Below, piece by piece: positions 1-64,000 of a stretch of 64,000 bases of DNA. The notes under the pieces are model-generated. The model did no database searches. It worked only from the letters and a program-made list of their open reading frames with translations, and was not told the DNA's origin. Where the stretch lies: contig DYNP01000004.1 in NCBI GenBank assembly GCA_020721005.1, forward strand, positions 188,652 through 252,651, in the 5' to 3' direction. The position numbers were made by a program, and so were the translations under genes. Positions within the stretch are counted from its first letter, which is position 1. Each line of letters starts with the position of its first letter. Source of the DNA: Thiomargarita sp. (GTDB lineage: Bacteria; Pseudomonadota; Gammaproteobacteria; Beggiatoales; Beggiatoaceae).

Positions 1-1
1 T

Positions 2-397
2 CAAAGACAAGATCATCCCAATCGGAGGTAACAATATCCCTACCACAAGCCAAGCAATGCCAAACGCACCATGGATATTAAAATCCTGTAACCGTTTGGC
101 CACAGTCACATATATCAATATGATCCCAATAACCAAACAAGTGATTGCGGCAACCAACATTAAGATCAAAAATATCATGACCGGAATATCAATGCCTTGA
201 CGAGCAAACAAATCAAACTCCTCCTTAGTGCTACCCCCCAAAAATACACCGACCCCGGTAATAAAATTTGCAACTGCAAGGTATACAAAGTAACGCAATC
301 TGCCCAAACGCCCTCGTCTCGACAAAGTGACAATCTCCTGATAACCTTGCAACTCTGACGCCTTTTGAGGCGCTTGATAAGGATTCTGCTCAGACAT
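2..397 (-). CDS. DUF805 family inner-membrane protein (3' end outside window)
   Basis: An open frame of 132 codons runs off the left edge with no stop. The start ATG (395-397) has an AGGGAG ribosome site about 6 bases upstream. The translation begins MSEQNPYQAP and carries RGRLGRLRYFVY followed by hydrophobic segments and a VAKRLQDFNIHG motif. The G-R-x-R-Y/F start and the R-L-x-D motif between membrane helices are typical of DUF805 (YhaH-like) proteins. These are small inner-membrane proteins of unknown role, usually 110-150 residues, so only a few residues are probably missing. It is transcribed away from the ABC exporter at 511; the 113-base gap should hold both promoters, but I see no clear boxes. 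Confidence 0.8.
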   Translation of the reverse strand, partial: MSEQNPYQAPQKASELQGYQEIVTLSRRGRLGRLRYFVYLAVANFITGVGVFLGGSTKEEFDLFARQGIDIPVMIFLILMLVAAITCLVIGIILIYVTVAKRLQDFNIHGAFGIAWLVVGILLPPIGMILSL

Positions 398-510
398 ACA
401 ATCAACTCCCTAAATTGTGAATTAGACCCATTTTCAACACCCTTCAAAACCAATATCATAATCTCAATGACCTCTTCCCTGTTGATCTCATCTCTATTTG
501 CCACAGTCCT

Positions 511-2349
511 ATGCCCCCCATTTTAGCCCACTCCGGTTACCAATGGCAACACCTAATTGACATGGCACTCAACCATCGTCGAGAAATTATCATTGCCCAA
601 CTGATCGCCATCGCCACTGCCTTGTTAAGCGTACCGATTCCCCTACTGGTCCCCCTACTGGTCGATGAAGTCCTCCTCAACCAACCCGGTCCCCTGATAG
701 ACCTCGTTCACTTTCTATTCCCGGAACAATGGCAAGGACCCGTGTTAGTCATTCTCTTCTTCACTGCCCTCACCCTATTCCTCCGCTTTCTCACCTTGAT
801 CCTTGGAGTATTACAAAACCGAGAATTCACCAAAATTGCCAAACACATCATCTATCGTCTTCGTAAACAACTGATCCAACGCCTACAAACCGTCTCCATG
901 TCCGAATATGAAGTAGTTGGCAGCGGCCAAGTCAACTCCCACCTGATCACAGACCTGGACACCCTGGACCAATTCATTGGCTCCAGCATCAGCCGCCTCC
1001 TGGTCGCCTTCCTCACCCTATTGGGCATTGCCATAGTATTACTGTGGATGCACTGGCAACTCGCCCTCATCATTCTCCTCATCAACCCCATTGTCGTTTA
1101 CATCACCACCTTACTCGGCGAAACCGTCAAAGTCCTCAAACGCAAAGAAAACGAAGCCTATGCCAACTTCCAACAACGCCTTACCGAAACCCTAGAAGCC
1201 ATCCAACAAATTCGCGCCTACAATCGGGAACAATTCTATCTCAACCAAGTCATCACCGACGCCAAACGCATCAAAGACCACACCATCGCCTATGCCTGGA
1301 AAAGTGACGCCACCAATCGACTCTCATTCAACATCTTTCTCCTCGGCTCTGAACTATTTCGAGCCATCAGCATGCTCATGGTACTCTTCTCTGACCTCTC
1401 CATTGGCCAAATGCTCGCCGTAACCAGCTACCTCTGGTTCATGATGGGTCCCATTCAAGAACTCATCACCATCCAATACCAATACCATGGTGCCAAAGCC
1501 GCTCTAAAACGCATCAACACCCTATTCACCCTCTCCCCGGAACCTACCTATCCTCACCACCAAAACCCCTTTCTTGAACCCCCCACAGCCTCAATTCGTC
1601 TAGAAAACATCTGCTTTTCCTACAACCAACAAGACTGGGTGCTCAACAACATCTCCCTCACCATTGCCCCCGGAGAAAAAGTAGCCTTGGTCGGTGCCAG
1701 CGGAGGAGGAAAAACCACCCTCGTACAAATTCTCCTCGGTCTCTATGCCCCTCAAGCTGGAAAAATCTATTTCAATGACATTCCCATCACGGAAATTGGC
1801 ATGGACGTTGTCCGAGAACACGTAGTCACTGTCCTACAACATCCCGCCCTTTTCAACGATACCTTGCGCATGAACCTCACCCTGGGTCGAGACCTGACTG
1901 ACGAACAACTCTGGCATGCCCTGGACATCGCCCAACTCACCACCACCGTTCAACAAATGCCCGATAGACTTGACACGTTACTCGGTCAAAGAGGCATTCG
2001 TCTATCCGGCGGCCAGCGCCAAAGAGTCGCTGTCGCCCGCATGATTCTCGCCAACCCCAAAATTGTCATCCTGGACGAAGCCACCTCGGCACTCGACACC
2101 GAAACCGAAGGACATTTACACCATGCCCTACAAACCTTTCTCAAAGACAAAACCACCCTCATCATCGCCCATCGTCTCAGCGCGGTCAAACAAGCCGATC
2201 GAGTTCTCGTCTTTGACCAAGGGCACATCATTGAACAAGGTTCCCATACCCAACTCATACAAGAAAACGGTCTTTACGCAAAACTATATGCCAACCAAAC
2301 TCCCATAGACCCGGTTCCCCCAATCATTCCCCATAAGGACCTCTTATGA
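511..2349 (+). CDS. ABC exporter, fused permease-ATPase (type I, MsbA/HlyB-like half transporter)
   Basis: The 612-residue protein has an N-terminal six-helix exporter domain (about residues 20-330), beginning near the hydrophobic IIIAQLIAIATALLSVPIP segment, and a C-terminal nucleotide-binding domain. The latter has Walker A GASGGGKT (395-402), signature LSGGQ (498-502), a Walker B/D-loop stretch VILDEATSALD and a switch histidine in IIAHRL. Such half transporters act as homodimers in the inner membrane and export lipids, peptides or polysaccharide precursors; the substrate cannot be read from sequence. Its stop overlaps the start of the next gene (ATGA, 2346-2349), so the two are probably translationally coupled. 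Third positions are strongly C-rich compared with genes after 5,000. Confidence 0.93.
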   Translation: MPPILAHSGYQWQHLIDMALNHRREIIIAQLIAIATALLSVPIPLLVPLLVDEVLLNQPGPLIDLVHFLFPEQWQGPVLVILFFTALTLFLRFLTLILGVLQNREFTKIAKHIIYRLRKQLIQRLQTVSMSEYEVVGSGQVNSHLITDLDTLDQFIGSSISRLLVAFLTLLGIAIVLLWMHWQLALIILLINPIVVYITTLLGETVKVLKRKENEAYANFQQRLTETLEAIQQIRAYNREQFYLNQVITDAKRIKDHTIAYAWKSDATNRLSFNIFLLGSELFRAISMLMVLFSDLSIGQMLAVTSYLWFMMGPIQELITIQYQYHGAKAALKRINTLFTLSPEPTYPHHQNPFLEPPTASIRLENICFSYNQQDWVLNNISLTIAPGEKVALVGASGGGKTTLVQILLGLYAPQAGKIYFNDIPITEIGMDVVREHVVTVLQHPALFNDTLRMNLTLGRDLTDEQLWHALDIAQLTTTVQQMPDRLDTLLGQRGIRLSGGQRQRVAVARMILANPKIVILDEATSALDTETEGHLHHALQTFLKDKTTLIIAHRLSAVKQADRVLVFDQGHIIEQGSHTQLIQENGLYAKLYANQTPIDPVPPIIPHKDLL

Positions 2350-4946
2350 TTTTCAATCACATCGAACACATTGAACTCCCTCAAACAGTCATCGTGGGGC
2401 ACGGATTTCACCTCACCGCAATCACCAATGGCTATGCCCCATTCATCCAAGTCATCCTGCGCCACGCTGATGGTTGGGAATGGATCATCAAAGACCACCA
2501 TCTCACCCAAGAAACCGAAACCCGTTACCACTTTCACGTGCCGCCTGAAGCCTATCATGAAGGACTTATCTACCTGCAAATAGAAGGCTGCCAAACTGCT
2601 GATTTATCCACTGCTTCTCCCCACCACTGGATCAAAACCTACCGGGAACTGCCTGCCTTACCTCCCATTGCACAACCCACCACCATTCCCGACCTCGAAG
2701 AAGCCATCTCCTCACCTCCGCCAAAAGAGCTGGCTGCAGTTTCCATCCCCCTTTCCTCCACAGATTCTCAACCCTCCATAGAATCTCTTACCCCCTCCAT
2801 TCCCCCTAAAATTCCAACTCTTGCCGACCCCTCACCAACCCCGGCGAAAAAACAACCCACTTCCCCAGCAGCCACACAATCACCCCCATCACTGACCCTG
2901 CCCACCCCAGAATCCATTACTTCAAAGGAAACCGCTCAACCTCAACCAACTGCTGATTTGACAACCACGGCCACCGTTCCCACGTTTCAATCCAGCCCTG
3001 CAATTCAAAAACGAACGGACACTTCTCCCCCAACCCCTCCTCAATCCAAAGTGATAGCCTCCACTTTGCATTCTCCCCCCACTGAATCGCTCAAAACCCC
3101 TCCAGTCCCAGAAAAAATACCCAAAAAAACAACCTCTTCCCCACCTCAGCCTCCTCTCGCCACACTTGCAGCCACTCAAGCCTCCACGATCACCCTAGGC
3201 ACCCCCAACCAACCTGTCATCTACTTTGGCATCCACAAACACCAACACCAACCCTATTACAACTCCACCGACCCCAACCACTGGGACGGAGAAAAAGACG
3301 CCATCTTTGCCCAACGCAGCGGTCCCTACAACCATTTCATTCCCATGGCAGTTCAACAATACATCCAAGGACAACTTCCCCACGCCGGTTTATCCACCAG
3401 CTGGTCGGGCTCGCTCATTGAACAACTGCAACGCTGCCGGGAACTGGGACGCTGTAATGGCAACTTTGCCCACTGGCCCCAAGCCCTGCGGGAAATCGCC
3501 CAAACCAAAACCACCCTCGGCAATCCTCGCCTCGAATTTGCAGCATTTGGCGCCTTTCACCCCCTAATGCCACTCATTCCCGAACGAGACATCATTGGAC
3601 AAATCCAATGGCATCGGGACCTAATCAAAACCACCTTTGGAATTGAAGCCAGCGACATTCTCTTTCCCCCCGAAACAGCCTTTCACCCCCACATGATCCC
3701 AGCCCTGAAAAAAGCCGGCATTAAAGCAGTCATTTACGACTCCATTCACCACTTTCGAGCCTGCCAAGGATATCCATATGCTGGGACTGCTGAAGGCATG
3801 TTGCCCCCCAATCCAGCCGATCAAGAAAACCCTGTAACCCAACACTGGCTAAAATTAAATTCCGTGTGGGCACCCAGTCCCATTGCTCCCCAACTGTTAA
3901 AACCCTGCATGCTCTACTATCACGACCATAAAGGGCAATCCCATGAAATCATTGGAATTCCAGCAGAACGTTACCTGGGGAATGAAGATGCCAGAGGAGG
4001 CTATGGGGCACTGCAATATGAAATGGTCATGGGACAAATTTACGACCACCTCTGTCAAACCCAAACCTACGATCCCAAACATCCTCCCTTCTTCATTCTC
4101 CATTCCGATGGTGACAATTACGGTGGAGGTGCCGAAAGCTACTATGGAGAAAATACCGGGCGCTTAGTCAACATGTGTCGCACTGATCCGCGCTTTCAAC
4201 TGACCACCATTCAAGACTACCTACAACAATTCCCAGTTGATCCCAAAAATCGAGTACATTTAGAACCCGGAGCTTGGGCAGGCGCTGACAATGGTGACCC
4301 CCAATTCACCAAATGGTTCTCTTGGGTGGACAAAGACTATTCTCCAGACCTCAACAGTTGGTCTGTGCTAACCGCCTTCCAAAACGTAGTTCATACCTTA
4401 GAAGACATAGATGTCGATCCCAATTTATTGAATCAACTCAAACGCTTATTATACACTGCAGAAACCAGCTGCTATTGGTATTGGACCGGTCAAGAAGTTT
4501 GGGATAAACAAGTCACCCAAGCCGCCAACCAAGGCTTAGAACTGGCCAAAAAAATTCTCATGCCCCTCATCAGCAATAAACAAGACAAAACCGGTCCCGC
4601 CATCTTTCCAATTTGGGTGCGTCCAGCAAACCCAGGAGGCATGGATTGGGGACCTGGGGGACTGGTCAAAGCAGCCCCTCAAGCCACCTTTAACAGCTTT
4701 ATCTATGACGTCATGGGCATTAAAAAAGTGACCCTTCACTACCAAAAAGTCATCAATCAAGTGCGTAAAAAAGTAGCTATGAAAAGCATAGGGAATTATC
4801 CTTCAAGCACGCAAGCCACTTTAACTGCTGCTCACTATCAAGTTGTTTTACCCGCAGGCACCGGCCACATTCGTTACTTTGTAGAAGCCATTGATAATCA
4901 AGGTAATATTTCTTACAGCCCAGTCGGAAGAATTCAAATTGCTTAA
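2346..4946 (+). CDS. Glycoside hydrolase family 57-like protein with Pro/Thr/Ser-rich linker
   Basis: The 866-residue protein has three parts. Residues 1-90 look like a small beta-sandwich. Residues about 105-285 are a low-complexity Pro/Ser/Thr linker. The GH57-like catalytic region starts at VIYFGIHKHQHQPYYN (about residue 292; HQP is GH57 region 1). FPPETAFHP places a candidate nucleophile at Glu443 and HSDGDN supplies candidate acid/base Asp588. The last 90 residues look like an Ig-like domain. GH57 enzymes are retaining alpha-glucan hydrolases or branching enzymes. No signal peptide is visible, so a cytoplasmic location is likely. The gene overlaps the upstream ABC exporter by four bases, which suggests a shared polysaccharide-related role. 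Catalytic assignments are by motif reading only. Confidence 0.82.
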   Translation: MIFNHIEHIELPQTVIVGHGFHLTAITNGYAPFIQVILRHADGWEWIIKDHHLTQETETRYHFHVPPEAYHEGLIYLQIEGCQTADLSTASPHHWIKTYRELPALPPIAQPTTIPDLEEAISSPPPKELAAVSIPLSSTDSQPSIESLTPSIPPKIPTLADPSPTPAKKQPTSPAATQSPPSLTLPTPESITSKETAQPQPTADLTTTATVPTFQSSPAIQKRTDTSPPTPPQSKVIASTLHSPPTESLKTPPVPEKIPKKTTSSPPQPPLATLAATQASTITLGTPNQPVIYFGIHKHQHQPYYNSTDPNHWDGEKDAIFAQRSGPYNHFIPMAVQQYIQGQLPHAGLSTSWSGSLIEQLQRCRELGRCNGNFAHWPQALREIAQTKTTLGNPRLEFAAFGAFHPLMPLIPERDIIGQIQWHRDLIKTTFGIEASDILFPPETAFHPHMIPALKKAGIKAVIYDSIHHFRACQGYPYAGTAEGMLPPNPADQENPVTQHWLKLNSVWAPSPIAPQLLKPCMLYYHDHKGQSHEIIGIPAERYLGNEDARGGYGALQYEMVMGQIYDHLCQTQTYDPKHPPFFILHSDGDNYGGGAESYYGENTGRLVNMCRTDPRFQLTTIQDYLQQFPVDPKNRVHLEPGAWAGADNGDPQFTKWFSWVDKDYSPDLNSWSVLTAFQNVVHTLEDIDVDPNLLNQLKRLLYTAETSCYWYWTGQEVWDKQVTQAANQGLELAKKILMPLISNKQDKTGPAIFPIWVRPANPGGMDWGPGGLVKAAPQATFNSFIYDVMGIKKVTLHYQKVINQVRKKVAMKSIGNYPSSTQATLTAAHYQVVLPAGTGHIRYFVEAIDNQGNISYSPVGRIQIA

Positions 4947-4992
4947 AAAAAGGGAGTTAAACTGAAGTTAAACCCCAAATTCGGAAATATCG

Positions 4993-6246
4993 ATGTTAAA
5001 ACCAGAATTACTTTCTCCCGCTGGCACTTACAAAAACCTACAGTATGCCCTAAGTTATGGAGCAGATGCGGTCTATGCCGGTCAACCTCGCTATAGTCTC
5101 CGTGTGCGACAAAATGACTTTGACAAATTGACCCGTTTAGCCCAAGGCATTCGCGAAACCCAAGCCCAAGGCAAACGCTTCTATCTAGCCAGCAATCTCA
5201 TTGCTCACAATGCCAAATTGCACACTTTCTTAGCCGATTTAGAACCCATTGTGGAGATGGGACCAGATGCCTTGATTATGGCTGATCCTGGGCTTATCAT
5301 GTTAGTCAGAGACCGTTGGCCGGACCTGGCCATTCACCTGTCAGTGCAAGCGAATACCATGAATTTTGCAACTGTACAATTCTGGCAAAAACAAGGGATC
5401 AGTCGCATCATTTTATCGCGAGAATTGTCTTTAGAAGAAATTGCAGAAATTCGACAACGCTGTCCAGACATGGAATTAGAAGTATTTATCCACGGTGCTC
5501 TGTGCATTGCCCATTCCGGGCGTTGCCTACTTTCCGGTTATTTTAATCATCGAGAAGCCAATCAGGGCACTTGCACCAACAGTTGTCGTTGGGAATATCA
5601 GTTAAAATTGGCCAACCAAGAAGCATCAGGTGACATTTTTGTATTAGAGGAACGGGAACGATTGGGTAACTATTTGCCCATCTGGGAAGATGAACATGGA
5701 AGTTATATTTTAAATTCCAAAGATTTATGTGCAGTCAGGCAAGTGGCAGATTTGATGAAAATAGGTGTGAACGCACTTAAAATTGAGGGGCGCACCAAAT
5801 CTCATTATTATGTGGCTCGCACTGCTCAAGTGTACCGTCAAGTCATTGATCAAATTGCTGCCGGTCAGAGTTTTGATGAAAAATGGGTATGGGAATTGGA
5901 AAAATTGGCCCATCGTGGTTATACCGAAGGTTTTTATGTTCGCCATGCTCCTCAAAACTATCAAAATTACGAGGAAGGCAGTTCAAACCATGGACATCAA
6001 CAATTTGTGGGAGAAGTGGTGGGAAAAACAGGGGCATGGTTGGCGGTGCAAGTAAAAAACCATTTTGAAATCGGAGATCGATTGGAGTTGCTGTTACCAC
6101 AAGGGAATGTCAGTTTTACTTTGGAACAGATGCAAGATGAGCAGGGAGAATTTGTGCATCTGGCTCCCGGTTCCGGGCATCAACGTTGGATTTTGGCCCC
6201 TCAGGTTGGAGAAATTGAACAGGGCTTGTTGTTAAAGAATTTATAA
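4993..6246 (+). CDS. trhP: Peptidase U32 family protein, tRNA hydroxylation protein P-like (YegQ)
   Basis: The 417-residue product starts MLKPELLSPAGTYKNLQYAL and contains GADAVYAGQPRYSLRVR, the U32 signature EVFIHGALCIAHSGRCLLSGY and the CTNSCRWEY cysteine motif, all typical of YegQ/TrhP. In Escherichia coli TrhP acts with prephenate metabolism in forming 5-hydroxyuridine at the tRNA wobble position. Despite the family name it is not established as a peptidase. The cysteines probably hold an iron-sulfur cluster. It is slightly shorter than the E. coli protein (about 450). The ATG at 4993 has only a weak upstream purine stretch. It lies 46 bases after the GH57 gene and may be read through from it. 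Confidence 0.9.
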   Translation: MLKPELLSPAGTYKNLQYALSYGADAVYAGQPRYSLRVRQNDFDKLTRLAQGIRETQAQGKRFYLASNLIAHNAKLHTFLADLEPIVEMGPDALIMADPGLIMLVRDRWPDLAIHLSVQANTMNFATVQFWQKQGISRIILSRELSLEEIAEIRQRCPDMELEVFIHGALCIAHSGRCLLSGYFNHREANQGTCTNSCRWEYQLKLANQEASGDIFVLEERERLGNYLPIWEDEHGSYILNSKDLCAVRQVADLMKIGVNALKIEGRTKSHYYVARTAQVYRQVIDQIAAGQSFDEKWVWELEKLAHRGYTEGFYVRHAPQNYQNYEEGSSNHGHQQFVGEVVGKTGAWLAVQVKNHFEIGDRLELLLPQGNVSFTLEQMQDEQGEFVHLAPGSGHQRWILAPQVGEIEQGLLLKNL

Positions 6247-6519
6247 CGTTTAAGGGTGAGTGGAGGGAATAATCCTGCTGGGGAATTGGCATTGTGACGT
6301 GAATTGTCAATTCAGGCTACTCAAAAACAGGACACTTACTTAAAAAATAACCCCTCAATTGAATTTTTTCTTAATAGTTTGTAGACAGACGATTTGATTT
6401 TTAATAAAATCAGGTTAGCATGATCCGATGTTTTATCAATTGTTGGTGATTTGTACAGGAATAAGTTGACTTTATTCTCAAATCCCAACTCATTTTTGTT
6501 TTCATTCAGAGATGATAAT

Positions 6520-7734
6520 ATGTTGAAAGAAGTCCATTTTTATAATTGGAAAAGTTTTAAACAAGCCACTTTATACTTTGATCCGCTGACAGTCTTAATT
6601 GGCAGCAATGCCAGTGGCAAATCTAACGCATTGGAAGGACTTCAGTTTTTGCAACGTTTAGCCAGTGGTAAAGAAATTGAGACCGCATTGCATGGAGATG
6701 CCACTTTATCTCCTATGAGAGGAGGAGTGGATTGGGCGGTTTTAAAGCCAGAAAATCAATTGAAAATGACAGTGTTAATGCAAGGGGAACATAAGTATAC
6801 AGATTATTTTTACAGTCTCTCTTTGCAAATTGAAGCTTCTCGAGCCGAAGTGAATCAAGAGTCTCTGACTATTATTCGCCGACTTCCCCAAGCCTCTCCC
6901 CAAAAAAAAGTGTTATTTCAAGTCACTAAACCAGGATATAATTTTTCCTGTTTGCCCCAACTGATCACTTTGAGTAAAATAAAAAGTTCCTCAAAATCGC
7001 CTATTCTTCTGGCTGCAACTCAATCGGTCGTCAACACTTTACAGGGCATTTTCATCTTGGATCCCATGCCGACCAATATGCGGGGCTACAGTCCCTTGTC
7101 TGAACATTTGAATCGGGACGCCAGCAACATTGCAGGGGTGTTGGCAGCCTTACCCGCAGCCAAGAAGGCAGATATTGAAGCCACTTTGGCTCATTATTTA
7201 CGGCAATTGCCTGAGCAGGATGTTCGAAAAATTTGGGCAGAGCCCGTGGGTCGTTTGAACAGTGATGCCATGTTATATTGTGAGGAAGTGTGGGGCGATC
7301 AGAGAACGATTTTAACCGATGCTCGAACCATGTCAGATGGCACATTAAGATTTTTGGCCATTTTAACTGCCTTGTTGATCAGACCTCCGGCCAGTCAATT
7401 GGTGATTGAGGAGATTGATAACGGTCTGCATCCTTCTAGGCTTAAAATGTTGTTGCAAATGTTGGTCGAATTGAGTCAACAGCGCAAGATTGATGTATTG
7501 GTGACCACGCACAATCCTGTGTTGTTAGACCATTTGGTACAGGAAGAAATGATGCCGTTTATTGTGGTTGCACATCGTCATCATACTTCTGGAGAAGGAT
7601 TATTAACCTTGTTAGACAATGTTTCGGAGCTGCCCAATTTGTTACAAGAGAATTCTTTGGGCAACATGGCTACCCAAGGAAAACTGGAAACTATCCTTAA
7701 CAGTCCCAATAAACAATCCACTGAAGAAGAGTAA
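6520..7734 (+). CDS. AAA family ATPase (RecF/SMC-like, AAA_21 type)
   Basis: From the ATG at 6520 the product is 404 residues, starting MLKEVHFYNWKSFKQATLYF. It has a P-loop GSNASGKSN (28-36) and a late Walker B region VIEEIDNGLHPSR followed by VTTHNP, the layout of single-protein ABC-type ATPases of the RecF/OLD-like AAA_21 class. The frame stays open upstream to a TTG at 6451, but the ATG at 6520 directly precedes the conserved beta strand, so I prefer it. Proteins of this class occur alone or in anti-phage and DNA-repair cassettes. No nuclease or partner gene flanks it here, so its role is unknown. It ends 80 bases before a convergent gene. Confidence 0.82.
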   Translation: MLKEVHFYNWKSFKQATLYFDPLTVLIGSNASGKSNALEGLQFLQRLASGKEIETALHGDATLSPMRGGVDWAVLKPENQLKMTVLMQGEHKYTDYFYSLSLQIEASRAEVNQESLTIIRRLPQASPQKKVLFQVTKPGYNFSCLPQLITLSKIKSSSKSPILLAATQSVVNTLQGIFILDPMPTNMRGYSPLSEHLNRDASNIAGVLAALPAAKKADIEATLAHYLRQLPEQDVRKIWAEPVGRLNSDAMLYCEEVWGDQRTILTDARTMSDGTLRFLAILTALLIRPPASQLVIEEIDNGLHPSRLKMLLQMLVELSQQRKIDVLVTTHNPVLLDHLVQEEMMPFIVVAHRHHTSGEGLLTLLDNVSELPNLLQENSLGNMATQGKLETILNSPNKQSTEEE

Positions 7735-7814
7735 AGTGACTTGTGGATAAGAATGTTTCAGATCATTGTCGTTTGGGAACTGTTGAACAATTTCACAGTT
7801 CCCAAAGGGATCAT

Positions 7815-8999
7815 TTATTCGGTGACAGTAAATTCAGTTATAACCAATTGACCCAACTCAACATTGTTTACCGTTGGCGAAGCTGCAGCAGGCAATTTTA
7901 AAAAATAAACGGTATAAACTCCCAATTGCCAATCAGTGCCAATTTCCTGGTCAAATACAGTTAATTTTGAACTGGACCATCGAGATAATGGCAAAGGATC
8001 AACAGGATCCAGCACTTTGTTCAAATCAACATTTTCCAACTGCCCTTTCTCGGTGATGATGAAAAATTGAAAATCCGGGTAAAGAATTCCCACGTAATAA
8101 GCCGCACAGTCTCCTTCAGCCAAACCGTGTAGATTGAGATCCAGAATCAATTGTTCTCCACGACGATAGCTGGTTTTCTCTGCAGGTTTAAACCGCCAAC
8201 TGTCTGCATTGGGAGTTAGAGGAACTACTTTTAAGGATTCAGTGATTGGGACCAATGGTATATTAACCACTTTTGTAGGGATTTGGGCAGTGAGTACTTG
8301 GCAACTCCAAGGGTGAAAGTCAGGATTTTCGACCTTAAGGGTATGTAAGGGATCACAGAATCCTTCTAAGCTATAGTCTCCATCTTCTTTAAAGTTATCA
8401 GCTTTAGAGTTATCAGAGAGAATATTATCTCCCGACACTAAAACCTGAATGTTAGGCAGTTTTTCACCAGTTAAAGCATTTGCCACCTGTCCGATAATTG
8501 CTCCTTCCTCACAAGCTTGTGGATTAACAATACTAAGTTGGTATTGAAAATCGGTGCGACATTCTTGAGACCCAAGATCCCGTTCCCACACTTTCAAATA
8601 ATATTCTCCCTCTTCTTTGGGAGACCAGGTGAAGGATTCATTTTCCCCTTGAGCACGATCATCGACACTTTTCAAAAGATTCATGTCCCGATCGTACAAT
8701 TCCATGGCAACATCCAAATGCATGCCCACTTTGAACAAAACCACATCATATTTAATCCCTGGAGCAGCATAAAATCGAAACCAATCCTCATCTCCCGATT
8801 CAGAATTTGAACCTGATAAGGTGTATTGGACAGGCTTATTTGAACCTATATTAATAAAAGTGGCTTCGGAAGGCTCATCATTGGGCTCGGCCAAATCTGG
8901 AAATGCTGCCAGGGGAGCAGATAAAAAACCGGTGGATAAAGCAATAACCAGTTGACAGGACAGATGTTTTTTTAACTTGCCAAACACAGCAGTTGACAT
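7815..8999 (-). CDS. Secreted protein with pre-peptidase (PPC-like) and carboxypeptidase-regulatory-like domains
   Basis: The 394-residue product has a signal peptide (KKHLSCQLVIALSTGFLSAPLAA) and is probably exported. Residues about 37-160 form a PPC-type beta domain, shown by EPNDEP, GDEDWFRFYA, VAMELYDRD and EGEYYLKVWE. Residues about 165-240 (GAIIGQVANALTGEKLPNIQVLVSG...) resemble the carboxypeptidase regulatory-like fold, often used as a beta-sandwich repeat in surface proteins. The remaining 150 residues look beta-rich and I do not recognise them. No peptidase catalytic domain is present, so it is not an enzyme on present evidence. A GGAG-like ribosome site lies just before the ATG. Confidence 0.72.
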   Translation of the reverse strand: MSTAVFGKLKKHLSCQLVIALSTGFLSAPLAAFPDLAEPNDEPSEATFINIGSNKPVQYTLSGSNSESGDEDWFRFYAAPGIKYDVVLFKVGMHLDVAMELYDRDMNLLKSVDDRAQGENESFTWSPKEEGEYYLKVWERDLGSQECRTDFQYQLSIVNPQACEEGAIIGQVANALTGEKLPNIQVLVSGDNILSDNSKADNFKEDGDYSLEGFCDPLHTLKVENPDFHPWSCQVLTAQIPTKVVNIPLVPITESLKVVPLTPNADSWRFKPAEKTSYRRGEQLILDLNLHGLAEGDCAAYYVGILYPDFQFFIITEKGQLENVDLNKVLDPVDPLPLSRWSSSKLTVFDQEIGTDWQLGVYTVYFLKLPAAASPTVNNVELGQLVITEFTVTE

Positions 9000-9076
9000 A
9001 TTTTCTCCTTTATGAAGTTAAGTAATGGACAGGCGTTTAAATTTTAAATTATCCTAAACAGGACCACAACCAAAAT

Positions 9077-10651
9077 TCAATTGGAAATTCCGCCTAACAG
9101 AGTTGTTAAAATCTCGATCAGATACTGTTGTTCAAAGCCATCAATTTTTTGCAATTCTCGTATAAGTTGAGTTTCATCTATTTGATTATACAGCAAATTT
9201 TGTTCGATCAATGGTTGATAAAGGGTCATGATTGCTGTTGCGAGATCCACAGTCTCCAAAGGAGAAGAGGGCGTGAAGTCTATGGGACCAAGGTAGTACA
9301 ACTCACCTTCTGGATTCAACATAATCTCTTGTAAATTGACCTGTATTGTGGGAAAATAACGTTGCATAGGCTGTTGCACATCGACATAATAGATGAGATT
9401 TCTAAATAATTCCAAACTGATTTTATCCAGGGAAGGCAATTGCCAAAGGGCATGAAATTGCGCCATTAAAGTAGTTGCTGAGTGTGGAACAATTTGCCAA
9501 AGTCTACACTGTTGAGAATTCAAGGCCTGAGTGGCCAGTACGAGAGCCCGTTGACTGGAAAGTAAGGGACCACAGCGTAAGTGCCATTTTAACTGAGTTT
9601 GAAAGTGATGGTAACCTTCTTCCAACTCCTGGTATTGCCAGGCGTTTTTCGAGAAGCAAGTCCAGTGGTTATTATAAGTTAGCCAATAATGTTCCTGTAA
9701 TTCAGGGGTTGGAAGAGTGGGTAAAATGGGCAACAATTCCCGGGTTTGAAAAGGAGGCCATAAAAAGTGCATGGGCAAGTCAAGATGAGGAAATATTGGA
9801 ATTTTTTCAGTGATAGGAGGGGAAATTGTGGGAGGAATGGGAGATGGATGAGTGGAAGGTAAGTGGGACTCTTCTGATGTTGAAGGGACCAAAGAGGGAT
9901 TGGCAGTTTTTAGGAGCAGATTGAGATTAATTTCTTCGGAAAGTTCAGGCACTTGTTCTAAATCAGCAGTGGGACTTGAAGAATTTTCCGAGGTTAATTG
10001 CACAGCATTTTGTAACGCCGAAAGGAGTTCTTCGCCACTGTTAATTTCAGGTTTGCCTTGTTTGAGTTGCCCTTTTGTCATGAGGATTTCCGCTCTTTCT
10101 ACTGCCAATCGCACTCCCAATACAAAAGATTCTCGCACTCCTTTATTCAATAAGGCACTGGATTCTATAATTTTAACTTGAGGATAATCTTGAAAGTAAG
10201 GTTTCAATTGTTGGGCAGTTAGAGCATTGGGTTTGTCTTGTTTGTTGGCCTGAATAATAACTTTTATCGGTAAATCATGGTCTTGAGTGATAATAGTTTG
10301 GAGATTTTGAAAATAGGTTACGGGAACAGCAGGATCGTCGCTGGCATCCAATACAAACACTACAGCATCGGCAGTGCGCAAAAGGAAGTGGCGCCGGGCT
10401 TCTAAGAATAGTTGACCGGGAACACTGACGATTTGACAGGAAATGCTGTATCCTTTGAACAGACCACCCACATATTCCATCCAATCAAAAAAGAGGGTTT
10501 TGCCCTCGGTTTCCTCCGGGGAAAAAACGCTGGTGGTCCTACCCAACAAACGGCCCAAAGCTTGGACACTGGTGGTTTTTCCAGAGAGTGGAGGACCATC
10601 ATAAATGATGCGGATAACAATAGCATCGAGGTCGGGGTCGATGATTGCCAT
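9077..10651 (-). CDS. MglA/Arf-like small GTPase domain fused to an unknown C-terminal region
   Basis: The 524-residue product starts with a Ras-superfamily GTPase domain (about 10-190). It has P-loop GPPLSGKTT (19-27), SVPGQ at the switch II position (76-80, in place of DTPGQ) and a base-recognition motif NKQD (136-139). GRLLGRTTS and FFDWMEYVGG resemble MglA-type bacterial GTPases, which set cell polarity or gliding. A Pro/Ser-rich linker (about 220-285) leads to about 240 residues that I cannot assign. An AAGGA ribosome site lies 10 bases before the ATG. The gene is divergent from the metallophosphoesterase at 10764 with a 112-base shared upstream region, which suggests linked function. 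A polarity or motility role is inference. Confidence 0.8.
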   Translation of the reverse strand: MAIIDPDLDAIVIRIIYDGPPLSGKTTSVQALGRLLGRTTSVFSPEETEGKTLFFDWMEYVGGLFKGYSISCQIVSVPGQLFLEARRHFLLRTADAVVFVLDASDDPAVPVTYFQNLQTIITQDHDLPIKVIIQANKQDKPNALTAQQLKPYFQDYPQVKIIESSALLNKGVRESFVLGVRLAVERAEILMTKGQLKQGKPEINSGEELLSALQNAVQLTSENSSSPTADLEQVPELSEEINLNLLLKTANPSLVPSTSEESHLPSTHPSPIPPTISPPITEKIPIFPHLDLPMHFLWPPFQTRELLPILPTLPTPELQEHYWLTYNNHWTCFSKNAWQYQELEEGYHHFQTQLKWHLRCGPLLSSQRALVLATQALNSQQCRLWQIVPHSATTLMAQFHALWQLPSLDKISLELFRNLIYYVDVQQPMQRYFPTIQVNLQEIMLNPEGELYYLGPIDFTPSSPLETVDLATAIMTLYQPLIEQNLLYNQIDETQLIRELQKIDGFEQQYLIEILTTLLGGISN

Positions 10652-10763
10652 ATTGAAAAGTCCTTATGTGATGGAGGTTGATCAGAGGGTTCAATGGATG
10701 ACCGTTGGTTATATATAATTTGGAAAACAGCTTGGTATTCAAATAAATAGGTAGAGTTTGGTT

Positions 10764-12299
10764 ATGAGTTATCATATTACCCTGATAGGGGCAGTTGGAG
10801 ATGAGTTTGTTTATGATAGGCAAGCTATCATTGAGTTATTGGATTCTCAACAAACTCATTTGTTGCATGGTGACACGTTTACAGGACGTCCTGGGACTCA
10901 GATTCACAAAAATGAGAACACTGTCCTAAAAATTCGCAATGAACTCCGATTAGAGGCTTTTTCAGCAAAACGGTGGGCAAATCACACTTTAGAAAAGGAA
11001 AGGCAGTATCAGATCTATCATCCTCATAAAACTTGGTTTGTGGCAGAAAAAGAGGGCAACCCAATTGCTATTATTGGTAATATTTGCCCCAGGTTACAAC
11101 CATTACATGATTTATTCTCTCAGAATAAATTGTCAGAAAGCAGTCGGTTAGATTACTTGGGTCAATTGTTTGGTCATTATTTCCGATTGGCCAACACTCG
11201 GGGAATTCGTTTGGATGAGGGACTGTCTAATTTTGGGGTTACTGAGAAGGGAATAGTTTATTACTTGGATGATGACATTTATAATTGGGACCGTTTTATT
11301 TCTTGTGCTCAAATGTTAGGAGTTTATTTTCGCTCCTTACCTTGGTTGACTGGGGAAATAGCGGTGCAGTTGGGACAATTGATTCATCAATTGATTCTGG
11401 ATTTTTTTCAAGACGCCCATTATTTCACCGTGTTGGCTGAACAATTGCGAGATGTTTATTTGCCAACCGTTTCTCAGAGACAGGGACTGCAAGGTTTTAT
11501 CAGTGCCTTGGATCTCAGTCAACCTGTCACCCATAAATCATCCAATTTGCCCGGTCATCGTTATTTGGCGATTTTGGCCGATGTCCATGCCAATTTACCA
11601 GCTTTGGAAGTGGTGTTGAATTTCTTACGCATTAAAAATATCTCGCAAGGCATTGTATTAGGAGATATTGTAGGTTATGGTCCCCATCCCAGTCAGTGCA
11701 TTCAACGTTTGATGGAGACTGAATTGGTGATTTTAAAAGGTAACCATGATCATGGGTTGGCCACGGGTAATTTTAAAAAGGGATTTTCTAGCACTGCTTC
11801 TTGGGTATTGGAATGGAGTGATCAACGCATCAATATTGAGCAAAAAAATTGGTTGCTGGAGTTGCCCCCAGTACTACATAGTGAGCAATGGATGGGACTG
11901 CATGGGGCGCCCATAGATCCAACTTTTTTTAATGCTTATGTTTATGAGATGACTTATCAGGATAATTTAACTGTATTACAGCGCAAAAATATTCCTGTGT
12001 GTTTTCATGGACATACTCATCAACCGGGTATTTACGGCCGCAAGAAAATTGTGGACGGTCATCATCAGGCTGACGAAATTGATCTCAGCCGTTTTAGTCA
12101 TGTACTGGCTTGCCCAGGATCAGTGGGTCAACCTCGAAATGGACGAGTGGGTGCTCAATTTGCCATTTTTGATCAAAAGGAACGTAAATTGTATTTTCAC
12201 ACTTTGTCATATGATTTAGTAAAAATTGTGCAGGAAATGGAGCAAGAAGGGTTTCCAGCAACCTTAATTAATGTTTTAAAAGGCCGCGGTCGTCAATAA
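10764..12299 (+). CDS. Kinase-like domain fused to calcineurin-like metallophosphoesterase
   Basis: The C-terminal half has the metallophosphoesterase signature in order: DVHAN (about 11579), GD (about 11661), GNHDH (about 11739) and GHTH (about 12009), predicting a two-metal phosphatase or nuclease. The N-terminal half (about residues 30-220) resembles an aminoglycoside-phosphotransferase/protein-kinase fold: a TVLKIRNEL strand with a possible ATP-lysine, then LDEGLSNFG (Asp codon at 11213) and YYLDDD, which look like a catalytic loop with a metal-binding Asp downstream. This assignment is inference. The ATG at 10764 is preferred to the TTG at 10758. It is divergent from the MglA-like GTPase gene. 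The product has 511 residues and no signal peptide. Confidence 0.78.
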   Translation: MSYHITLIGAVGDEFVYDRQAIIELLDSQQTHLLHGDTFTGRPGTQIHKNENTVLKIRNELRLEAFSAKRWANHTLEKERQYQIYHPHKTWFVAEKEGNPIAIIGNICPRLQPLHDLFSQNKLSESSRLDYLGQLFGHYFRLANTRGIRLDEGLSNFGVTEKGIVYYLDDDIYNWDRFISCAQMLGVYFRSLPWLTGEIAVQLGQLIHQLILDFFQDAHYFTVLAEQLRDVYLPTVSQRQGLQGFISALDLSQPVTHKSSNLPGHRYLAILADVHANLPALEVVLNFLRIKNISQGIVLGDIVGYGPHPSQCIQRLMETELVILKGNHDHGLATGNFKKGFSSTASWVLEWSDQRINIEQKNWLLELPPVLHSEQWMGLHGAPIDPTFFNAYVYEMTYQDNLTVLQRKNIPVCFHGHTHQPGIYGRKKIVDGHHQADEIDLSRFSHVLACPGSVGQPRNGRVGAQFAIFDQKERKLYFHTLSYDLVKIVQEMEQEGFPATLINVLKGRGRQ

Positions 12300-12312
12300 G
12301 CAAAGACAGGCT

Positions 12313-12342
12313 GATGCGGTTTGTCAACCAATGAACCGCATC
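12313..12342. terminator. Hairpin between convergent genes
   Basis: Two perfect 9-base arms (GATGCGGTT at 12313-12321 and AACCGCATC at 12334-12342) enclose a 12-base loop between the end of the phosphoesterase gene and argB. There is no clear T-run on either side, so its role as a terminator is uncertain. Confidence 0.4.
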
Positions 12343-12408
12343 TTGAGGGGAATCATTGGCTTCAAATGATGACATTGAGTGTTGAGAACAATTTTTTTAA
12401 GGAACAGT

Positions 12409-13347
<939 letters not shown>

Positions 13348-13469
13348 TCAATGTTCCAAAATAAGTTAAATCATCAAGATAAGATCGATCAGTATGAGAC
13401 TGCCAATCCTTTCAGGGACTGGCAATCTTTTCAAACAATATTAAGCAGTTATCAAACGTTCAAATTTCA

Positions 13470-14402
13470 TTACTCTTCTTTTTTGGAAGATTCAGAAGCT
13501 GCCTCGTTTTCTTTCTGCTCATCAGCTTTGGCATCGGCTTGATCATCCTTGGGCTTATCTGCGGACTTTTCTTCACTCGCTTTTTCACCTGCTTGAGAAT
13601 CAGCGGGCTTGGCTTCTTCCTTAGTCCCTTCTTGTTCCACGGAAATCAATTCGATATCAAATATCAAGGTAGAATTGGGTTCAATCTTGCCGCCGGGAGC
13701 ACCTTTGTCCCCATAAGCCAAATCACTGGGAATAAACAGTTGCCATTTAGCTCCTTCTTTCATCAATTGTAAGGCTTCTGTCCAGCCTTTGATCACTGCA
13801 TCTACTCCAAAAGTAGCAGGTTGTCCACGACTGTAGGAACTGTCAAATTCCGTACCATCGATCAAGGTTCCACGATAGTGGGTAGTTACTTTATCTTTGG
13901 CAGTCGGAGTTTTACCCGTACCTTCGGTAACGACCTTGTACTGCAATCCGCTGGGCAGGGTGACTACCCCTTCCTTTTTCTGATTGGCTTCTAGGAATTC
14001 TTTGCCCTTGGCCAAATTTTGATCGGACAATTCCTTTTGCTTGGCCATTTGTTTGGCAAAACGTTCCTTTTGGAAGTTCATGAGAATTTGGCTCATCTCT
14101 TCAGGAGTGAGTAATGAAGGCTTATCAGCCAAAGCATCCTCAATCCCTTTCAAAAAGAGACTTAAGTTTAAGTGGACATCTTGTTGCTTAAAACTTCTGC
14201 CCAAATTTTGCCCAAATGTGTAACTCAGCTTATCCTGCTCAGTTAACTCCTTTGACGAAGATTCGTCAGTTTTGGCTGGTTCATCAGTTTTGGCTGGGGC
14301 GCTTGCCTTCGCAGCTTCATCGGCTGGAGCAGCCTCTTCAGCAGCAAATAAGGGCCCGGCTAACAACCATAAAATAGACAGTGTTACGATCCGTAATTTC
14401 AT
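13470..14402 (-). CDS. FKBP-type peptidyl-prolyl cis-trans isomerase, FkpA/Mip-like, periplasmic
   Basis: The 310-residue product begins with a signal peptide (LRIVTLSILWLLAGPLFAAEE). A short Ala/Lys/Asp linker leads to an FKBP N-terminal dimerisation domain (LSYTFGQNLGRSF...) and then an FKBP catalytic domain (VTTHYRGTLIDGTEFDSSY through GGKIEPNSTLIFDIELI). This is the FkpA/Mip layout of a periplasmic folding helper. The C-terminal 55 residues are an unusual low-complexity tail of Lys, Glu, Asp and Ala, not seen in E. coli FkpA; it is probably disordered. A GAGGAA ribosome site precedes the ATG. The upstream region is shared with the divergent isopropylmalate-synthase-like gene. Confidence 0.92.
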   Translation of the reverse strand: MKLRIVTLSILWLLAGPLFAAEEAAPADEAAKASAPAKTDEPAKTDESSSKELTEQDKLSYTFGQNLGRSFKQQDVHLNLSLFLKGIEDALADKPSLLTPEEMSQILMNFQKERFAKQMAKQKELSDQNLAKGKEFLEANQKKEGVVTLPSGLQYKVVTEGTGKTPTAKDKVTTHYRGTLIDGTEFDSSYSRGQPATFGVDAVIKGWTEALQLMKEGAKWQLFIPSDLAYGDKGAPGGKIEPNSTLIFDIELISVEQEGTKEEAKPADSQAGEKASEEKSADKPKDDQADAKADEQKENEAASESSKKEE

Positions 14403-14494
14403 TCAGATTCCTCAAGTAAAGTTAAGTAGATGGACAACTGCGAAAGAGTCTTCACTATTCGCTAATTAATATTGTATAATATTATAAATGCTGT

Positions 14495-16075
14495 TTGGAA
14501 AAAATTTTCATAATAAACCCACCTGTGAGGCCCCCTTTGACCCATCAAACTACGTTAGAAATCATGGATACCACCTTAAGAGACGGTGAACAAATGCAAA
14601 GTGTCTCTTATACGTCTGAAGAAAAACTCACTTTGTCCAAAATTTTACTGACTGAAGTCAAAGTTGATCGCCTGGAAGTTGCCTCTGCACGAGTATCTGA
14701 AGGAGAAAAGCAATCAGTTATTCAGGTAGTCAAATGGGCAAAAGATGCGGGTTTGGTCGATCGACTGGAAATTCTCAGTTTTGTCGACACTCACCGTTCC
14801 CTAGACTGGGCTAAGGAAGTGGGTATCCAGCGAGTCAATTTATTAACCAAAGGGTCTCATAAACACTGTGTCAATCAGCTCAAAAAAACTCCCGAGGAAC
14901 ATGCTCAAGACATTATAACCACCATTGATTACGCAACCCGCAATCATATTGAAGTCAATGTTTATTTGGAAGATTTTTCCAATGGCATCAAAACCTCTCC
15001 CGACTATGTCTACTTTCTCATTGACACTCTGCTCACTTTGCCGATTAAGCGTATCATGTTGCCGGACACATTGGGCATTCTACAACCTTTTGAAACTTAT
15101 GATTTACTGTCTGAACTGATAAAAAAATATCCTCAGGCTCACTTTGATTTTCATCCCCATAACGACTATGGATTGGGTGTAGCCAATGTACTGGCGGCAG
15201 TGAAAGCGGGAGTTAAAGGAGTACATGCCACCGTCAATGGCATGGGAGAACGAGCAGGCAATGCTCCCCTAGATGAAATTGTTGTTTGTCTCAAGGACTT
15301 CCTACACATTCCCTTGAACATTGACGAACAAAAATTACACAAAGCATCCCAATACGTTGAAATGTTCTCTGGCCAACGCATGGCCAATAACAAACCCATT
15401 TATGGAAAAAATGTATTTACCCAAACTGCCGGTATCCATGCCGATGGAGATAAAAAAGGCAATTTGTATAGTAACCCATTGTTACCAGAGCGCTTTAATT
15501 GCCGAAAAAAATATGCTTTGGGCAAATTGGCCGGCAAAGCCAATTTGGACATCTGTTTACAAGAATTATCCATCGATCTCAACGAGGAACAAAAAAAGAT
15601 TTTGCTGCAAAGGATTATTGAATTGGGTGACAAAAAAGCCGTCATCACTACCGAAGACCTGCCTTATTTGATCGGAGACATTTTTGAAACTTCCGAAAAT
15701 TCCCCCTTCAAACTTCTACACTGCTCAATCAACTCCACTTTTGAACTGAAATCAATCGCTGCAGTGCAATGTGGCTATCAGGGAATTGTTAAAGAAGCCT
15801 ATTCTCATGGGGATGGTGGATATGACGCTTTTATGAATGCTCTACGGATCCTTTTGGGACAATTCGACCTTCCCATTCCCCAATTGCTTGACTATGTGGT
15901 CACTATTCCCCCTGGCGGAAAAACCGATGCCTTAGTCAATGCCAGCATCTCTTGGGAAGTTGAAAAATCTGGCAAAAAACACACTTTAACCACCCGGGGA
16001 GTGAATTCTGATCAAAATATGGCTGCCATTGAAGCCACCATCAAAATGATCAATTGGGTCATGACCCAATTTTAA
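14495..16075 (+). CDS. Alpha-isopropylmalate/citramalate synthase family enzyme
   Basis: The 526-residue product has the HMGL-like TIM-barrel signatures: EIMDTTLRDGEQ near the start, HFDFHPHNDYGLGVANVLAAV with a metal-binding His-x-His-Asn, GERAGNAPLDEIV, and a C-terminal regulatory-type domain (about 400-525). This family condenses acetyl-CoA with a 2-oxoacid (isopropylmalate synthase for leucine, or citramalate synthase for isoleucine). The specificity cannot be settled by eye. The start is uncertain: the frame opens at TTG 14495, with GTG 14525 and ATG 14564 as alternatives, and none has a good ribosome site. A TATAAT at 14475-14480 would place the transcript start only a few bases before the TTG, favouring a later start. 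It stands alone, with no leuBCD nearby. Confidence 0.88.
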   Translation: MEKIFIINPPVRPPLTHQTTLEIMDTTLRDGEQMQSVSYTSEEKLTLSKILLTEVKVDRLEVASARVSEGEKQSVIQVVKWAKDAGLVDRLEILSFVDTHRSLDWAKEVGIQRVNLLTKGSHKHCVNQLKKTPEEHAQDIITTIDYATRNHIEVNVYLEDFSNGIKTSPDYVYFLIDTLLTLPIKRIMLPDTLGILQPFETYDLLSELIKKYPQAHFDFHPHNDYGLGVANVLAAVKAGVKGVHATVNGMGERAGNAPLDEIVVCLKDFLHIPLNIDEQKLHKASQYVEMFSGQRMANNKPIYGKNVFTQTAGIHADGDKKGNLYSNPLLPERFNCRKKYALGKLAGKANLDICLQELSIDLNEEQKKILLQRIIELGDKKAVITTEDLPYLIGDIFETSENSPFKLLHCSINSTFELKSIAAVQCGYQGIVKEAYSHGDGGYDAFMNALRILLGQFDLPIPQLLDYVVTIPPGGKTDALVNASISWEVEKSGKKHTLTTRGVNSDQNMAAIEATIKMINWVMTQF

Positions 16076-16169
16076 TACAACTATTTGACAAATATTGGAA
16101 TTTACCTCAATTTAGACCGAAGCATTTGCCAACAATTACTCCAGATATTCCACTTGAAAAAATAGCCAT

Positions 16170-16937
16170 ATGCTTCCCCAAATAAGTGCAGACAACACCC
16201 CACTGTTTGAACAACTCAAAGAATTGATCGAAAGTGGCGAACCAGCAGCGACCTTGCTCGTTGAGCAACTTAAAAAGGAGGCCCAAAAATACCTAAAATC
16301 ATCACCCTTAGAAGGTTATATTGCCTTGGGCATAGTCGCCAGTTTACAGCATGACGTTGAAGGAGTACACACCTATTATCAACAAGCTATCCACTTGGCA
16401 GCTCATAACTCAATTATTATTACTTTGGCCAATTATTCATTCTCACTCGCCCAATTGGGATATTTTTCCGAAGCCGCTGACCTGATTTCGCAGGCATTCA
16501 AATTGTCTGGAAACTATCTAGACGAGGCCATTTATCTCTGTTGTATTGCCGGTCGATTTCAACAAGTTGATAAACTCACCCAGTCCAAAGAAAAACTGAA
16601 AAATCCTCTCAAAATCCAAAAACTTCAAGAATTGGCAAAAGAAACTCAGTTATTCATGGAAGAAAAAGGCATTGACGACCAACAATTGGAAACCTTGATC
16701 AACATTGCCTTATCCGTGCTTCGTAACCACCAAATTTATACAACTCCAGAACAAATTCAAATGTGCTTATTTACCGAATCTGGGAAAAAATGGTTTCATT
16801 ATGGCATATTGGTGCGATCTACCTTGGAAAAAACTTTTGAATTGGGATTTGAGTTGACCGAAAAGATTGCACAAAGTCATTTAACCAAAGAGACTAGAGA
16901 TTATTTTATTCCCATGTTTGAGGCAGTTGGGAAATAA
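16170..16937 (+). CDS. Hypothetical protein with TPR-like helical repeats
   Basis: The 255-residue protein has no signal peptide. Residues about 45-160 look like paired helices with the small/aromatic spacing of tetratricopeptide repeats (GYIALGIVASLQHDVEGVHTY, YSFSLAQLGYFSEAADLIS). The C-terminal 80 residues include a helix pair (DDQQLETLINIALSVLRNH) that I do not recognise. TPR proteins usually act as protein-binding scaffolds. It lies 68 bases ahead of the Rpn-like gene on the same strand and may be co-transcribed with it. No function is assigned. Confidence 0.6.
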   Translation: MLPQISADNTPLFEQLKELIESGEPAATLLVEQLKKEAQKYLKSSPLEGYIALGIVASLQHDVEGVHTYYQQAIHLAAHNSIIITLANYSFSLAQLGYFSEAADLISQAFKLSGNYLDEAIYLCCIAGRFQQVDKLTQSKEKLKNPLKIQKLQELAKETQLFMEEKGIDDQQLETLINIALSVLRNHQIYTTPEQIQMCLFTESGKKWFHYGILVRSTLEKTFELGFELTEKIAQSHLTKETRDYFIPMFEAVGK

Positions 16938-17005
16938 TTCTTTTTTTCCGGTAGAGTTTATAAGGATCACCAAAATTAAACCTTTTTTTCGATAAATCAT
17001 TTCAA

Positions 17006-18145
17006 ATGAACAATCCAACTGTTTCTGAACCCTTTGATGACACTGCCAAAGAATTTTACCGCAAACTATTTGAAGAATGGGGACTTTCTGTTGAAACGGA
17101 ACGAGAAGTCTTTTTCAAAGGGCGAGCTATAGACTTGGTGGTCAAATGTACTCAAGCAGATCAACAACAACTTTTGCAAAGCACCCGATTTGCTCATTTT
17201 AAACGTCTTAATGCCTTGGAATTCAAAGGAATCAATGATCCTTTAACTTTGGTGGATTACAACAAAATCATGATGAGAGTTTGGGGACTCGGGGCTTTGT
17301 CAACTGATAAAAAAGAAGATTCTCACCTCAATCAATTGCCCAGTCAGCGAACTTTGACCATAATTTGTGTGACCAAACCCAATAAAATTCTACAACTCAC
17401 GGAAGAATTTCACTTTTATCCCACTTCTGAACCTGGAATTTACCATTGTGCAACGCCCATTGCTCAATGGTTAATTTATCCCACAGAATTAGAACTTAAC
17501 CCCATCAATTATTTACTTTTGCCCTTATCTCGTGGCAAAAAATTACAGGCATTTGTTGACCTGTGTTTTGAACAAAACTTGCTGGACCATTTGCTCCTCA
17601 TATTAAGCATTGGTGCGGCCACCAATCCCATCAGCATTTGGAGAAAAATCATGGAAACAGGACATTTGGATTTAGAAGAAGAGGAATATGAAAATCCTCA
17701 TGTAGACCACAGTGCAGCAATTCCCTACATTGAGTGCTATTTTGAAACCCACCCAGATATTCTGGCTCGTTTGGCAATTACCAATCGAATGTTAGAAGAA
17801 AAATTACAGGAAGGGATACAACAAGGGATACAACAGGGAATACAAAAAGGTATACAAAAAGGGGTACAAAAGGGAGTACAACAGGGGATACAGCAGGGGG
17901 TTCAAAAGGGAATATTGCAAGGAATGCAAAAGGGAATGCAAGAAGGAATGCGCCAAGGAATGGAACTGCAGATCAGAAAAATATTGCTGCGTTATTTGGA
18001 TAATCATCTGAGTTACCTTCCAGAAGTAATTGCTCAACGTATTGAAAAAACTGATGATCTTGAACAATTGGAGAATTGGTTGGAAGAGGTGATGGCCATC
18101 AAACATTTGACAGAAACTGAGGTGGCTCGCATTATCAATCATTGA
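17006..18145 (+). CDS. Rpn/PD-(D/E)XK-like protein with tetrapeptide repeat tail
   Basis: The 379-residue product has a PD-(D/E)XK-like core near the N-terminus: GRAIDLVV (about residue 37) followed by ALEFKGIND (about 71), giving the Asp...Glu-x-Lys pattern of nuclease-fold proteins often annotated as Rpn or transposase-like. Residues about 265-320 are a run of tetrapeptides of the form G-(I/V/M)-Q-(Q/K), such as GIQQGIQKG, which also occurs in Rpn-family C-termini. A coiled or helical tail follows. Whether it is an active DNase cannot be told. A real gene is supported by the conserved fold motif and by the repeat staying in frame despite third-base changes. Confidence 0.7.
   Translation: MNNPTVSEPFDDTAKEFYRKLFEEWGLSVETEREVFFKGRAIDLVVKCTQADQQQLLQSTRFAHFKRLNALEFKGINDPLTLVDYNKIMMRVWGLGALSTDKKEDSHLNQLPSQRTLTIICVTKPNKILQLTEEFHFYPTSEPGIYHCATPIAQWLIYPTELELNPINYLLLPLSRGKKLQAFVDLCFEQNLLDHLLLILSIGAATNPISIWRKIMETGHLDLEEEEYENPHVDHSAAIPYIECYFETHPDILARLAITNRMLEEKLQEGIQQGIQQGIQKGIQKGVQKGVQQGIQQGVQKGILQGMQKGMQEGMRQGMELQIRKILLRYLDNHLSYLPEVIAQRIEKTDDLEQLENWLEEVMAIKHLTETEVARIINH
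17812..17964 (+). repeat. Degenerate 12-bp tandem repeat inside the Rpn-like gene
   Basis: About 12-13 copies of a 12-base unit (consensus GGNATACAANAG) encode the tetrapeptide G-(I/V/M)-Q-(Q/K). Wobble positions vary while the protein pattern holds, which suggests selection on the peptide rather than very recent slippage. Confidence 0.85.
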
Positions 18146-18297
18146 TAATGCTCTGCAGATTCATGATTATTTATTATTCATGGGTGAACAATTTTTTCGC
18201 CCATCTCCTTAAGCAATCGTTGAAACAGGCGCTTGCGATCACCTGACAGTAAACTGTCACTAAACTTTGTCCCAAGGCCATAAATCGGCATCTTTGA

Positions 18298-19152
18298 ATG
18301 AATAGACTATTTGATTTTCTAATTGTTTTACCCCAATACTTATTGCCCCAACACTGGCTTTCTCATATTGTTTTTAAATTCACTCATTGGAAAGCAGGTC
18401 GATTAACTCATTGGTTTATAAAATATTTTATTTACCATTACCAAATTGATATGAGCAGTGTTCTCAAACCACAGTTGATTGAATATGCCAGTTTCAACGA
18501 ATTTTTTACCCGTGGTCTACGATCGGATTCGCGTCCCTTGTCAGCACATGGGGTGTCAAGTCCAGTGGATGCTCAAATCAGTCAAATTGGCCAAGTCCAG
18601 CAAGGCTTATTACTGCAAGCCAAGCAGCATTGGTTTACCTTAGAGACCTTGTTGGCTGCTGATCAAGAGTTAACTAAAATTTTTGAGAATGCTCTTTATT
18701 GTACTCTCTATCTGTCTCCAAGAGACTATCATCGTATCCATATGCCTTTAGACGGTCAATTGAAACGAACTCTCTATGTGCCAGGTCGACTTTTCAGTGT
18801 TAATCAGCGCACCAGTAGAACCATTCCCAATCTATTTTCACGCAATGAACGTCTGATCTGCTGGTTTCAAACTCCGCATGGTGATATGATTCTCATTCTG
18901 GTGGGTGCTCTACTGGTCAGTGGTTTGGAAACTGTGTGGACAGGTCCCTTACCAAAACAGTCTCAGATACACCTACAAGATTATTCGCCAAAAACAGCAC
19001 CTTTTCTCAAACGTGGTGCAGAAATGGGACGGTTTAATATGGGCTCTACAGTCATCTTGTTACTCAATTCCCACCAAATCAGCTGGTTGTCCACTTGTGC
19101 GACTGATCAATCGGTACAAATGGGACAACTGTTGGCCAACGTCTTACCTTAA
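18298..19152 (+). CDS. psd: Phosphatidylserine decarboxylase proenzyme
   Basis: The 284-residue product matches bacterial Psd: FNEFFTRGLRSDSRPL, SSPVDAQISQIG with the catalytic Asp, YHRIHMPLDG with the key His, and GRFNMGSTVILLL with the self-cleavage site Gly-Ser-Thr. Ser250 should become the pyruvoyl cofactor after autocleavage. The enzyme makes phosphatidylethanolamine at the inner membrane. The residue before GST is Met instead of the usual Leu (LGST), a conservative change. The glycosyltransferase gene follows 11 bases later, so the two are probably co-transcribed. Confidence 0.95.
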   Translation: MNRLFDFLIVLPQYLLPQHWLSHIVFKFTHWKAGRLTHWFIKYFIYHYQIDMSSVLKPQLIEYASFNEFFTRGLRSDSRPLSAHGVSSPVDAQISQIGQVQQGLLLQAKQHWFTLETLLAADQELTKIFENALYCTLYLSPRDYHRIHMPLDGQLKRTLYVPGRLFSVNQRTSRTIPNLFSRNERLICWFQTPHGDMILILVGALLVSGLETVWTGPLPKQSQIHLQDYSPKTAPFLKRGAEMGRFNMGSTVILLLNSHQISWLSTCATDQSVQMGQLLANVLP

Positions 19153-19163
19153 ACGGATACTTT

Positions 19164-20012
19164 ATGCTCAGCATTATTCTCCCTTGTTTAAATGAGGCAG
19201 CCAGTTTGCAGAAATTGCTGCCCATTCTGAAAGAAAATCATCCTGATGCGGAACTTATTGTGGTGGATGATGCTTCTCAGGATGATTCAGCCAGTCTTGC
19301 TCAACAATTGGGTGCCAAAGTGGTCCATCATCCTTACACTATGGGCAACGGTGCTGCAATTAAAAGTGGTGCGAGAATTGCCAAAGGTAACATTCTCGTT
19401 TTTATGGACGCTGACAGTCAGCACGATCCTCACAATATTCCCCAACTTCTAACCCAACTTGATCAAGGTTATGATATGGTCGTCGGGGCAAGAAATGCTT
19501 CTTCTCAAGCCAGTTTTGGACGCTGGTGGGCAAATAGTTTTTACAATTGGCTAGCCAGTTGGATTGTCAACCATCAGATTGCCGATTTGACCTCAGGATT
19601 TCGGGCAGTGAGAACTGATAAATTCAAGGAATTCCTGCATTTATTGCCAAATACTTTCTCCTATCCTACAACCATTACCATGGCCTTTTTTCGAGCAGGT
19701 TACAGTGTGGGTTATCTGCCGATCACGGCTCATAAGAGACTTGGCAAAAGTCATATCAAACCCGTGCGAGATGGAATACGATTTTTGATCATCATCTTCA
19801 AAATTGGGACTCTCTATGCCCCTCTCAAACTATTTGGTCCCCTCAGTTCCGGTTTTTTTGGTTTGGGACTGGTGTACTATATTTATACCTTTATAACTGC
19901 AGGTCGTTTTACCAATATGGGAATGTTACTGTTCACAACTGCCCTGCTTATCTTTCTCATAGGATTGGTCTCCGAACAAATTACCCAACTTTTATACAAA
20001 GATTCCCGATGA
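19164..20012 (+). CDS. Family 2 glycosyltransferase, polyprenyl-phosphate mannose/glucose synthase-like
   Basis: The 282-residue product begins directly with a GT-A fold: LSIILPCLNEAASLQKLL, then VVDDASQDDSA and FMDADSQHDP containing the Asp-x-Asp-type nucleotide-sugar/metal motif. SGFRAVR and KSHIKPVRDGIRFL are typical of dolichol-phosphate-mannose-synthase-like enzymes. Two hydrophobic helices at the C-terminus (about 220-270) anchor it in the inner membrane. Such enzymes load a sugar on undecaprenyl phosphate for envelope glycan or glycoprotein synthesis. The exact sugar is not predictable. It follows psd by 11 bases. Confidence 0.88.
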   Translation: MLSIILPCLNEAASLQKLLPILKENHPDAELIVVDDASQDDSASLAQQLGAKVVHHPYTMGNGAAIKSGARIAKGNILVFMDADSQHDPHNIPQLLTQLDQGYDMVVGARNASSQASFGRWWANSFYNWLASWIVNHQIADLTSGFRAVRTDKFKEFLHLLPNTFSYPTTITMAFFRAGYSVGYLPITAHKRLGKSHIKPVRDGIRFLIIIFKIGTLYAPLKLFGPLSSGFFGLGLVYYIYTFITAGRFTNMGMLLFTTALLIFLIGLVSEQITQLLYKDSR

Positions 20013-20063
20013 TTTTCCTAAAAATCCACGATCAGTCATTATTTCCCATTGGGGTAAATAAGT

Positions 20064-21893
20064 ATGAATCACCTTCACCCACCTAAAGGGGCTGCCTTAA
20101 TTCTTCTGCTGACCATCATCATTCTAGGCGCCACAACCCTGTTTCTCATCCAACTCAATCAATTTAATTCCCAACCGCATAATCAACTTAAAACCGCCAG
20201 AGCCTTGGCCCAAGCCAAAGAAGCCTTGATTGGATTTGCGCTGACCTATGCTGAAAATCATCCTGGCCAACCTCAAGGCTATTTGCCCTGTCCAGATTTA
20301 AATGGGGATGGTCGCGCAGATCCTCCTTGTGCGGAACGTGGGCGCAGCGTGTTGGGTCGTTTACCTTGGCTCACTTTGGGTTTGCCGCCTCTCAAGGATG
20401 GCAGTCAAACTTGCTTATGGTATGCAGTTTCTGGCACTTATAAAGACAATCCCAAGCAGGTTTTAACCACCGATTTAAGTCGGCACCCTGGCTTGTTTAA
20501 AGTTAGAAATGAACAGGGAAACATTGTAGCCGGTGACACTCAAGAAACTCAAATCATAGCCATTGTATTTGCTCCTGGAAAATCACTTTCTCATCAAACC
20601 AGAGTGGATTATTCCACTCCTTCCCAACCCACAATATGTGGCAGCAATGTGGCTGGAGATCAAAGTCTTAACCGTGCTGATCAGTATTTAGACAGTCTCA
20701 ACAACTTCCATAATGCCACTGGTACCGGCACCTTTAGCCCTCACCTGTTACCTGCCAATAATGTTTTATCTCAGGCCAATGCACCCTTGATAACATCAGA
20801 GTTCCTCAGTGCTCCATTAACTCTTCAAGGAGATAACATTATCTTCAATGACACCTTGATTCTCATCACTCCCCAAGATTTTAAGCAAGTTTATAAACGC
20901 ATGAATGCTTGGGTTGCCAATCAGGTTGATCGTTGTCTAAAACGCTATGCTTCCGAGTTTCGTTCTCAAACAAGTCTCACTTATACCTCTCTTATTGGTA
21001 ATTGGTCCCAACCAGAGCAAGGAAGTTATCGAGACCGTTATCAATTGGAAATTGCTCAATTTGTTGCCGATGAACTTAGCAAATTTGAGGAAAATTATAA
21101 ATCTCAGTATGGGGAACCCCCTTCCGCTGAACAACTCATTGAAAAAACAAAACAGTTAACTCAACAGTCCCTTGGACTCACCAGTAAATACCCTTGGGCC
21201 AGTGCTTTAGAAACAGATCCTTCTCCCAATTATGAGGATGACAGTCAACAACGATTTGGTCGAATTCCCAGCGCCCCATTGCTGCGAACTCAACAAGACA
21301 ATCCAGACATGTCGCTATTTTGGCCGGCCGACAATCCAGCTGGGTTGCCCAATTCTAACCAATTGTATTGCGGTATTCCCCTCTGTTTTGATGAACAACA
21401 ATCCACCGACTCCGCTCGTTGTGCTCAGCAAGCCAGTTGTTTAAGTAATTGCCAAACAGACACTTGTTTATCTGAATGTTTACCTGGGAAAAAAGATAAA
21501 AGTTGGTATTGGTGGTGGTGGGAAGAATGGAAGGAATTGGTCTTTTTTGCTGTGGATGACAATTACAGTCCCTTAGCTCCCACCTATATTTCAGTGAGAG
21601 GAGAACAATCCGCAACTACCATGGAAACTTTGGTATCTCCTCCTTTTGCCATTTCACCGGGTAACCACTTAAAACTGGACGGTAGTCCAGTACAAACTGT
21701 TATCTTAATCGCCAATCAACCTCTGACTGAACAAACTCGTCAATTTGACAGCGACAAAGTTAACGTAGAGAATTACCTGGAAGGCAGCAATGCGGAATTT
21801 ATTACTGGAAACGAGTATATGATTACCAATGGACAAACCAATCAATCTTTCAATGATGTTGTCTGTAGCAATTCAACTTGCCCATTCCCTTAA
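20064..21893 (+). CDS. Prepilin-like/GspK-PilX-like envelope protein, large
   Basis: The 609-residue protein has a short basic leader and one N-terminal hydrophobic helix (GAALILLLTIIILGATTLFLIQ) followed by LNQFNSQPHNQLKTARALAQAKEALIGFALTYAENHPGQPQGYLPCPDLNGDG. This resembles the N-terminus of type IV pilus PilX/GspK minor pilins, whose conserved A-x-A-K-x-A-L helix follows the membrane segment. The classic G-F-T-L-x-E cleavage site is absent; the analogous site would be after KG. The C-terminal part carries ten or more cysteines (CFDEQQS...CAQQASCLSNCQ). A surface or pilus-tip role is inference. It stands alone, without other pilus genes. Confidence 0.6.
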   Translation: MNHLHPPKGAALILLLTIIILGATTLFLIQLNQFNSQPHNQLKTARALAQAKEALIGFALTYAENHPGQPQGYLPCPDLNGDGRADPPCAERGRSVLGRLPWLTLGLPPLKDGSQTCLWYAVSGTYKDNPKQVLTTDLSRHPGLFKVRNEQGNIVAGDTQETQIIAIVFAPGKSLSHQTRVDYSTPSQPTICGSNVAGDQSLNRADQYLDSLNNFHNATGTGTFSPHLLPANNVLSQANAPLITSEFLSAPLTLQGDNIIFNDTLILITPQDFKQVYKRMNAWVANQVDRCLKRYASEFRSQTSLTYTSLIGNWSQPEQGSYRDRYQLEIAQFVADELSKFEENYKSQYGEPPSAEQLIEKTKQLTQQSLGLTSKYPWASALETDPSPNYEDDSQQRFGRIPSAPLLRTQQDNPDMSLFWPADNPAGLPNSNQLYCGIPLCFDEQQSTDSARCAQQASCLSNCQTDTCLSECLPGKKDKSWYWWWWEEWKELVFFAVDDNYSPLAPTYISVRGEQSATTMETLVSPPFAISPGNHLKLDGSPVQTVILIANQPLTEQTRQFDSDKVNVENYLEGSNAEFITGNEYMITNGQTNQSFNDVVCSNSTCPFP

Positions 21894-21912
21894 ACTGTTG
21901 TTATGAAATGTT

Positions 21913-21944
21913 ATAGCTAACGAACTACAAGGTGCGTTAGCTAT
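21913..21944. terminator. Perfect-stem hairpin between convergent genes
   Basis: Arms ATAGCTAACG (21913-21922) and CGTTAGCTAT (21935-21944) pair perfectly around a 12-base loop, just after the pilin-like gene. No long T-run follows, but the position between two convergent genes suits a bidirectional terminator. Confidence 0.5.
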
Positions 21945-21957
21945 ATAAGAAAGGTAG

Positions 21958-21983
21958 GTTGGATTATCGCAGCGTAATCCAAC
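21958..21983. repeat. REP-like palindrome (GTTGGATTA...TAATCCAAC)
   Basis: Perfect 9-base arms (21958-21966, 21975-21983) with an 8-base loop. Palindromes of this GGTTGGATTA type are dispersed in many bacterial genomes, often at gene ends. A single copy was noticed in this window. Confidence 0.55.
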
Positions 21984-21993
21984 AATTTATCTC

Positions 21994-22500
21994 TTAACTT
22001 CTGGCCAACAATTCCTCATATTTCTTTTCCAATTCCTTCTTATGTTGCAATTCCTCATGTGCCAAATAGTAAAACAGATCTCGAATGGGACCATCCGGTG
22101 CCTCTCGAGCCAAAGTGGAATACTGTTCCATCGCCGCCTGCTCTCGTCCCATCGCATAATGTAAAATAGCCTTGTCATCGGCAAAATCGCCCAACTGTGG
22201 CGCCTGCAAATAACCTGAAAATCGATGATTACTGGGAGGCATTTCGACCAAATCCCCATGATGTTCCAAAGTGTGAGGATGTTTACTCAAACTTTGAAAC
22301 AAGTCAAAATGGATTTTTTCCTCAGCCGCCAATTCAATGACCAAATTACGTAATTCAGGCGCAATCTTATCTCGCAAAGACAGGTAAAAAATGTGGGCTG
22401 AATATTCAAAGGAGCTGGCCGTTTCCAAAATCTCACCCATGCTACTTTTATTCTTCAGCGCTTGGTAACCTTCACCTTCTAATATTGGTTGTGTGCTCAT
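21994..22500 (-). CDS. Ferritin-like/rubrerythrin-type diiron domain protein
   Basis: The 168-residue product is nearly all helical. The motifs SFEYSAHIFY, AAEEKIHFDLF (E-x-x-H), GREQAAMEQYSTLA and AHEELQHKKEL (E-x-x-H) fit the four-helix ferritin-like fold with two metal-binding Glu/His pairs, as in the rubrerythrin erythrin domain. There is no rubredoxin-like Cys4 domain. Members reduce peroxide or handle iron. It follows the NRPS gene on the same strand with a 103-base gap, so co-transcription is possible but unproven. Start ATG at 22500 follows a TAGGAAG ribosome site. Confidence 0.85.
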   Translation of the reverse strand: MSTQPILEGEGYQALKNKSSMGEILETASSFEYSAHIFYLSLRDKIAPELRNLVIELAAEEKIHFDLFQSLSKHPHTLEHHGDLVEMPPSNHRFSGYLQAPQLGDFADDKAILHYAMGREQAAMEQYSTLAREAPDGPIRDLFYYLAHEELQHKKELEKKYEELLARS

Positions 22501-22603
22501 ATAACTTCCTACAATGATAACAAAATGAATCGGTCTTCACTTCGATTATTAACTTGAGAATAAACTGATAATATAAAATTTCCAGCAGATAATACCAAAA
22601 TTA

Positions 22604-25600
22604 TCAATTTGCAATATTATCTAAACTTTTTTGTAATGCTCTGGCGAGACTTTCCACCTGAGGTCCAATAAACAAATTGTCATGATAGGCATGAATTTGT
22701 TGCATCTCCACCCCCCCCAAAGCAATTTTTTCCAAAGCCGATGAATAGCGCCAATACCACTCCTTAGACAGAAATAATGTGATTTTACCCGCATAAGCCT
22801 GGGGCTCGTAACATTCCAAGGCTTGATAAAATGCCCGGATAAACAATGTATCGTGTAATTTACGAGGTAAAATACCCGTTGATTGATAAAAATGCTGTTG
22901 CCATTGTCCCCAAGTCAAACGTCCAATTAACTTAAAATGACGCAACTTTCCCATAAGTTTGTGTCCCAGGTAACCGGGACCAAATTCTAACAAATTATGC
23001 CAATGGCGAGCATAATGATTTTGAGGTTGCCAAACTACATCAATAAAAGCCAACATCCCTACCGTTTGCCCACTGGCCAATAATTGTTGTGCCATTTCAA
23101 AAGCAATAATCGCATCTCCACAATAGCCTCCCAAATGGTAGGGACCTTTAGGTTGTACAGTTTGAACTTCTTGCAAATATTGTCGAGCAATATCAGATAC
23201 TTGTAAATTAATTTCTATATTTTCAGGTTGTTGTAACCCGAAAATATTTAACCCATACACGGGTTGATCAGGACTTAAGTAAGGGGAAATGGCTCTGGCA
23301 TATCGGGTTGAGCCCACAAAGAAAAATGGCAAACGTTGGCCAACGGGTTGAATCACTTCTAGAGTTCGAAGGTGGGTCTGGGTTTCCTGTCGTACTCTTT
23401 TTGAAAGATCCCGAATCGTCGGAAACTGAAAAACAGTGATCAGGGGTAGCGTTTTGCCAAAGTTTTTTTCAATCTGGTCTAATAAACTCATTCCCAATAG
23501 AGAATTACCTCCTAAAGTAAAAAAATTGTCATCCACCCCAAAATTATCCAAATTCAAAATTTTCTGCCAAATAACTAATAATTTTGCCTCCAAGTCATCA
23601 CCGGGCAACGCTCGTGATATTTGCACTTTCACAGTCGGTTCCGGCAAAGATTGATAATCTATTTTGCCGTTGGGAGATAGGGGCAATTCTGACAGCTTAA
23701 CCCATCGATTGGGTAACATATAGGCTGGCAATTTTTGTTTTAAAAACTCTTTTAATTCCGTGACTAATTCTAAATTTAATTCCCGTTCATCGGGTACAGA
23801 AAGTGCAGTGGAAGAAACTTTGGGTACCACATAAGCCACCAATTGTTTGTCCAAGGTTTTTCCCTTGGCCGCTACGGTGACCGCTTGTATCTTTGGATGT
23901 TGGGCTAATAAATTTTCAATTTCACCCAGTTCAACTCGGAAACCACGAATTTTAACTTGATTATCCAATCGGCCTTGAAATTCAAGGTGTCCATCGGGTA
24001 GATAACGAGCCAAATCTCCGCTTTTATACAAACGGGTTTCTAAATTTATTTTTAAACCTTCTTTCCTGGACAATTGAGAGAATATCTCTTGTTTTACTAA
24101 ATTGGCTAACCCGGGCAATTCTGCCACAGTTACAAATTTTTCAGCAGTTAATTCCGGTTGTTGGTAATATCCTTTTGCCAAACCATCTCCCCCAATATAC
24201 ACTTCTCCAGTCACCCCCATTGGGACCAATTGTCCTTGGATATCCAATATAAAAATTTGAGTATTGGCAATGGGTTGTCCTATGGGCAGCGATCGATCTG
24301 TGGGTTGTAATCCCAATACTGGATAACAGCAAGTGAAAGTAGTATTCTCAGTGGGACCATATCCATTGATCAACTGTCCTTTTTTCAGGGCCAACACGGC
24401 TTTATTCACGTGGGATACTGACAATACATCTCCCCCGGCTAGCAGTTGATGCAGTCCCTGTAAGGCTGTGGGACGCTCTTCCACCAAACGATGAAATAGG
24501 CCGGCAGTCAACCATAAGGTGGTTATGGCAAATTGTTGTAATACCGCTTCCAATTCTCTTAAAGATAAAGTTTGTGGAGGGGCAATGACCAAACATCCCC
24601 CATTTAATAGGGCGCCCCAAATTTCAAAGGTGGCAGCATCAAAAGACAGGGGCGCCAGTTGTAAATGCACTTCTTGGGGACCTAATTTTACATAATTGAT
24701 ATTTTTCACCAATCGTACAATGCCTCGGTGCACGATACTAACTGCCTTGGGTTGACCTGTGGAACCAGAAGTGTACATCAGATAAGCCAAATGGTCCAGT
24801 CCTACTGGCTTTGTTTGGTAAATGGCTTGGGAGAGCAGGGGTTTAGACCAGTCTTGGTCCAGGTAAATAATAGGTATATTTTCAAGAGTCTCTTCCAATG
24901 ATTTGATCATGGTTTGCAGATGTTGTTGGGTCAGCAATATTTTTATATTAGCGGTTTTGATCATCCATTGTAAGCGAATGATGGGATAACTGGGATCCAA
25001 AGGCACATAGGCACCTCCAATTTTCAGAATAGCCAATAAGCCTATGATCATTTCCACACTGCGCTCTACACAAATGCCGACTGGGGTTTCCAATGCTATT
25101 TCTTTGATTTGTAAATGAGCAGCCAAATGGTCAGCGGATGTGTTTAGCCACTGATAGTTGAAATGGTGTTTGCCAAATCGCAAAGCAATGGCTTGGGGAG
25201 TTTGTTGAGCTTGTTCCTCAAATATGGCATGAACTGTTTTTAAAGGATAATTGGTAATTGTTTGATTCCAAGAGATAATTTGTGAAATTTCTGGTTCTGT
25301 CAGTAAAGTAAAATTGCCTATTTTTTGATCTGGAGCGGCAAGTGCTATTTCCAGTAAGTTTTGGTAATGAAGAGCCCAACGTTGTACAGTGCTTTCTTTA
25401 AATAGGTCAGTGCGATATTCCCAACGCCCTCTGATTGCTTGGGAATGTTCTTCTAATTCTAAAATGAGGTCAAATTTGGCAGTGCCGGTGTGAATATCAA
25501 AATGATCCCATGTCCAATCAATTGCTTCGGTAACTGAAGGATCAAAGGTGAACATGATTTGAAACAAGGGATTGCCTATAATTTTTCGTTGAGGAGATAG

Positions 25601-28489
25601 AGCCGCCACCAGTTGGCTAAAGGGCAAATCTTGATGAGTGTAGGCTTCTAATACAGTTTGTTTAACACGCGCCAACAATTCCTGAAAACTGGGGTTGCCA
25701 GTGAGATTGATGCGCAGAGCCAGTGGGTTTAGCAGGAGACCACAGAGTGCGGCCAATTCAGATCGTTGGCGATTTTCTTTGACTGTGCCTAAGGTGATGT
25801 CGGTTTGACTGGTGTAACGGTAAAGTAATAAATTGAATACGGCTAATAGGGTCATATAGGGGGTGACCCCGGCTTGGCGACTGAAGATTTTAAGGTGCTT
25901 GGTGAGTTTTGAGGAGAATTGGAAACGCCATTGTGCTCCTTGGTGACTGGGTTTTGAGGGGTAAGGATAATCGGTAGGCAGTTGTAAGTTTTCGACTTTA
26001 GACAGTTTTTGTTGCCAGTAGGCCCATTGGATGGGGAGATGAGACAAGGTTTGTTGTTGGTGTTGCCAGACGGCAAAGTCAGTGTATTGTAGGGGAAGGG
26101 TAGGCAGGGAACAGTGCTTTCCTTGAGAATAATTTTTGTATAAGAAGAATAGTTCGGGTAATAAAATTTGGTACAGGGAAATGCCATCAAAAATGATATG
26201 GTGTAGAGTGAGATAGAGATGAAAATCGTTTTCAGTCAAACGTACGAGCAGGGCTCTTATTGGAATATCAGTTGTTAAATCAAAGGGTTGTTTGGCAAAG
26301 GCGGTGGCTAAATTACGAGTTAGAGTGAGTCGAGTGGATTCTGGAATGGATCGGTGGTCTTGACAGTGGAGGTGAAAGGGGGTGGTTTTGGCGATGATTT
26401 GCAGGGGTTGACCGGCTTTTTTGAGAAAATGGGCTCTGAGTTGAGGGTGTCTTGCCACTAGGGTTTGGAAACTTTGAATGAGGGCTTCTTGGTTGATGGG
26501 ACCAGTAAGATATAGGGTGACGGGTTCATTGTAAACTGGTTGAGAATCAGCCAATTGAGTTTCGAGCCAGAGTTGTTGTTGGGCAAAACTGAGGGGGAAT
26601 TCAGTTTGTTCCGGAGAACAGGGGGTTATGGGTATAATGGTGTTTACGACGCCTTTAAGTAGCTGATCTTCAATGAATTTTGCCAATTGGGAAATCGTAG
26701 GGGCTGCAAATAGGGTGGATAAGGACAGGTCGAGGTGTAAGTGGCTATAGATTTGGGTGAGCAGTTGGGTTGCGAGTAGAGAATGACCTCCAAGGTCGAA
26801 AAAGTTGTCTTGAATGCCGACTGTGGGCAACTTGAGAATGGATTTAAACCAGGTTTGGAGTTGAGTTTCCAGTGGGGTTTTGGGGGTTTCTGGTTCTATT
26901 TCTGTAGATTGCCATTGGGGAATGGGTAAGGCAGCACGGTCAATTTTGCCGTTGGGGGTGATGGGGAATTGGGTTAGGGGTATAAAAGTGGCTGGGATGA
27001 GGTAAGGGGGCAATTGGGAAGTTAAAAATTGGTGTATTTGTTCAAGTAAAGCGGGTTGGGTGAGTTGGTTGTCGGGGGAGATGGTCAGATAGGCGACCAG
27101 GCGCACGTCATTATTGCCCAGAGTGTGGGGAACAATCAGGGCTTGTTGAATTTGGGGTATTTTTTGTAGGGTGGCAGCAATTTCTCCAGGCTCAATCCGA
27201 AATCCACGTATTTTGATCTGGTGGTCTCGACGGCCTATGAATTCCAGTGCACCGTCGGGTCGATAACGGACAAAGTCGCCAGTTTTGTAGAGTTTTGAGG
27301 AGGTTAGGTCTGTGCCCACTAGGTGGGATGGGGGAGTGATGAAGCGTTCTGCAGTCAGTTCGGGACGTTTAAAATAGTCGCGAGCCAACCCATCTCCTCC
27401 AATATAGAGTTCTCCAATTTCACCATGCGATACAGGATTAAGTTGTTCGTCCAGCACGTAGACTTGGGTGTTGCTAATGGGATAGCCAATGGGAACGGTT
27501 TCACCAATTTGCTCAATGGAGTGCATGGGATAACAGCAGGTGAAGGTGGTGTTCTCAGTGGGACCATATCCATTGATGAGTCGGCATTGCGGGATTTGAG
27601 TCAGTACTTTTTTGACATGAGGGACTGAGAGGGCTTCCCCTCCAGCCAACAGTTGTTGTAGGGAACGCAGTCCTTCTAGGTTGTCTTCTACCATTTGGTG
27701 AAAAAGTCCGGCAGTAAGCCATAAGGTGGTGATTTGGTAGTTTTTAAGGAGAGTGCCCAGTTCAAATAGCGAAAGGGAGGAAGGAGGAGCAAGAACGAGT
27801 CGTCCCCCATTGAGTAATGGACCCCAAATTTCTAGGGTGGAGGCGTCAAAGGCTAGGGGGGCAAGTTGTAGAAAGGTTTGGGTTGGGGAGAAGTCGGCAT
27901 AATTGGTGTTTTTGACCAGTCGAACGATGCCACGGTGGATGATGCTGACTCCTTTGGGTTGGCCGGTTGAGCCTGAGGTGTACATGACATAGGCTAGATT
28001 TTCAGTTTGAGTTGAACAGGGGGGGTTAATTTTGGGATATTGGGAATAGTCATCTTCTAGGTAGAGCAGGGTGGGAATTGAGGCGAGTTCAGGGGGGGCA
28101 GGTTGTTTAAATAGGGTGGATTGGGTGAGTAGGATAGAGACTTGGGCATCGTTTAGGAGCCAAGCCAGGCGGGCTGGGGGATGAGTGGGGTCTAGGGGCA
28201 GGTAAGCGCTTCCTGCCTTGAGAATGGCGAGCAGTCCAATGATCATGTCCAGTGATCGTTCAACACAGATGCCGATCAGGGTTTCGGGTCCCACACCAAG
28301 TTCTAAAAGGTGATGTGCCAATTGATTGGCCCTCTCATTGAGTTGTTGGTAGGAGAGTGTGGCCAATGGGTGAGAATTGGACAGTTGGGCTAAGGTAACT
28401 GCCGGGGCTAGGGGGGTTTGTGTGGCTTGGGCTTCAAACAGTTGTTGAACGCAGGTTTCTCTAGGATAAGAGGAGGCCGGGTGTGACAT
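22604..28489 (-). CDS. Two-module nonribosomal peptide synthetase, A-T-C-A-T-TE
   Basis: The 1,961-residue protein reads: adenylation A1 (about 15-520), carrier T1 (DLGGHSLL, Ser570), condensation C (about 620-1060; HHIIFDG at 763-769, intact HHxxxDG), A2 (about 1080-1610), T2 (TLGGNSLL, Ser1663) and thioesterase TE (about 1695-1955). Both A domains have LMYTSGSTGQPK/VMYTSGSTGQPK, GYGPTE and YKTGD/YKSGD cores. By my alignment to GrsA positions the specificity codes read D-A-L-W-L-G-G-T-F for A1 and D-A-F-W-L-G-G-T-F for A2, close to codes known for valine-like residues; this is inference. The TE nucleophile motif is GGYCGDA, with Cys1790 where serine is usual. A dipeptide-type product is expected. 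The phosphopantetheinyl transferase at 34,179 could activate it. No epimerase, tailoring or export gene is adjacent. Confidence 0.95.
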   Translation of the reverse strand: MSHPASSYPRETCVQQLFEAQATQTPLAPAVTLAQLSNSHPLATLSYQQLNERANQLAHHLLELGVGPETLIGICVERSLDMIIGLLAILKAGSAYLPLDPTHPPARLAWLLNDAQVSILLTQSTLFKQPAPPELASIPTLLYLEDDYSQYPKINPPCSTQTENLAYVMYTSGSTGQPKGVSIIHRGIVRLVKNTNYADFSPTQTFLQLAPLAFDASTLEIWGPLLNGGRLVLAPPSSLSLFELGTLLKNYQITTLWLTAGLFHQMVEDNLEGLRSLQQLLAGGEALSVPHVKKVLTQIPQCRLINGYGPTENTTFTCCYPMHSIEQIGETVPIGYPISNTQVYVLDEQLNPVSHGEIGELYIGGDGLARDYFKRPELTAERFITPPSHLVGTDLTSSKLYKTGDFVRYRPDGALEFIGRRDHQIKIRGFRIEPGEIAATLQKIPQIQQALIVPHTLGNNDVRLVAYLTISPDNQLTQPALLEQIHQFLTSQLPPYLIPATFIPLTQFPITPNGKIDRAALPIPQWQSTEIEPETPKTPLETQLQTWFKSILKLPTVGIQDNFFDLGGHSLLATQLLTQIYSHLHLDLSLSTLFAAPTISQLAKFIEDQLLKGVVNTIIPITPCSPEQTEFPLSFAQQQLWLETQLADSQPVYNEPVTLYLTGPINQEALIQSFQTLVARHPQLRAHFLKKAGQPLQIIAKTTPFHLHCQDHRSIPESTRLTLTRNLATAFAKQPFDLTTDIPIRALLVRLTENDFHLYLTLHHIIFDGISLYQILLPELFFLYKNYSQGKHCSLPTLPLQYTDFAVWQHQQQTLSHLPIQWAYWQQKLSKVENLQLPTDYPYPSKPSHQGAQWRFQFSSKLTKHLKIFSRQAGVTPYMTLLAVFNLLLYRYTSQTDITLGTVKENRQRSELAALCGLLLNPLALRINLTGNPSFQELLARVKQTVLEAYTHQDLPFSQLVAALSPQRKIIGNPLFQIMFTFDPSVTEAIDWTWDHFDIHTGTAKFDLILELEEHSQAIRGRWEYRTDLFKESTVQRWALHYQNLLEIALAAPDQKIGNFTLLTEPEISQIISWNQTITNYPLKTVHAIFEEQAQQTPQAIALRFGKHHFNYQWLNTSADHLAAHLQIKEIALETPVGICVERSVEMIIGLLAILKIGGAYVPLDPSYPIIRLQWMIKTANIKILLTQQHLQTMIKSLEETLENIPIIYLDQDWSKPLLSQAIYQTKPVGLDHLAYLMYTSGSTGQPKAVSIVHRGIVRLVKNINYVKLGPQEVHLQLAPLSFDAATFEIWGALLNGGCLVIAPPQTLSLRELEAVLQQFAITTLWLTAGLFHRLVEERPTALQGLHQLLAGGDVLSVSHVNKAVLALKKGQLINGYGPTENTTFTCCYPVLGLQPTDRSLPIGQPIANTQIFILDIQGQLVPMGVTGEVYIGGDGLAKGYYQQPELTAEKFVTVAELPGLANLVKQEIFSQLSRKEGLKINLETRLYKSGDLARYLPDGHLEFQGRLDNQVKIRGFRVELGEIENLLAQHPKIQAVTVAAKGKTLDKQLVAYVVPKVSSTALSVPDERELNLELVTELKEFLKQKLPAYMLPNRWVKLSELPLSPNGKIDYQSLPEPTVKVQISRALPGDDLEAKLLVIWQKILNLDNFGVDDNFFTLGGNSLLGMSLLDQIEKNFGKTLPLITVFQFPTIRDLSKRVRQETQTHLRTLEVIQPVGQRLPFFFVGSTRYARAISPYLSPDQPVYGLNIFGLQQPENIEINLQVSDIARQYLQEVQTVQPKGPYHLGGYCGDAIIAFEMAQQLLASGQTVGMLAFIDVVWQPQNHYARHWHNLLEFGPGYLGHKLMGKLRHFKLIGRLTWGQWQQHFYQSTGILPRKLHDTLFIRAFYQALECYEPQAYAGKITLFLSKEWYWRYSSALEKIALGGVEMQQIHAYHDNLFIGPQVESLARALQKSLDNIAN

Positions 28490-28915
28490 GAAATTTTACC
28501 ATGGGAATGGAAAACATGGGGTGAAATGGGGTGCCAAAAGTGGGCGGTAATGGAGATTGGTATTCTCCAAATTTGGCGTTGCCGGTTGAGACGAATTTTT
28601 TATTGTGTTGACGATAGCGTGGGTGACCAGTCAAAGGGAAGGTTATATTTTTGGAGTTTGAGGGAGTATGAAGGTGAGTATTGAGGGACTTATCTTATTT
28701 GAGATAAGGTTATTTCATTAAAATAATTATATTTAACCACCAATAATGTGGCAAAAGGGTTATAGGCATAGTATAATAATTTAAACTGGATATAAAATCG
28801 AATGTAATTTGTTTTGAGTTATATTCGACGGAGAGTCGATATGCTGGTTTGCAGGTAACACTTGCATTCCCACCATAATTTTGGTGAAGACTGTCATAAT
28901 TTGAGGTAGGACGTT
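28490..28915. promoter_or_regulatory. Divergent intergenic region between NRPS and pentapeptide-repeat gene
   Basis: These 426 bases must hold the promoters of both genes. I see an inverted repeat CTTATCT/AGATAAG (28689-28708), a possible operator, and an AT-rich stretch with a good -10-like TATAAT at 28772-28777 for the rightward gene; the -35 (TGGCAA, 17 bases upstream) is weak. A small CGAC/GTCG hairpin lies near 28828. The NRPS start lacks a clear ribosome site. No riboswitch class was recognised. Confidence 0.35.
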
Positions 28916-29416
28916 ATGAAAAAGTATGGATTGGTTTTATTTTCTTTGATGATGGTGTTTATACTACAGGCAACTTTTGCAGCCAATCCCACTCATCTAA
29001 AAACTTTGAAAGAGACTAAAAAGTGTGTGCGTTGTAATTTGAGTGGGGCAAGATTGTCTGGGGCGCGGTTAATGCGGGCTCAACTCAGCGGAGCAAATTT
29101 GTCGGGGGCAAAATTACGGGCGACCAATTTACGAGGTGCCAATCTTTCTGGAGCTAATTTGGGCAGTGCGGATTTGAGAAGAGCGAATTTGCGGGGGGCT
29201 TCCTTAAATGGAGCGCGTTTGAATGGCGCGGATTTGGGTGGAGCTAATTTACGGGGGGCTGATTTGCGGAATGCTAAAATGCAGGGCACTAACCTAAAAG
29301 GGGCTAATCTCAAGGGAGCAAAAACGGAGGGAGCTACCGGGGCTAATTTTTCTGGAGCCATACTCTATTTAGAGGGGATTGACTTATTTTGGGAAGTGAA
29401 TGATAATAATTCTTAA
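28916..29416 (+). CDS. Exported pentapeptide-repeat protein
   Basis: The 166-residue product has a signal peptide (KKYGLVLFSLMMVFILQATFAANP) and then about 20 tandem pentapeptides of the A(D/N)LxG type (LSGANLSGAKLRATNL...) from residue about 40 to 150, which fold into a right-handed quadrilateral beta-helix. A CVRC pair (37-40) precedes the repeats. Pentapeptide proteins vary in role; the signal peptide argues against a gyrase-protecting (Qnr-like) function and for a periplasmic or surface one. A GAGGTAGGA ribosome site precedes the ATG. Confidence 0.9.
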   Translation: MKKYGLVLFSLMMVFILQATFAANPTHLKTLKETKKCVRCNLSGARLSGARLMRAQLSGANLSGAKLRATNLRGANLSGANLGSADLRRANLRGASLNGARLNGADLGGANLRGADLRNAKMQGTNLKGANLKGAKTEGATGANFSGAILYLEGIDLFWEVNDNNS

Positions 29417-29508
29417 TTACGGTTATTAGGAATAAATTTTGCTACCACTATTGAAAAATTGAGAGTCAGCACTATTTATCGAACACTTTGTAATTAAGGA
29501 GTGATATT

Positions 29509-29847
29509 ATGGTGATTGTTGTCGGTGCGGATCGACTCGGTAATATCGAAAATTTGCTTAGAGAGCGTGGATTTTCAGACTTTAAGCATATTACCGGACG
29601 GAATCCTAAAGCACAAAAAAACATCCCTACCAGCACCTCAGGTGCAGAACTGATGATTTTGTTTACTGATTTTGTGGGACACAATGTTATGCGTAATTTC
29701 AGGAAGCAAGCCAAAGAGCAAGCAATTCCTTTCATTGCTTGTAAGCGCAGTGTTTGTGAATTGGCGACTTGCTTAGACAAATGTGGATTTGTCCCAACCA
29801 AGGCGTGTACTCATTGTCATTCATGTCAAACAAAGCACATTAACTAA
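29509..29847 (+). CDS. DUF2325 family protein
   Basis: The 112-residue product has VVGADRLGNIENLLRERGF near its start, HITGRNPK, and a C-terminal set of cysteines (CKRSVCELATCLDKCG, then CTHCHSC). The G-A-D-x-L-G-N-I start, ITGRNP and ACKRS motif are typical of DUF2325, a small cytoplasmic family of unknown role. The cysteine-rich tail (CTHCHSC) could bind metal. An AAGGAG ribosome site lies 7 bases before the ATG. Its stop overlaps the stop of the convergent histidine kinase gene by three bases. Confidence 0.82.
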   Translation: MVIVVGADRLGNIENLLRERGFSDFKHITGRNPKAQKNIPTSTSGAELMILFTDFVGHNVMRNFRKQAKEQAIPFIACKRSVCELATCLDKCGFVPTKACTHCHSCQTKHIN

Positions 29848-31433
29848 TTTTTTGTTGCATAAAATTCGGCCAACTTACAAATGGCTTCCAATTCGATTTC
29901 TCGAGCCAGTTGCTGGATTTTTTCAGCAAAAGGACGCAATTCTTCTTCTTGTGACAAGGTATCTGCAAATTCCAAGATGCCATTAACAAAACCTGTTTTG
30001 GCCAGGTCCAACAATAGGTTAGCTTGTTGAGGAGAAGGACCACACATCTCGGTATCTGAGGACCTCTTATGCTCCCTAAAGTAAGCAGCTACCGGCCAAC
30101 CTTCTGGGGCAGATTTCTCTGCCCCCATTCTCCCGATAAAATCCAAAATGACTGAAAAAGTGGTGCCCTTACCCACACCGCTGTTGATTGCCACTTTTCC
30201 GCCCATCATATCGACCAATTTATGAACAATGGTTAAACCCATTCCCACTTCATTAAAATTGCTCAACTCCGGCATCCCTCTCTTAAACGGCAATAGAATC
30301 TTCTCCAATTTTTGTGCCCCAATGCCAATCCCGGTATCTTCAATCTGAAAACAAATTTTCTCCCCCTGTTCAAAATGTAACACTTGCACCCGAATCAAAA
30401 CTTGCCCTTTTTCTGTAAACTTAATGGCATTACTCAATAAATTCACCAAGACCTGTCGCAAACGAGTCTCATCGGTCCGAATCACCTGAAATTTTTTCTC
30501 CAATAACAATTGATAACCCAATTCGATATCCTTTTGATCTGCCTGATATTGAAATAACCCCATCAACTGTTTTAAAAAACGTTCCAAATGAAAATCCGTA
30601 AAACACAACTGAGTTTTACCCGCCTCCAATTCTGACAAAGTTAAAATATCATTGACCAAAGTTAACAAACATTCCCCACCACGATGAATAATATCAATTC
30701 CCTCCTGTTGTTCAACAGTTAACCCCCGATCCTGCTTAAAAATCTGAGTGTATCCCAAAATTGCATTTAATGGAGTTCTCAATTCATGACTGACACTGGC
30801 CAAAAAAGTACTTTTCACCCGATTGGCCACCTCAGCATTCTCCTTAGCTTCATACAAAGCTTTATTGACCTTCTCCAACTCCACACTTCGCAAAGCCAAC
30901 TGTTTTTCCAACTGTTTCTGCTCTGTTACATCCAACAACGCAGAACGACAAGTTATCTTATTCTCCTCAATCACTTTCATACTTTTCAAATAAGCATCAA
31001 ACAGTTCCCCGTTAGCCTTTCTGATTTTTAATTCGCACGTATGATAACCCACCAAATGAAACACCTCATTAAGATGACGATGAAAAGTATGATGGGATTC
31101 TCTACACAAATAAGAAACAAATGGCTTATTTTGTAAATATCCCCGCTCTATACCAAGTTGTTGCGCCCCAGTCAAATTCAACTCCAAAATCAACCCATTG
31201 ATATCAAAAGTAAAATAACCCATGGGAGCAAAATCATACAACTCAGAATATTTATCTCTTGATTTCGCCAATTCATGTTGAGTTATCTGCAACTCCTCAT
31301 TTTGCAATTCCAACTCAATCTGATGAATATGTAAATCTTGAAGCAATGCTTGCACTTCCTCTTGCACAAAGTCATTCTGCTCTAAAATAGCCTGCTCTAA
31401 CTCCAATAATTGGGAATTCTTTTTCTCAGACAT
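29844..31433 (-). CDS. PAS sensor histidine kinase
   Basis: From the ATG at 31433 (AAGGA ribosome site 10 bases upstream; the GTG at 31442 lies too close to that site) the product has 529 residues. Order: an N-terminal coiled coil rich in Gln/Glu, a PAS domain (YDFAPMGYFTFDINGLILELN...), a second coiled coil, a dimerisation/phosphoacceptor domain with H-box SVSHELRTPLNAILGY, a HATPase domain (NLLSNAIKF, IEDTGIGIG, GMGLTIV, GKGTTFSV), and a helical tail of about 70 residues that I do not recognise. There is no transmembrane segment, so it is cytoplasmic. It lies 77 bases after the CheB-CheR hybrid gene and probably acts with it. No receiver or response-regulator gene is adjacent. Confidence 0.93.
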   Translation of the reverse strand: MSEKKNSQLLELEQAILEQNDFVQEEVQALLQDLHIHQIELELQNEELQITQHELAKSRDKYSELYDFAPMGYFTFDINGLILELNLTGAQQLGIERGYLQNKPFVSYLCRESHHTFHRHLNEVFHLVGYHTCELKIRKANGELFDAYLKSMKVIEENKITCRSALLDVTEQKQLEKQLALRSVELEKVNKALYEAKENAEVANRVKSTFLASVSHELRTPLNAILGYTQIFKQDRGLTVEQQEGIDIIHRGGECLLTLVNDILTLSELEAGKTQLCFTDFHLERFLKQLMGLFQYQADQKDIELGYQLLLEKKFQVIRTDETRLRQVLVNLLSNAIKFTEKGQVLIRVQVLHFEQGEKICFQIEDTGIGIGAQKLEKILLPFKRGMPELSNFNEVGMGLTIVHKLVDMMGGKVAINSGVGKGTTFSVILDFIGRMGAEKSAPEGWPVAAYFREHKRSSDTEMCGPSPQQANLLLDLAKTGFVNGILEFADTLSQEEELRPFAEKIQQLAREIELEAICKLAEFYATKN

Positions 31434-31510
31434 TGATGCCACATCCTTTACTCATGCCATCCGTTTGAAACAATTACAAAACCGTTCTCAAGAGATAATC
31501 TTTTTCCAAA

Positions 31511-34099
31511 TTAGACTCTTACAACCATAGCCTGTTGATGCTGCTGCTCTTCTCGGCGCCGGGTAATATCCACCATAGTAATCACAACCCCCTCAATCAA
31601 ATGATAAGTGGTCAAATAAGGGGAAATACGTAACAAAAACCACTTATCCTGTTGATTCTCAACCTCCACCTCTTTGGCTTGCCCAGATTGCAATACCCAC
31701 TTAATATCATCAATAAATTGGGGATATTTTAAACGATGAGCCAGATGTTGCAACGGTCGCCCCAAATCCGACTCGATCAAATTGATTTCCTGTGCGATAT
31801 CTTTAGTATAACGTTTAACACACAACTGCTTATCCAAAAACAAAGTCCCAATATTGATGCTGAACAATAAATTGTTGATATCATCATTCAATTCAGTCAA
31901 CTCTTGAATTTTATATTGATATTCCGAATTCACAGTGACCAATTCCTCATTCACCGCCTGCAATTCCTCATTGGTACTTTGCAACTCCTCATTTGCAGCC
32001 AACAACTCCTCATTGGTAGCCTGCAATTCTTCATTAGAAGTCTCTAACTCCTCAATGGTTGCCTGCAATTCTTCATTAGAAGTCTCTAACTCCTCAATGG
32101 TTGCCTGCAAAGTCTCCCGAGTATATTCCAATTCCCGCTCCAGATCAATGATCCGTTGATTAAAATCTGTAGAAATATCAGAAACTTCCTCCTTTTCTAC
32201 AGAATGAGCATGCAATTGTTCAAAAATGATCAACAACAACTTGGGAGATTCTGGAGAATCTAAACTTAAGGGGCGCACATGAATATTAACATCTTTATAA
32301 CTGTCATTCACCTTAAACTTCAAATTATACAACAACTTCTTACCATGTGCAATGGCATTGTGAGCCGCTGTGGTCAAAATGACCGAAATATCCTGTCGTA
32401 AAATCTTAGTCAAATTGATACTCATTTGACCTTGAGGAAATTTCAGATAAGTTTCCAAATTGCCATTGATATGCAAAATATCCAAATTTTCGTTAGTAAC
32501 AATGCAAGGGGGAATAAATTCTACGCTCAAAGCCTCATAAATCAAATCTACAAACTGTTTTTGAGAAGGCATTTTACCCCACTTTTCCTGACGCGGCAAA
32601 TTGTAAATAAATGGCAACACTTCAGGCACCACCTCGTTTTGAGCCTGATGTGAGGAAGCCAGATAATTGCCCTTGTACTGGTAAATTTTCTTACTGGCAT
32701 CTACTGTTGAAAATAAGTGAACATTGTCGCTGATAGATTCACTGCTGCCCAGCAATAAAAACCCCTGCGGTTTTAGAGAAAAGTGGAATAGACTCAAAAT
32801 CTTATCTTGTAAAACCGGTTGTAAATAAATGAATAAATTGCGACAACTGACCAAATCAATTTTGACAAAAGGAGGGTCTTTGATTAAATTATGGGGAGCA
32901 AAGATGACCATTTGTCTTAATTGGCGAATAATTTGGTATTTGTTATCTTCCTGTTTGACGAAAAAATTACGCAATCTGGGCAGGGCTACATCCGCAGCAA
33001 TGCTTTCTGGATACACCCCCAAACTGGCATATTCAATGGCATGTTTATCAATATCAGTGGCAAAAATCTTAACCGTATGTTGCAACTCAATTTTTTTGAT
33101 ATATTCAGCCAGTAAAATGGCAATTGAATAGGCTTCTTCCCCAGTTGAACAACCTGCAATCCAGACTCTTACTGGAGTATAAATGGATTTTTTTTCAAAT
33201 AACTTGGGAACTACTTCTTCTGCCAAAGTTTCAAAAGATTCTGGGTCCCGGAAAAATTTAGTGACACCGATCAATAATTCCTTATATAATACCTTGATTT
33301 CTAAAGGAAATTTTTGTAAGTAATGGAGATATTTTTCAATAGTGTCGATTTGATTGATATTCATGCGTCTTTCTATGCGACGAATCACCGTGTTTTCTTT
33401 ATAATTGGTAAAATCGACATTCAACTGCTCTCTGATTAAAGATAACACTTTGAATAAAGTATTCTCATGTTTTTCAATAGCGGCTTTTTCTGGGGTAAAC
33501 ACCTTTGCCAAAGTGGGATGTTGAGTGAATTTCAGCAGAGCCTCGGGCATGGTTTCCGGGGGGATAATGTAATCGCATAAACCGGTGGAAATAGCACTTT
33601 TGGGCATACCATCAAATTTAGCTGAATCAGGGTCTTGCACCATGATCGTACCTTCACTTTCCTTGATCGCTCGAATACCTCGAGTGCCATCGCTGCCGGT
33701 CCCAGACAGGATAATGGCAATGGCTTTATCACCTTGATCTTGAGCCAAAGAGAGAAAGAAAATATCAATGGGTAAACTCAGTCCCCGATGCGCATCTTTT
33801 TCAGTCAAATAAAGTTTGCCGTGAAAAATGGTAATATTTTTGCGGCTGGGAATTAAGTAGATGTGATTGGGATACACTTGCATACCGTCTTCTATTTGAA
33901 TTACCGGCATTTCAGTATGTTTAGAAAGAATTTCTACCATCATACTTTTGTAATCCGGAGACAGGTGTTGTACCACGATGAATGCCATTCCATTGCCGGG
34001 AGGCATGTTGTCAAAGAATTTTTCTAAGGCTTCCAATCCGCCGGCAGAAGCTCCAATGCCAACGACGTAAAAATTGTTATAATGGTTTTTTTGAGCCAT
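31511..34099 (-). CDS. CheB-CheR-PAS hybrid (methylesterase/methyltransferase fusion)
   Basis: From ATG 34099 the product has 862 residues; the frame extends upstream to a TTG at 34153 without a good ribosome site. Order: CheB methylesterase domain with Ser18 in [12 protein letters not shown], the His in VVQHLSPDY and the Asp in [10 protein letters not shown]; CheR methyltransferase ([23 protein letters not shown]); a central region (about 470-630); a long coiled coil of repeated [12 protein letters not shown] heptads (about 640-735); and a C-terminal PAS domain (about 740-845). No receiver domain is present. Such hybrids pair with PAS-type histidine kinases, as here. Direct control of chemoreceptors has not been shown for most of them. 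Confidence 0.93.
32019..32102 (-). repeat. Perfect 2 x 42-bp tandem duplication in the coiled-coil coding region
   Basis: Two identical 42-base copies (32019-32060 and 32061-32102) lie in frame in the CheB-CheR hybrid and encode the same 14 residues (two heptads, [14 protein letters not shown]). Complete identity points to a recent duplication. Confidence 0.93.
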
Positions 34100-34178
34100 A
34101 GTTTTGATCTCTGGGTTCAATGAAATGTGCGAGTATGAAGTTTGTGAGTACAAATAGTCAAATTAAGGAGTGTAAAAT

Positions 34179-34961
34179 ATGGGTAACCTATTGGATTTAC
34201 CCCCGTTTGAAATTCATCTGTGGTATGTATTTCCTGAACAAATTCAAGAGGTTAGTTTGTTAAACACTTATCTGAGTTTACTGAACTCAGAGGAACGCCA
34301 AAAACGGATTCGGTTTCGTTTTGCCCAGCATCAACATCAGTACTTGGTCACCAGAGCACTGATTCGGAGCGTGTTGTCTTATTATTATCCTAAAAAACCT
34401 GAGGATTGGCAATTCACCCAGAATAGTTATGGCAAACCTGAAATTGTACGGGATACTGACATGCCGGATTTACAATTTAATCTATCCCATACAGAAGGAG
34501 TTATTCTTTGTGGAATTGGGCTGGGACGGGCAATTGGAGTGGATGTGGAATGTGAAACTCGTAACAGGGATTTGGAAGGGATTGCGCGTCGATTTTTTTC
34601 CAGTCAGGAAAGTGAAAGTTTGCTCAAAATTGTTGATCCAAAGTTATTAAGAAAACGTTTTTTGGAATATTGGGTGTTAAAAGAAGCTTATGTTAAAGCT
34701 CGAGGGTTGGGCCTGTCTTTGTCACTGAAAGAATTTTCTTTTGAAATAGAAGGTGAGGGCTCATCGCTACGGTTAAAATTTCAGGGGGAACAGGCTCAAC
34801 AGTGGCAATTTTGGTTATTTGAACCAAGACCGAATCATTATGGGGCAGTGTTCCTGTGGGCTGGTGATTTACCTCTTTATAGAATTGTGATGCGACAAGT
34901 CATTCCCCTGATTGGGGAACAGGAAGTGATGTGGAATTGTTTGGGTCAGTCTCACTTTTAG
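34179..34961 (+). CDS. Sfp-type 4'-phosphopantetheinyl transferase
   Basis: The 260-residue product has the Sfp signature pieces in order: NSYGKPEI, LQFNLSHTEG, IGVDVECE (metal-binding Asp/Glu) and FLEYWVLKEAYVKARGLGL (W-x-x-K-E-A). It transfers phosphopantetheine from CoA to carrier-protein serines; the obvious local target is the NRPS, with Ser570 and Ser1663. The 260-residue length fits Sfp rather than AcpS (about 125). A GGAG ribosome site lies 8 bases before the ATG. It is divergent from the CheB-CheR hybrid gene. Its 3' end overlaps a transposase remnant on the other strand by three bases. Confidence 0.94.
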   Translation: MGNLLDLPPFEIHLWYVFPEQIQEVSLLNTYLSLLNSEERQKRIRFRFAQHQHQYLVTRALIRSVLSYYYPKKPEDWQFTQNSYGKPEIVRDTDMPDLQFNLSHTEGVILCGIGLGRAIGVDVECETRNRDLEGIARRFFSSQESESLLKIVDPKLLRKRFLEYWVLKEAYVKARGLGLSLSLKEFSFEIEGEGSSLRLKFQGEQAQQWQFWLFEPRPNHYGAVFLWAGDLPLYRIVMRQVIPLIGEQEVMWNCLGQSHF

Positions 34962-35134
34962 GTACGGAGCAAGGTCAGTAGCAATTGATCGGCTTGGCTG
35001 AGTAGGGTCGGTCTGCCAAAGTTACGCAACCCTGCTTCTGCCACTGCCAGCATTAATTCAAATATATTTCGTTGGACACCAGTGTAACGTTTAAGGTGCT
35101 CATCTTTAAGTGATTTTAGAGTTTTATATTTCAT
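34958..35134 (-). pseudogene. Transposase N-terminal fragment (IS5-like), truncated
   Basis: A 58-residue frame reads MKYKTLKSLKDEHLKRYTGV followed by FELMLAVAEAGLR, GRPTLLSQADQLLLTLLR and a stop. The K-Y-x-x-L...R-x-T-G-V start and the R-P...L-S-x-x-D-Q-L-L-x-T-L motif match the helix-turn-helix head of IS5-type DDE transposases. The DDE catalytic domain is missing, so this is an inactive remnant. No terminal repeats were found around it. It abuts the end of the phosphopantetheinyl transferase gene. Confidence 0.65.
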
Positions 35135-35370
35135 ATACTCATTATAACATATTTGTGCAAAAGGTTTAATGATGAAATGAGTCTATTTGCAGACATTTAA
35201 TTTTTTCTTTGCAGGAGATTCTACAAATTCTGATTCCGAAAATTAGAAGTCCAGTACAGTGTATTTTGGGAATACATGAATCAGTCTAGGGGATTTCGTT
35301 GTCCACTTATCCTCCAAATCTGCTGTACCGGATTTATTGAAAACAAAGAGATTGGTCCGGAGAATTTTGT

Positions 35371-37816
35371 TCAGAATTTGATGAAACTGGGCTGTAGATC
35401 AAAGGGGGACCAGGAACGACCGACAATGGAATGGGCAAAAAAGGTGCTGAGATTGAGAAATTCTTCCCAAGATTTGACTCCACAACTGTGTTTGAGCGTC
35501 AGATTGACCGGTCTCAATTGATTGGACAGTCCCAACAGTCCGTTGCTGACAGTGATGTCTGGGGAAATGATATCAATTTGACCATCAATGCCCAAACGAG
35601 ATGAGGCACTGATGAGACTGTCTAAGGTGGTGAGCAGATGATCAGTTACAATCCGAATATTACCCCCGCGCCCTGCATCGGCTTGAGCTTTAATTTGTCC
35701 TTGATTTAAAACAATAAACTGTGGATGATTCAGTGTGAGATTGCCCCCATTGCCGATACCGCCCTTGACGCTGGTGGTGAGTTGTCCATGGTTTAAATAC
35801 AGCAGTTTGGAAGAAATAATTTCGATATCGCCGCCACCGGAGCGGTTGGTGCGCGTAGAAATTTCCGCTCCGTCGAGAATATTGATAGTCGCGGCTTGAA
35901 TGGAAAGTGAGCCGGCATTGCCCGGTTGGAATTCCTCTTTGAGTATTGTGCCCCCCGCCCATACATCTGCGTTATTTAATGCTGATGAACTCACCATGCT
36001 TGGAATCCCAGAGTGCCCCCGCCCAGCAACTGTCAAAGTATCACTCTTTATATAAATTGAGCCGCCATGACCGGTACCAGAAGTTGTCCCGCGAATCACT
36101 CCCCCGTCTTTTACGATGATGTCATGAGCATTGATATAAGCACTCCCCGCATCTCCTGCTTTTTCTAACTCGTAATTGTGAGAACTGGCAAACACTCCGC
36201 TGTGATAGCCTTCAGCATCCTCCCCAGAAATTAACAAAGTTTTCGATACATCAAGCGTTACCGTGCCACCTCGTCCTAAACCAGAAGTAGCACTGCCAAT
36301 GTATGAGCCATTTGTTAGGGAGATTTCATCTGCTCGGATGTTTACATTTCCCGCATCACCATAACCCCATGTGTTTGCAGAAATCTGCCCCCCCCTTTTC
36401 AAGTATGATGTCATGGGCGTTGATATGAATATTTCCTGCATTTCCCGCTTTTTCTAGCTTTTCATCCTCAGAAGTAGCATACACCCCACTATAATATCCA
36501 TCAGCACTTGTTCTAGATATCAGCAAAGTCTTTAATATGTCAAGCGTAATCGTACCACCTTGCCCTAAACCAAAAGTAGCACTGCCAATATATGAGCCAT
36601 TGGTTAGAGAGATTTCATCTGCTCGGATACTTACATTACCTGCGTCACCAGAACTATAGGTGTTCGCAGCAATAGCTCCTCTATCGGTTACAAAGACACT
36701 TTGTGCTTGAATGGTGATATTACCTGATTTTCCTGCTTGTGACGCATTGCCATTATTGTCTGAGTCAGTATAAATTCCTGAACCATTGCCTTTATTATCT
36801 GTTCCTCTTTGAATCAACTGGTCAGTTACTCTCAGATGAATATTGCCTCCTGAGCCTATCCCCTGAATAAGGTTATAAATCCCCGCACCTTCATCAAAAA
36901 TCAAGTTATCCACTTGCATATCAACATCTCCCCCAGCTTGATTCACAGTTCCATTTTCGACAAGACTGTTAGTCATCATCACTTGTCCTGCACGAATCCA
37001 AATCTGCCCACCAGCGTCCCCGTAGGTAGTCAAGAGGGTATTTGTCGCGGTAAGATGTCCATTCTTGGTCATAGTCAGGTCGAATCCGGTTGCAGTGGGC
37101 ATGACTTCTCCCGGTGAGGCAACGCTGACCATGTTAAAACGTCCAGATTCTGCAGAAAGTTTGATTGGGCTTGAGGCAACTGAATAACTGTTCTCATCAT
37201 ACAGCAATCGTCCCGTGCCATGAAATTCCAATCCCCCGCCAATCAGTGAAAAAGTCTGTCCCTTGGGTACATTTAAATGGCTGTCGTGTACAGAAATAGG
37301 CGTGGGTGTATCACTGAGAAAACCAAAAGCCGCAACGGGAGCAACACTCAATAAAGAATTGTTCAGATTTCGCGCCTCAAATCGATCGCCGTCTTGTAAT
37401 TTCAAATAATCTGCTGTACTCGCATGAAACCCACCTTGCACATCCAATTTGGCATGGGGACCAAATAAAATACCGTATGGATTGAGCAAATAAAAATCGG
37501 CGTTGGGAATGGTGGAACGAATTAAACCATCAATATTGGAGGGAGTGCCACCGGTGACCCGACTGATGATATTGTGCACAGTGTCAGGTCCAGAAAAAGT
37601 TGCAGTTTCATGACTTTGCAGATTAAAATCTTGAAAACTGTGGAACAAATTCCCGCCCTGTTGTTGACCCAATTCTGCGCCAATTTGATATTCGGGTCCC
37701 ATCAGAGTCTCTGCCTGTCCCAAACTGCCATCTAAAACAAGCTGAGCCTGGGTTGCGGCTGGACTGAGCAGTCCACCGCCAAAAATCGCCAAAAACTGGA
37801 TGAAATTATGTTGCAT
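35371..37816 (-). pseudogene. Filamentous-haemagglutinin-like exoprotein 1 (TpsA-like), frameshifted at G8
   Basis: Two overlapping frames (36356-37816 and 35371-36441) make one gene of about 815 residues split by a +1 shift at a run of eight C on the plus strand (36388-36395, G8 in the coding strand). Dropping one G joins ...LEKGG to QISANTWGYGDAGNV in one frame. The N-terminus has a signal peptide ending ATQAQ and a haemagglutination-activity (TPS) domain (GSLGQAETLMGPEYQIG..., SNIDGLIRSTIPNADFYLLNPYGILFG). The middle is Gly-rich beta-helix repeat and the end is the array's conserved C-terminus (CGVKSWEEFLNLSTFF). Such proteins are secreted through TpsB pores; no TpsB gene is in the window. 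The shift could be a sequencing error, a true mutation or phase variation. Confidence 0.85.
36388..36395 (-). repeat. G8 homopolymer at the frameshift (possible phase-variation tract)
   Basis: Eight C on the plus strand. At eight the reading frame of the TpsA-like gene closes shortly after, within IILEKGGADFCKHMGLW; at seven it continues into the downstream frame. Slippage in such tracts is the classic basis of on/off switching of surface proteins. Confidence 0.6.
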
Positions 37817-37872
37817 AAAAAGTCCTTGAGAATTATGTTAAAATCTGAAAAAACATCAGCGTAGTTGATATT

Positions 37873-38408
37873 AGACCTCTTGTAAAAGTAAATGATGCGA
37901 TAAAGATGAGATACGAAAAAATAAAAGAGAAGTCTCCGTTGGAGTGGAATTGGAGTAGAGGCTTTAGCCGGTAGTTTGGAGTAGAGGCTTTAGCCGGTTA
38001 GCCGTAGGCATCACCCCACATACACAAGTTACAAGGGCCGACTGCTGACCGGCTAAAGCCTCCACTCCAGGGACCTGCCGCTGATCGGCTAAAGCCTCCA
38101 CTCCAGGGACCTGCCGCTGACCGGCTAAAGCCTCTACTCCAGGGACCTGCCGCTGACCGGCTAAAGCCTCCACTCCAGGGACCTGCCGCTGACTGGCTAA
38201 AGCCTCCACTCCAGGGACCTGCCGCTGACCGGCTAAAGCCTCTACTCCAGGGACCTGCCGCTGACCGGCTAAAGCCTCTACTCCAGGGACCTGCCGCTGA
38301 CCGGCTAAAGCCTCTACTCCAACCTACCGGCTAAAGCCTCCACTCCAACTATCTTAATTGAGGAGCAATTCTCATTTTTTCATGATCGCATACTCTTTTA
38401 AGAGGTCT
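37873..38408 (-). mobile_element. MITE-like element copy a (536 bp)
   Basis: The ends are AGACCTCTTGTAAAAGTA (37873-37890) and TACTCTTTTAAGAGGTCT (38391-38408), imperfect inverted repeats flanked by TA on both sides. The inside holds a tandem array of a GGCTAAAGCCTC-containing unit. No open frame of credible coding type is present. It separates TpsA-like genes 1 and 2, and its right end supplies the TAG stop of gene 2 (38407-38409). It is in the reverse orientation to copies d and e. Confidence 0.8.
38070..38321. repeat. Tandem array, 7 x 36 bp
   Basis: Seven contiguous copies of a 36-base unit starting GGGACCTGCCGCTGACCGGC and ending ACTCCA, with a few single-base changes (T/C). Related partial units lie on both sides. 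There are no unique spacers, so it is not a CRISPR. Confidence 0.95.
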
Positions 38409-40638
38409 ATTTAATGAAACTGGGCTGTAAATCAAAGGGGGACCAGGAACGACCTGCAAGGGAATGGACAAAAAATGTACTGAGATTGAGAAATTCTTCC
38501 CAAGATTTGACTCCACAAGTGTTTTTGAAAGTCAGATTGACCGGTCTCAATTGATTAGAGAGTCCCAACAGTCCATTGCTGATATTAATGTCTGGTGAGG
38601 TGATGTCCACCTGACCATCAATGCCCAAGCGAGATGAGGCACTGATGAGACTGTCTAAGGTGGTGAGCAGATGATCGGTTACAATACGAATATTGCCCCC
38701 GCGCCCAGCATCGGCTTGGGCCACGATTTGTCCTGAACTCAAGATCATGAATTGGGGATTTTCAATGGTGATATTGCCACTGTTGGCTTCTCCTCCTTTG
38801 ACGCTGGTGATAATCTGCCCTTGATGCAAATAGAGACGGTTAGCCGTAGACAAGGTGATATTGCCGCCACCACCACCGGTACTTCTGGTTTGTTGGGCAG
38901 AAATTTTTCCTCCATTGAGAAGATTGAGGGTGTTGGCTTGGATAACAATTTCTCCGGCTTGTCCGGCAAGTAGATCTTCCCTTAAAAATAGCCCATCACC
39001 GTAGAGCTCATCACTGTCTAAGGAACCCGCATAAATGCCGCTTGGGGAATTGTCAGTATATCTACGTCCTGAAATGGTTAAATGGTCAGCAACCTGCAAA
39101 TGGACTGTGCCCCCTTGACCAACGCCATAGGTATTGCTGACAATTTTACCCCCATCCTGCAGAATAATTTGCGCCGCTTCTATATAGATATGTCCTGCAT
39201 TACCTGCATGCTCCGATTGATCATCGATCGAACTGGCAAATATACCAGTGTTACTTTCTTGCCCAACAATGCTTAAGGTTTCATGGACCTTGAGGGAAAC
39301 AAGGCCGCCATGACCACTGCCAACACTGGCACTCACCAGACCTCCCCCAGTAGCCAACTTCACATTGCGGGCCTCTATGATCATATTGCCTCCATTGCCT
39401 GCGTCTTCTACTTCTTCAATTATGGAATTGGAACCCACCCAAACATATCCTTCAGTATCGATATTTAAAGTTTCCAAAACTTGGATCCGAACGGTACCGG
39501 CTTTACCAGTACCCCAAGTGGTAGCCGCAATATTCCCGCCACTGCTCAAATTAATTTGACGCGCTTGTATATTCACTTCACCGGCTTTGCCAGCTTGTGG
39601 CTCACCGCTAACAGTATGAACATGAATTCCTCCTTCATTTTTCACATCGAAAGTGTCAGTCACCTTAAGATCAAGAGCACCACCCACTGCTTTGCCGTAA
39701 GCACTGATGTCAAAAACGCCACTGTCCAATAGTAAGTTGTCCACTTCAACTTTCACTACCCCGCCTGGTTGATTGGTATTATTAACCCCAAACCAACCAT
39801 AGGTCATGTAAAATTGCGCAGCGCGAATGAACACCCCACCATGTCCTTCATCACTGGTGACAGAAAATACAGTATTGGTGGCGATGATTTCGCCCAGTTG
39901 AGTGGGTAATGGCAATTCTAATCCCGATGGCGTGAGCATTATTTCACCTCTTGCAGCGATGCTGGCAAGGTTGAGTCGTCCTGATTTGGCTTCGAGTTTG
40001 GCACTGTAAATTTCATCATAAAAAGAGGGAACAATACTGCCTGTAAAATCCAAGTGTCCACCAATCCAGGACAATGTTTTGCCATCGGGTACAGTCAGTT
40101 GACTGTCTTGTACAGAAATTGGTGCGGGAGAATCGGTCCAAAAACCAAATGCTGCCACCGGTGCCGAGGTCAAGAGACTGTTATTCGGATAACGGGCTTC
40201 AAATCGTCCTCCATCTTCTAAACGTAAATAATCAGCGGTGCTAACATGAAACCCACCTTGCAAATCTAATTTAGCATGGGGACCAAATAAGATACCGTAT
40301 GGATTGAGAAAATAGAAATCAGCATTGGGAATGGTGGAACGAATTAAACCATCAATATTTGAGGGAGTGCCACCGGTGACCCGATTGATGATATTGTGCA
40401 CAGTGTCAGGTCCAGAAAAGGTTGCAGTTTCATGACTTTGCAGATTAAAATCTTGAAAACTGTGGAACAAATTCCCGCCCTGTTGTTGACCCAATTCTGC
40501 GCCAATTTGATATTCGGGTCCCATCAGAGTCTCTGCCTGTCCCAAACTGCCATCTAAAACAAGCTGAGCCTGGGTTGCGGCTGGACTGAGCAGTCCACCG
40601 CCAAAAATCGCCAAAAACTGGATGAAATTATGTTGCAT
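38407..40638 (-). CDS. Filamentous-haemagglutinin-like exoprotein 2 (TpsA-like)
   Basis: The 743-residue product has the same signal peptide (ending ATQAQ) and TPS domain as paralogs 1 and 3, at near identity over about 130 residues. A Gly-rich beta-helix middle of its own follows (VFSVTSDEGHGGVFIRAAQFYMTYG..., many GNGGNMII/GHGGLVSL-type turns), then a shared final 110 residues ending CGVKSWEEFLNLSTFFVHSLAGRSWSPFDLQ. It is predicted to be exported by the two-partner pathway and to be at or released from the cell surface. An AAGGA ribosome site precedes the ATG. Its stop codon lies at the terminus of MITE-like copy a. Confidence 0.93.
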   Translation of the reverse strand: MQHNFIQFLAIFGGGLLSPAATQAQLVLDGSLGQAETLMGPEYQIGAELGQQQGGNLFHSFQDFNLQSHETATFSGPDTVHNIINRVTGGTPSNIDGLIRSTIPNADFYFLNPYGILFGPHAKLDLQGGFHVSTADYLRLEDGGRFEARYPNNSLLTSAPVAAFGFWTDSPAPISVQDSQLTVPDGKTLSWIGGHLDFTGSIVPSFYDEIYSAKLEAKSGRLNLASIAARGEIMLTPSGLELPLPTQLGEIIATNTVFSVTSDEGHGGVFIRAAQFYMTYGWFGVNNTNQPGGVVKVEVDNLLLDSGVFDISAYGKAVGGALDLKVTDTFDVKNEGGIHVHTVSGEPQAGKAGEVNIQARQINLSSGGNIAATTWGTGKAGTVRIQVLETLNIDTEGYVWVGSNSIIEEVEDAGNGGNMIIEARNVKLATGGGLVSASVGSGHGGLVSLKVHETLSIVGQESNTGIFASSIDDQSEHAGNAGHIYIEAAQIILQDGGKIVSNTYGVGQGGTVHLQVADHLTISGRRYTDNSPSGIYAGSLDSDELYGDGLFLREDLLAGQAGEIVIQANTLNLLNGGKISAQQTRSTGGGGGNITLSTANRLYLHQGQIITSVKGGEANSGNITIENPQFMILSSGQIVAQADAGRGGNIRIVTDHLLTTLDSLISASSRLGIDGQVDITSPDINISNGLLGLSNQLRPVNLTFKNTCGVKSWEEFLNLSTFFVHSLAGRSWSPFDLQPSFIK

Positions 40639-40693
40639 AAAAAGTCCTTGAGAATTATGTTAAAATCTGAAAAACATCAGCGTAGTTGATATT

Positions 40694-40965
40694 AGATCTC
40701 TTGCAAAAGTAAATGATAAGATACGAAAAAATAAAAGAGAAATCTCCGTTGGAGTGGAGGCTTTAGCCGGTCAGCGGTGGGTCCTTACAATTTGTGTATG
40801 TGGGGTAATGCCTACGGCTGACCGGCTAAAGCCTCCACTCCAGGGACCTGCTGCTGACCGGCTAAAGCCTCTACTCCAACCTACCGGCTAAAGCCTCCAC
40901 TCCAACTATCTTAATTGAGGAGCAATTCTCATTTTTTCATGATCGCATACTCTTTTAAGAGGTCT
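40694..40965 (-). mobile_element. MITE-like element copy b (272 bp)
   Basis: The ends are AGATCTCTTGCAAAAGTA (40694-40711) and TACTCTTTTAAGAGGTCT (40948-40965). The inside carries only a few GGCTAAAGCCTC-type units and a shorter left arm (a TGCGATAAAGA segment is absent). Its right end supplies the stop of TpsA-like gene 3. Same orientation as copy a. Confidence 0.8.
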
Positions 40966-43489
40966 ATTTAATGAAACTGGGCTGTAAATCAAAGGGGGAC
41001 CAGGAACGACCTGCAAGGGAATGGACAAAAAATGTACTGAGATTGAGAAATTCTTCCCAAGATTTGACTCCACAAGTGTTTTTGAAAGTCAGATTGGCCG
41101 GTCTCAATTGATTTGACAGTCCCAATAGTCCATTGCTGATATTAATGTCTGGGGAGGTGATATCCACTTGACCATCAATGCCCAAGCGAGATGAGGCATT
41201 GATGAGACTGTCTAAAGTGGTGAGCAGATGATCGGTTACAATACGGATATTTCCGCCGTGCCCCACATCCGCTTGCGCCACGATTTGTCCCGAGTTCAAG
41301 ATCATGAATTGAGGATTGTCAATGGTGATATTGCCGCCATTCCCTGCACCACTCGCTACACTTGTGGTAATTTCACTGTTGTCCAGATACAGTAACCCAG
41401 AGAGGCTGTTGAAGATAATATTACCGCCACCCGCATGGATTGCTGCGGTACTGATACTGCCGTGTTGACTCAAGTGTAAATGTCGCGTTTGCAAATGAAT
41501 TTTACCTGCGTTGCCGGTATTAAGACTGTTGGCGGCCAACGCTGCGTTATTACTGATATCCAGAAAGTCGGTTTGCACGAACAGATTACCTCCTTGACCC
41601 TGATTAATCGTGTCACTGAAAATACCGGTGGCTTGCTGATCTTGATCTTGACCATTTAATGTCAACTGTTTGGCTTGAATGCGTATATCTCCTCCATTTC
41701 CATTCCCTGTGAAAAAAGCTGTACCACCATAAAAACCGTTACTATTACTGATTGTTCCACCTGCAGTAAGGAGTACAATCTCGGCTTGCAGGTTAATATT
41801 ATTCGCCTTCTCACCCAACCCCAGTGAAGAGGCACTAATTGCAGCATCCTCAGTTAAGTGAATAGTTTTGGCGACCAGATCGATTTGTCCACCGGTACCA
41901 GACAAGGAAAAACTGATGATATTACTTTGGGGATTTTCAAATTGCAGATTGCCAACTGGCGTAACGAAAGTGCCATCCCGGCGGCCCGAAAGGAATAAAG
42001 TGTCTTTCACGTCTAATCGAATATTACCGGCCGAGCCAGTTGCTAATGCCGAAGTGGCAATAGTACCACCCTCAGTAATATTGACATTATCCGCTTGGAT
42101 AACTAAATTACCGGCGTTACCTGTGCCAAGGGTCGAACTGGCAATCTGACCGCCTACTATATCAAGTCGTTGGGTAGTTAGATGGATGTCACCGCTGCCT
42201 AAACTATCATCCGCAGTAGAAAAATTCGTGTTATCAATCAAAGAGGGGAAATCGGTCAGCAGGATGCCTTCGAATGGATGACTGCCAACACTACGCCCTG
42301 CGACTAAAACCGATTCGGTGGCTTTGACAGTCAGTTGCCCACCTTTCCCGCTACCTCTAATTGAGTTAGCTGTAATACCGGCACCCTCTAAGAGAGTCAG
42401 TCGTGTTAGGTTTAGGTCGATATTACCGGCGTTAGCTGCCGTCATGGTGCCAGTGCGGAGGTGTGCCCGGTGTAAAGTTAATTCAGGCACTTTGACAGTA
42501 ATCGGACCACCCTGACCACGTCCCATTGCGGCGTTTATAAAGGCATTAAAGTAGTAAAGTTCACTGCTGGCACGCAGTGATTCGGTTAATTGAATATCCA
42601 TGAGACCCCCATCGATGTCTCCCAAACTGTTGGCTTGCAAGGTACTGTCAGACATGAACAACCCTACGCCACGAATTTTGAAATTACCACTCCCCGGACC
42701 GCTGGTATCCATTAAGGTGTGGTCGAGGTGAATCTCACCACCTTGACCCGTTAGAGTTAAGTTATCATTCATGAGAACTTCACCAGATGAGCCGACAGCC
42801 ACTAAATTGAGTTGTCCACCAGCAGTATGAAAAAGAGAATAGGCAAATGTGGCATAAATATTTAAATTATCAAACTGTATTGGGGAAGATCCCTGAAATT
42901 GTAGGTTACCTCCAATGAATGATAATGATTTCATTGGTGGAACAATTAAAGTAGTATTTTGTGTGATGACAGTTGCCGGCATATCCGTTAAAAATCCAAA
43001 GGCTGCCACCGGCGCTGAGGTCAAGAGACTGTTATTCGGATAACGGGCCTCAAATCGTCCTCCATCATCCAAACGTAAATAATCAGCGGTGCTGACATGA
43101 AAACTGCCTTGCACATCCAATTTGGCGCTGGGACCAAACAGGATGCCATAAGGATTTAGCAAATAAAAGTCGGCATTGGGAATCGTGGAACGAATTAAAC
43201 CATCAATATTTGAGGGAGTGCCGCCGGTCACCCGATTGATGATATTGTGCACAGTGTCAGGTCCAGAAAAGGTTGCAGTTTCATGACTTTGCAGATTAAA
43301 ATCTTGAAAACTGTGGAACAAATTCCCGCCCTGTTGTTGACCCAATTCTGCGCCAATTTGATATTCGGGTCCCATCAGAGTCTCTGCCTGTCCCAAACTG
43401 CCATCTAAAACAAGCTGAGCCTGGGTTGCGGCTGGACTGAGCAGTCCACCGCCAAAAATCGCCAAAAACTGGATGAAATTATGTTGCAT
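40964..43489 (-). CDS. Filamentous-haemagglutinin-like exoprotein 3 (TpsA-like)
   Basis: The 841-residue product shares the signal peptide and TPS domain with paralogs 1 and 2 and the C-terminus with 2 and 4. Its middle (FQGSSPIQFDNLNIYATFAYSLFH..., VLMNDNLTLTGQGGEIHLDHTLMDTSGPGSGNFKIRG) is clearly related to paralog 4 and not to 1 or 2. This makes it a mosaic: ends of one subtype, centre of another. Multiple GNAGNIxLxxxxLTL-type turns predict a right-handed beta-helix shaft. Export would need a TpsB transporter encoded elsewhere. Ribosome site AAGGA is as in the paralogs. Confidence 0.93.
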   Translation of the reverse strand: MQHNFIQFLAIFGGGLLSPAATQAQLVLDGSLGQAETLMGPEYQIGAELGQQQGGNLFHSFQDFNLQSHETATFSGPDTVHNIINRVTGGTPSNIDGLIRSTIPNADFYLLNPYGILFGPSAKLDVQGSFHVSTADYLRLDDGGRFEARYPNNSLLTSAPVAAFGFLTDMPATVITQNTTLIVPPMKSLSFIGGNLQFQGSSPIQFDNLNIYATFAYSLFHTAGGQLNLVAVGSSGEVLMNDNLTLTGQGGEIHLDHTLMDTSGPGSGNFKIRGVGLFMSDSTLQANSLGDIDGGLMDIQLTESLRASSELYYFNAFINAAMGRGQGGPITVKVPELTLHRAHLRTGTMTAANAGNIDLNLTRLTLLEGAGITANSIRGSGKGGQLTVKATESVLVAGRSVGSHPFEGILLTDFPSLIDNTNFSTADDSLGSGDIHLTTQRLDIVGGQIASSTLGTGNAGNLVIQADNVNITEGGTIATSALATGSAGNIRLDVKDTLFLSGRRDGTFVTPVGNLQFENPQSNIISFSLSGTGGQIDLVAKTIHLTEDAAISASSLGLGEKANNINLQAEIVLLTAGGTISNSNGFYGGTAFFTGNGNGGDIRIQAKQLTLNGQDQDQQATGIFSDTINQGQGGNLFVQTDFLDISNNAALAANSLNTGNAGKIHLQTRHLHLSQHGSISTAAIHAGGGNIIFNSLSGLLYLDNSEITTSVASGAGNGGNITIDNPQFMILNSGQIVAQADVGHGGNIRIVTDHLLTTLDSLINASSRLGIDGQVDITSPDINISNGLLGLSNQLRPANLTFKNTCGVKSWEEFLNLSTFFVHSLAGRSWSPFDLQPSFIK

Positions 43490-43544
43490 AAAAAGTCCTT
43501 GAGAATTATGTTAAAATCTGAAAAACATCAGCGTGGTTGATATT

Positions 43545-43932
43545 AGATCTCTTGCAAAAGTAAATAATGCGATAAAGATGAGATACGAAAAAATAAAAGA
43601 GAAATCCCCGTTGGAGTGGAGGCTTTAGCCGGTAGTTTGGAGTAGAGGCTTTAGCCGGTGGTTTGGAGTAGAGGCTTTAGCCGGTAGTTTGGAGTAGAGG
43701 CTTTAGCCGGTAGTTTGGAGTGGAGGCTTTAGCCGGTAGTTTGGAGTGGAGGCTTTAGCCGGTCAGCGGCAGTCCCCTGCAATTTTTGTATGTGAGGTGA
43801 TGCCTACGGCTGACCGGCTAAAGCCTCCACTCCAAGGACCTGCCGCTGACCGGCTAAAGCCTCCACTCCAAAGTATCTTAATTGAGGGGCAACTCTCATT
43901 TTTTCATGATTGCATACTCTTATAAGGGGTCT
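43545..43932 (-). mobile_element. MITE-like element copy c (388 bp)
   Basis: The ends are AGATCTCTTGCAAAAGTA (43545-43562) and a more diverged TACTCTTATAAGGGGTCT (43915-43932). It carries a 26-base tandem array rather than the 36-base one. Same orientation as a and b. Its right end supplies the stop codon of TpsA-like gene 4. Confidence 0.78.
43611..43766. repeat. Tandem array, 6 x 26 bp
   Basis: Six contiguous 26-base units built on TTGGAGTRGAGGCTTTAGCC followed by GGTAGT, the last ending GGTCAG. It shares the GGCTTTAGCCGG core with the 36-base array of copy a in inverse orientation, so two unit lengths arose from one motif. Confidence 0.93.
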
Positions 43933-46447
43933 ATTTAATGAAACTGGGCTGTAAATCAAAGGGGGACCAGGAACGACCTGCAAGGGAATGGACAAAAAAT
44001 GTACTGAGATTGAGAAATTCTTCCCAAGATTTGACTCCACAAGTGTTTTTGAAAGTCAGATTGGCCGGTCTCAATTGATTTGACAGTCCCAATAGTCCAT
44101 TGCTGATATTAATGTCTGGAGAGGTGATGTCCACCTGACCATCAATGCCCAAGCGGGATGAGGCACTGATGAGACTGTCCACGGTGGTCAGTAGGTGGTC
44201 AGTCACAATCTGAATATTACCCCCATGTCCCGCATCCGCTTGAGCTTTAATTTGCCCTTGATTTAACACGACAAACTGCGGTTTTTCGATCGTGATATTA
44301 CCCCCACTGCCTTGACCCACCGCAACACTGGTGGTAATTTCACTTTGGTCAAGATGTACCAAGCCGTTGGATTTTTGCAGGATAATGTTTCCGCCACCGG
44401 AGAGAGTCGCTGAAGTGTTGATCGTTCCCCGTTGACTGAGATGTAGGTGATTCGTTTCTAAACTAATTTGCCCGGCATCACCCATATTGAAACTGCGGGC
44501 GGCCATTGCGGCACCCTGATCAATATCCACAGAGTCCGCTTGTACAAAAAGACTGCCTCCTAAACCTTGATTAAAGGTGTCGCTAAAAATACCTGTTTGA
44601 GAGCCAGTTAAAGTCACTGTGTTAGCGTCAATGTTGATATCACCGCCACGTCCCGTCCCTAAAAGAAAACCGGTACCGGCATAAAAACCGTTACTACTAT
44701 TGATTTTCCCCCCAGCCGTTAGGAGAAGATTGTCAGTGCGTAGGTTGATGTGGCTGGTATTCTCACTGGAACCTAAGGAAGAAGTATTGATAAAAGCACC
44801 CTCAGTGACATTGATCGTTTTAGCGGTCAGATCAATTTGCCCACCGGAGCCAGATAAAGAAAAACTGGTGATGTTGCTTTGGGGGTTTTCAATTTCCAAA
44901 TTGGTGATAGGGGTAACGAATACGCCATCCCGTTGTCCGGACATGAATAAAGTGTCTTTTACATCCAAAAGAATATTGCCGGCTAATCCAGTTCCCATCA
45001 CTGTCGTGGAAATAAAACCACCCTCCGTAATATTGACGTTATCCGCATGAATAATAATATTACCGGCACTTCCTTTATCGAGACCTGCGCTAGTAATAGC
45101 ACCCCCTACCAGATCAAGCCGTTGGGTAGTGATGTGGGTTTCTCCGCCGCCTAAATTACCGGGGACAAGGGAATAGCTAGAATTATCAATGTAAGTAGGC
45201 ATATTAGTAAATAGTACCCCAATAGATGCGTGAGTCCCGACGCTAAAACCTGAAATTAACACCGATTCGGAAGCGTTAATCGTCATTTGCCCCCCTTTCC
45301 CAATTGCAGAGAATGCCTGAGCTGTGGAGAGACCCGCCCCTTCAAGGAGATGAAGCCGAGCCACTTCTAGGTTGAGACTACCGGCATTTCCCGCCGTGAC
45401 AGTTTCTAATCCCATGACCGTTCTGTCTAAAGTGAATTCGGGTACCCTAACGACTATTTGCCCACCATTTCCGTGTCCCAACAAAGTTCTACTGGCAAAG
45501 GCAGCCACCAAATAGCGTTCATTTCTTGCGTACAGAGATTCCGTCAGTCGAATATCCATAACCCCTCCGTTAAAATCCCCCAAGGTATTGGCTTGCAAAA
45601 TACTGTCGTTCATTTGTAAACGCGCTCCCCGAACCTTGATATTGCCACTCCCCGGACCACTGGTATCTATCAACGTATGGTTTAGGAGAATGTTGCCACC
45701 GATGCCAGTTATTGTTAAGTCATTATCTAAAAACAGTTCTCCATCAGAACCCACAGCTATCAAATTAATCTGACCACTCGCGGCATTGAGTAAGGAGGCG
45801 GCGAACATGGCATAACTATTTTGCTCGTCAAACTGTACAGGAAATGCACCTTGCAGATTTAAATGACCACCAATCAATGACAACGGTTTCGTTGCTGGCA
45901 CAGATAAGCGACTGCTTTGAGCAGCGATAGGTGCGGGTGTTTCGGTTAAGAAACCGAATGCAGCAACAGGTGCGACACTTAATAAAGAATTGTTTACATT
46001 TCTTGCATCAAATCGACCACCGTCTTGTAATTTCAAATAATCTGCTGTACTCGCATGAAACCCACCTTGCAAATCTAATTTAGCATGGGGACCAAATAAG
46101 ATACCGTATGGATTGAGCAAATAAAAATCGGCGTTGGGAATCGTGGAACGAATTAAACCATCAATATTTGAGGGATTGCTGCCGGTCACTCGACTGATCA
46201 CATTTTGCACTTCATTTGGACCCGAAAAAGTTGCACTTTCATGACTTTGCAGATTAAAATCTTGAAAACTGTGGAATAAATTCCCACCGTGTTGTTGACC
46301 CAATTCTGCTCCAATTTGATAGCCAGGTCCCATCAGAGTCTCTGTGCGTCCCAAACTGCCATCCAAAATAATTTGGGCCTGGGCCGCAGCTGGACTGAGC
46401 AGTCCACTGCCAAAAATCGCCAACAATTGGATAAAATTGCTTTTCAT
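43931..46447 (-). CDS. Filamentous-haemagglutinin-like exoprotein 4 (TpsA-like)
   Basis: The 838-residue product starts MKSNFIQLLAIFGSGLLSPAA, so its signal peptide and TPS domain are related to the other three but clearly diverged (RTETLMGPGYQIG, SNPSNIDGLIRSTIPN). The middle parallels paralog 3 and the last 110 residues are almost identical to 2 and 3. Its upstream sequence (GAGGATC ribosome site; 46448-46510) differs from the shared leader of paralogs 1-3, so it may be the oldest copy. It is predicted to be secreted through a TpsB partner that is not in the window. Confidence 0.93.
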   Translation of the reverse strand: MKSNFIQLLAIFGSGLLSPAAAQAQIILDGSLGRTETLMGPGYQIGAELGQQHGGNLFHSFQDFNLQSHESATFSGPNEVQNVISRVTGSNPSNIDGLIRSTIPNADFYLLNPYGILFGPHAKLDLQGGFHASTADYLKLQDGGRFDARNVNNSLLSVAPVAAFGFLTETPAPIAAQSSRLSVPATKPLSLIGGHLNLQGAFPVQFDEQNSYAMFAASLLNAASGQINLIAVGSDGELFLDNDLTITGIGGNILLNHTLIDTSGPGSGNIKVRGARLQMNDSILQANTLGDFNGGVMDIRLTESLYARNERYLVAAFASRTLLGHGNGGQIVVRVPEFTLDRTVMGLETVTAGNAGSLNLEVARLHLLEGAGLSTAQAFSAIGKGGQMTINASESVLISGFSVGTHASIGVLFTNMPTYIDNSSYSLVPGNLGGGETHITTQRLDLVGGAITSAGLDKGSAGNIIIHADNVNITEGGFISTTVMGTGLAGNILLDVKDTLFMSGQRDGVFVTPITNLEIENPQSNITSFSLSGSGGQIDLTAKTINVTEGAFINTSSLGSSENTSHINLRTDNLLLTAGGKINSSNGFYAGTGFLLGTGRGGDINIDANTVTLTGSQTGIFSDTFNQGLGGSLFVQADSVDIDQGAAMAARSFNMGDAGQISLETNHLHLSQRGTINTSATLSGGGNIILQKSNGLVHLDQSEITTSVAVGQGSGGNITIEKPQFVVLNQGQIKAQADAGHGGNIQIVTDHLLTTVDSLISASSRLGIDGQVDITSPDINISNGLLGLSNQLRPANLTFKNTCGVKSWEEFLNLSTFFVHSLAGRSWSPFDLQPSFIK

Positions 46448-46580
46448 AAAAGATCCTCAATGAGTTAATTCATTAAGAATTATATCAGAATTCGCAAATA
46501 TACCATTCCAAATCAGAATTTTTGAGGATTTTCCTTATAAGTCAATTAGATATACCTCCTTCTATTGTAAAAAACGCACA

Positions 46581-46619
46581 AAAAAAACCTGACCGGTATT
46601 TAAAAACCGATCAGGTTTT
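46581..46619 (-). terminator. Rho-independent terminator for the nif operon (minus strand)
   Basis: Read on the minus strand, arms AAACCTGATCGGT and ACCGGTCAGGTTT pair with one mismatch around a short AT loop and are followed by a run of eight T. It lies beyond MITE-like copy d, downstream of the last nif-operon gene. Confidence 0.8.
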
Positions 46620-46644
46620 AGCAACAGACTGGCAATTCCTCAAT

Positions 46645-46921
46645 AGACCTCTTGCAAAAGTATACAATCATGAAAAAATGAGAGTTGCCCTTCAGTTAAG
46701 ACACGTTGGAGTGGAGGCTTTAGCCGGTCAGCCGTAGGCATCACCCCACATACACAAGTTGCAAGGATTTACCGCTGGCCGGCTAAAGCCTCCACTCCAA
46801 CCTACCTTCTAAAACCTCCATTTCAGCTAAAGCTTCTACTCCAACTCCACTTCAACGGGGATTTTCCTCTTATTTTTTCCTATCTTATTTTTATCGCATC
46901 ATTTACTTTTGCAAGAGGTCT
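46645..46921 (+). mobile_element. MITE-like element copy d (277 bp), perfect 18-bp TIRs
   Basis: The left end AGACCTCTTGCAAAAGTA (46645-46662) is the exact reverse complement of the right end (46904-46921), and TA flanks both sides. The inside has two GGCTTTAGCCGG/CCGGCTAAAGCC units and no coding potential. It is inverted relative to copies a-c. It sits 10 bases after the end of the 46932 gene and before that operon's terminator. Confidence 0.88.
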
Positions 46922-46931
46922 AATTTATAAT

Positions 46932-47360
46932 CTAACCCATAATCACCGCATAAGCCTGCCTCAACAAATTCAACTCCACGGGAGGCAAATCTCTAGCCTC
47001 AGTCAACGCAATGAAACGCCCCCCAAATTTTTGAACAATCCCATGAGGTGCATCTACACTGGTAAAATGAGCCAAGAAAATGACCAATTCCTCAGTGGAT
47101 TCTGGTATAAATAACCATTCTTGAAATTCTCCATTAATTTCCAAATCGCCCGCAGCAATTCCCAATTGCTGCTTCACCTCTTTTAGTAAAGTGGCCGGAT
47201 GTATCAATACCTGAGGGCGAGTTTTTAAAACTTGAGCCTGTTCAGAAATGTGACCCAATGTACATACTGTAGACCCAATTCGCAAAAACAGAGTACGGGC
47301 ACTGGTTGCCTGCTGATGGTACAAAATCAAACGCATACGTTCAAGCGGGCTCATCCCCAT
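46932..47360 (-). CDS. Unknown protein, last gene of the nif operon
   Basis: The 142-residue product (MGMSPLERMRLILYHQQATSART...) is soluble, has no signal peptide and contains one cysteine (VCTLGH). I do not recognise the family. Its start overlaps the end of the [2Fe-2S] ferredoxin gene by 10 bases, so it is almost certainly co-transcribed and translationally coupled. A nitrogen-fixation accessory role is therefore inferred from context only. The MLxPE-like pattern LFIPESTEELVIFLAHFTS suggests an alpha/beta fold. Downstream come MITE-like copy d and then the operon terminator. Confidence 0.7.
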   Translation of the reverse strand: MGMSPLERMRLILYHQQATSARTLFLRIGSTVCTLGHISEQAQVLKTRPQVLIHPATLLKEVKQQLGIAAGDLEINGEFQEWLFIPESTEELVIFLAHFTSVDAPHGIVQKFGGRFIALTEARDLPPVELNLLRQAYAVIMG

Positions 47361-47677
47361 ACAAACTCAGGCATCAATAAACGTTGGACTGGTATTCCCC
47401 CCAACAAATGCTGATCATAAATTTCTGCCACATCATCTTGAGTCACTTTGCCATACATAATTCCCTCAGGATACACCAAAACACTGGTCCCAAAACTACA
47501 AGGTCCCAAACAACCCGTATTGGTCACCGCAACAGTACCCACCAAATTGCGCTGATGCAATTCCCGCAAAAAAGCCTCCATCACTGCCACACACCCATGC
47601 TCATAACAAGAGCCTCTGGGCATACCAGGGGGACGAGACTGTGTACATACAAACACATGTTTTTGAGGCTTTGCCAT
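47351..47677 (-). CDS. Thioredoxin-like [2Fe-2S] ferredoxin (Shethna protein I type)
   Basis: The 108-residue product has HVFVCTQSRPPG...GSCYEHGC near its start and TNTGCLGPCSFGTSVLVYPEG, the four-cysteine pattern of the thioredoxin-fold [2Fe-2S] ferredoxins. A homologous protein in Azotobacter (FeSI) is associated with nitrogen fixation. It probably carries electrons in or near nitrogenase assembly. It is 9 bases downstream of fdxB and overlaps the following gene by 10 bases. An AGGGAC ribosome site precedes the ATG. Confidence 0.92.
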   Translation of the reverse strand: MAKPQKHVFVCTQSRPPGMPRGSCYEHGCVAVMEAFLRELHQRNLVGTVAVTNTGCLGPCSFGTSVLVYPEGIMYGKVTQDDVAEIYDQHLLGGIPVQRLLMPEFVWG

Positions 47678-47686
47678 AACCAGTCC

Positions 47687-48025
47687 CTATCCGTTCACAG
47701 GACGAGGCGCATGAATCAAACAATCTTTTTTCGGACACACTCGGGCACAAGACGTACAACCAATACAATCCATGGCACCGACAATCGCCATCACCTTGGC
47801 ATCGCTGCCATCTTCCTCATCAAAATCATCATCATCATCCAAATCATCGTCATCCTCCTCCATATCATCCATCAATCCTTCGGGCCGATCAATCAATTCA
47901 AACACTTGGCGTGGACATACCTTATAACAACGCCCACATCCAATACATGTTTTCTGATTGACTTCAATCACAAATTCCGGTACCCATTGCTTGCCCCCTC
48001 TAGTGAGGCCAATGATATTTTCCAT
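47687..48025 (-). CDS. fdxB: Nif-specific ferredoxin III (2[4Fe-4S])
   Basis: The 112-residue product has two [4Fe-4S] motifs, CIGCGRCYKVCP and CIGCTSCARVCPKKDC. The start MENIIGLTRGGKQWVPEFV is typical of ferredoxin III (FdxB) of nif clusters. Between the clusters is an acidic block of about 25 residues with 18 Asp/Glu (DDMEEDDDDLDDDDDFDEED). Acidic inserts occur in this family; this one seems long. The protein is a candidate electron donor for nitrogenase or FeMo-co assembly. It lies 101 bases after the NifX-associated gene. Confidence 0.94.
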   Translation of the reverse strand: MENIIGLTRGGKQWVPEFVIEVNQKTCIGCGRCYKVCPRQVFELIDRPEGLMDDMEEDDDDLDDDDDFDEEDGSDAKVMAIVGAMDCIGCTSCARVCPKKDCLIHAPRPVNG

Positions 48026-48126
48026 CTTAAGTCATCCTCAAATTGCCATCATTTATCGTTCAATATCTACGGGGCAGCCACCATGAGCGATCCCCACCAT
48101 CAATATCAATATTCCCATTCACCATT

Positions 48127-48585
48127 TCATAACTTGGCCACCTCTGGATAATTTTGAATCAAAGTCAAAGCTTGTTTAACCAACTTCTCAGATTCAGTGG
48201 ACATTTTTTCCAAACTCTTAAACCCAAAACGATGAGCATCCCGTAAAGTTTTATCCACTACCACCAATTTTCCTACTAAAATCAAAACCCTACCAAAACC
48301 TTCATGAGACAAATTGATTAGGGGAACCGCCATCAATTGTGACTCTTTTTCAATCGAAGCAGATAACGCATTATAATAGGTCCTAATCCGAGACAAAGTT
48401 TTTTCATCCAAATTGGCAATAATCGCAATTTCCTTTTTACGCTCCGGACTCAATAGGAAGGGGGCTAACAATTCCAAAGGAGAACGTTTTTCCTGAGTTC
48501 CATAAGTATCCAATGCCCTTAACTGCTTGAGCATCTCCTGAAAAAACTCAGTTTTCAATAACATATCTTCAGTCACAGTGTCCAT
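48127..48585 (-). CDS. NifX-associated nitrogen fixation protein (DUF269 family)
   Basis: The 152-residue product (FFQEMLKQLRALDTYGTQE...) contains EKTLSRIRTYYNALSASIEK, the NLSHEGFGRVLILVGKLVVV block and a helical end. These features match the NifX-associated (DUF269) family found next to nifX in many diazotrophs. It is cytoplasmic; its exact role in cofactor assembly is not settled. It follows nifX with a 259-base gap that holds a CCTCCTT/AAGGAGG hairpin near 48652-48671 and nothing else that I recognise. Confidence 0.9.
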   Translation of the reverse strand: MDTVTEDMLLKTEFFQEMLKQLRALDTYGTQEKRSPLELLAPFLLSPERKKEIAIIANLDEKTLSRIRTYYNALSASIEKESQLMAVPLINLSHEGFGRVLILVGKLVVVDKTLRDAHRFGFKSLEKMSTESEKLVKQALTLIQNYPEVAKL

Positions 48586-48844
48586 TTTATAATCTCCAAA
48601 ATCTCAAATCACTAAAAAAAATTCTCGTTGCCTAAATCACCCCCCACCCCTCCTTGAACAGAAGGAGGAGAGAATACAAATCATTCGCCCTTACTTTTTC
48701 TTACCAAAGAGGGGAAAATATAAACCAATTTCCCCTCCTTAACAGAAGAAAGTAGGGAATAGGTTATTGGGCAACGAGAAAAAGATGACACAACAGACAG
48801 AGATGAAATGATAAGATAGTACCAGCAACGTATACCACTCACTT

Positions 48845-49312
48845 TTACTCATTCCAACCTTCTGTCTCCATCTTATCAAACCGAGTTTCATTATCTTGAA
48901 CAGATTTGGCAGGGATTTTTAACCCCCATTTCATTTCGCCCTTTTCCAATTCTCGCTGTAACTCCTTGATCAACTGAGAGATAAATTGAGAGGGACCGAC
49001 CTTAATTGGCTGAATGCCCTTTGTTGCCAATTGACGAATGGCAGAAGCACCCACAGCCTGACAATACACAATGGCACAGCCAGTTAATGCCTGTAACTTA
49101 TTGATTAATTTATCTTCCTGCCCATCCTGAACCTGGGATTCAAATTCCAGCACTTCAACCAAATTGGCTTGTTGGGGACTGATTTCATAAATGACAAAAC
49201 CCTCAGCCGATCCAAAATGTTGATTGACTTGTTGCCGATCATTGCTGGCAAAAGCAACTCGTAAAATGGGGCTCAAATTTTCAGTTTCCCGCTGAGTGGT
49301 GAAATTTTCCAT
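48845..49312 (-). CDS. nifX: Nitrogenase FeMo-cofactor carrier/assembly protein NifX
   Basis: From ATG 49312 (an AGG purine site precedes it and it starts 7 bases after the nifN stop) the product has 155 residues; the open frame extends upstream into nifN, which I reject. RVAFASNDRQQVNQHFGSAEGFVIYEI and GCAIVYCQAVGASAIRQLATKGIQPIKV are the dinitrogenase iron-molybdenum cofactor-binding domain of NifX/NifY proteins. NifX holds NifB-co/VK-cluster intermediates between NifB and NifEN. Its position after nifN is the usual one. Confidence 0.93.
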   Translation of the reverse strand: MENFTTQRETENLSPILRVAFASNDRQQVNQHFGSAEGFVIYEISPQQANLVEVLEFESQVQDGQEDKLINKLQALTGCAIVYCQAVGASAIRQLATKGIQPIKVGPSQFISQLIKELQRELEKGEMKWGLKIPAKSVQDNETRFDKMETEGWNE

Positions 49313-49319
49313 GGCTGAT

Positions 49320-50726
49320 TTACCTGGGATGAGCCGCAAATGTCTGCGCAGTCGCATAAGCAGCCTCCTTAAAATGAGACTCTATTTTCTGTCCGTACAT
49401 TGAGTAGTAAGGAGGCAGGGCGTGTTGATGGGACTCAATCAAGTTGGCCAGATCAAACAGAGTTTGGCGAGTGCCTTTATAGCCTATCCAAGTTCTCTGA
49501 TAGCCACCAATGAGATCAAATTGGGGAAAGCCAGCTCGTAGTAGAGGAATTCCCAAGGCATCGGCAGAGTCGACGGCATGAGAATTGCTGATCAACAGTT
49601 GCGGAGATTGCAGTTGACAACGGTCTTCTAAGTCCTCTAAGTCCCCAATTTTGATCTGGGAAGCGGGTATTTTTTCCAAAATGGGAGAATGGGTGGAGGT
49701 GACTGCCACCACAATTTCAGCTCCCACTTCTTTGAGGAGTTGACTGAAGCTGTACAAGTCATCCGGGTCTAAAGCTAAGGCGACTTGGGCATGACTGAGC
49801 ATAAAGTGAGTGTCCAATAGGGTATCTTGTAACTGGGCGCGTTGTCTAGCAAATTTGAGGGGAATGGGTCGGTCAGCTAGAGTTTGTAGAGTCATGAGCA
49901 GTTGGTCAAATGCTTGCAGTCCCATGAGACTGTTAAATCGGTAATCAGGTACCCCAGTGCGTTGATACAAGAGGTCAGCTGCCTTGGTCAGAGCATGGCC
50001 GATGACCAGAGTGGCTTTGGCTTGGCCCAGTTTTTCAAAAATGGACACTGGACTGCCCCCAATGCTGGTGGGGCAAAAATCCAGTGTTGTCAAATGACCA
50101 TCTAGGGAATCTGAAATGTCTGGAATAACCACGGGGTCTAAATCAAAGGTTTCGAGAGTCTCTTTTAAGAATTCAATGTCGCCGGGAGTGAGAAAGGCGG
50201 GGACTAAGATATTGATTTGTCGAGAGGTTGTGGGTGTCCATTGGGTTTGGGGCACCAAATGTTCAATGAGAGCGGTAACCGCAAGGGCAAATCCACTTTC
50301 AAAACTGCCCACAAAGTCGGGAGCTTTGATGGGAATGATTTTAAGGGCATGGTAATCGGGATGAGCAGTGCGGAATTCATTGATATTTCTTTGAATATCG
50401 GACCCTTGAGTTTCACTTAAGGCGGTGGTAATCAGTCCTATCAAATGGGGTTTGGCTTTTTCAGCCAAAGTTTTGAGTGCTTCCACTACATTCTCATCCG
50501 CCCCCATGATGGTGGTGACTTGGTCCATCGCTGTGGTTTGTAAGGGGATGGGTTCTCGAAAGTGTTGGATGAGAAAAATTTTGCCAAAGGCAGTGCATCC
50601 TTGGGAACCGTGGAGCAGGGGTATGCTGCCTTGAATTCCCAATACTGCTAAACAGGCGCCAATCGGTTGGCTGGATTTTAAAGGTTTGACGGACATTGCC
50701 TTTTGACGTTTAACAATCTCACCCAT
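49320..50726 (-). CDS. nifN: Nitrogenase FeMo-cofactor scaffold protein NifN
   Basis: The 468-residue product starts MGEIVKRQKAMSVKPLKSSQPIGACLAVLGI and contains LHGSQGCTAFGKIFLIQHFREPIPLQTTAM and a DENVVEALKTL helix, the standard NifN start with the cluster-ligand cysteine in GSQGC. NifN pairs with NifE to form the scaffold on which FeMo-co is matured. nifE, normally just upstream, is absent here, so it must be elsewhere. Expression is predicted from the sigma-54 promoter at 50774-50789 with a NifA site at 50833-50848. Confidence 0.95.
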   Translation of the reverse strand: MGEIVKRQKAMSVKPLKSSQPIGACLAVLGIQGSIPLLHGSQGCTAFGKIFLIQHFREPIPLQTTAMDQVTTIMGADENVVEALKTLAEKAKPHLIGLITTALSETQGSDIQRNINEFRTAHPDYHALKIIPIKAPDFVGSFESGFALAVTALIEHLVPQTQWTPTTSRQINILVPAFLTPGDIEFLKETLETFDLDPVVIPDISDSLDGHLTTLDFCPTSIGGSPVSIFEKLGQAKATLVIGHALTKAADLLYQRTGVPDYRFNSLMGLQAFDQLLMTLQTLADRPIPLKFARQRAQLQDTLLDTHFMLSHAQVALALDPDDLYSFSQLLKEVGAEIVVAVTSTHSPILEKIPASQIKIGDLEDLEDRCQLQSPQLLISNSHAVDSADALGIPLLRAGFPQFDLIGGYQRTWIGYKGTRQTLFDLANLIESHQHALPPYYSMYGQKIESHFKEAAYATAQTFAAHPR

Positions 50727-50773
50727 AAGTGTGTTCCCATAATGATATAACAGTAACCAATGGTTAGGGGGTA

Positions 50774-50789
50774 AGCAATGGATATACCA
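50774..50789 (-). promoter_or_regulatory. Sigma-54 (-24/-12) promoter of nifN
   Basis: On the minus strand the sequence TGGTATATCCATTGCT has GG and GC with the exact spacing of the -24/-12 consensus (TGGCAC-N5-TTGC). The start would fall near 50764, about 38 bases before the nifN ATG. Confidence 0.8.
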
Positions 50790-50832
50790 ATCTCTAACAG
50801 TTTAATTTGGTTGAATTTTTGGAGATTTGTTT

Positions 50833-50848
50833 TGTAAGGAATGTGACA
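50833..50848. promoter_or_regulatory. NifA-type upstream activator site TGT-N10-ACA
   Basis: TGTAAGGAATGTGACA matches TGT-N10-ACA exactly and lies roughly 70-85 bases upstream of the predicted nifN start, a usual distance for NifA enhancer binding. Confidence 0.7.
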
Positions 50849-51020
50849 ATGGGTTCTACAAAATGGAGATTTGTGACAGTTGCGAAGGGAGAACGAGGTA
50901 TGGATCGGGTGTTTTATTTGGAGGAGTTATGTTATAATCTTAAAATTGTAAGCAGCAAGTGTGAATAAACATTCATTGAGTGTGGGTAAACAGTTTATAA
51001 GTGTCACAGGAGGTTTAATT

Positions 51021-51752
51021 ATGTTGGTGGATCTGGGTATTATCTTGATAGGTTATTTGGGAATTCGTTTATATAAGGGTTATCAAGGTCGGCCATTGTT
51101 AACTCAAGATTTGGGAAAAGAGCATCAAAAATTGTTGGAGGGACCGGTTGAACAACAGAGGTCTTATCATCGTTATCTTACAGTCAGTATGATAACCACC
51201 GGAGTGGCAATGGTTCGGAGTTTTTATCCTCCCTTGGCTTTAATCAACTTGGGACTGTTAACTTATGCGATTTTTCCAGTGTTGCGGGAAATGGAGAATT
51301 CTTTATTCGTGAAGGGTAAGGTGGATGGTTATGTGGTGTATGGAGGTCTCGAATTGGTTACTGTGGGGTTTGGGCGGTATTTTCTTGCCAGTTTAGGCAC
51401 TTTGTTATTTAATAGTACTCGAGTTTTGGCTAATGATGTGCAGGAGCAATCGAGGAAAATCTTAAGTCATGTGTTTGTTGAGCAACAGTTGCCTACCCAT
51501 GTTTGGGTTTTGCAGGAGAATAAAGTGGAAGTGGAGATTCCATTTGAGGAATTGGCAATTCATGATGTGGTTGTGATAAAAGCAGGGGAAATTGTGCCAG
51601 TAAATGGGACTGTTGTGGAGGGGCAGGCGGTAGTCAATCAATATTTTTTGACTGGCGAGGGGAATACTTTGGAAAAAGTCAAAGGGGATAAGGTATTTGC
51701 TTCTACAGTAATAGTAAATGGAGGTTTGTATTTGGATTATCAGGGAAAATAA
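51021..51752 (+). CDS. P-type ATPase N-terminal fragment (membrane helices plus actuator domain)
   Basis: From ATG 51021, preceded by an AGGAGG ribosome site 7 bases away (which decides against the GTG at 50961), the product has 243 residues. Hydrophobic helices near 1-20 and 60-140 precede an actuator-like domain: IHDVVVIKAGEIVPVNGTVVEGQAVVNQYFLTGEGNTLEKVKGDKVFAST, with the TGE loop of P1B-type metal ATPases. The phosphorylation (DKTGT) and nucleotide domains are absent and a stop follows directly. It is either a truncated gene or a stand-alone protein; I see no downstream remnant of the missing half. It is divergent from nifN. Confidence 0.75.
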   Translation: MLVDLGIILIGYLGIRLYKGYQGRPLLTQDLGKEHQKLLEGPVEQQRSYHRYLTVSMITTGVAMVRSFYPPLALINLGLLTYAIFPVLREMENSLFVKGKVDGYVVYGGLELVTVGFGRYFLASLGTLLFNSTRVLANDVQEQSRKILSHVFVEQQLPTHVWVLQENKVEVEIPFEELAIHDVVVIKAGEIVPVNGTVVEGQAVVNQYFLTGEGNTLEKVKGDKVFASTVIVNGGLYLDYQGK

Positions 51753-51850
51753 GTGAGGTTGATTTTTTTAGTTCCCACGCTCTGTATGGGAATGAGAAAT
51801 AGGTCGTTTTTCCAAATCCAGTGATAGTGTGTTGGCTGTCAGGGATAAAA

Positions 51851-51877
51851 AAAGCGATACCCTTAAAAGGTACCGCT
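51851..51877 (-). terminator. Rho-independent terminator (minus strand)
   Basis: On the minus strand, AGCGGTACC pairs with GGTATCGCT (one mismatch) and is followed by seven T. It lies 240 bases past the OmpA-like gene end; the stretch 51,878-52,115 holds nothing else that I recognise. Confidence 0.65.
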
Positions 51878-52115
51878 AAACACCAGTGGTTTGTTGGTCA
51901 AAATCTGTGGTTATTTTGGGGATAGAAGTGGCATTGGGAATGTAGTGAGGATGAGGCAAAAAAAAGATGTTCCCCTTCCCCTTTGAAAACCAGTTGGCTT
52001 TTACCCGTTGTTTTTGAAGGAAAGGGAGCGCCTTTCATTCAATAAATAAATCGTTATGGGTTATGCGTTTCCGGCTTTAAAAGGTTGGGAACATCATCAA
52101 TTAAACATGGCTCAA

Positions 52116-53102
52116 TTAAGGTTGGGTTCTTTGGACTTGTTCTTGTCCATAAACAAGTACCTCCACGCGGCGACATCTGGCATGCCAATCTTTTTCACTT
52201 TCTCCCGGCAGACGTTCGACGAGACGACTTTCACCCATACCTATAGAAGTGATCTTACCCGCTGGGACCCCCTGATTCAGGAGATGATCAAAGACTGCTT
52301 TGGCCCGTTGTTCAGAGAGTTTCTGATTATAAGCGTCTTTGCCCACCGGATCGGTATGACCAATCACTTCAATTCTGGTCCAGTTTTGCAGTCTATTGAT
52401 TTCTGCCAGTAAATTGTCGATTTCTTGTCGACCTTCAGGCTTGAGAATAGCTTTGTTGAAGTCGAAAAGAGTCTTGGCATTCATGGTTTTGTCAATGAGT
52501 TTAGTTTCTACTTCACTGCAACCATCTGCTCTCACTTTAGTACCAGTAGCCGTATTCGGGCAAGCGTCTTTACAATCGGGCACTCCATCTGCATCAGTGT
52601 CTGGTACACAACCGTCAGTGTTCACGCAGTCGTGTTTGGCACAATTGGGGGGTTGAATTTCGTATTCAGCAGAGGTACCCGGACATTGGTCGCGGAAATC
52701 AGGTACGCTGTCACCATCAGTATCAATGGGGCAACCGATTTTGTCGCAGGCCCGCTGGGGTTTACGATTTTTGGGATTGCGCGGAGGTTCCTTGTCATCA
52801 TACACTCCTTGAGCAATTTCTTCTGGAGTATTATCGGGGCACTGATCCTCATTGTCCGGAACTCCGTCCTTGTCTCTATCCATAATATCTCCGCATTCCT
52901 CAAAAAGGCGAGGCGGTTGATTGGGTGTATTTGGGGTATACACGCATTCATTGGGTCTGACAGTTTTGACGGGCTGTCCTTGAGAATCTAAAAGACGATG
53001 AGTTTGTATGTCCTCGGCGGCTAAAACTGAAGCAATTGCCGTAGAAAGCAGTGTCCCTGTGACTACTCCTATTAAAATTTTACGACCAGAGCTATCAAAC
53101 AT
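52116..53102 (-). CDS. OmpA-family outer-membrane protein with thrombospondin type 3 repeats
   Basis: The 328-residue product has a signal peptide (ILIGVVTGTLLSTAIASVLAAED). Residues about 70-195 carry calcium-binding TSP3 repeats of the DxDxDGVPDxxDxCP type (DRDKDGVPDNEDQCPD, DTDGDSVPDFRDQCPG, DTDADGVPDCKDACPN). The C-terminal OmpA/MotB domain has IEVIGHTDPVGKDAYNQKLSEQRAKAV, the peptidoglycan-binding signature. There is no beta-barrel, so it is a periplasmic or lipid-associated anchor protein like other OmpA-TSP3 proteins. A -10-like TATAAT lies on the minus strand at 53131-53136, and an AAGGAA ribosome site precedes the ATG. Confidence 0.92.
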   Translation of the reverse strand: MFDSSGRKILIGVVTGTLLSTAIASVLAAEDIQTHRLLDSQGQPVKTVRPNECVYTPNTPNQPPRLFEECGDIMDRDKDGVPDNEDQCPDNTPEEIAQGVYDDKEPPRNPKNRKPQRACDKIGCPIDTDGDSVPDFRDQCPGTSAEYEIQPPNCAKHDCVNTDGCVPDTDADGVPDCKDACPNTATGTKVRADGCSEVETKLIDKTMNAKTLFDFNKAILKPEGRQEIDNLLAEINRLQNWTRIEVIGHTDPVGKDAYNQKLSEQRAKAVFDHLLNQGVPAGKITSIGMGESRLVERLPGESEKDWHARCRRVEVLVYGQEQVQRTQP

Positions 53103-53130
53103 GGATAGATTCCTTTGCTGTAGGGTGACA

Positions 53131-53136
53131 ATTATA
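53131..53136 (-). promoter_or_regulatory. -10-like box upstream of the OmpA-like gene
   Basis: TATAAT on the minus strand, about 29 bases before the ATG; no convincing -35 box. The rest of 53,103-53,507 is AT-rich and holds no gene that I can support. Confidence 0.4.
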
Positions 53137-53507
53137 AACGTTTAAATAACCAAATACCACTGGATGAGTTGACTTTGATAGATTACCTGGTAACAGAAAA
53201 AAGTCAATTTTGTCGCAATTTTACCACAATTTGAACTATGGGTTGGCAAATTACGTCAGATTATTATTTTGTTAGCCACTTGAAAAGGCTGAGCAAGCCT
53301 AACTTTTCGTTAATTAAGTATGATTTATCTGCTACACTGTGGGTAAATATTACAACATGTGGAATTCTAACAACATACTGACAGAGAATCAAGCCAATTA
53401 TTTAATCCAGCATTGGGGTAAAAATCAGGTGTTTTAGGCGGGTAACTAAAGGGGGAGGAGGGGCAGATTTAATAATGCCTTGGGAAGTGGGATTATACAG
53501 AAAATAG

Positions 53508-53545
53508 CCAAAAAGGGAGGTGATCACAATAACTTCCCTTTTTGG
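53508..53545. terminator. Hairpin downstream of glutaredoxin gene
   Basis: CCAAAAAGGGA-type and TTCCCTTTTTGG arms pair almost perfectly (53508-53519 with 53533-53544) just past the end of grxC on the minus strand. The T content is inside the stem rather than after it. Confidence 0.55.
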
Positions 53546-53563
53546 CGAAGAACAACAGTAGGG

Positions 53564-53821
53564 TTAATTATCTTTTAATAGAGGATCCAAACCGCCGTCA
53601 CTGTTCAGTTCGGCTAAATCATCAAATCCCCCAATGTGACGACTTCCAATGAAGATTTGTGGGACGGTCCGTCTTCCCGTCTTTGCGATCATCTCTTGTA
53701 CCTGCTCTGGATGTTCGTCAACTAAAATTTTATTGACTTGTACTCCCTTTTGACTTAATAACCGCTCTGCTTTAAGGCAATAAGGACAGGATCGAGTACT
53801 GTACATACGCACTTCTGGCAT
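53564..53821 (-). CDS. grxC: Glutaredoxin 3
   Basis: The 85-residue product has the CPYC active site (RSCPYCLKAERLL), the TVPQIFI cis-proline loop and GGFDDLAEL, all standard for class I glutaredoxins. The length equals E. coli GrxC. It reduces disulfides with glutathione in the cytoplasm. A GAGC-type weak ribosome site lies upstream. A hairpin terminator follows it. Confidence 0.96.
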   Translation of the reverse strand: MPEVRMYSTRSCPYCLKAERLLSQKGVQVNKILVDEHPEQVQEMIAKTGRRTVPQIFIGSRHIGGFDDLAELNSDGGLDPLLKDN

Positions 53822-53923
53822 AGTTTCAAGCTCCTAATGAAGCAGTCACGAATAAATGACTCTATTTTCTAAATGCTGATCACAGCCAATTCCCGCTTAC
53901 GCGGGAAATAGACAGAGGCTCAA

Positions 53924-54133
53924 TTAAGCCTTCACCCAGTTGGCAAAATTATCTTTGGTACGCTTAGAACCATCGGCGTAACCAGCTTCATACGCTTCTG
54001 TTAAACGTTGCTCTTCCAGCATTGGGTTTTCTAAATATCCGGCTACCCAACCTAAGATATAGTCCCGATCGGCCCGCATTTTCTCCATTTCGGTCACTGC
54101 GCTATAGTAAAAAGAATGATCCAAACGATCCAT
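53924..54133 (-). CDS. Small conserved protein of unknown function
   Basis: From the ATG at 54133, which has a strong AAGGAGG ribosome site 6 bases upstream, the product has 69 residues (MDRLDHSFYYSAVTEMEKMR...). Longer upstream readings of the frame give hydrophobic, cysteine-rich residues without a start signal and are rejected. The protein is hydrophilic; the GWVAGYLENPMLEEQRLTE and AYEAGYADG segments look conserved in design, but I do not know the family. It follows tadA on the same strand with a 146-base gap. Confidence 0.7.
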   Translation of the reverse strand: MDRLDHSFYYSAVTEMEKMRADRDYILGWVAGYLENPMLEEQRLTEAYEAGYADGSKRTKDNFANWVKA

Positions 54134-54279
54134 GAATACCTCCTTTAGGTAAATTAATAAAAAAACCAAACGATGATGAATGGGTAAACAACCGTTATTC
54201 TTGATCAAACAACAAGGCCCAATCATAACACAGTAACAACAATTTTCTAAGAGTCGATAATACCAAAAAATAACCAAGC

Positions 54280-54762
54280 TCACCTGACTTGGTGTCGATG
54301 CCGACGAGGTTTAAAAAAGTCACTCAACTGCCCAGCACATTCCTCCTTCAACACACCACCTTGACACTCTATAAAATGAGTATGCCGGGTATCCCGTAAA
54401 ATATCAAAACGACTGTCTACGGCGCCAGCTTTGGCATCATACGCCCCAAACACAAGACGTTTAATCCGTGCATGCAACAATGCCCCAACACACATGATAC
54501 AAGGCTCCAAGGTTACGTACAACGTCGTATCTAATAACCGATAATTCCCCAATTGTTTAGCCGCCTCCCGCAAAGCAATCACTTCTGCATGAGCGGTTGG
54601 ATCACACTGACTGATCGATTGATTCCAACCCTGACCTACGCAACGACTGCCCTGCACCAATAGCGCACCCACTGGCACCTCGCCCCGTTTTCCTGCCAAC
54701 TTCGCCAACTCCAAAGCCTGTCGCATCCACTGTTGATCCTCTTCCAAATACCCACTTAACAA
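54280..54762 (-). CDS. tadA: tRNA-specific adenosine deaminase
   Basis: The 160-residue product has the zinc-binding deaminase motifs HAEVIAL and LEPCIMCVGA, with the substrate-site QWMRQALELA start and the RLVFGAYDAKAGAVDS block of TadA. TadA converts the wobble adenosine of tRNA-Arg(ACG) to inosine. The TTG start (54762) is supported by a GAGGAG ribosome site 8 bases upstream; an ATG at 54726 is the alternative. Confidence 0.95.
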   Translation of the reverse strand: MLSGYLEEDQQWMRQALELAKLAGKRGEVPVGALLVQGSRCVGQGWNQSISQCDPTAHAEVIALREAAKQLGNYRLLDTTLYVTLEPCIMCVGALLHARIKRLVFGAYDAKAGAVDSRFDILRDTRHTHFIECQGGVLKEECAGQLSDFFKPRRHRHQVR

Positions 54763-54855
54763 ATGACTTGCTCCTCAAAATCCAGTATAATCAACCAAAC
54801 TTCCCACCCCTAACTTCAAAATTCCCTTCACCCCAAACTAACCTCATTGTAAACC

Positions 54856-55299
54856 ATGGAAGAACAAGAATTCAAACAAACCTATCACCTCCTCAATCCA
54901 ACCCCCTGTGTCTTTGAAAAAACAATCCTCAGTGGACGAGGTCGCTGTGCTGCCTGTCGACGTCTCTATCTCGCTGAACGGGAAGGCGTCCTCTGCGCCA
55001 CCTCTAACCCTATCCTCTGCGCCCAATTTCGAGCAGCCATCGCTCAAAATGCCCAATTCACCCTCAAATTAACCCATCTCTCCCACCCACTGCCTCACCC
55101 CAAAGAAATGAAACTCCAAGTTGGTGCTCTATTGGGACTGCAAACCCTGCTGCATCCAGAAACTGCTGAAACTTCCTACATTGACGATATTAAAACTCTG
55201 CTCACCTTGAGCTTGACCACCTTTGGCAGTCTTGAACAACTCCCCTATCAGGAACTTATCAAATTCATTCACCACTTCCAAATTCGCCCACGACACTGA
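54856..55299 (+). CDS. Hypothetical protein upstream of rlmH
   Basis: The 147-residue product has several cysteines early on (LNPTPCVFEKT, RCAACRRLYL, LCATSNPILC) that could bind metal or form a redox site. I do not recognise the family. It precedes rlmH by 25 bases on the same strand, consistent with a small operon. The long alternative start of rlmH would overlap it, but the rlmH start at 55325 does not. Function unknown. Confidence 0.65.
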   Translation: MEEQEFKQTYHLLNPTPCVFEKTILSGRGRCAACRRLYLAEREGVLCATSNPILCAQFRAAIAQNAQFTLKLTHLSHPLPHPKEMKLQVGALLGLQTLLHPETAETSYIDDIKTLLTLSLTTFGSLEQLPYQELIKFIHHFQIRPRH

Positions 55300-55324
55300 T
55301 TCCAATTACCTTAGAGAACATCAC

Positions 55325-55783
55325 ATGCACATTCACCTGATCTGCATTGGTCAACGCATGCCCACTTGGGTTAATGTGGGCTATCAAGAATATGCCAAAC
55401 GCCTAACTCACGACTATTCCCTGCATCTGACTGAAATTCCCTTGCGCAAACGCTCCAAATCATCCAATTTAGAACGTCTGCAACGTCAAGAAACTGAAGA
55501 CATGCTGGCCGCCATTCCCCCTCAATCCCACATCATTGCCTTGGACGAAAAAGGTCAACAATGGACCACCTCCCAACTTAGCCAACACCTATTTCGACAC
55601 TCCCAATTGGCACTGCTAGTTGGGGGACCCGAGGGACTCAGCCCTCCCTGCTTACAAAAAGCCCATCAACACTGGTCACTCTCTTCCCTCACTTTTCCCC
55701 ATTCCCTGGTGAGAATCATCGTTGCGGAACAAATTTATCGGGCTTGGACCCTTCTCACCCACCACCCCTATCATCGGGCATGA
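55325..55783 (+). CDS. rlmH: 23S rRNA (pseudouridine1915-N3)-methyltransferase
   Basis: From ATG 55325 the product has 152 residues, near the 155 of E. coli RlmH. MHIHLICIGQRMP, YAKRL, IALDEKGQQWTS-type and VGGPEGLSP motifs and LTFPHSLVRIIVAEQIYRAW identify the SPOUT-class enzyme, which methylates position 1915 in the decoding-site helix of 23S rRNA. The upstream extension to 55223 overlaps the previous gene and lacks the conserved start. Confidence 0.95.
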   Translation: MHIHLICIGQRMPTWVNVGYQEYAKRLTHDYSLHLTEIPLRKRSKSSNLERLQRQETEDMLAAIPPQSHIIALDEKGQQWTTSQLSQHLFRHSQLALLVGGPEGLSPPCLQKAHQHWSLSSLTFPHSLVRIIVAEQIYRAWTLLTHHPYHRA

Positions 55784-55793
55784 CCTCTGAACC

Positions 55794-56750
55794 TCAAACC
55801 ACCAACCGTCCCCGTTTCTCAGCCAAACTCACCGTGGCTGAAGTTCCGGCATTAAACTGCAAAAAATCCTGCTCAATCCCATCGCTGAAAATCACCCCCC
55901 CCTCAGCCATTTCTGACACCACCTCCAACACACCGTCAGCAGGAATGCGGCCCAACACCAACTCACTGCCTGAATTCACGCTGACAAAAGGTTCTCGCAC
56001 CGTGAAATACAAATAATCCGCATCCCAAGGAAAACTCACTCCTTTATCCGACTCTGGTAACTGAATCTTAAGCGAATTGCCCATGAATGCCCGACTGATC
56101 CCAATAGCCCCAGTAATCAAACTCTTAAACCAACCCGTAGACCCCAAACCAGTTGACACAATCACTCCACTGGAACTTTGGCGTTCCTCACAGCCCTCTA
56201 AACACAAACGATAACGAGCAGAAACATGAGAACGATTCCCAATGAACAAATCATTAACCCCATACAACACTTCCCCATTGTTCAAGGTCACTTTTGCCAT
56301 GGTAATCTCCTTAATCGCATGCCGATTAGACAACACCCCACGCATCACTTTTGCCAACCCTGAGACTTGAAAAGGCAGCAACACCCCTTCCCAACGCTTT
56401 GGATCAGGATTGACCCCAATCACCGGTTGGCCCACCAAATATTTCAAAGTGTTAGCCACCAACCCATCCTGCCCCAACACCACCACCACATCCTCAGTCC
56501 CAAATAAAAAATTGGGCAAAAAACTGCGGGGCAACACCTGTAAATGCCCCAATTCCCGCAACACCCCTTTGACCTCTTCAACTGCCTGATAATAAGTCTG
56601 ATGTTCCCAAAGGTAATCAGAAAAATCAATCCCCAAATGCTCTATGTAAAACTGAGCCTGTTTTAAAGTATTAAAACGAACCAACAAATCATCCACCCGA
56701 GTCGGTCTGAGCACCAAAATCAACTTGTTGTCTGTGAGAGGTGTAAACAT
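55794..56750 (-). CDS. NAD+ kinase-like protein
   Basis: The 318-residue product has the ATP-NAD kinase fold. VVVVLGQDGLVANT replaces the canonical GGDGT, VNDLFIGNRS is the N-D/E motif and VIVSTGLGSTGWFKS is the STPTGSTAY-like loop. The diverged GGDGT (GQDGL) makes classic NAD kinase activity uncertain; it could be a paralogous lipid or nucleotide kinase. It begins 6 bases after the SPFH gene on the same strand, so the two form an operon, and it ends 10 bases from convergent rlmH. Confidence 0.8.
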   Translation of the reverse strand: MFTPLTDNKLILVLRPTRVDDLLVRFNTLKQAQFYIEHLGIDFSDYLWEHQTYYQAVEEVKGVLRELGHLQVLPRSFLPNFLFGTEDVVVVLGQDGLVANTLKYLVGQPVIGVNPDPKRWEGVLLPFQVSGLAKVMRGVLSNRHAIKEITMAKVTLNNGEVLYGVNDLFIGNRSHVSARYRLCLEGCEERQSSSGVIVSTGLGSTGWFKSLITGAIGISRAFMGNSLKIQLPESDKGVSFPWDADYLYFTVREPFVSVNSGSELVLGRIPADGVLEVVSEMAEGGVIFSDGIEQDFLQFNAGTSATVSLAEKRGRLVV

Positions 56751-56756
56751 AACTGA

Positions 56757-57818
56757 CTATAACCTATCCAGGTCTAACCCATCCAGGTTTGACACGTTAG
56801 ACTTAACCTCAGAATTAATCAATTCAGACAACAAATCAGGAGAAATATTCAAGTGCCCAATACGCTCTGCATTGGCTGCCAAATCCCGAAATGCCAACGC
56901 AATCAACCGACTGGGATTCATATTCATACTGGCCAGCGATTGCAATACTTTAGCATCCACCCCTCCAAACACCTTCATAATAATTCCCAGTTGATAAGCT
57001 CTGGTTTCTGCCTCACATTTTGCATTCTCCATAGTCAACTCCACTAATTCTCGATTGCGCTTTTCCAACGCAATCTTTCCAGTCATCCCCTCATCCAAGA
57101 TCAAGCGTTCCTTTTCTTTAATTGAACGCTCTGCCTCCATTTGAGTTTCCCGCACTTGACGCTGCTTCTGTTCAACCGCAATTTCCGTATCCAGCTCATT
57201 CTCGCGAATAGCTCGTTCCTGCTCAACAGCCGCATTGCGACGACTGTAAATTGCCTGATCTGCTTCCTTCAACAACTGCTCTCGCATTTCAGCCTCCAAA
57301 GCTCGGGCGGTTTCCGGAGTGGGACTGATAGCCAACAGAGACAATCCCAATACTTCCAAACCTAAGGAATTGATTTCTTTGGAATTGCCAAGACCGGTGA
57401 GAACATTTTGAACCAATAAACTGCTGGATTTTAAAGTTTCTCGTAAAGTCAACTGGTTCAACTCATTTTGCATAAGCACCTGCACACTGTTGATCACCCG
57501 TTGTGGCAAATTTTGTGGATCCTCGCTGAGATAATTGCGCGTCTTACTGTCCAAAGTAAAATTCAACAATTGAGCAAGTTGTTTGGGATCAATCACCCGA
57601 TAAGTAACCTGCCCCTGTAAGGTAACTGATTGAAAATCGGCAGTAATCTGGTTAAAAATAAAAGGCACATCGACACTTTCCATGGGCACAGCGACCAATG
57701 AAGTGAAAGGTTCAAAATAAAAAAAGGCCAAGCCTCGCCCTTCTCGCTTCGAACGACCTCGGTTGTATTGCAGCAAATAAGTAGTGGGTTGCACTTTAAT
57801 AAAACGAATACCAAACAT
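56757..57818 (-). CDS. SPFH/band 7 domain protein
   Basis: From ATG 57818 (AAGGAG ribosome site 6 bases upstream) the product has 353 residues; the longer open frame reaches into a MITE-like element and is rejected. FEPFTSLVAVPMESVDVP and TLQGQVTYRVIDPKQL are the band 7 (SPFH) domain. A long charged coiled coil follows (EQERAIRENELDTEIAVEQ, KEADQAIYSRR). These proteins oligomerise at membranes and organise microdomains, although no clear N-terminal membrane helix is present. It heads a two-gene operon with the NAD-kinase-like gene. Confidence 0.88.
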   Translation of the reverse strand: MFGIRFIKVQPTTYLLQYNRGRSKREGRGLAFFYFEPFTSLVAVPMESVDVPFIFNQITADFQSVTLQGQVTYRVIDPKQLAQLLNFTLDSKTRNYLSEDPQNLPQRVINSVQVLMQNELNQLTLRETLKSSSLLVQNVLTGLGNSKEINSLGLEVLGLSLLAISPTPETARALEAEMREQLLKEADQAIYSRRNAAVEQERAIRENELDTEIAVEQKQRQVRETQMEAERSIKEKERLILDEGMTGKIALEKRNRELVELTMENAKCEAETRAYQLGIIMKVFGGVDAKVLQSLASMNMNPSRLIALAFRDLAANAERIGHLNISPDLLSELINSEVKSNVSNLDGLDLDRL

Positions 57819-57836
57819 ATACATCTCCTTATCAAT

Positions 57837-58106
57837 AGACCTCTTGCGAAAGTATGCGATCATGAAAAAATGAGAGTTACCCATCGGTTAAAATAACTTG
57901 GAGTGGAGGCTTTAGCCGGACAGCGGTAGGCCCTTGCAATTTGTGTATGTGGGGTGATGCCTACGGCTAACCGGCTAAAGCCTCCACTCTACCTTCTAGA
58001 GCCTTCACTCCAACCCACCTTATAGAGTATTAACTTCAACGGGAATTTCCCTTTTATTTTTTCGTATCTCATCTTTATCATATCATTATACTTTTGCAAG
58101 AAGTTT
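57837..58106 (+). mobile_element. MITE-like element copy e (270 bp)
   Basis: The ends are AGACCTCTTGCGAAAGTA (57837-57854) and TACTTTTGCAAGAAGTTT (58089-58106), diverged from copy d. Internal GGCTTTAGCCGG and CCGGCTAAAGCC motifs are present. It lies directly upstream of the SPFH gene, 19 bases before its start. The rest, 58,107-58,510, is AT-rich and holds nothing that I recognise. Confidence 0.78.
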
Positions 58107-58542
58107 AATAAAAAATATCTTTCTCATCTCAAAATTAAAGAATGGGAAGTACCTCCTATTTCCTATTCTTCATCAATAGCTTAAATCTCAATAACCAGCT
58201 CAAGCGCCTATTGACCATTCTATGGCCATCTTCTCCTAAAAGGCAAGGTCTCCCCCTCAATTGCATCTCTTAAAATACCTCTGCCTTACCAATAACACAA
58301 CTCCTTACACTCAAAGCCCTTCCCTCCTACCCTTCTAAAAAAGATCCCCCCCTTGATTTTTAGATATTTAAAAATAAAATGTACGACACTCCTTAAATCT
58401 CGGTATGTAGAGGATAATAGTTGATGATAATCGCAATTTAAGTTAGAATTGAAGATTCAGAAAACTCAACCTGAACTTTACCTTCATTCCTAAGCACTTA
58501 GCCAGTACCGGCATGAAAACAACTTTAAAAGGAAACTGCAAC

Positions 58543-58986
58543 ATGGGATTTTTTTCATCCTCCAAAACCCCTTCCTCAAGCGATACTTTTACCAAACAAG
58601 AGGCCTTTTTAGCCATTGCCCTGGCCACTTCAGCCGCAGATGGCCAAATTGTAGAGTCCGAAGTCAAAGGTATTTTTGCCTATCTACTACAAATGAGCAT
58701 GTTTGACGGCATGTCAGAACGACAACTGTCGGATATCTTCAAAAAACTGGTCAAAGTGCTGGAAAAAGAAGGGGTTGCAGGACTGGTCACCATCGCCAAA
58801 AGTAGTTTACCGGCGGAACTACGAGAAACTGCCTTTGCCTGTTCAGTGGACATTGCTCTTGCGGACGGGACTATTGAAGCCGGAGAACAAACCCTCATCG
58901 AAGAATTACAACAGGTACTGGAAGTCTCCGATGAGACCGGTAAAATGATTCTACAAGTCATGATGATCAAAAATCGCAACAGCTAG
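58543..58986 (+). CDS. TerB-like helical domain protein
   Basis: From ATG 58543 (AAAGGA ribosome site) the product has 147 residues. TKQEAFLAIALATSAADGQIVESEVKGIF and DIALADGTIEAGEQTLIEEL are the paired helices with the D-G-x-I-x-x-x-E motif of the TerB tellurite-resistance/DnaJ-associated fold, whose acidic residues may bind metal. Its role is unknown; it stands alone, without other ter genes. The upstream ATG at 58513 lacks a ribosome site. Confidence 0.82.
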   Translation: MGFFSSSKTPSSSDTFTKQEAFLAIALATSAADGQIVESEVKGIFAYLLQMSMFDGMSERQLSDIFKKLVKVLEKEGVAGLVTIAKSSLPAELRETAFACSVDIALADGTIEAGEQTLIEELQQVLEVSDETGKMILQVMMIKNRNS

Positions 58987-59086
58987 TCTCATAAACCCTG
59001 ATTGTTAGGCAATTGAACCACCCTCAACCATTGGAGAAGGATTTTTGTTCTTCTCCATTTTCCCCATTTCCACTGAGCATCATCCC

Positions 59087-59368
59087 ATGAAAATTGGTTT
59101 ACACTGCTGGGTAACCGGTCGAGTTCAGGGCGTAGCCTTTCGTTACCATACTGCCCAATTGGCTATACGACTTGGATTGACGGGAGAAGTCCGCAATCTA
59201 AAGGACGGGCGAGTGGAAGTCAAAGTATATGGAGAAGCCACCTCGGTAGAAACCTTCTGTTTATGGTTACATCAGGGACCGCCTGCAGCCACAGTGACTC
59301 AAGTGCACTGTGAAAAAATTCCCAATCCTTTGTTTCCAGAAGAATTTAAAATTGCTTCCTCAGAATAG
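59087..59368 (+). CDS. acyP: Acylphosphatase
   Basis: From ATG 59087 the product has 93 residues, the family's size. VTGRVQGVAFRYHTAQLA has the catalytic Arg, and GEVRNLKDGRVEVKVYGE includes the catalytic Asn. It hydrolyses acyl phosphates in the cytoplasm. The longer frame (from 59045) adds an unrelated hydrophobic leader without a start signal. Confidence 0.93.
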   Translation: MKIGLHCWVTGRVQGVAFRYHTAQLAIRLGLTGEVRNLKDGRVEVKVYGEATSVETFCLWLHQGPPAATVTQVHCEKIPNPLFPEEFKIASSE

Positions 59369-59412
59369 TAATTAGAACAAATAGGAGCATTATCTTTCAA
59401 AGTCAAAATTTC

Positions 59413-60363
59413 ATGACCATTTTACAATATTGCAACACTATTATTCAAGGAGACTGTTTAGAACTGTTGGCTCAGTTACCCAATAACAGCGTGGATATGA
59501 CTTTTGCCGATCCCCCATTTAACCTTAATAAAACCTACAAAAATTACCAAGATAACTTGGTCTTACAACACTATTTGCATTGGTGTGAACGATGGATTAC
59601 CGAAATGGTAAGAATAACCAAGCCTACCGGTGCCATCTTTGTACATAACATTCCCAAATGGTTGACCTATTATGCCACTTTCTTAAATCAACAAGCTGAC
59701 TTTAAACATTGGATCACGTGGGATGCCCCAACTTCTCCCATGGGTAAAACCTTGCAACCTAACCATTACGGCATTTTATTTTATGCCAAGCACTCTCATC
59801 AATTAAAATTTTATGAAATTCGGCATCCCCATCGGCGAGATAGAAAAAGTAACTATTTATCAAAAGATTATGGCGGGAAAAAAGGGAAATTACACCCCTT
59901 CGGTTCCCTGGTCTCTGATGTCTGGACCGATATTCATCGCATCAAACATCACAAATATCGAGATGAGCATCCCTGTCAATTGCCAATTCATCTTTTAGAA
60001 AGAATTATCTTGATGACCACTGATGAAAATGACATGGTACTAGACCCATTTTCTGGAACCGGGACCACTGCCATTGCTGCCAAACGTTTGGGCAGAAGAT
60101 ACATTGGATTGGAATTGGAAAACGATTATGTGAATGTGGCCAACACCAAATTGGCTCAAGTCACCCCAAATTCCAAATTAGGTAACTGCTGGGTCAGTTT
60201 TTACCTAAATGAAATTGTCACCCTGCGCGACTTAGACTGGCCTCATCTTCAAAATTTTTTTCACTTACCGGACAAAGTCAAAGAAATTGATTCCAGTCCC
60301 ATCACTTTAAAATCACCCATTCCACCCCTCCCGTCCCCTCTTAACTTTTCCCCATCAAAATAG
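59413..60363 (+). CDS. Orphan beta-class N4/N6 DNA methyltransferase
   Basis: The 316-residue product has catalytic motif IV DPPFN (33-37) before the SAM-binding motif I DPFSGTGTT (from Asp211), the beta-class order. It continues with RYIGLELENDY. It should methylate adenine-N6 or cytosine-N4 in a short DNA site. No restriction endonuclease gene lies nearby, so it may be a regulatory or self-standing methylase. The C-terminal 70 residues are Pro/Ser-rich and variable. Confidence 0.93.
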   Translation: MTILQYCNTIIQGDCLELLAQLPNNSVDMTFADPPFNLNKTYKNYQDNLVLQHYLHWCERWITEMVRITKPTGAIFVHNIPKWLTYYATFLNQQADFKHWITWDAPTSPMGKTLQPNHYGILFYAKHSHQLKFYEIRHPHRRDRKSNYLSKDYGGKKGKLHPFGSLVSDVWTDIHRIKHHKYRDEHPCQLPIHLLERIILMTTDENDMVLDPFSGTGTTAIAAKRLGRRYIGLELENDYVNVANTKLAQVTPNSKLGNCWVSFYLNEIVTLRDLDWPHLQNFFHLPDKVKEIDSSPITLKSPIPPLPSPLNFSPSK

Positions 60364-60407
60364 CAACACAGGACTTACTCTCTCATGATTGCATGATTTT
60401 AAATAAC

Positions 60408-61319
60408 TCAGTAAAATGGCGCCTCATTCATAGGCCGATCTTTAAAACGACGATGGACCCAAAAATATTGCTCTGGAGTTTGACGAACATGATTCTCAAT
60501 CAAAAGGTTGATCATCTCTGCATCCTGATATAAATTCCCACTTGGAAATGGAGCAAAAGGGGGATAAAAATGAAGACGATATCCCCCCCGTTGATGATCC
60601 AAACGATGAGTAAAAAATGGCAACACCAAAGCCCCAGTCATTTCAGCCAATCGAGAAGTGGCCATATTGCTGGCCGCGGGAATACCAAAAAATGGAGCAA
60701 AAACACTGTGTTTGTGCCCATAATTTTGATCAGTTGCATACCATACAGCTTTACCCAATTTCAACCACTGTACAAGTGATCGCACATCATCCCGATAAAT
60801 CACCTGTTCCACATGAAGTTCCCGATTGCGTTTAAATAAGCACTCCATCATCTCATTTTCATGGCGCCGATACATCACAGCAAGCGCTGTTTTTTGTCGA
60901 AGAAAACGTCCAGCCACCTCCATTGCACTAAAATGAGCAGTCAACAAAATCAAGCCTTTTTGCATAGCCAATGCTGCCTCTAAATGTTCAATTCCCTCAA
61001 CTTCCCACAGGGTCTCAAAGAAAGCGTCAGGTTGCCGCCAAGCATTTAACATATCGAACAGTCCCATGCCAAGTGATTCAAAATGTCGCTGCAATAGCTG
61101 GTTACGTTGCGTTTGATCCCAACTTGGAAAACAAAGACGCAAATTAATTTCAGCAATTTTGCGACGCCGCGGAATAAAATAGTAAGCCATGTTACCAAGC
61201 CGACGCCCAATGGCTAATTGCCATAAATAAGGTAGGAAAGTTACTCTAAAAAGCAGGAATATTACAACTCCTATGAGCCAATAAAGGGGTTTTTTAATGA
61301 AAAAGCATAAATTTTGCAT
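60408..61319 (-). CDS. Lipid A biosynthesis lauroyl/myristoyl acyltransferase-like (LpxL/HtrB family)
   Basis: The 303-residue product has an N-terminal membrane anchor (LYWLIGVVIFLLFRVTFLPYLW), the H-x4-E active-site motif in LTAHFSAMEVAG, and VWYATDQNYGHKHSVFAPFFG, typical of HtrB/LpxL-like acyltransferases. It transfers an acyl chain onto Kdo2-lipid A at the inner membrane. It is convergent with the methyltransferase gene and divergent from the GGDEF-EAL gene. Confidence 0.92.
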   Translation of the reverse strand: MQNLCFFIKKPLYWLIGVVIFLLFRVTFLPYLWQLAIGRRLGNMAYYFIPRRRKIAEINLRLCFPSWDQTQRNQLLQRHFESLGMGLFDMLNAWRQPDAFFETLWEVEGIEHLEAALAMQKGLILLTAHFSAMEVAGRFLRQKTALAVMYRRHENEMMECLFKRNRELHVEQVIYRDDVRSLVQWLKLGKAVWYATDQNYGHKHSVFAPFFGIPAASNMATSRLAEMTGALVLPFFTHRLDHQRGGYRLHFYPPFAPFPSGNLYQDAEMINLLIENHVRQTPEQYFWVHRRFKDRPMNEAPFY

Positions 61320-61403
61320 GTCAATAATTGTCCATGATTTTAAGGTTCTAATGGTCAGTCAGGAACTTTTTTCAATTCCCATTTTACCAAAAGTAGAAAT
61401 TCA

Positions 61404-63539
61404 GTGAAAACAGTACGTCTTTTGCTCATAGAAGAGGACGCTCAAGATTATTTAAGAATACGCCAAACTTTGGATGAACAATCTCAATTTGAGGTAGATT
61501 GGGCTCCCAACTATGAAAGTGCTTTGAAACTGATTAGAAAAACCAATTATGACGCCTATTTGATCAGTTATTATGCTCATCAAACAGAGCAACAATCTTT
61601 CTTAGCTCGTCTTTATCCTTTAACCACGGTTCCCATGGTATTTCTCACCAAAAATCAAGAGCAAATCAATACCTCCTTTTCTGGAAAGGGCAGTTGTCTA
61701 AGTAAGGAACAACTGACCATTCCCTTATTGCAAGAAACCTTGCAACAGTTTTCTAAAGTCAATGTGTTACAAGAAGAATTGACCCTATTCCAATGTATTT
61801 TTGACAATACACTCAGTTGGATAGGTTTACTCAATTCCCAAGGTTATTTCATAAAAATCAATCAAACTGCCTTGACCTTTTTAGGAATCTCCCATACGGA
61901 TCTGGTGGCACAACCACTTTGGGAGAGCCCTTGGTTATTCAACTTATCCTTAGCACCAATCTCTTCAAAAGCCTTAAAATTAGTCTTTGAAAAAACCTTC
62001 AACAATCACTTGGCAGAAGGTCAGTTCGAAGTGCTCAATGACAATGGACAAGCAGTTAGCTTCCTATTCTCTTTAAAACCAGTATTCAGTTCCCACGGAG
62101 AATTGGAGTGGGTATTGTTTGAAGCTCACCCAGATCAAAAACCAGAATTGAGGTCAGAAAAATCCCCTTCAATTATTCCTCCTCCTCAATTGTTGCCAGT
62201 CGAAGTGTCCACGGAACAGGGCGTTTTATATGATGAGCTGACAGGTTTACCCAATCGTCGCTTATTTGTGGAACGATTGGAGCGTGCCATGGCACAAGTG
62301 CGCAGTTCCCAAGATTATCATATTGCGGTGTTATTCATTGACTTAGACCGTTTCAAAGTCATCAATGCCAGTTTGGGACATGATATGGGAGACTGGTTGT
62401 TAATGGAAATTGGGCAACGATTGCGAGATTGTTTACAAACTGACACCTTATTGGCTCGTTCTGGAGGTGACGAATTTTTGGTTTTACTAGAGAATTTACA
62501 AGATTTAAGTGAAGTGACCCAATTGGCGCGAAAAATCAATGAAGAATTGATTCGCCCCTTTTCCTTAGATGGTTACGAAATCATCACTTCTGCCAGTATT
62601 GGAGTGGCCTATAGCACCCATCAAGGTGGCCATGTTGACCTGTTGCGCAATGCAGACACTGCGATGTACAGAGCCAAAGCCATGGGCAAATCTTGCTATG
62701 TGGTATTCAGCGCTGAAATGTATCATCAAGCCCTGTCTCGTTTGCAAATTGAAGCTGATTTACACAAAGCATTGGAAAATAAACACTTTCTTCTATTTTA
62801 CCAACCGCAAACTGAACTCACTTCTGACGAATTGGTGGGCGCAGAAGCGCTCATTCGCTTTAATCATCCTCGGGATGGACTGATGTTACCCAATGACTTT
62901 ATCAGTGTCTTGGAGGATACCGGTCTCATCATCACTTTAGGAGAATGGATTTTACAAACTGCTTGTCAACAATTCAAACTGTGGTTGGATGATGGTTTGC
63001 CGCTCAATCACATTGCAGTCAATCTTTCTGCTCATCAGTTTCGCAGTCATCGTTTACCGGAAATTGTAGCCGATTCCTTAAGTAATTGGAATTTAGCGCC
63101 CCAAAGTTTGGAATTGGAAATCACCGAAACTTTATTGTTAGAGGATATTCAAAATGCAGTTAAAATGCTCCGACGCTTTAAAGACATGGGGATTCGAGTC
63201 ACTATCGATGATTTTGGGACTGGATATGCTTCTTTAAATTATTTGAAACGTTTTCCGGCAGATGGATTGAAGATTGACAAATCTTTCATTCAAGGCATCA
63301 TTCATTCCCCCAAAGATGCTGCCATCACCGTCGCCACCATTGATATGGCCCATGCCTTGGGCATGACAGTGGTGGCTGAGGGGGTGGAAACTGATGAGCA
63401 AAGAGAATTTTTGCGCGATCATGGTTGTGATTGGGCTCAAGGTTATCTTTATGCCCCCCCCATGGAAAAATCCACTTTTCAAAGGTGGAGCCATCAATAT
63501 GATCGAATGATACAAAATAAACTTCGTAAAACCGATTGA
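61404..63539 (+). CDS. Degenerate receiver-PAS-GGDEF-EAL signalling protein
   Basis: The 711-residue product (GTG start) has a receiver-like domain (LLLIEEDAQDYLRIRQTL...), but the phosphoacceptor Asp position reads LIS55 (Ser55), so it is probably not phosphorylated there. A PAS-like domain follows (about 125-240), then GGDEF (RSGGDEF, 354-358, intact) and EAL (AEALIRF, from Glu481; DDFGTGYASLNYLK). Both output domains look catalytically intact, so it could make and break c-di-GMP, which often controls surface attachment and secretion of adhesins. Confidence 0.93.
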   Translation: MKTVRLLLIEEDAQDYLRIRQTLDEQSQFEVDWAPNYESALKLIRKTNYDAYLISYYAHQTEQQSFLARLYPLTTVPMVFLTKNQEQINTSFSGKGSCLSKEQLTIPLLQETLQQFSKVNVLQEELTLFQCIFDNTLSWIGLLNSQGYFIKINQTALTFLGISHTDLVAQPLWESPWLFNLSLAPISSKALKLVFEKTFNNHLAEGQFEVLNDNGQAVSFLFSLKPVFSSHGELEWVLFEAHPDQKPELRSEKSPSIIPPPQLLPVEVSTEQGVLYDELTGLPNRRLFVERLERAMAQVRSSQDYHIAVLFIDLDRFKVINASLGHDMGDWLLMEIGQRLRDCLQTDTLLARSGGDEFLVLLENLQDLSEVTQLARKINEELIRPFSLDGYEIITSASIGVAYSTHQGGHVDLLRNADTAMYRAKAMGKSCYVVFSAEMYHQALSRLQIEADLHKALENKHFLLFYQPQTELTSDELVGAEALIRFNHPRDGLMLPNDFISVLEDTGLIITLGEWILQTACQQFKLWLDDGLPLNHIAVNLSAHQFRSHRLPEIVADSLSNWNLAPQSLELEITETLLLEDIQNAVKMLRRFKDMGIRVTIDDFGTGYASLNYLKRFPADGLKIDKSFIQGIIHSPKDAAITVATIDMAHALGMTVVAEGVETDEQREFLRDHGCDWAQGYLYAPPMEKSTFQRWSHQYDRMIQNKLRKTD

Positions 63540-63557
63540 TTTCAGTGACTATTTAAT

Positions 63558-64000
63558 ATGATGACTTATAGCCCTTTACTAAAAATTGACAATTTAAGCG
63601 TTACCTTTGGCCAACATCAACCCAAAAAAGTGGTGGATCATCTGAGTTTAGAAATTCAACCCGGGGAAAAGTTGGCTCTGGTGGGAGAATCTGGCTCTGG
63701 CAAATCGGTGACGGCCCTTTCCATCCTGCGCCTTCATGATCCTCAGCAGGTTAAATTCCCCACGGGTCGAATTATTTACCAAGGACAAGATTTGTTACAA
63801 TTGACTGAGCCTCAATTGCGCAAAATTCGAGGTCGCGATATTACCCTCATTTTTCAAGAGCCGATGACTTCTTTAAATCCAGTCTATCCCATTGGTAAAC
63901 AATTGATTGAACCATTGGTATTGCATGAGGGACTGAGTTCCGCAGCGGCTAAAAAACGCATGATTGCCTTGTTGGAACGCACTGGAATTTCTGAAGCGGA
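63558..64000 (+). CDS. yejF: ABC transporter ATP-binding protein, YejF-like (partial)
   Basis: The first 147 codons continue past the window. The translation (MMTYSPLLKIDNLSVTFGQ...) has Walker A GESGSGKSV, the PTGRIIYQGQDLL segment, FQEPMTSLNPVYPIGKQL and a helical ALLERTGI stretch, all typical of oligopeptide/microcin C-type ATPases such as YejF (which has two ATP-binding domains; only the first is seen). It should energise import of peptides. The start could be either of two adjacent ATGs (63558 or 63561). Confidence 0.85.
   Translation, partial: MMTYSPLLKIDNLSVTFGQHQPKKVVDHLSLEIQPGEKLALVGESGSGKSVTALSILRLHDPQQVKFPTGRIIYQGQDLLQLTEPQLRKIRGRDITLIFQEPMTSLNPVYPIGKQLIEPLVLHEGLSSAAAKKRMIALLERTGISEA

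Follow-up and report, generated by a model that had tools for sequence, protein, structure and literature searches.

The aureusimine synthetase AusA is an NRPS with the domain order A-T-C-A-T-R in which valine is taken first. The first module of the linear gramicidin synthetase LgrA also loads valine, and this enzyme has an N-terminal formylation domain. Oligomerization driven by the terminal thioesterase (TE) occurs in EntF and in valinomycin synthetase. For malacidin MlcM, the adenylation (A) domain pocket code DAFWLGGTFK is tabulated as valine in the available part of the source (PMC9113097). Several TEs carry Cys as nucleophile; the available sections of two papers describe ObiF1 and SulM as Cys-TEs in which the triad Asp is displaced and the last residue carries a beta-nucleophile, and AB3403 as a Cys-TE with the triad Asp at its usual place (PMC11298585, PMC6668435). 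The last module of the syringomycin enzyme SyrE (C-T-TE, without an A domain) depends on a separate A-T protein for its loading (PMC8949500). The Beggiatoaceae comprise 25 genera in GTDB, according to the portion of the source at hand (PMC11172852), and the secondary metabolism of the group was termed not thoroughly investigated in the available text of a paper on one member (PMC5728499).

The NRPS described here lies in a 64,000-nucleotide stretch of Thiomargarita sp. DNA (assembly GCA_020721005.1, contig DYNP01000004.1), referred to below as the window. The gene is a complete dimodular NRPS of a known enzyme type. It probably acts as a self-contained enzyme that joins valine-type residues and releases them through Cys1790, a cysteine at the nucleophile position of its TE. 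Our literature search found no description of the enzyme among the matches listed, and for the order A-T-C-A-T-TE its matches include a trimodular line, as described in the available part of the text.

Organization of the Gene and Its Surroundings

The NRPS is encoded by one open frame on the minus strand (Table 1), and a plus-strand translation of the same interval contains stops throughout. Pfam recognizes AMP-binding and PP-binding domains, two of each, together with a single Condensation domain and a single Thioesterase domain, the last with a best stretch at residues 1729-1916 (48.8 bits; cut-off 26.4). The core motifs include YTSGSTG at 170 and 1239, LGGHSLL at 566, LGGNSLL at 1659 and HHIIFDG at 763, so that A, T and C domains stand in modules with intact motifs, as in modular type I NRPSs. 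An in-frame stop sits three codons 5' of the ATG and therefore rules out a starter C domain or a frame concealed upstream; with an A domain at its N-terminus, the enzyme thus has no C domain to accept an incoming chain. An earlier sequence-only reading of this DNA had proposed a 1,961-residue frame of the order A-T-C-A-T-TE, starting with an A domain and acting as a self-contained dipeptide synthetase. Frame, order and self-containment are all borne out, and the strand, which that reading did not state, can be added.

Table 1. Features of the NRPS gene and its neighbors (positions are those of the window).
Feature	Position	Strand	Basis
Dimodular NRPS gene, 1,961 aa, A-T-C-A-T-TE	22604..28489	-	Pfam
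A1 adenylation domain, residues 15-525, code DALWLGGTFK	26915..28447	-	Pfam, alignment
T1 carrier domain, residues 535-605, LGGHS	26675..26887	-	Pfam, motif
Condensation domain, residues 628-1071, HHIIFDG	25277..26608	-	Pfam, motif
A2 adenylation domain, residues 1090-1620, code DAFWLGGTFK; missing in G019 ortholog	23630..25222	-	
T2 carrier domain, residues 1636-1698, LGGNS	23396..23584	-	Pfam, motif
Thioesterase domain, residues 1711-1961; aligned triad Cys1790, Asp1817, His1936	22607..23359	-	
Cys1790 codon, TE nucleophile position in GGYCGDA	23120..23122	-	alignment
4'-Phosphopantetheinyl transferase (PPTase), HetI-like	34179..34961	+	126.9 bits, below NCBIfam cut-off 370
Rubrerythrin-like protein, downstream of NRPS	21994-22500	-	
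Pentapeptide-repeat protein, upstream of NRPS	28916-29416	+	
PAS histidine kinase, upstream of NRPS	29844-31442	-	
CheB-CheR-PAS protein, upstream of NRPS	31511-34153	-	

The PPTase that a type I NRPS needs to prime its T domains is present, and its start lies 5.7 kb from that of the NRPS. It is the single PF01648 match found in the genome, whose completeness is stated as 99.68%, although the same search found matches in 10 of 14 control genomes and a divergent AcpS could be missed. The window PPTase presumably primes T1 and T2. Since it is the only PPTase detected in the genome, its proximity says little, and it was not retained as a cluster gene; if nothing was missed, it also serves the other assembly lines and may serve fatty acid synthesis. 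Thus the Sfp-type transferase noticed 6 kb away in the sequence-only reading is there, but no meaning in its nearness is supported. The same reading saw no local regulator genes, which holds only in a loose sense: the upstream genes include those for a PAS histidine kinase and for a CheB-CheR-PAS protein, and no tie between either of them and the NRPS was found.

The rubrerythrin-like neighbor was considered as a tailoring enzyme and rejected. Rubrerythrin occurs in 21 of the 42 genomes of our family sample (25 genera); it lies on another contig than the NRPS relative in genome G019 and more than 1 Mb from that in G039, but an ortholog in G040 sits about 1.6 kb from a split NRPS, where the two may be linked. 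The likelier reading is that it is a bystander, as it looks to be. When the window ORFs were compared with 12 of 20 family loci, the shared neighbors were this rubrerythrin (locus L124, in G040) and a PPTase-like gene (L109, in G019). A histidine kinase at L110, from a common family, matches a window ORF at 24% over 230 residues, and a 252-residue ORF at L116 matches two window ORFs, both far from the NRPS.

Adenylation Domains and an Ortholog That Lacks A2

The pocket codes of A1 and A2 were read by alignment at ten positions, which we take to be those of the GrsA numbering. They differ at one of the ten, and the A2 code is identical to the published MlcM valine code. No labeled match to the A1 code was found in the literature, where only DAFWLGGTFK turned up, in a single paper, and this one-residue departure of A1 counts against the reading preferred here. 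A tree built from 31 A domains gathers those with this code in one 11-row set (support 97/90), which includes two rows that have related codes (L035, L061). Window A1 has the G019 A domain as its sister (100/99) inside the same-code clade, while the branching of A2 within it was not resolved. A quick tree had placed A2 with A1 and the G019 domain (SH-aLRT 86), a grouping lost once the A domains of the window's own genome were added in a later version. The idea that A2 is a recent duplicate of A1 is unsupported, given this branching and 52% identity (51-52% between the two domains). A different terminal A domain, coded DAMHVGGVSK or DAMHVGGVTK, precedes the Cys-TE in L110, L113, L118, L123, L124 and L125; these domains are 32-34% identical to those of the window and are a possible A subfamily.

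The closest full-length relative found is a 1,455-residue protein (L109, 8098-12465, minus strand) on a 188-kb contig of G019, which belongs to another genus of the family. G019 also gave the best TE match outside the window's genome among the 42 family genomes. The two proteins align over their whole length except A2 (785 of 1,414 aligned residues identical, 56%), and in the relative a short linker replaces that domain, leaving the order A-T-C-T-TE. Its sole A domain has the code of window A2, yet its sequence is nearest window A1. Both of its carriers retain LGGHS, and a comparison of carriers gave no signal that its T2 has turned T1-like. The PPTase-like gene at this locus (L109:7360-8034) lies 63 bp downstream on the same strand and is perhaps in one operon with the NRPS; it is named by its similarity to the window PPTase alone (28% over 155 residues). 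The window NRPS also has a relative in G040 (L124:6721-12389), broken by either a frameshift or a sequencing error into two frames, A-T-C at the start and then C-A-T-TE. In G039, of the same genus, the relative is a single frame of 1,956 residues.

On the simplest reading of the G019 sequence, its single A domain would load both carriers. The two positions would therefore take the same residue, which would carry over to the window enzyme, so that this natural deletion of A2 favors a Val-Val-type homodipeptide. The A-less module of G019 could instead be loaded in trans, by analogy with SyrE, or could be non-functional. The window NRPS and its A2-less ortholog form a natural pair on the question of whether one A domain loads two carriers in cis. 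The earlier proposal of two similar hydrophobic, valine-like A domains agrees with the published valine code at A2 and with the G019 protein, which adds evidence that the residues are the same. A dipeptide that is valine-like at both positions is likely on the same two grounds, and its release may be in linear form, as a diketopiperazine or as an oligomer.

A rival to the homodipeptide is that A1 and A2 take different branched residues, such as Val with Ile, Leu or 2-aminobutyrate. The one-position difference in code would allow this, as would the low identity between the two domains and the position of A2 in the tree. However, the G019 domain combines the code of A2 with an A1-like sequence, which suggests that the two codes are interchangeable, and we consider a mixed dipeptide unlikely.

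The Thioesterase and Its Distribution

The nucleophile elbow of the TE reads GGYCGDA and has Cys1790 where Ser is usual; the alignment places Asp1817 and His1936 at the other triad positions. A terminal TE had been recognized from the sequence beforehand, but the cysteine had been missed. Among 44 TE-bearing frames, those from family genomes have Cys in 20/20 and an Asp two residues further on (CxD) in 16/20; those from a genome-contig collection have Cys in 8/24 and CxD in 0/24. Over all clade TEs read, window included, the counts are 26/26 for Cys and 22/26 for CxD, an agreement that is partly selection because the family rows were gathered by likeness to the window TE. These 26 are the 20 family frames, the window, the other four family loci with top scores and a lower-scoring one; the TE of G040:C89 (146 bits, LCFGS) was left out. 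In the clade members without CxD (L123, L124, L125 and L128), Gln takes the place of the triad Asp. In the TE of L123, Tyr moreover aligns with the His, so that this TE may be inactive.

We asked whether an acidic residue after the next strand (Glu1910) points to an ObiF-like triad. It is present in 19/19 rows of TE alignment A1, but also in 12/18 outside TEs (alignment A2) and in 7/11 of those with Ser; being so common, it is not evidence of such a triad. An AlphaFold2 model built on alignment A2 has a TE fold (mean pLDDT 80.4, pTM 0.78), with most of the lid (TE residues 114-118 and 121-146) below pLDDT 50, so that substrate size cannot be read from it. The best Foldseek matches of this model are thioesterases of NRPS, PKS and FAS systems, including AB3403, EntF, NocB and Vlm2; Pks13 is also among them.

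The presence of EntF and of the valinomycin synthetase TE (Vlm2) on this list bears on a second rival, in which the TE works iteratively, parking a first dipeptide on Cys1790 and coupling or cyclizing two or more dipeptides to a cyclic tetra- or oligopeptide. Held as a thioester on the Cys, the first chain could, by inference, await a second. Against this, the same list contains FAS and Pks13 TEs, no feature of the sequence predicts oligomerization, and the lid is modeled with low confidence. We give this reading about as little credence as the mixed dipeptide.

The TE profile A1 was run on the order (whose 42 genomes are those of the family), on a class sample (369) and on a phylum sample (398), the last two overlapping and containing a few family members. 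It matched 25 loci in 17 of the 42 order genomes at 228-399 bits; the next family locus, in G035, scored 181 bits and is also CxD. At E 1e-25, 5/369 genomes of the class sample passed, two of which are family members (G000, G020), and at least two further family members there (G014, G022) gave no match. In the phylum sample 14/398 passed, one being the window's genome. The best score outside the family was 134.9 bits over both samples; 12 of 18 out-of-family matches were read as loci, with GxSxG in 10/12 and MCLGG in 2/12, and three genomes behind named loci reached at most 78 bits. The view of other phyla is that of the 24 TE frames from the genome-contig collection, which was scanned with whole-protein patterns rather than for the TE clade and perhaps did not include the window's own genome.

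In the genomes sampled, this TE variant appears from sequence to be confined to its own family. The clade sits behind varied modules in 17 of 42 family genomes, so that one characterized Cys-TE would inform many lines. A broader proposal, which we doubt more than we believe, is that the Cys-TE with a CxD elbow is peculiar to the family (very probably the Beggiatoaceae) and shared by many otherwise unrelated assembly lines, that Asp in place of the elbow Gly beside the Cys would lead to a release chemistry unlike ordinary hydrolysis, and that the G019 lineage may represent a minimal homodipeptide synthetase with one A and two T domains.

Proposed Function

In the preferred scheme, the genome's only detected PPTase would prime both carriers; A1 would adenylate a valine-type residue and pass it to T1, and A2 would do likewise for T2. 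Condensation by the C domain would then give an L,L dipeptidyl-S-T2, and the TE would accept the dipeptide on Cys1790 as a thioester before releasing it. A Val-Val-type homodipeptide, either linear or cyclized to the diketopiperazine, is the likeliest product as read from the sequence. We infer the identity of the substrate, the role of the Cys as working nucleophile, the lack of partner genes and the mode of release, as well as the L,L stereochemistry, for which the ground is that there is no E domain. Products of relatives were sought and none found. The NRPS lends itself to expression as a whole protein, being small, complete and isolated.

The window's genome (4.05 Mb, 133 contigs) contains three other NRPS or PKS-NRPS regions; of its 14 C-domain matches, one is in the window and 13 are on contigs C79 and C88. 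The region at C79 148001-169026 (L164:1-20000, L165:1-3027) is a PKS-NRPS hybrid that includes KR, DH and methyltransferase domains and two radical-SAM proteins, one of which has a below-cut-off B12-binding match. A TAG lies inside its first C-domain match. It is highly improbable that the window enzyme is a relic of, or helper to, this line, serving it with its TE or its dipeptide: the hybrid has two last A domains coded DAFWLGGTF (nine positions read) and a final A-MT-T module without a TE, and the three PF00975 matches of the genome all lie elsewhere, but the window enzyme lacks an N-terminal C domain that could take a chain, its gene is on another contig, the motifs checked are intact, and a role of its TE in trans has no positive evidence.

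Comparison with Known Synthetases

AusA resembles the window enzyme as a dimodular NRPS joining two hydrophobic residues, and its family (NF047350) is the second NCBIfam match of the protein, at 1225.9 bits against a cut-off of 2500. AusA ends in a reductase, whereas the window protein ends in a TE; therefore neither an aldehyde nor a pyrazinone route is available in cis. The best solved-structure match for the whole protein is LgrA (850.6 bits over 2 stretches, of which the best spans residues 9-1112), which differs in its pocket sequence as aligned and in its formylation domain. The G019 ortholog, like SyrE, ends in a C-T-TE module without an A domain, but carries an A domain with the right code in cis, and the window enzyme retains its own A2.

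Among the Cys-TEs, AB3403, ObiF1 and SulM share with the window TE the replacement of Ser by Cys, as far as the available sections describe them. AB3403 is also alike in having its triad Asp at the ordinary position, as with Asp1817, although its elbow aligns as GWCFGG against GYCGDA in the window. In ObiF1 and SulM, by the same partial sources, the Asp lies one strand later (strand numbering differs between the papers), and these TEs close beta-lactone or beta-lactam rings by way of a beta-nucleophile that the last residue carries. The A2 code is of the valine type, and since valine has no beta-nucleophile, the window TE is unlikely to form either ring.
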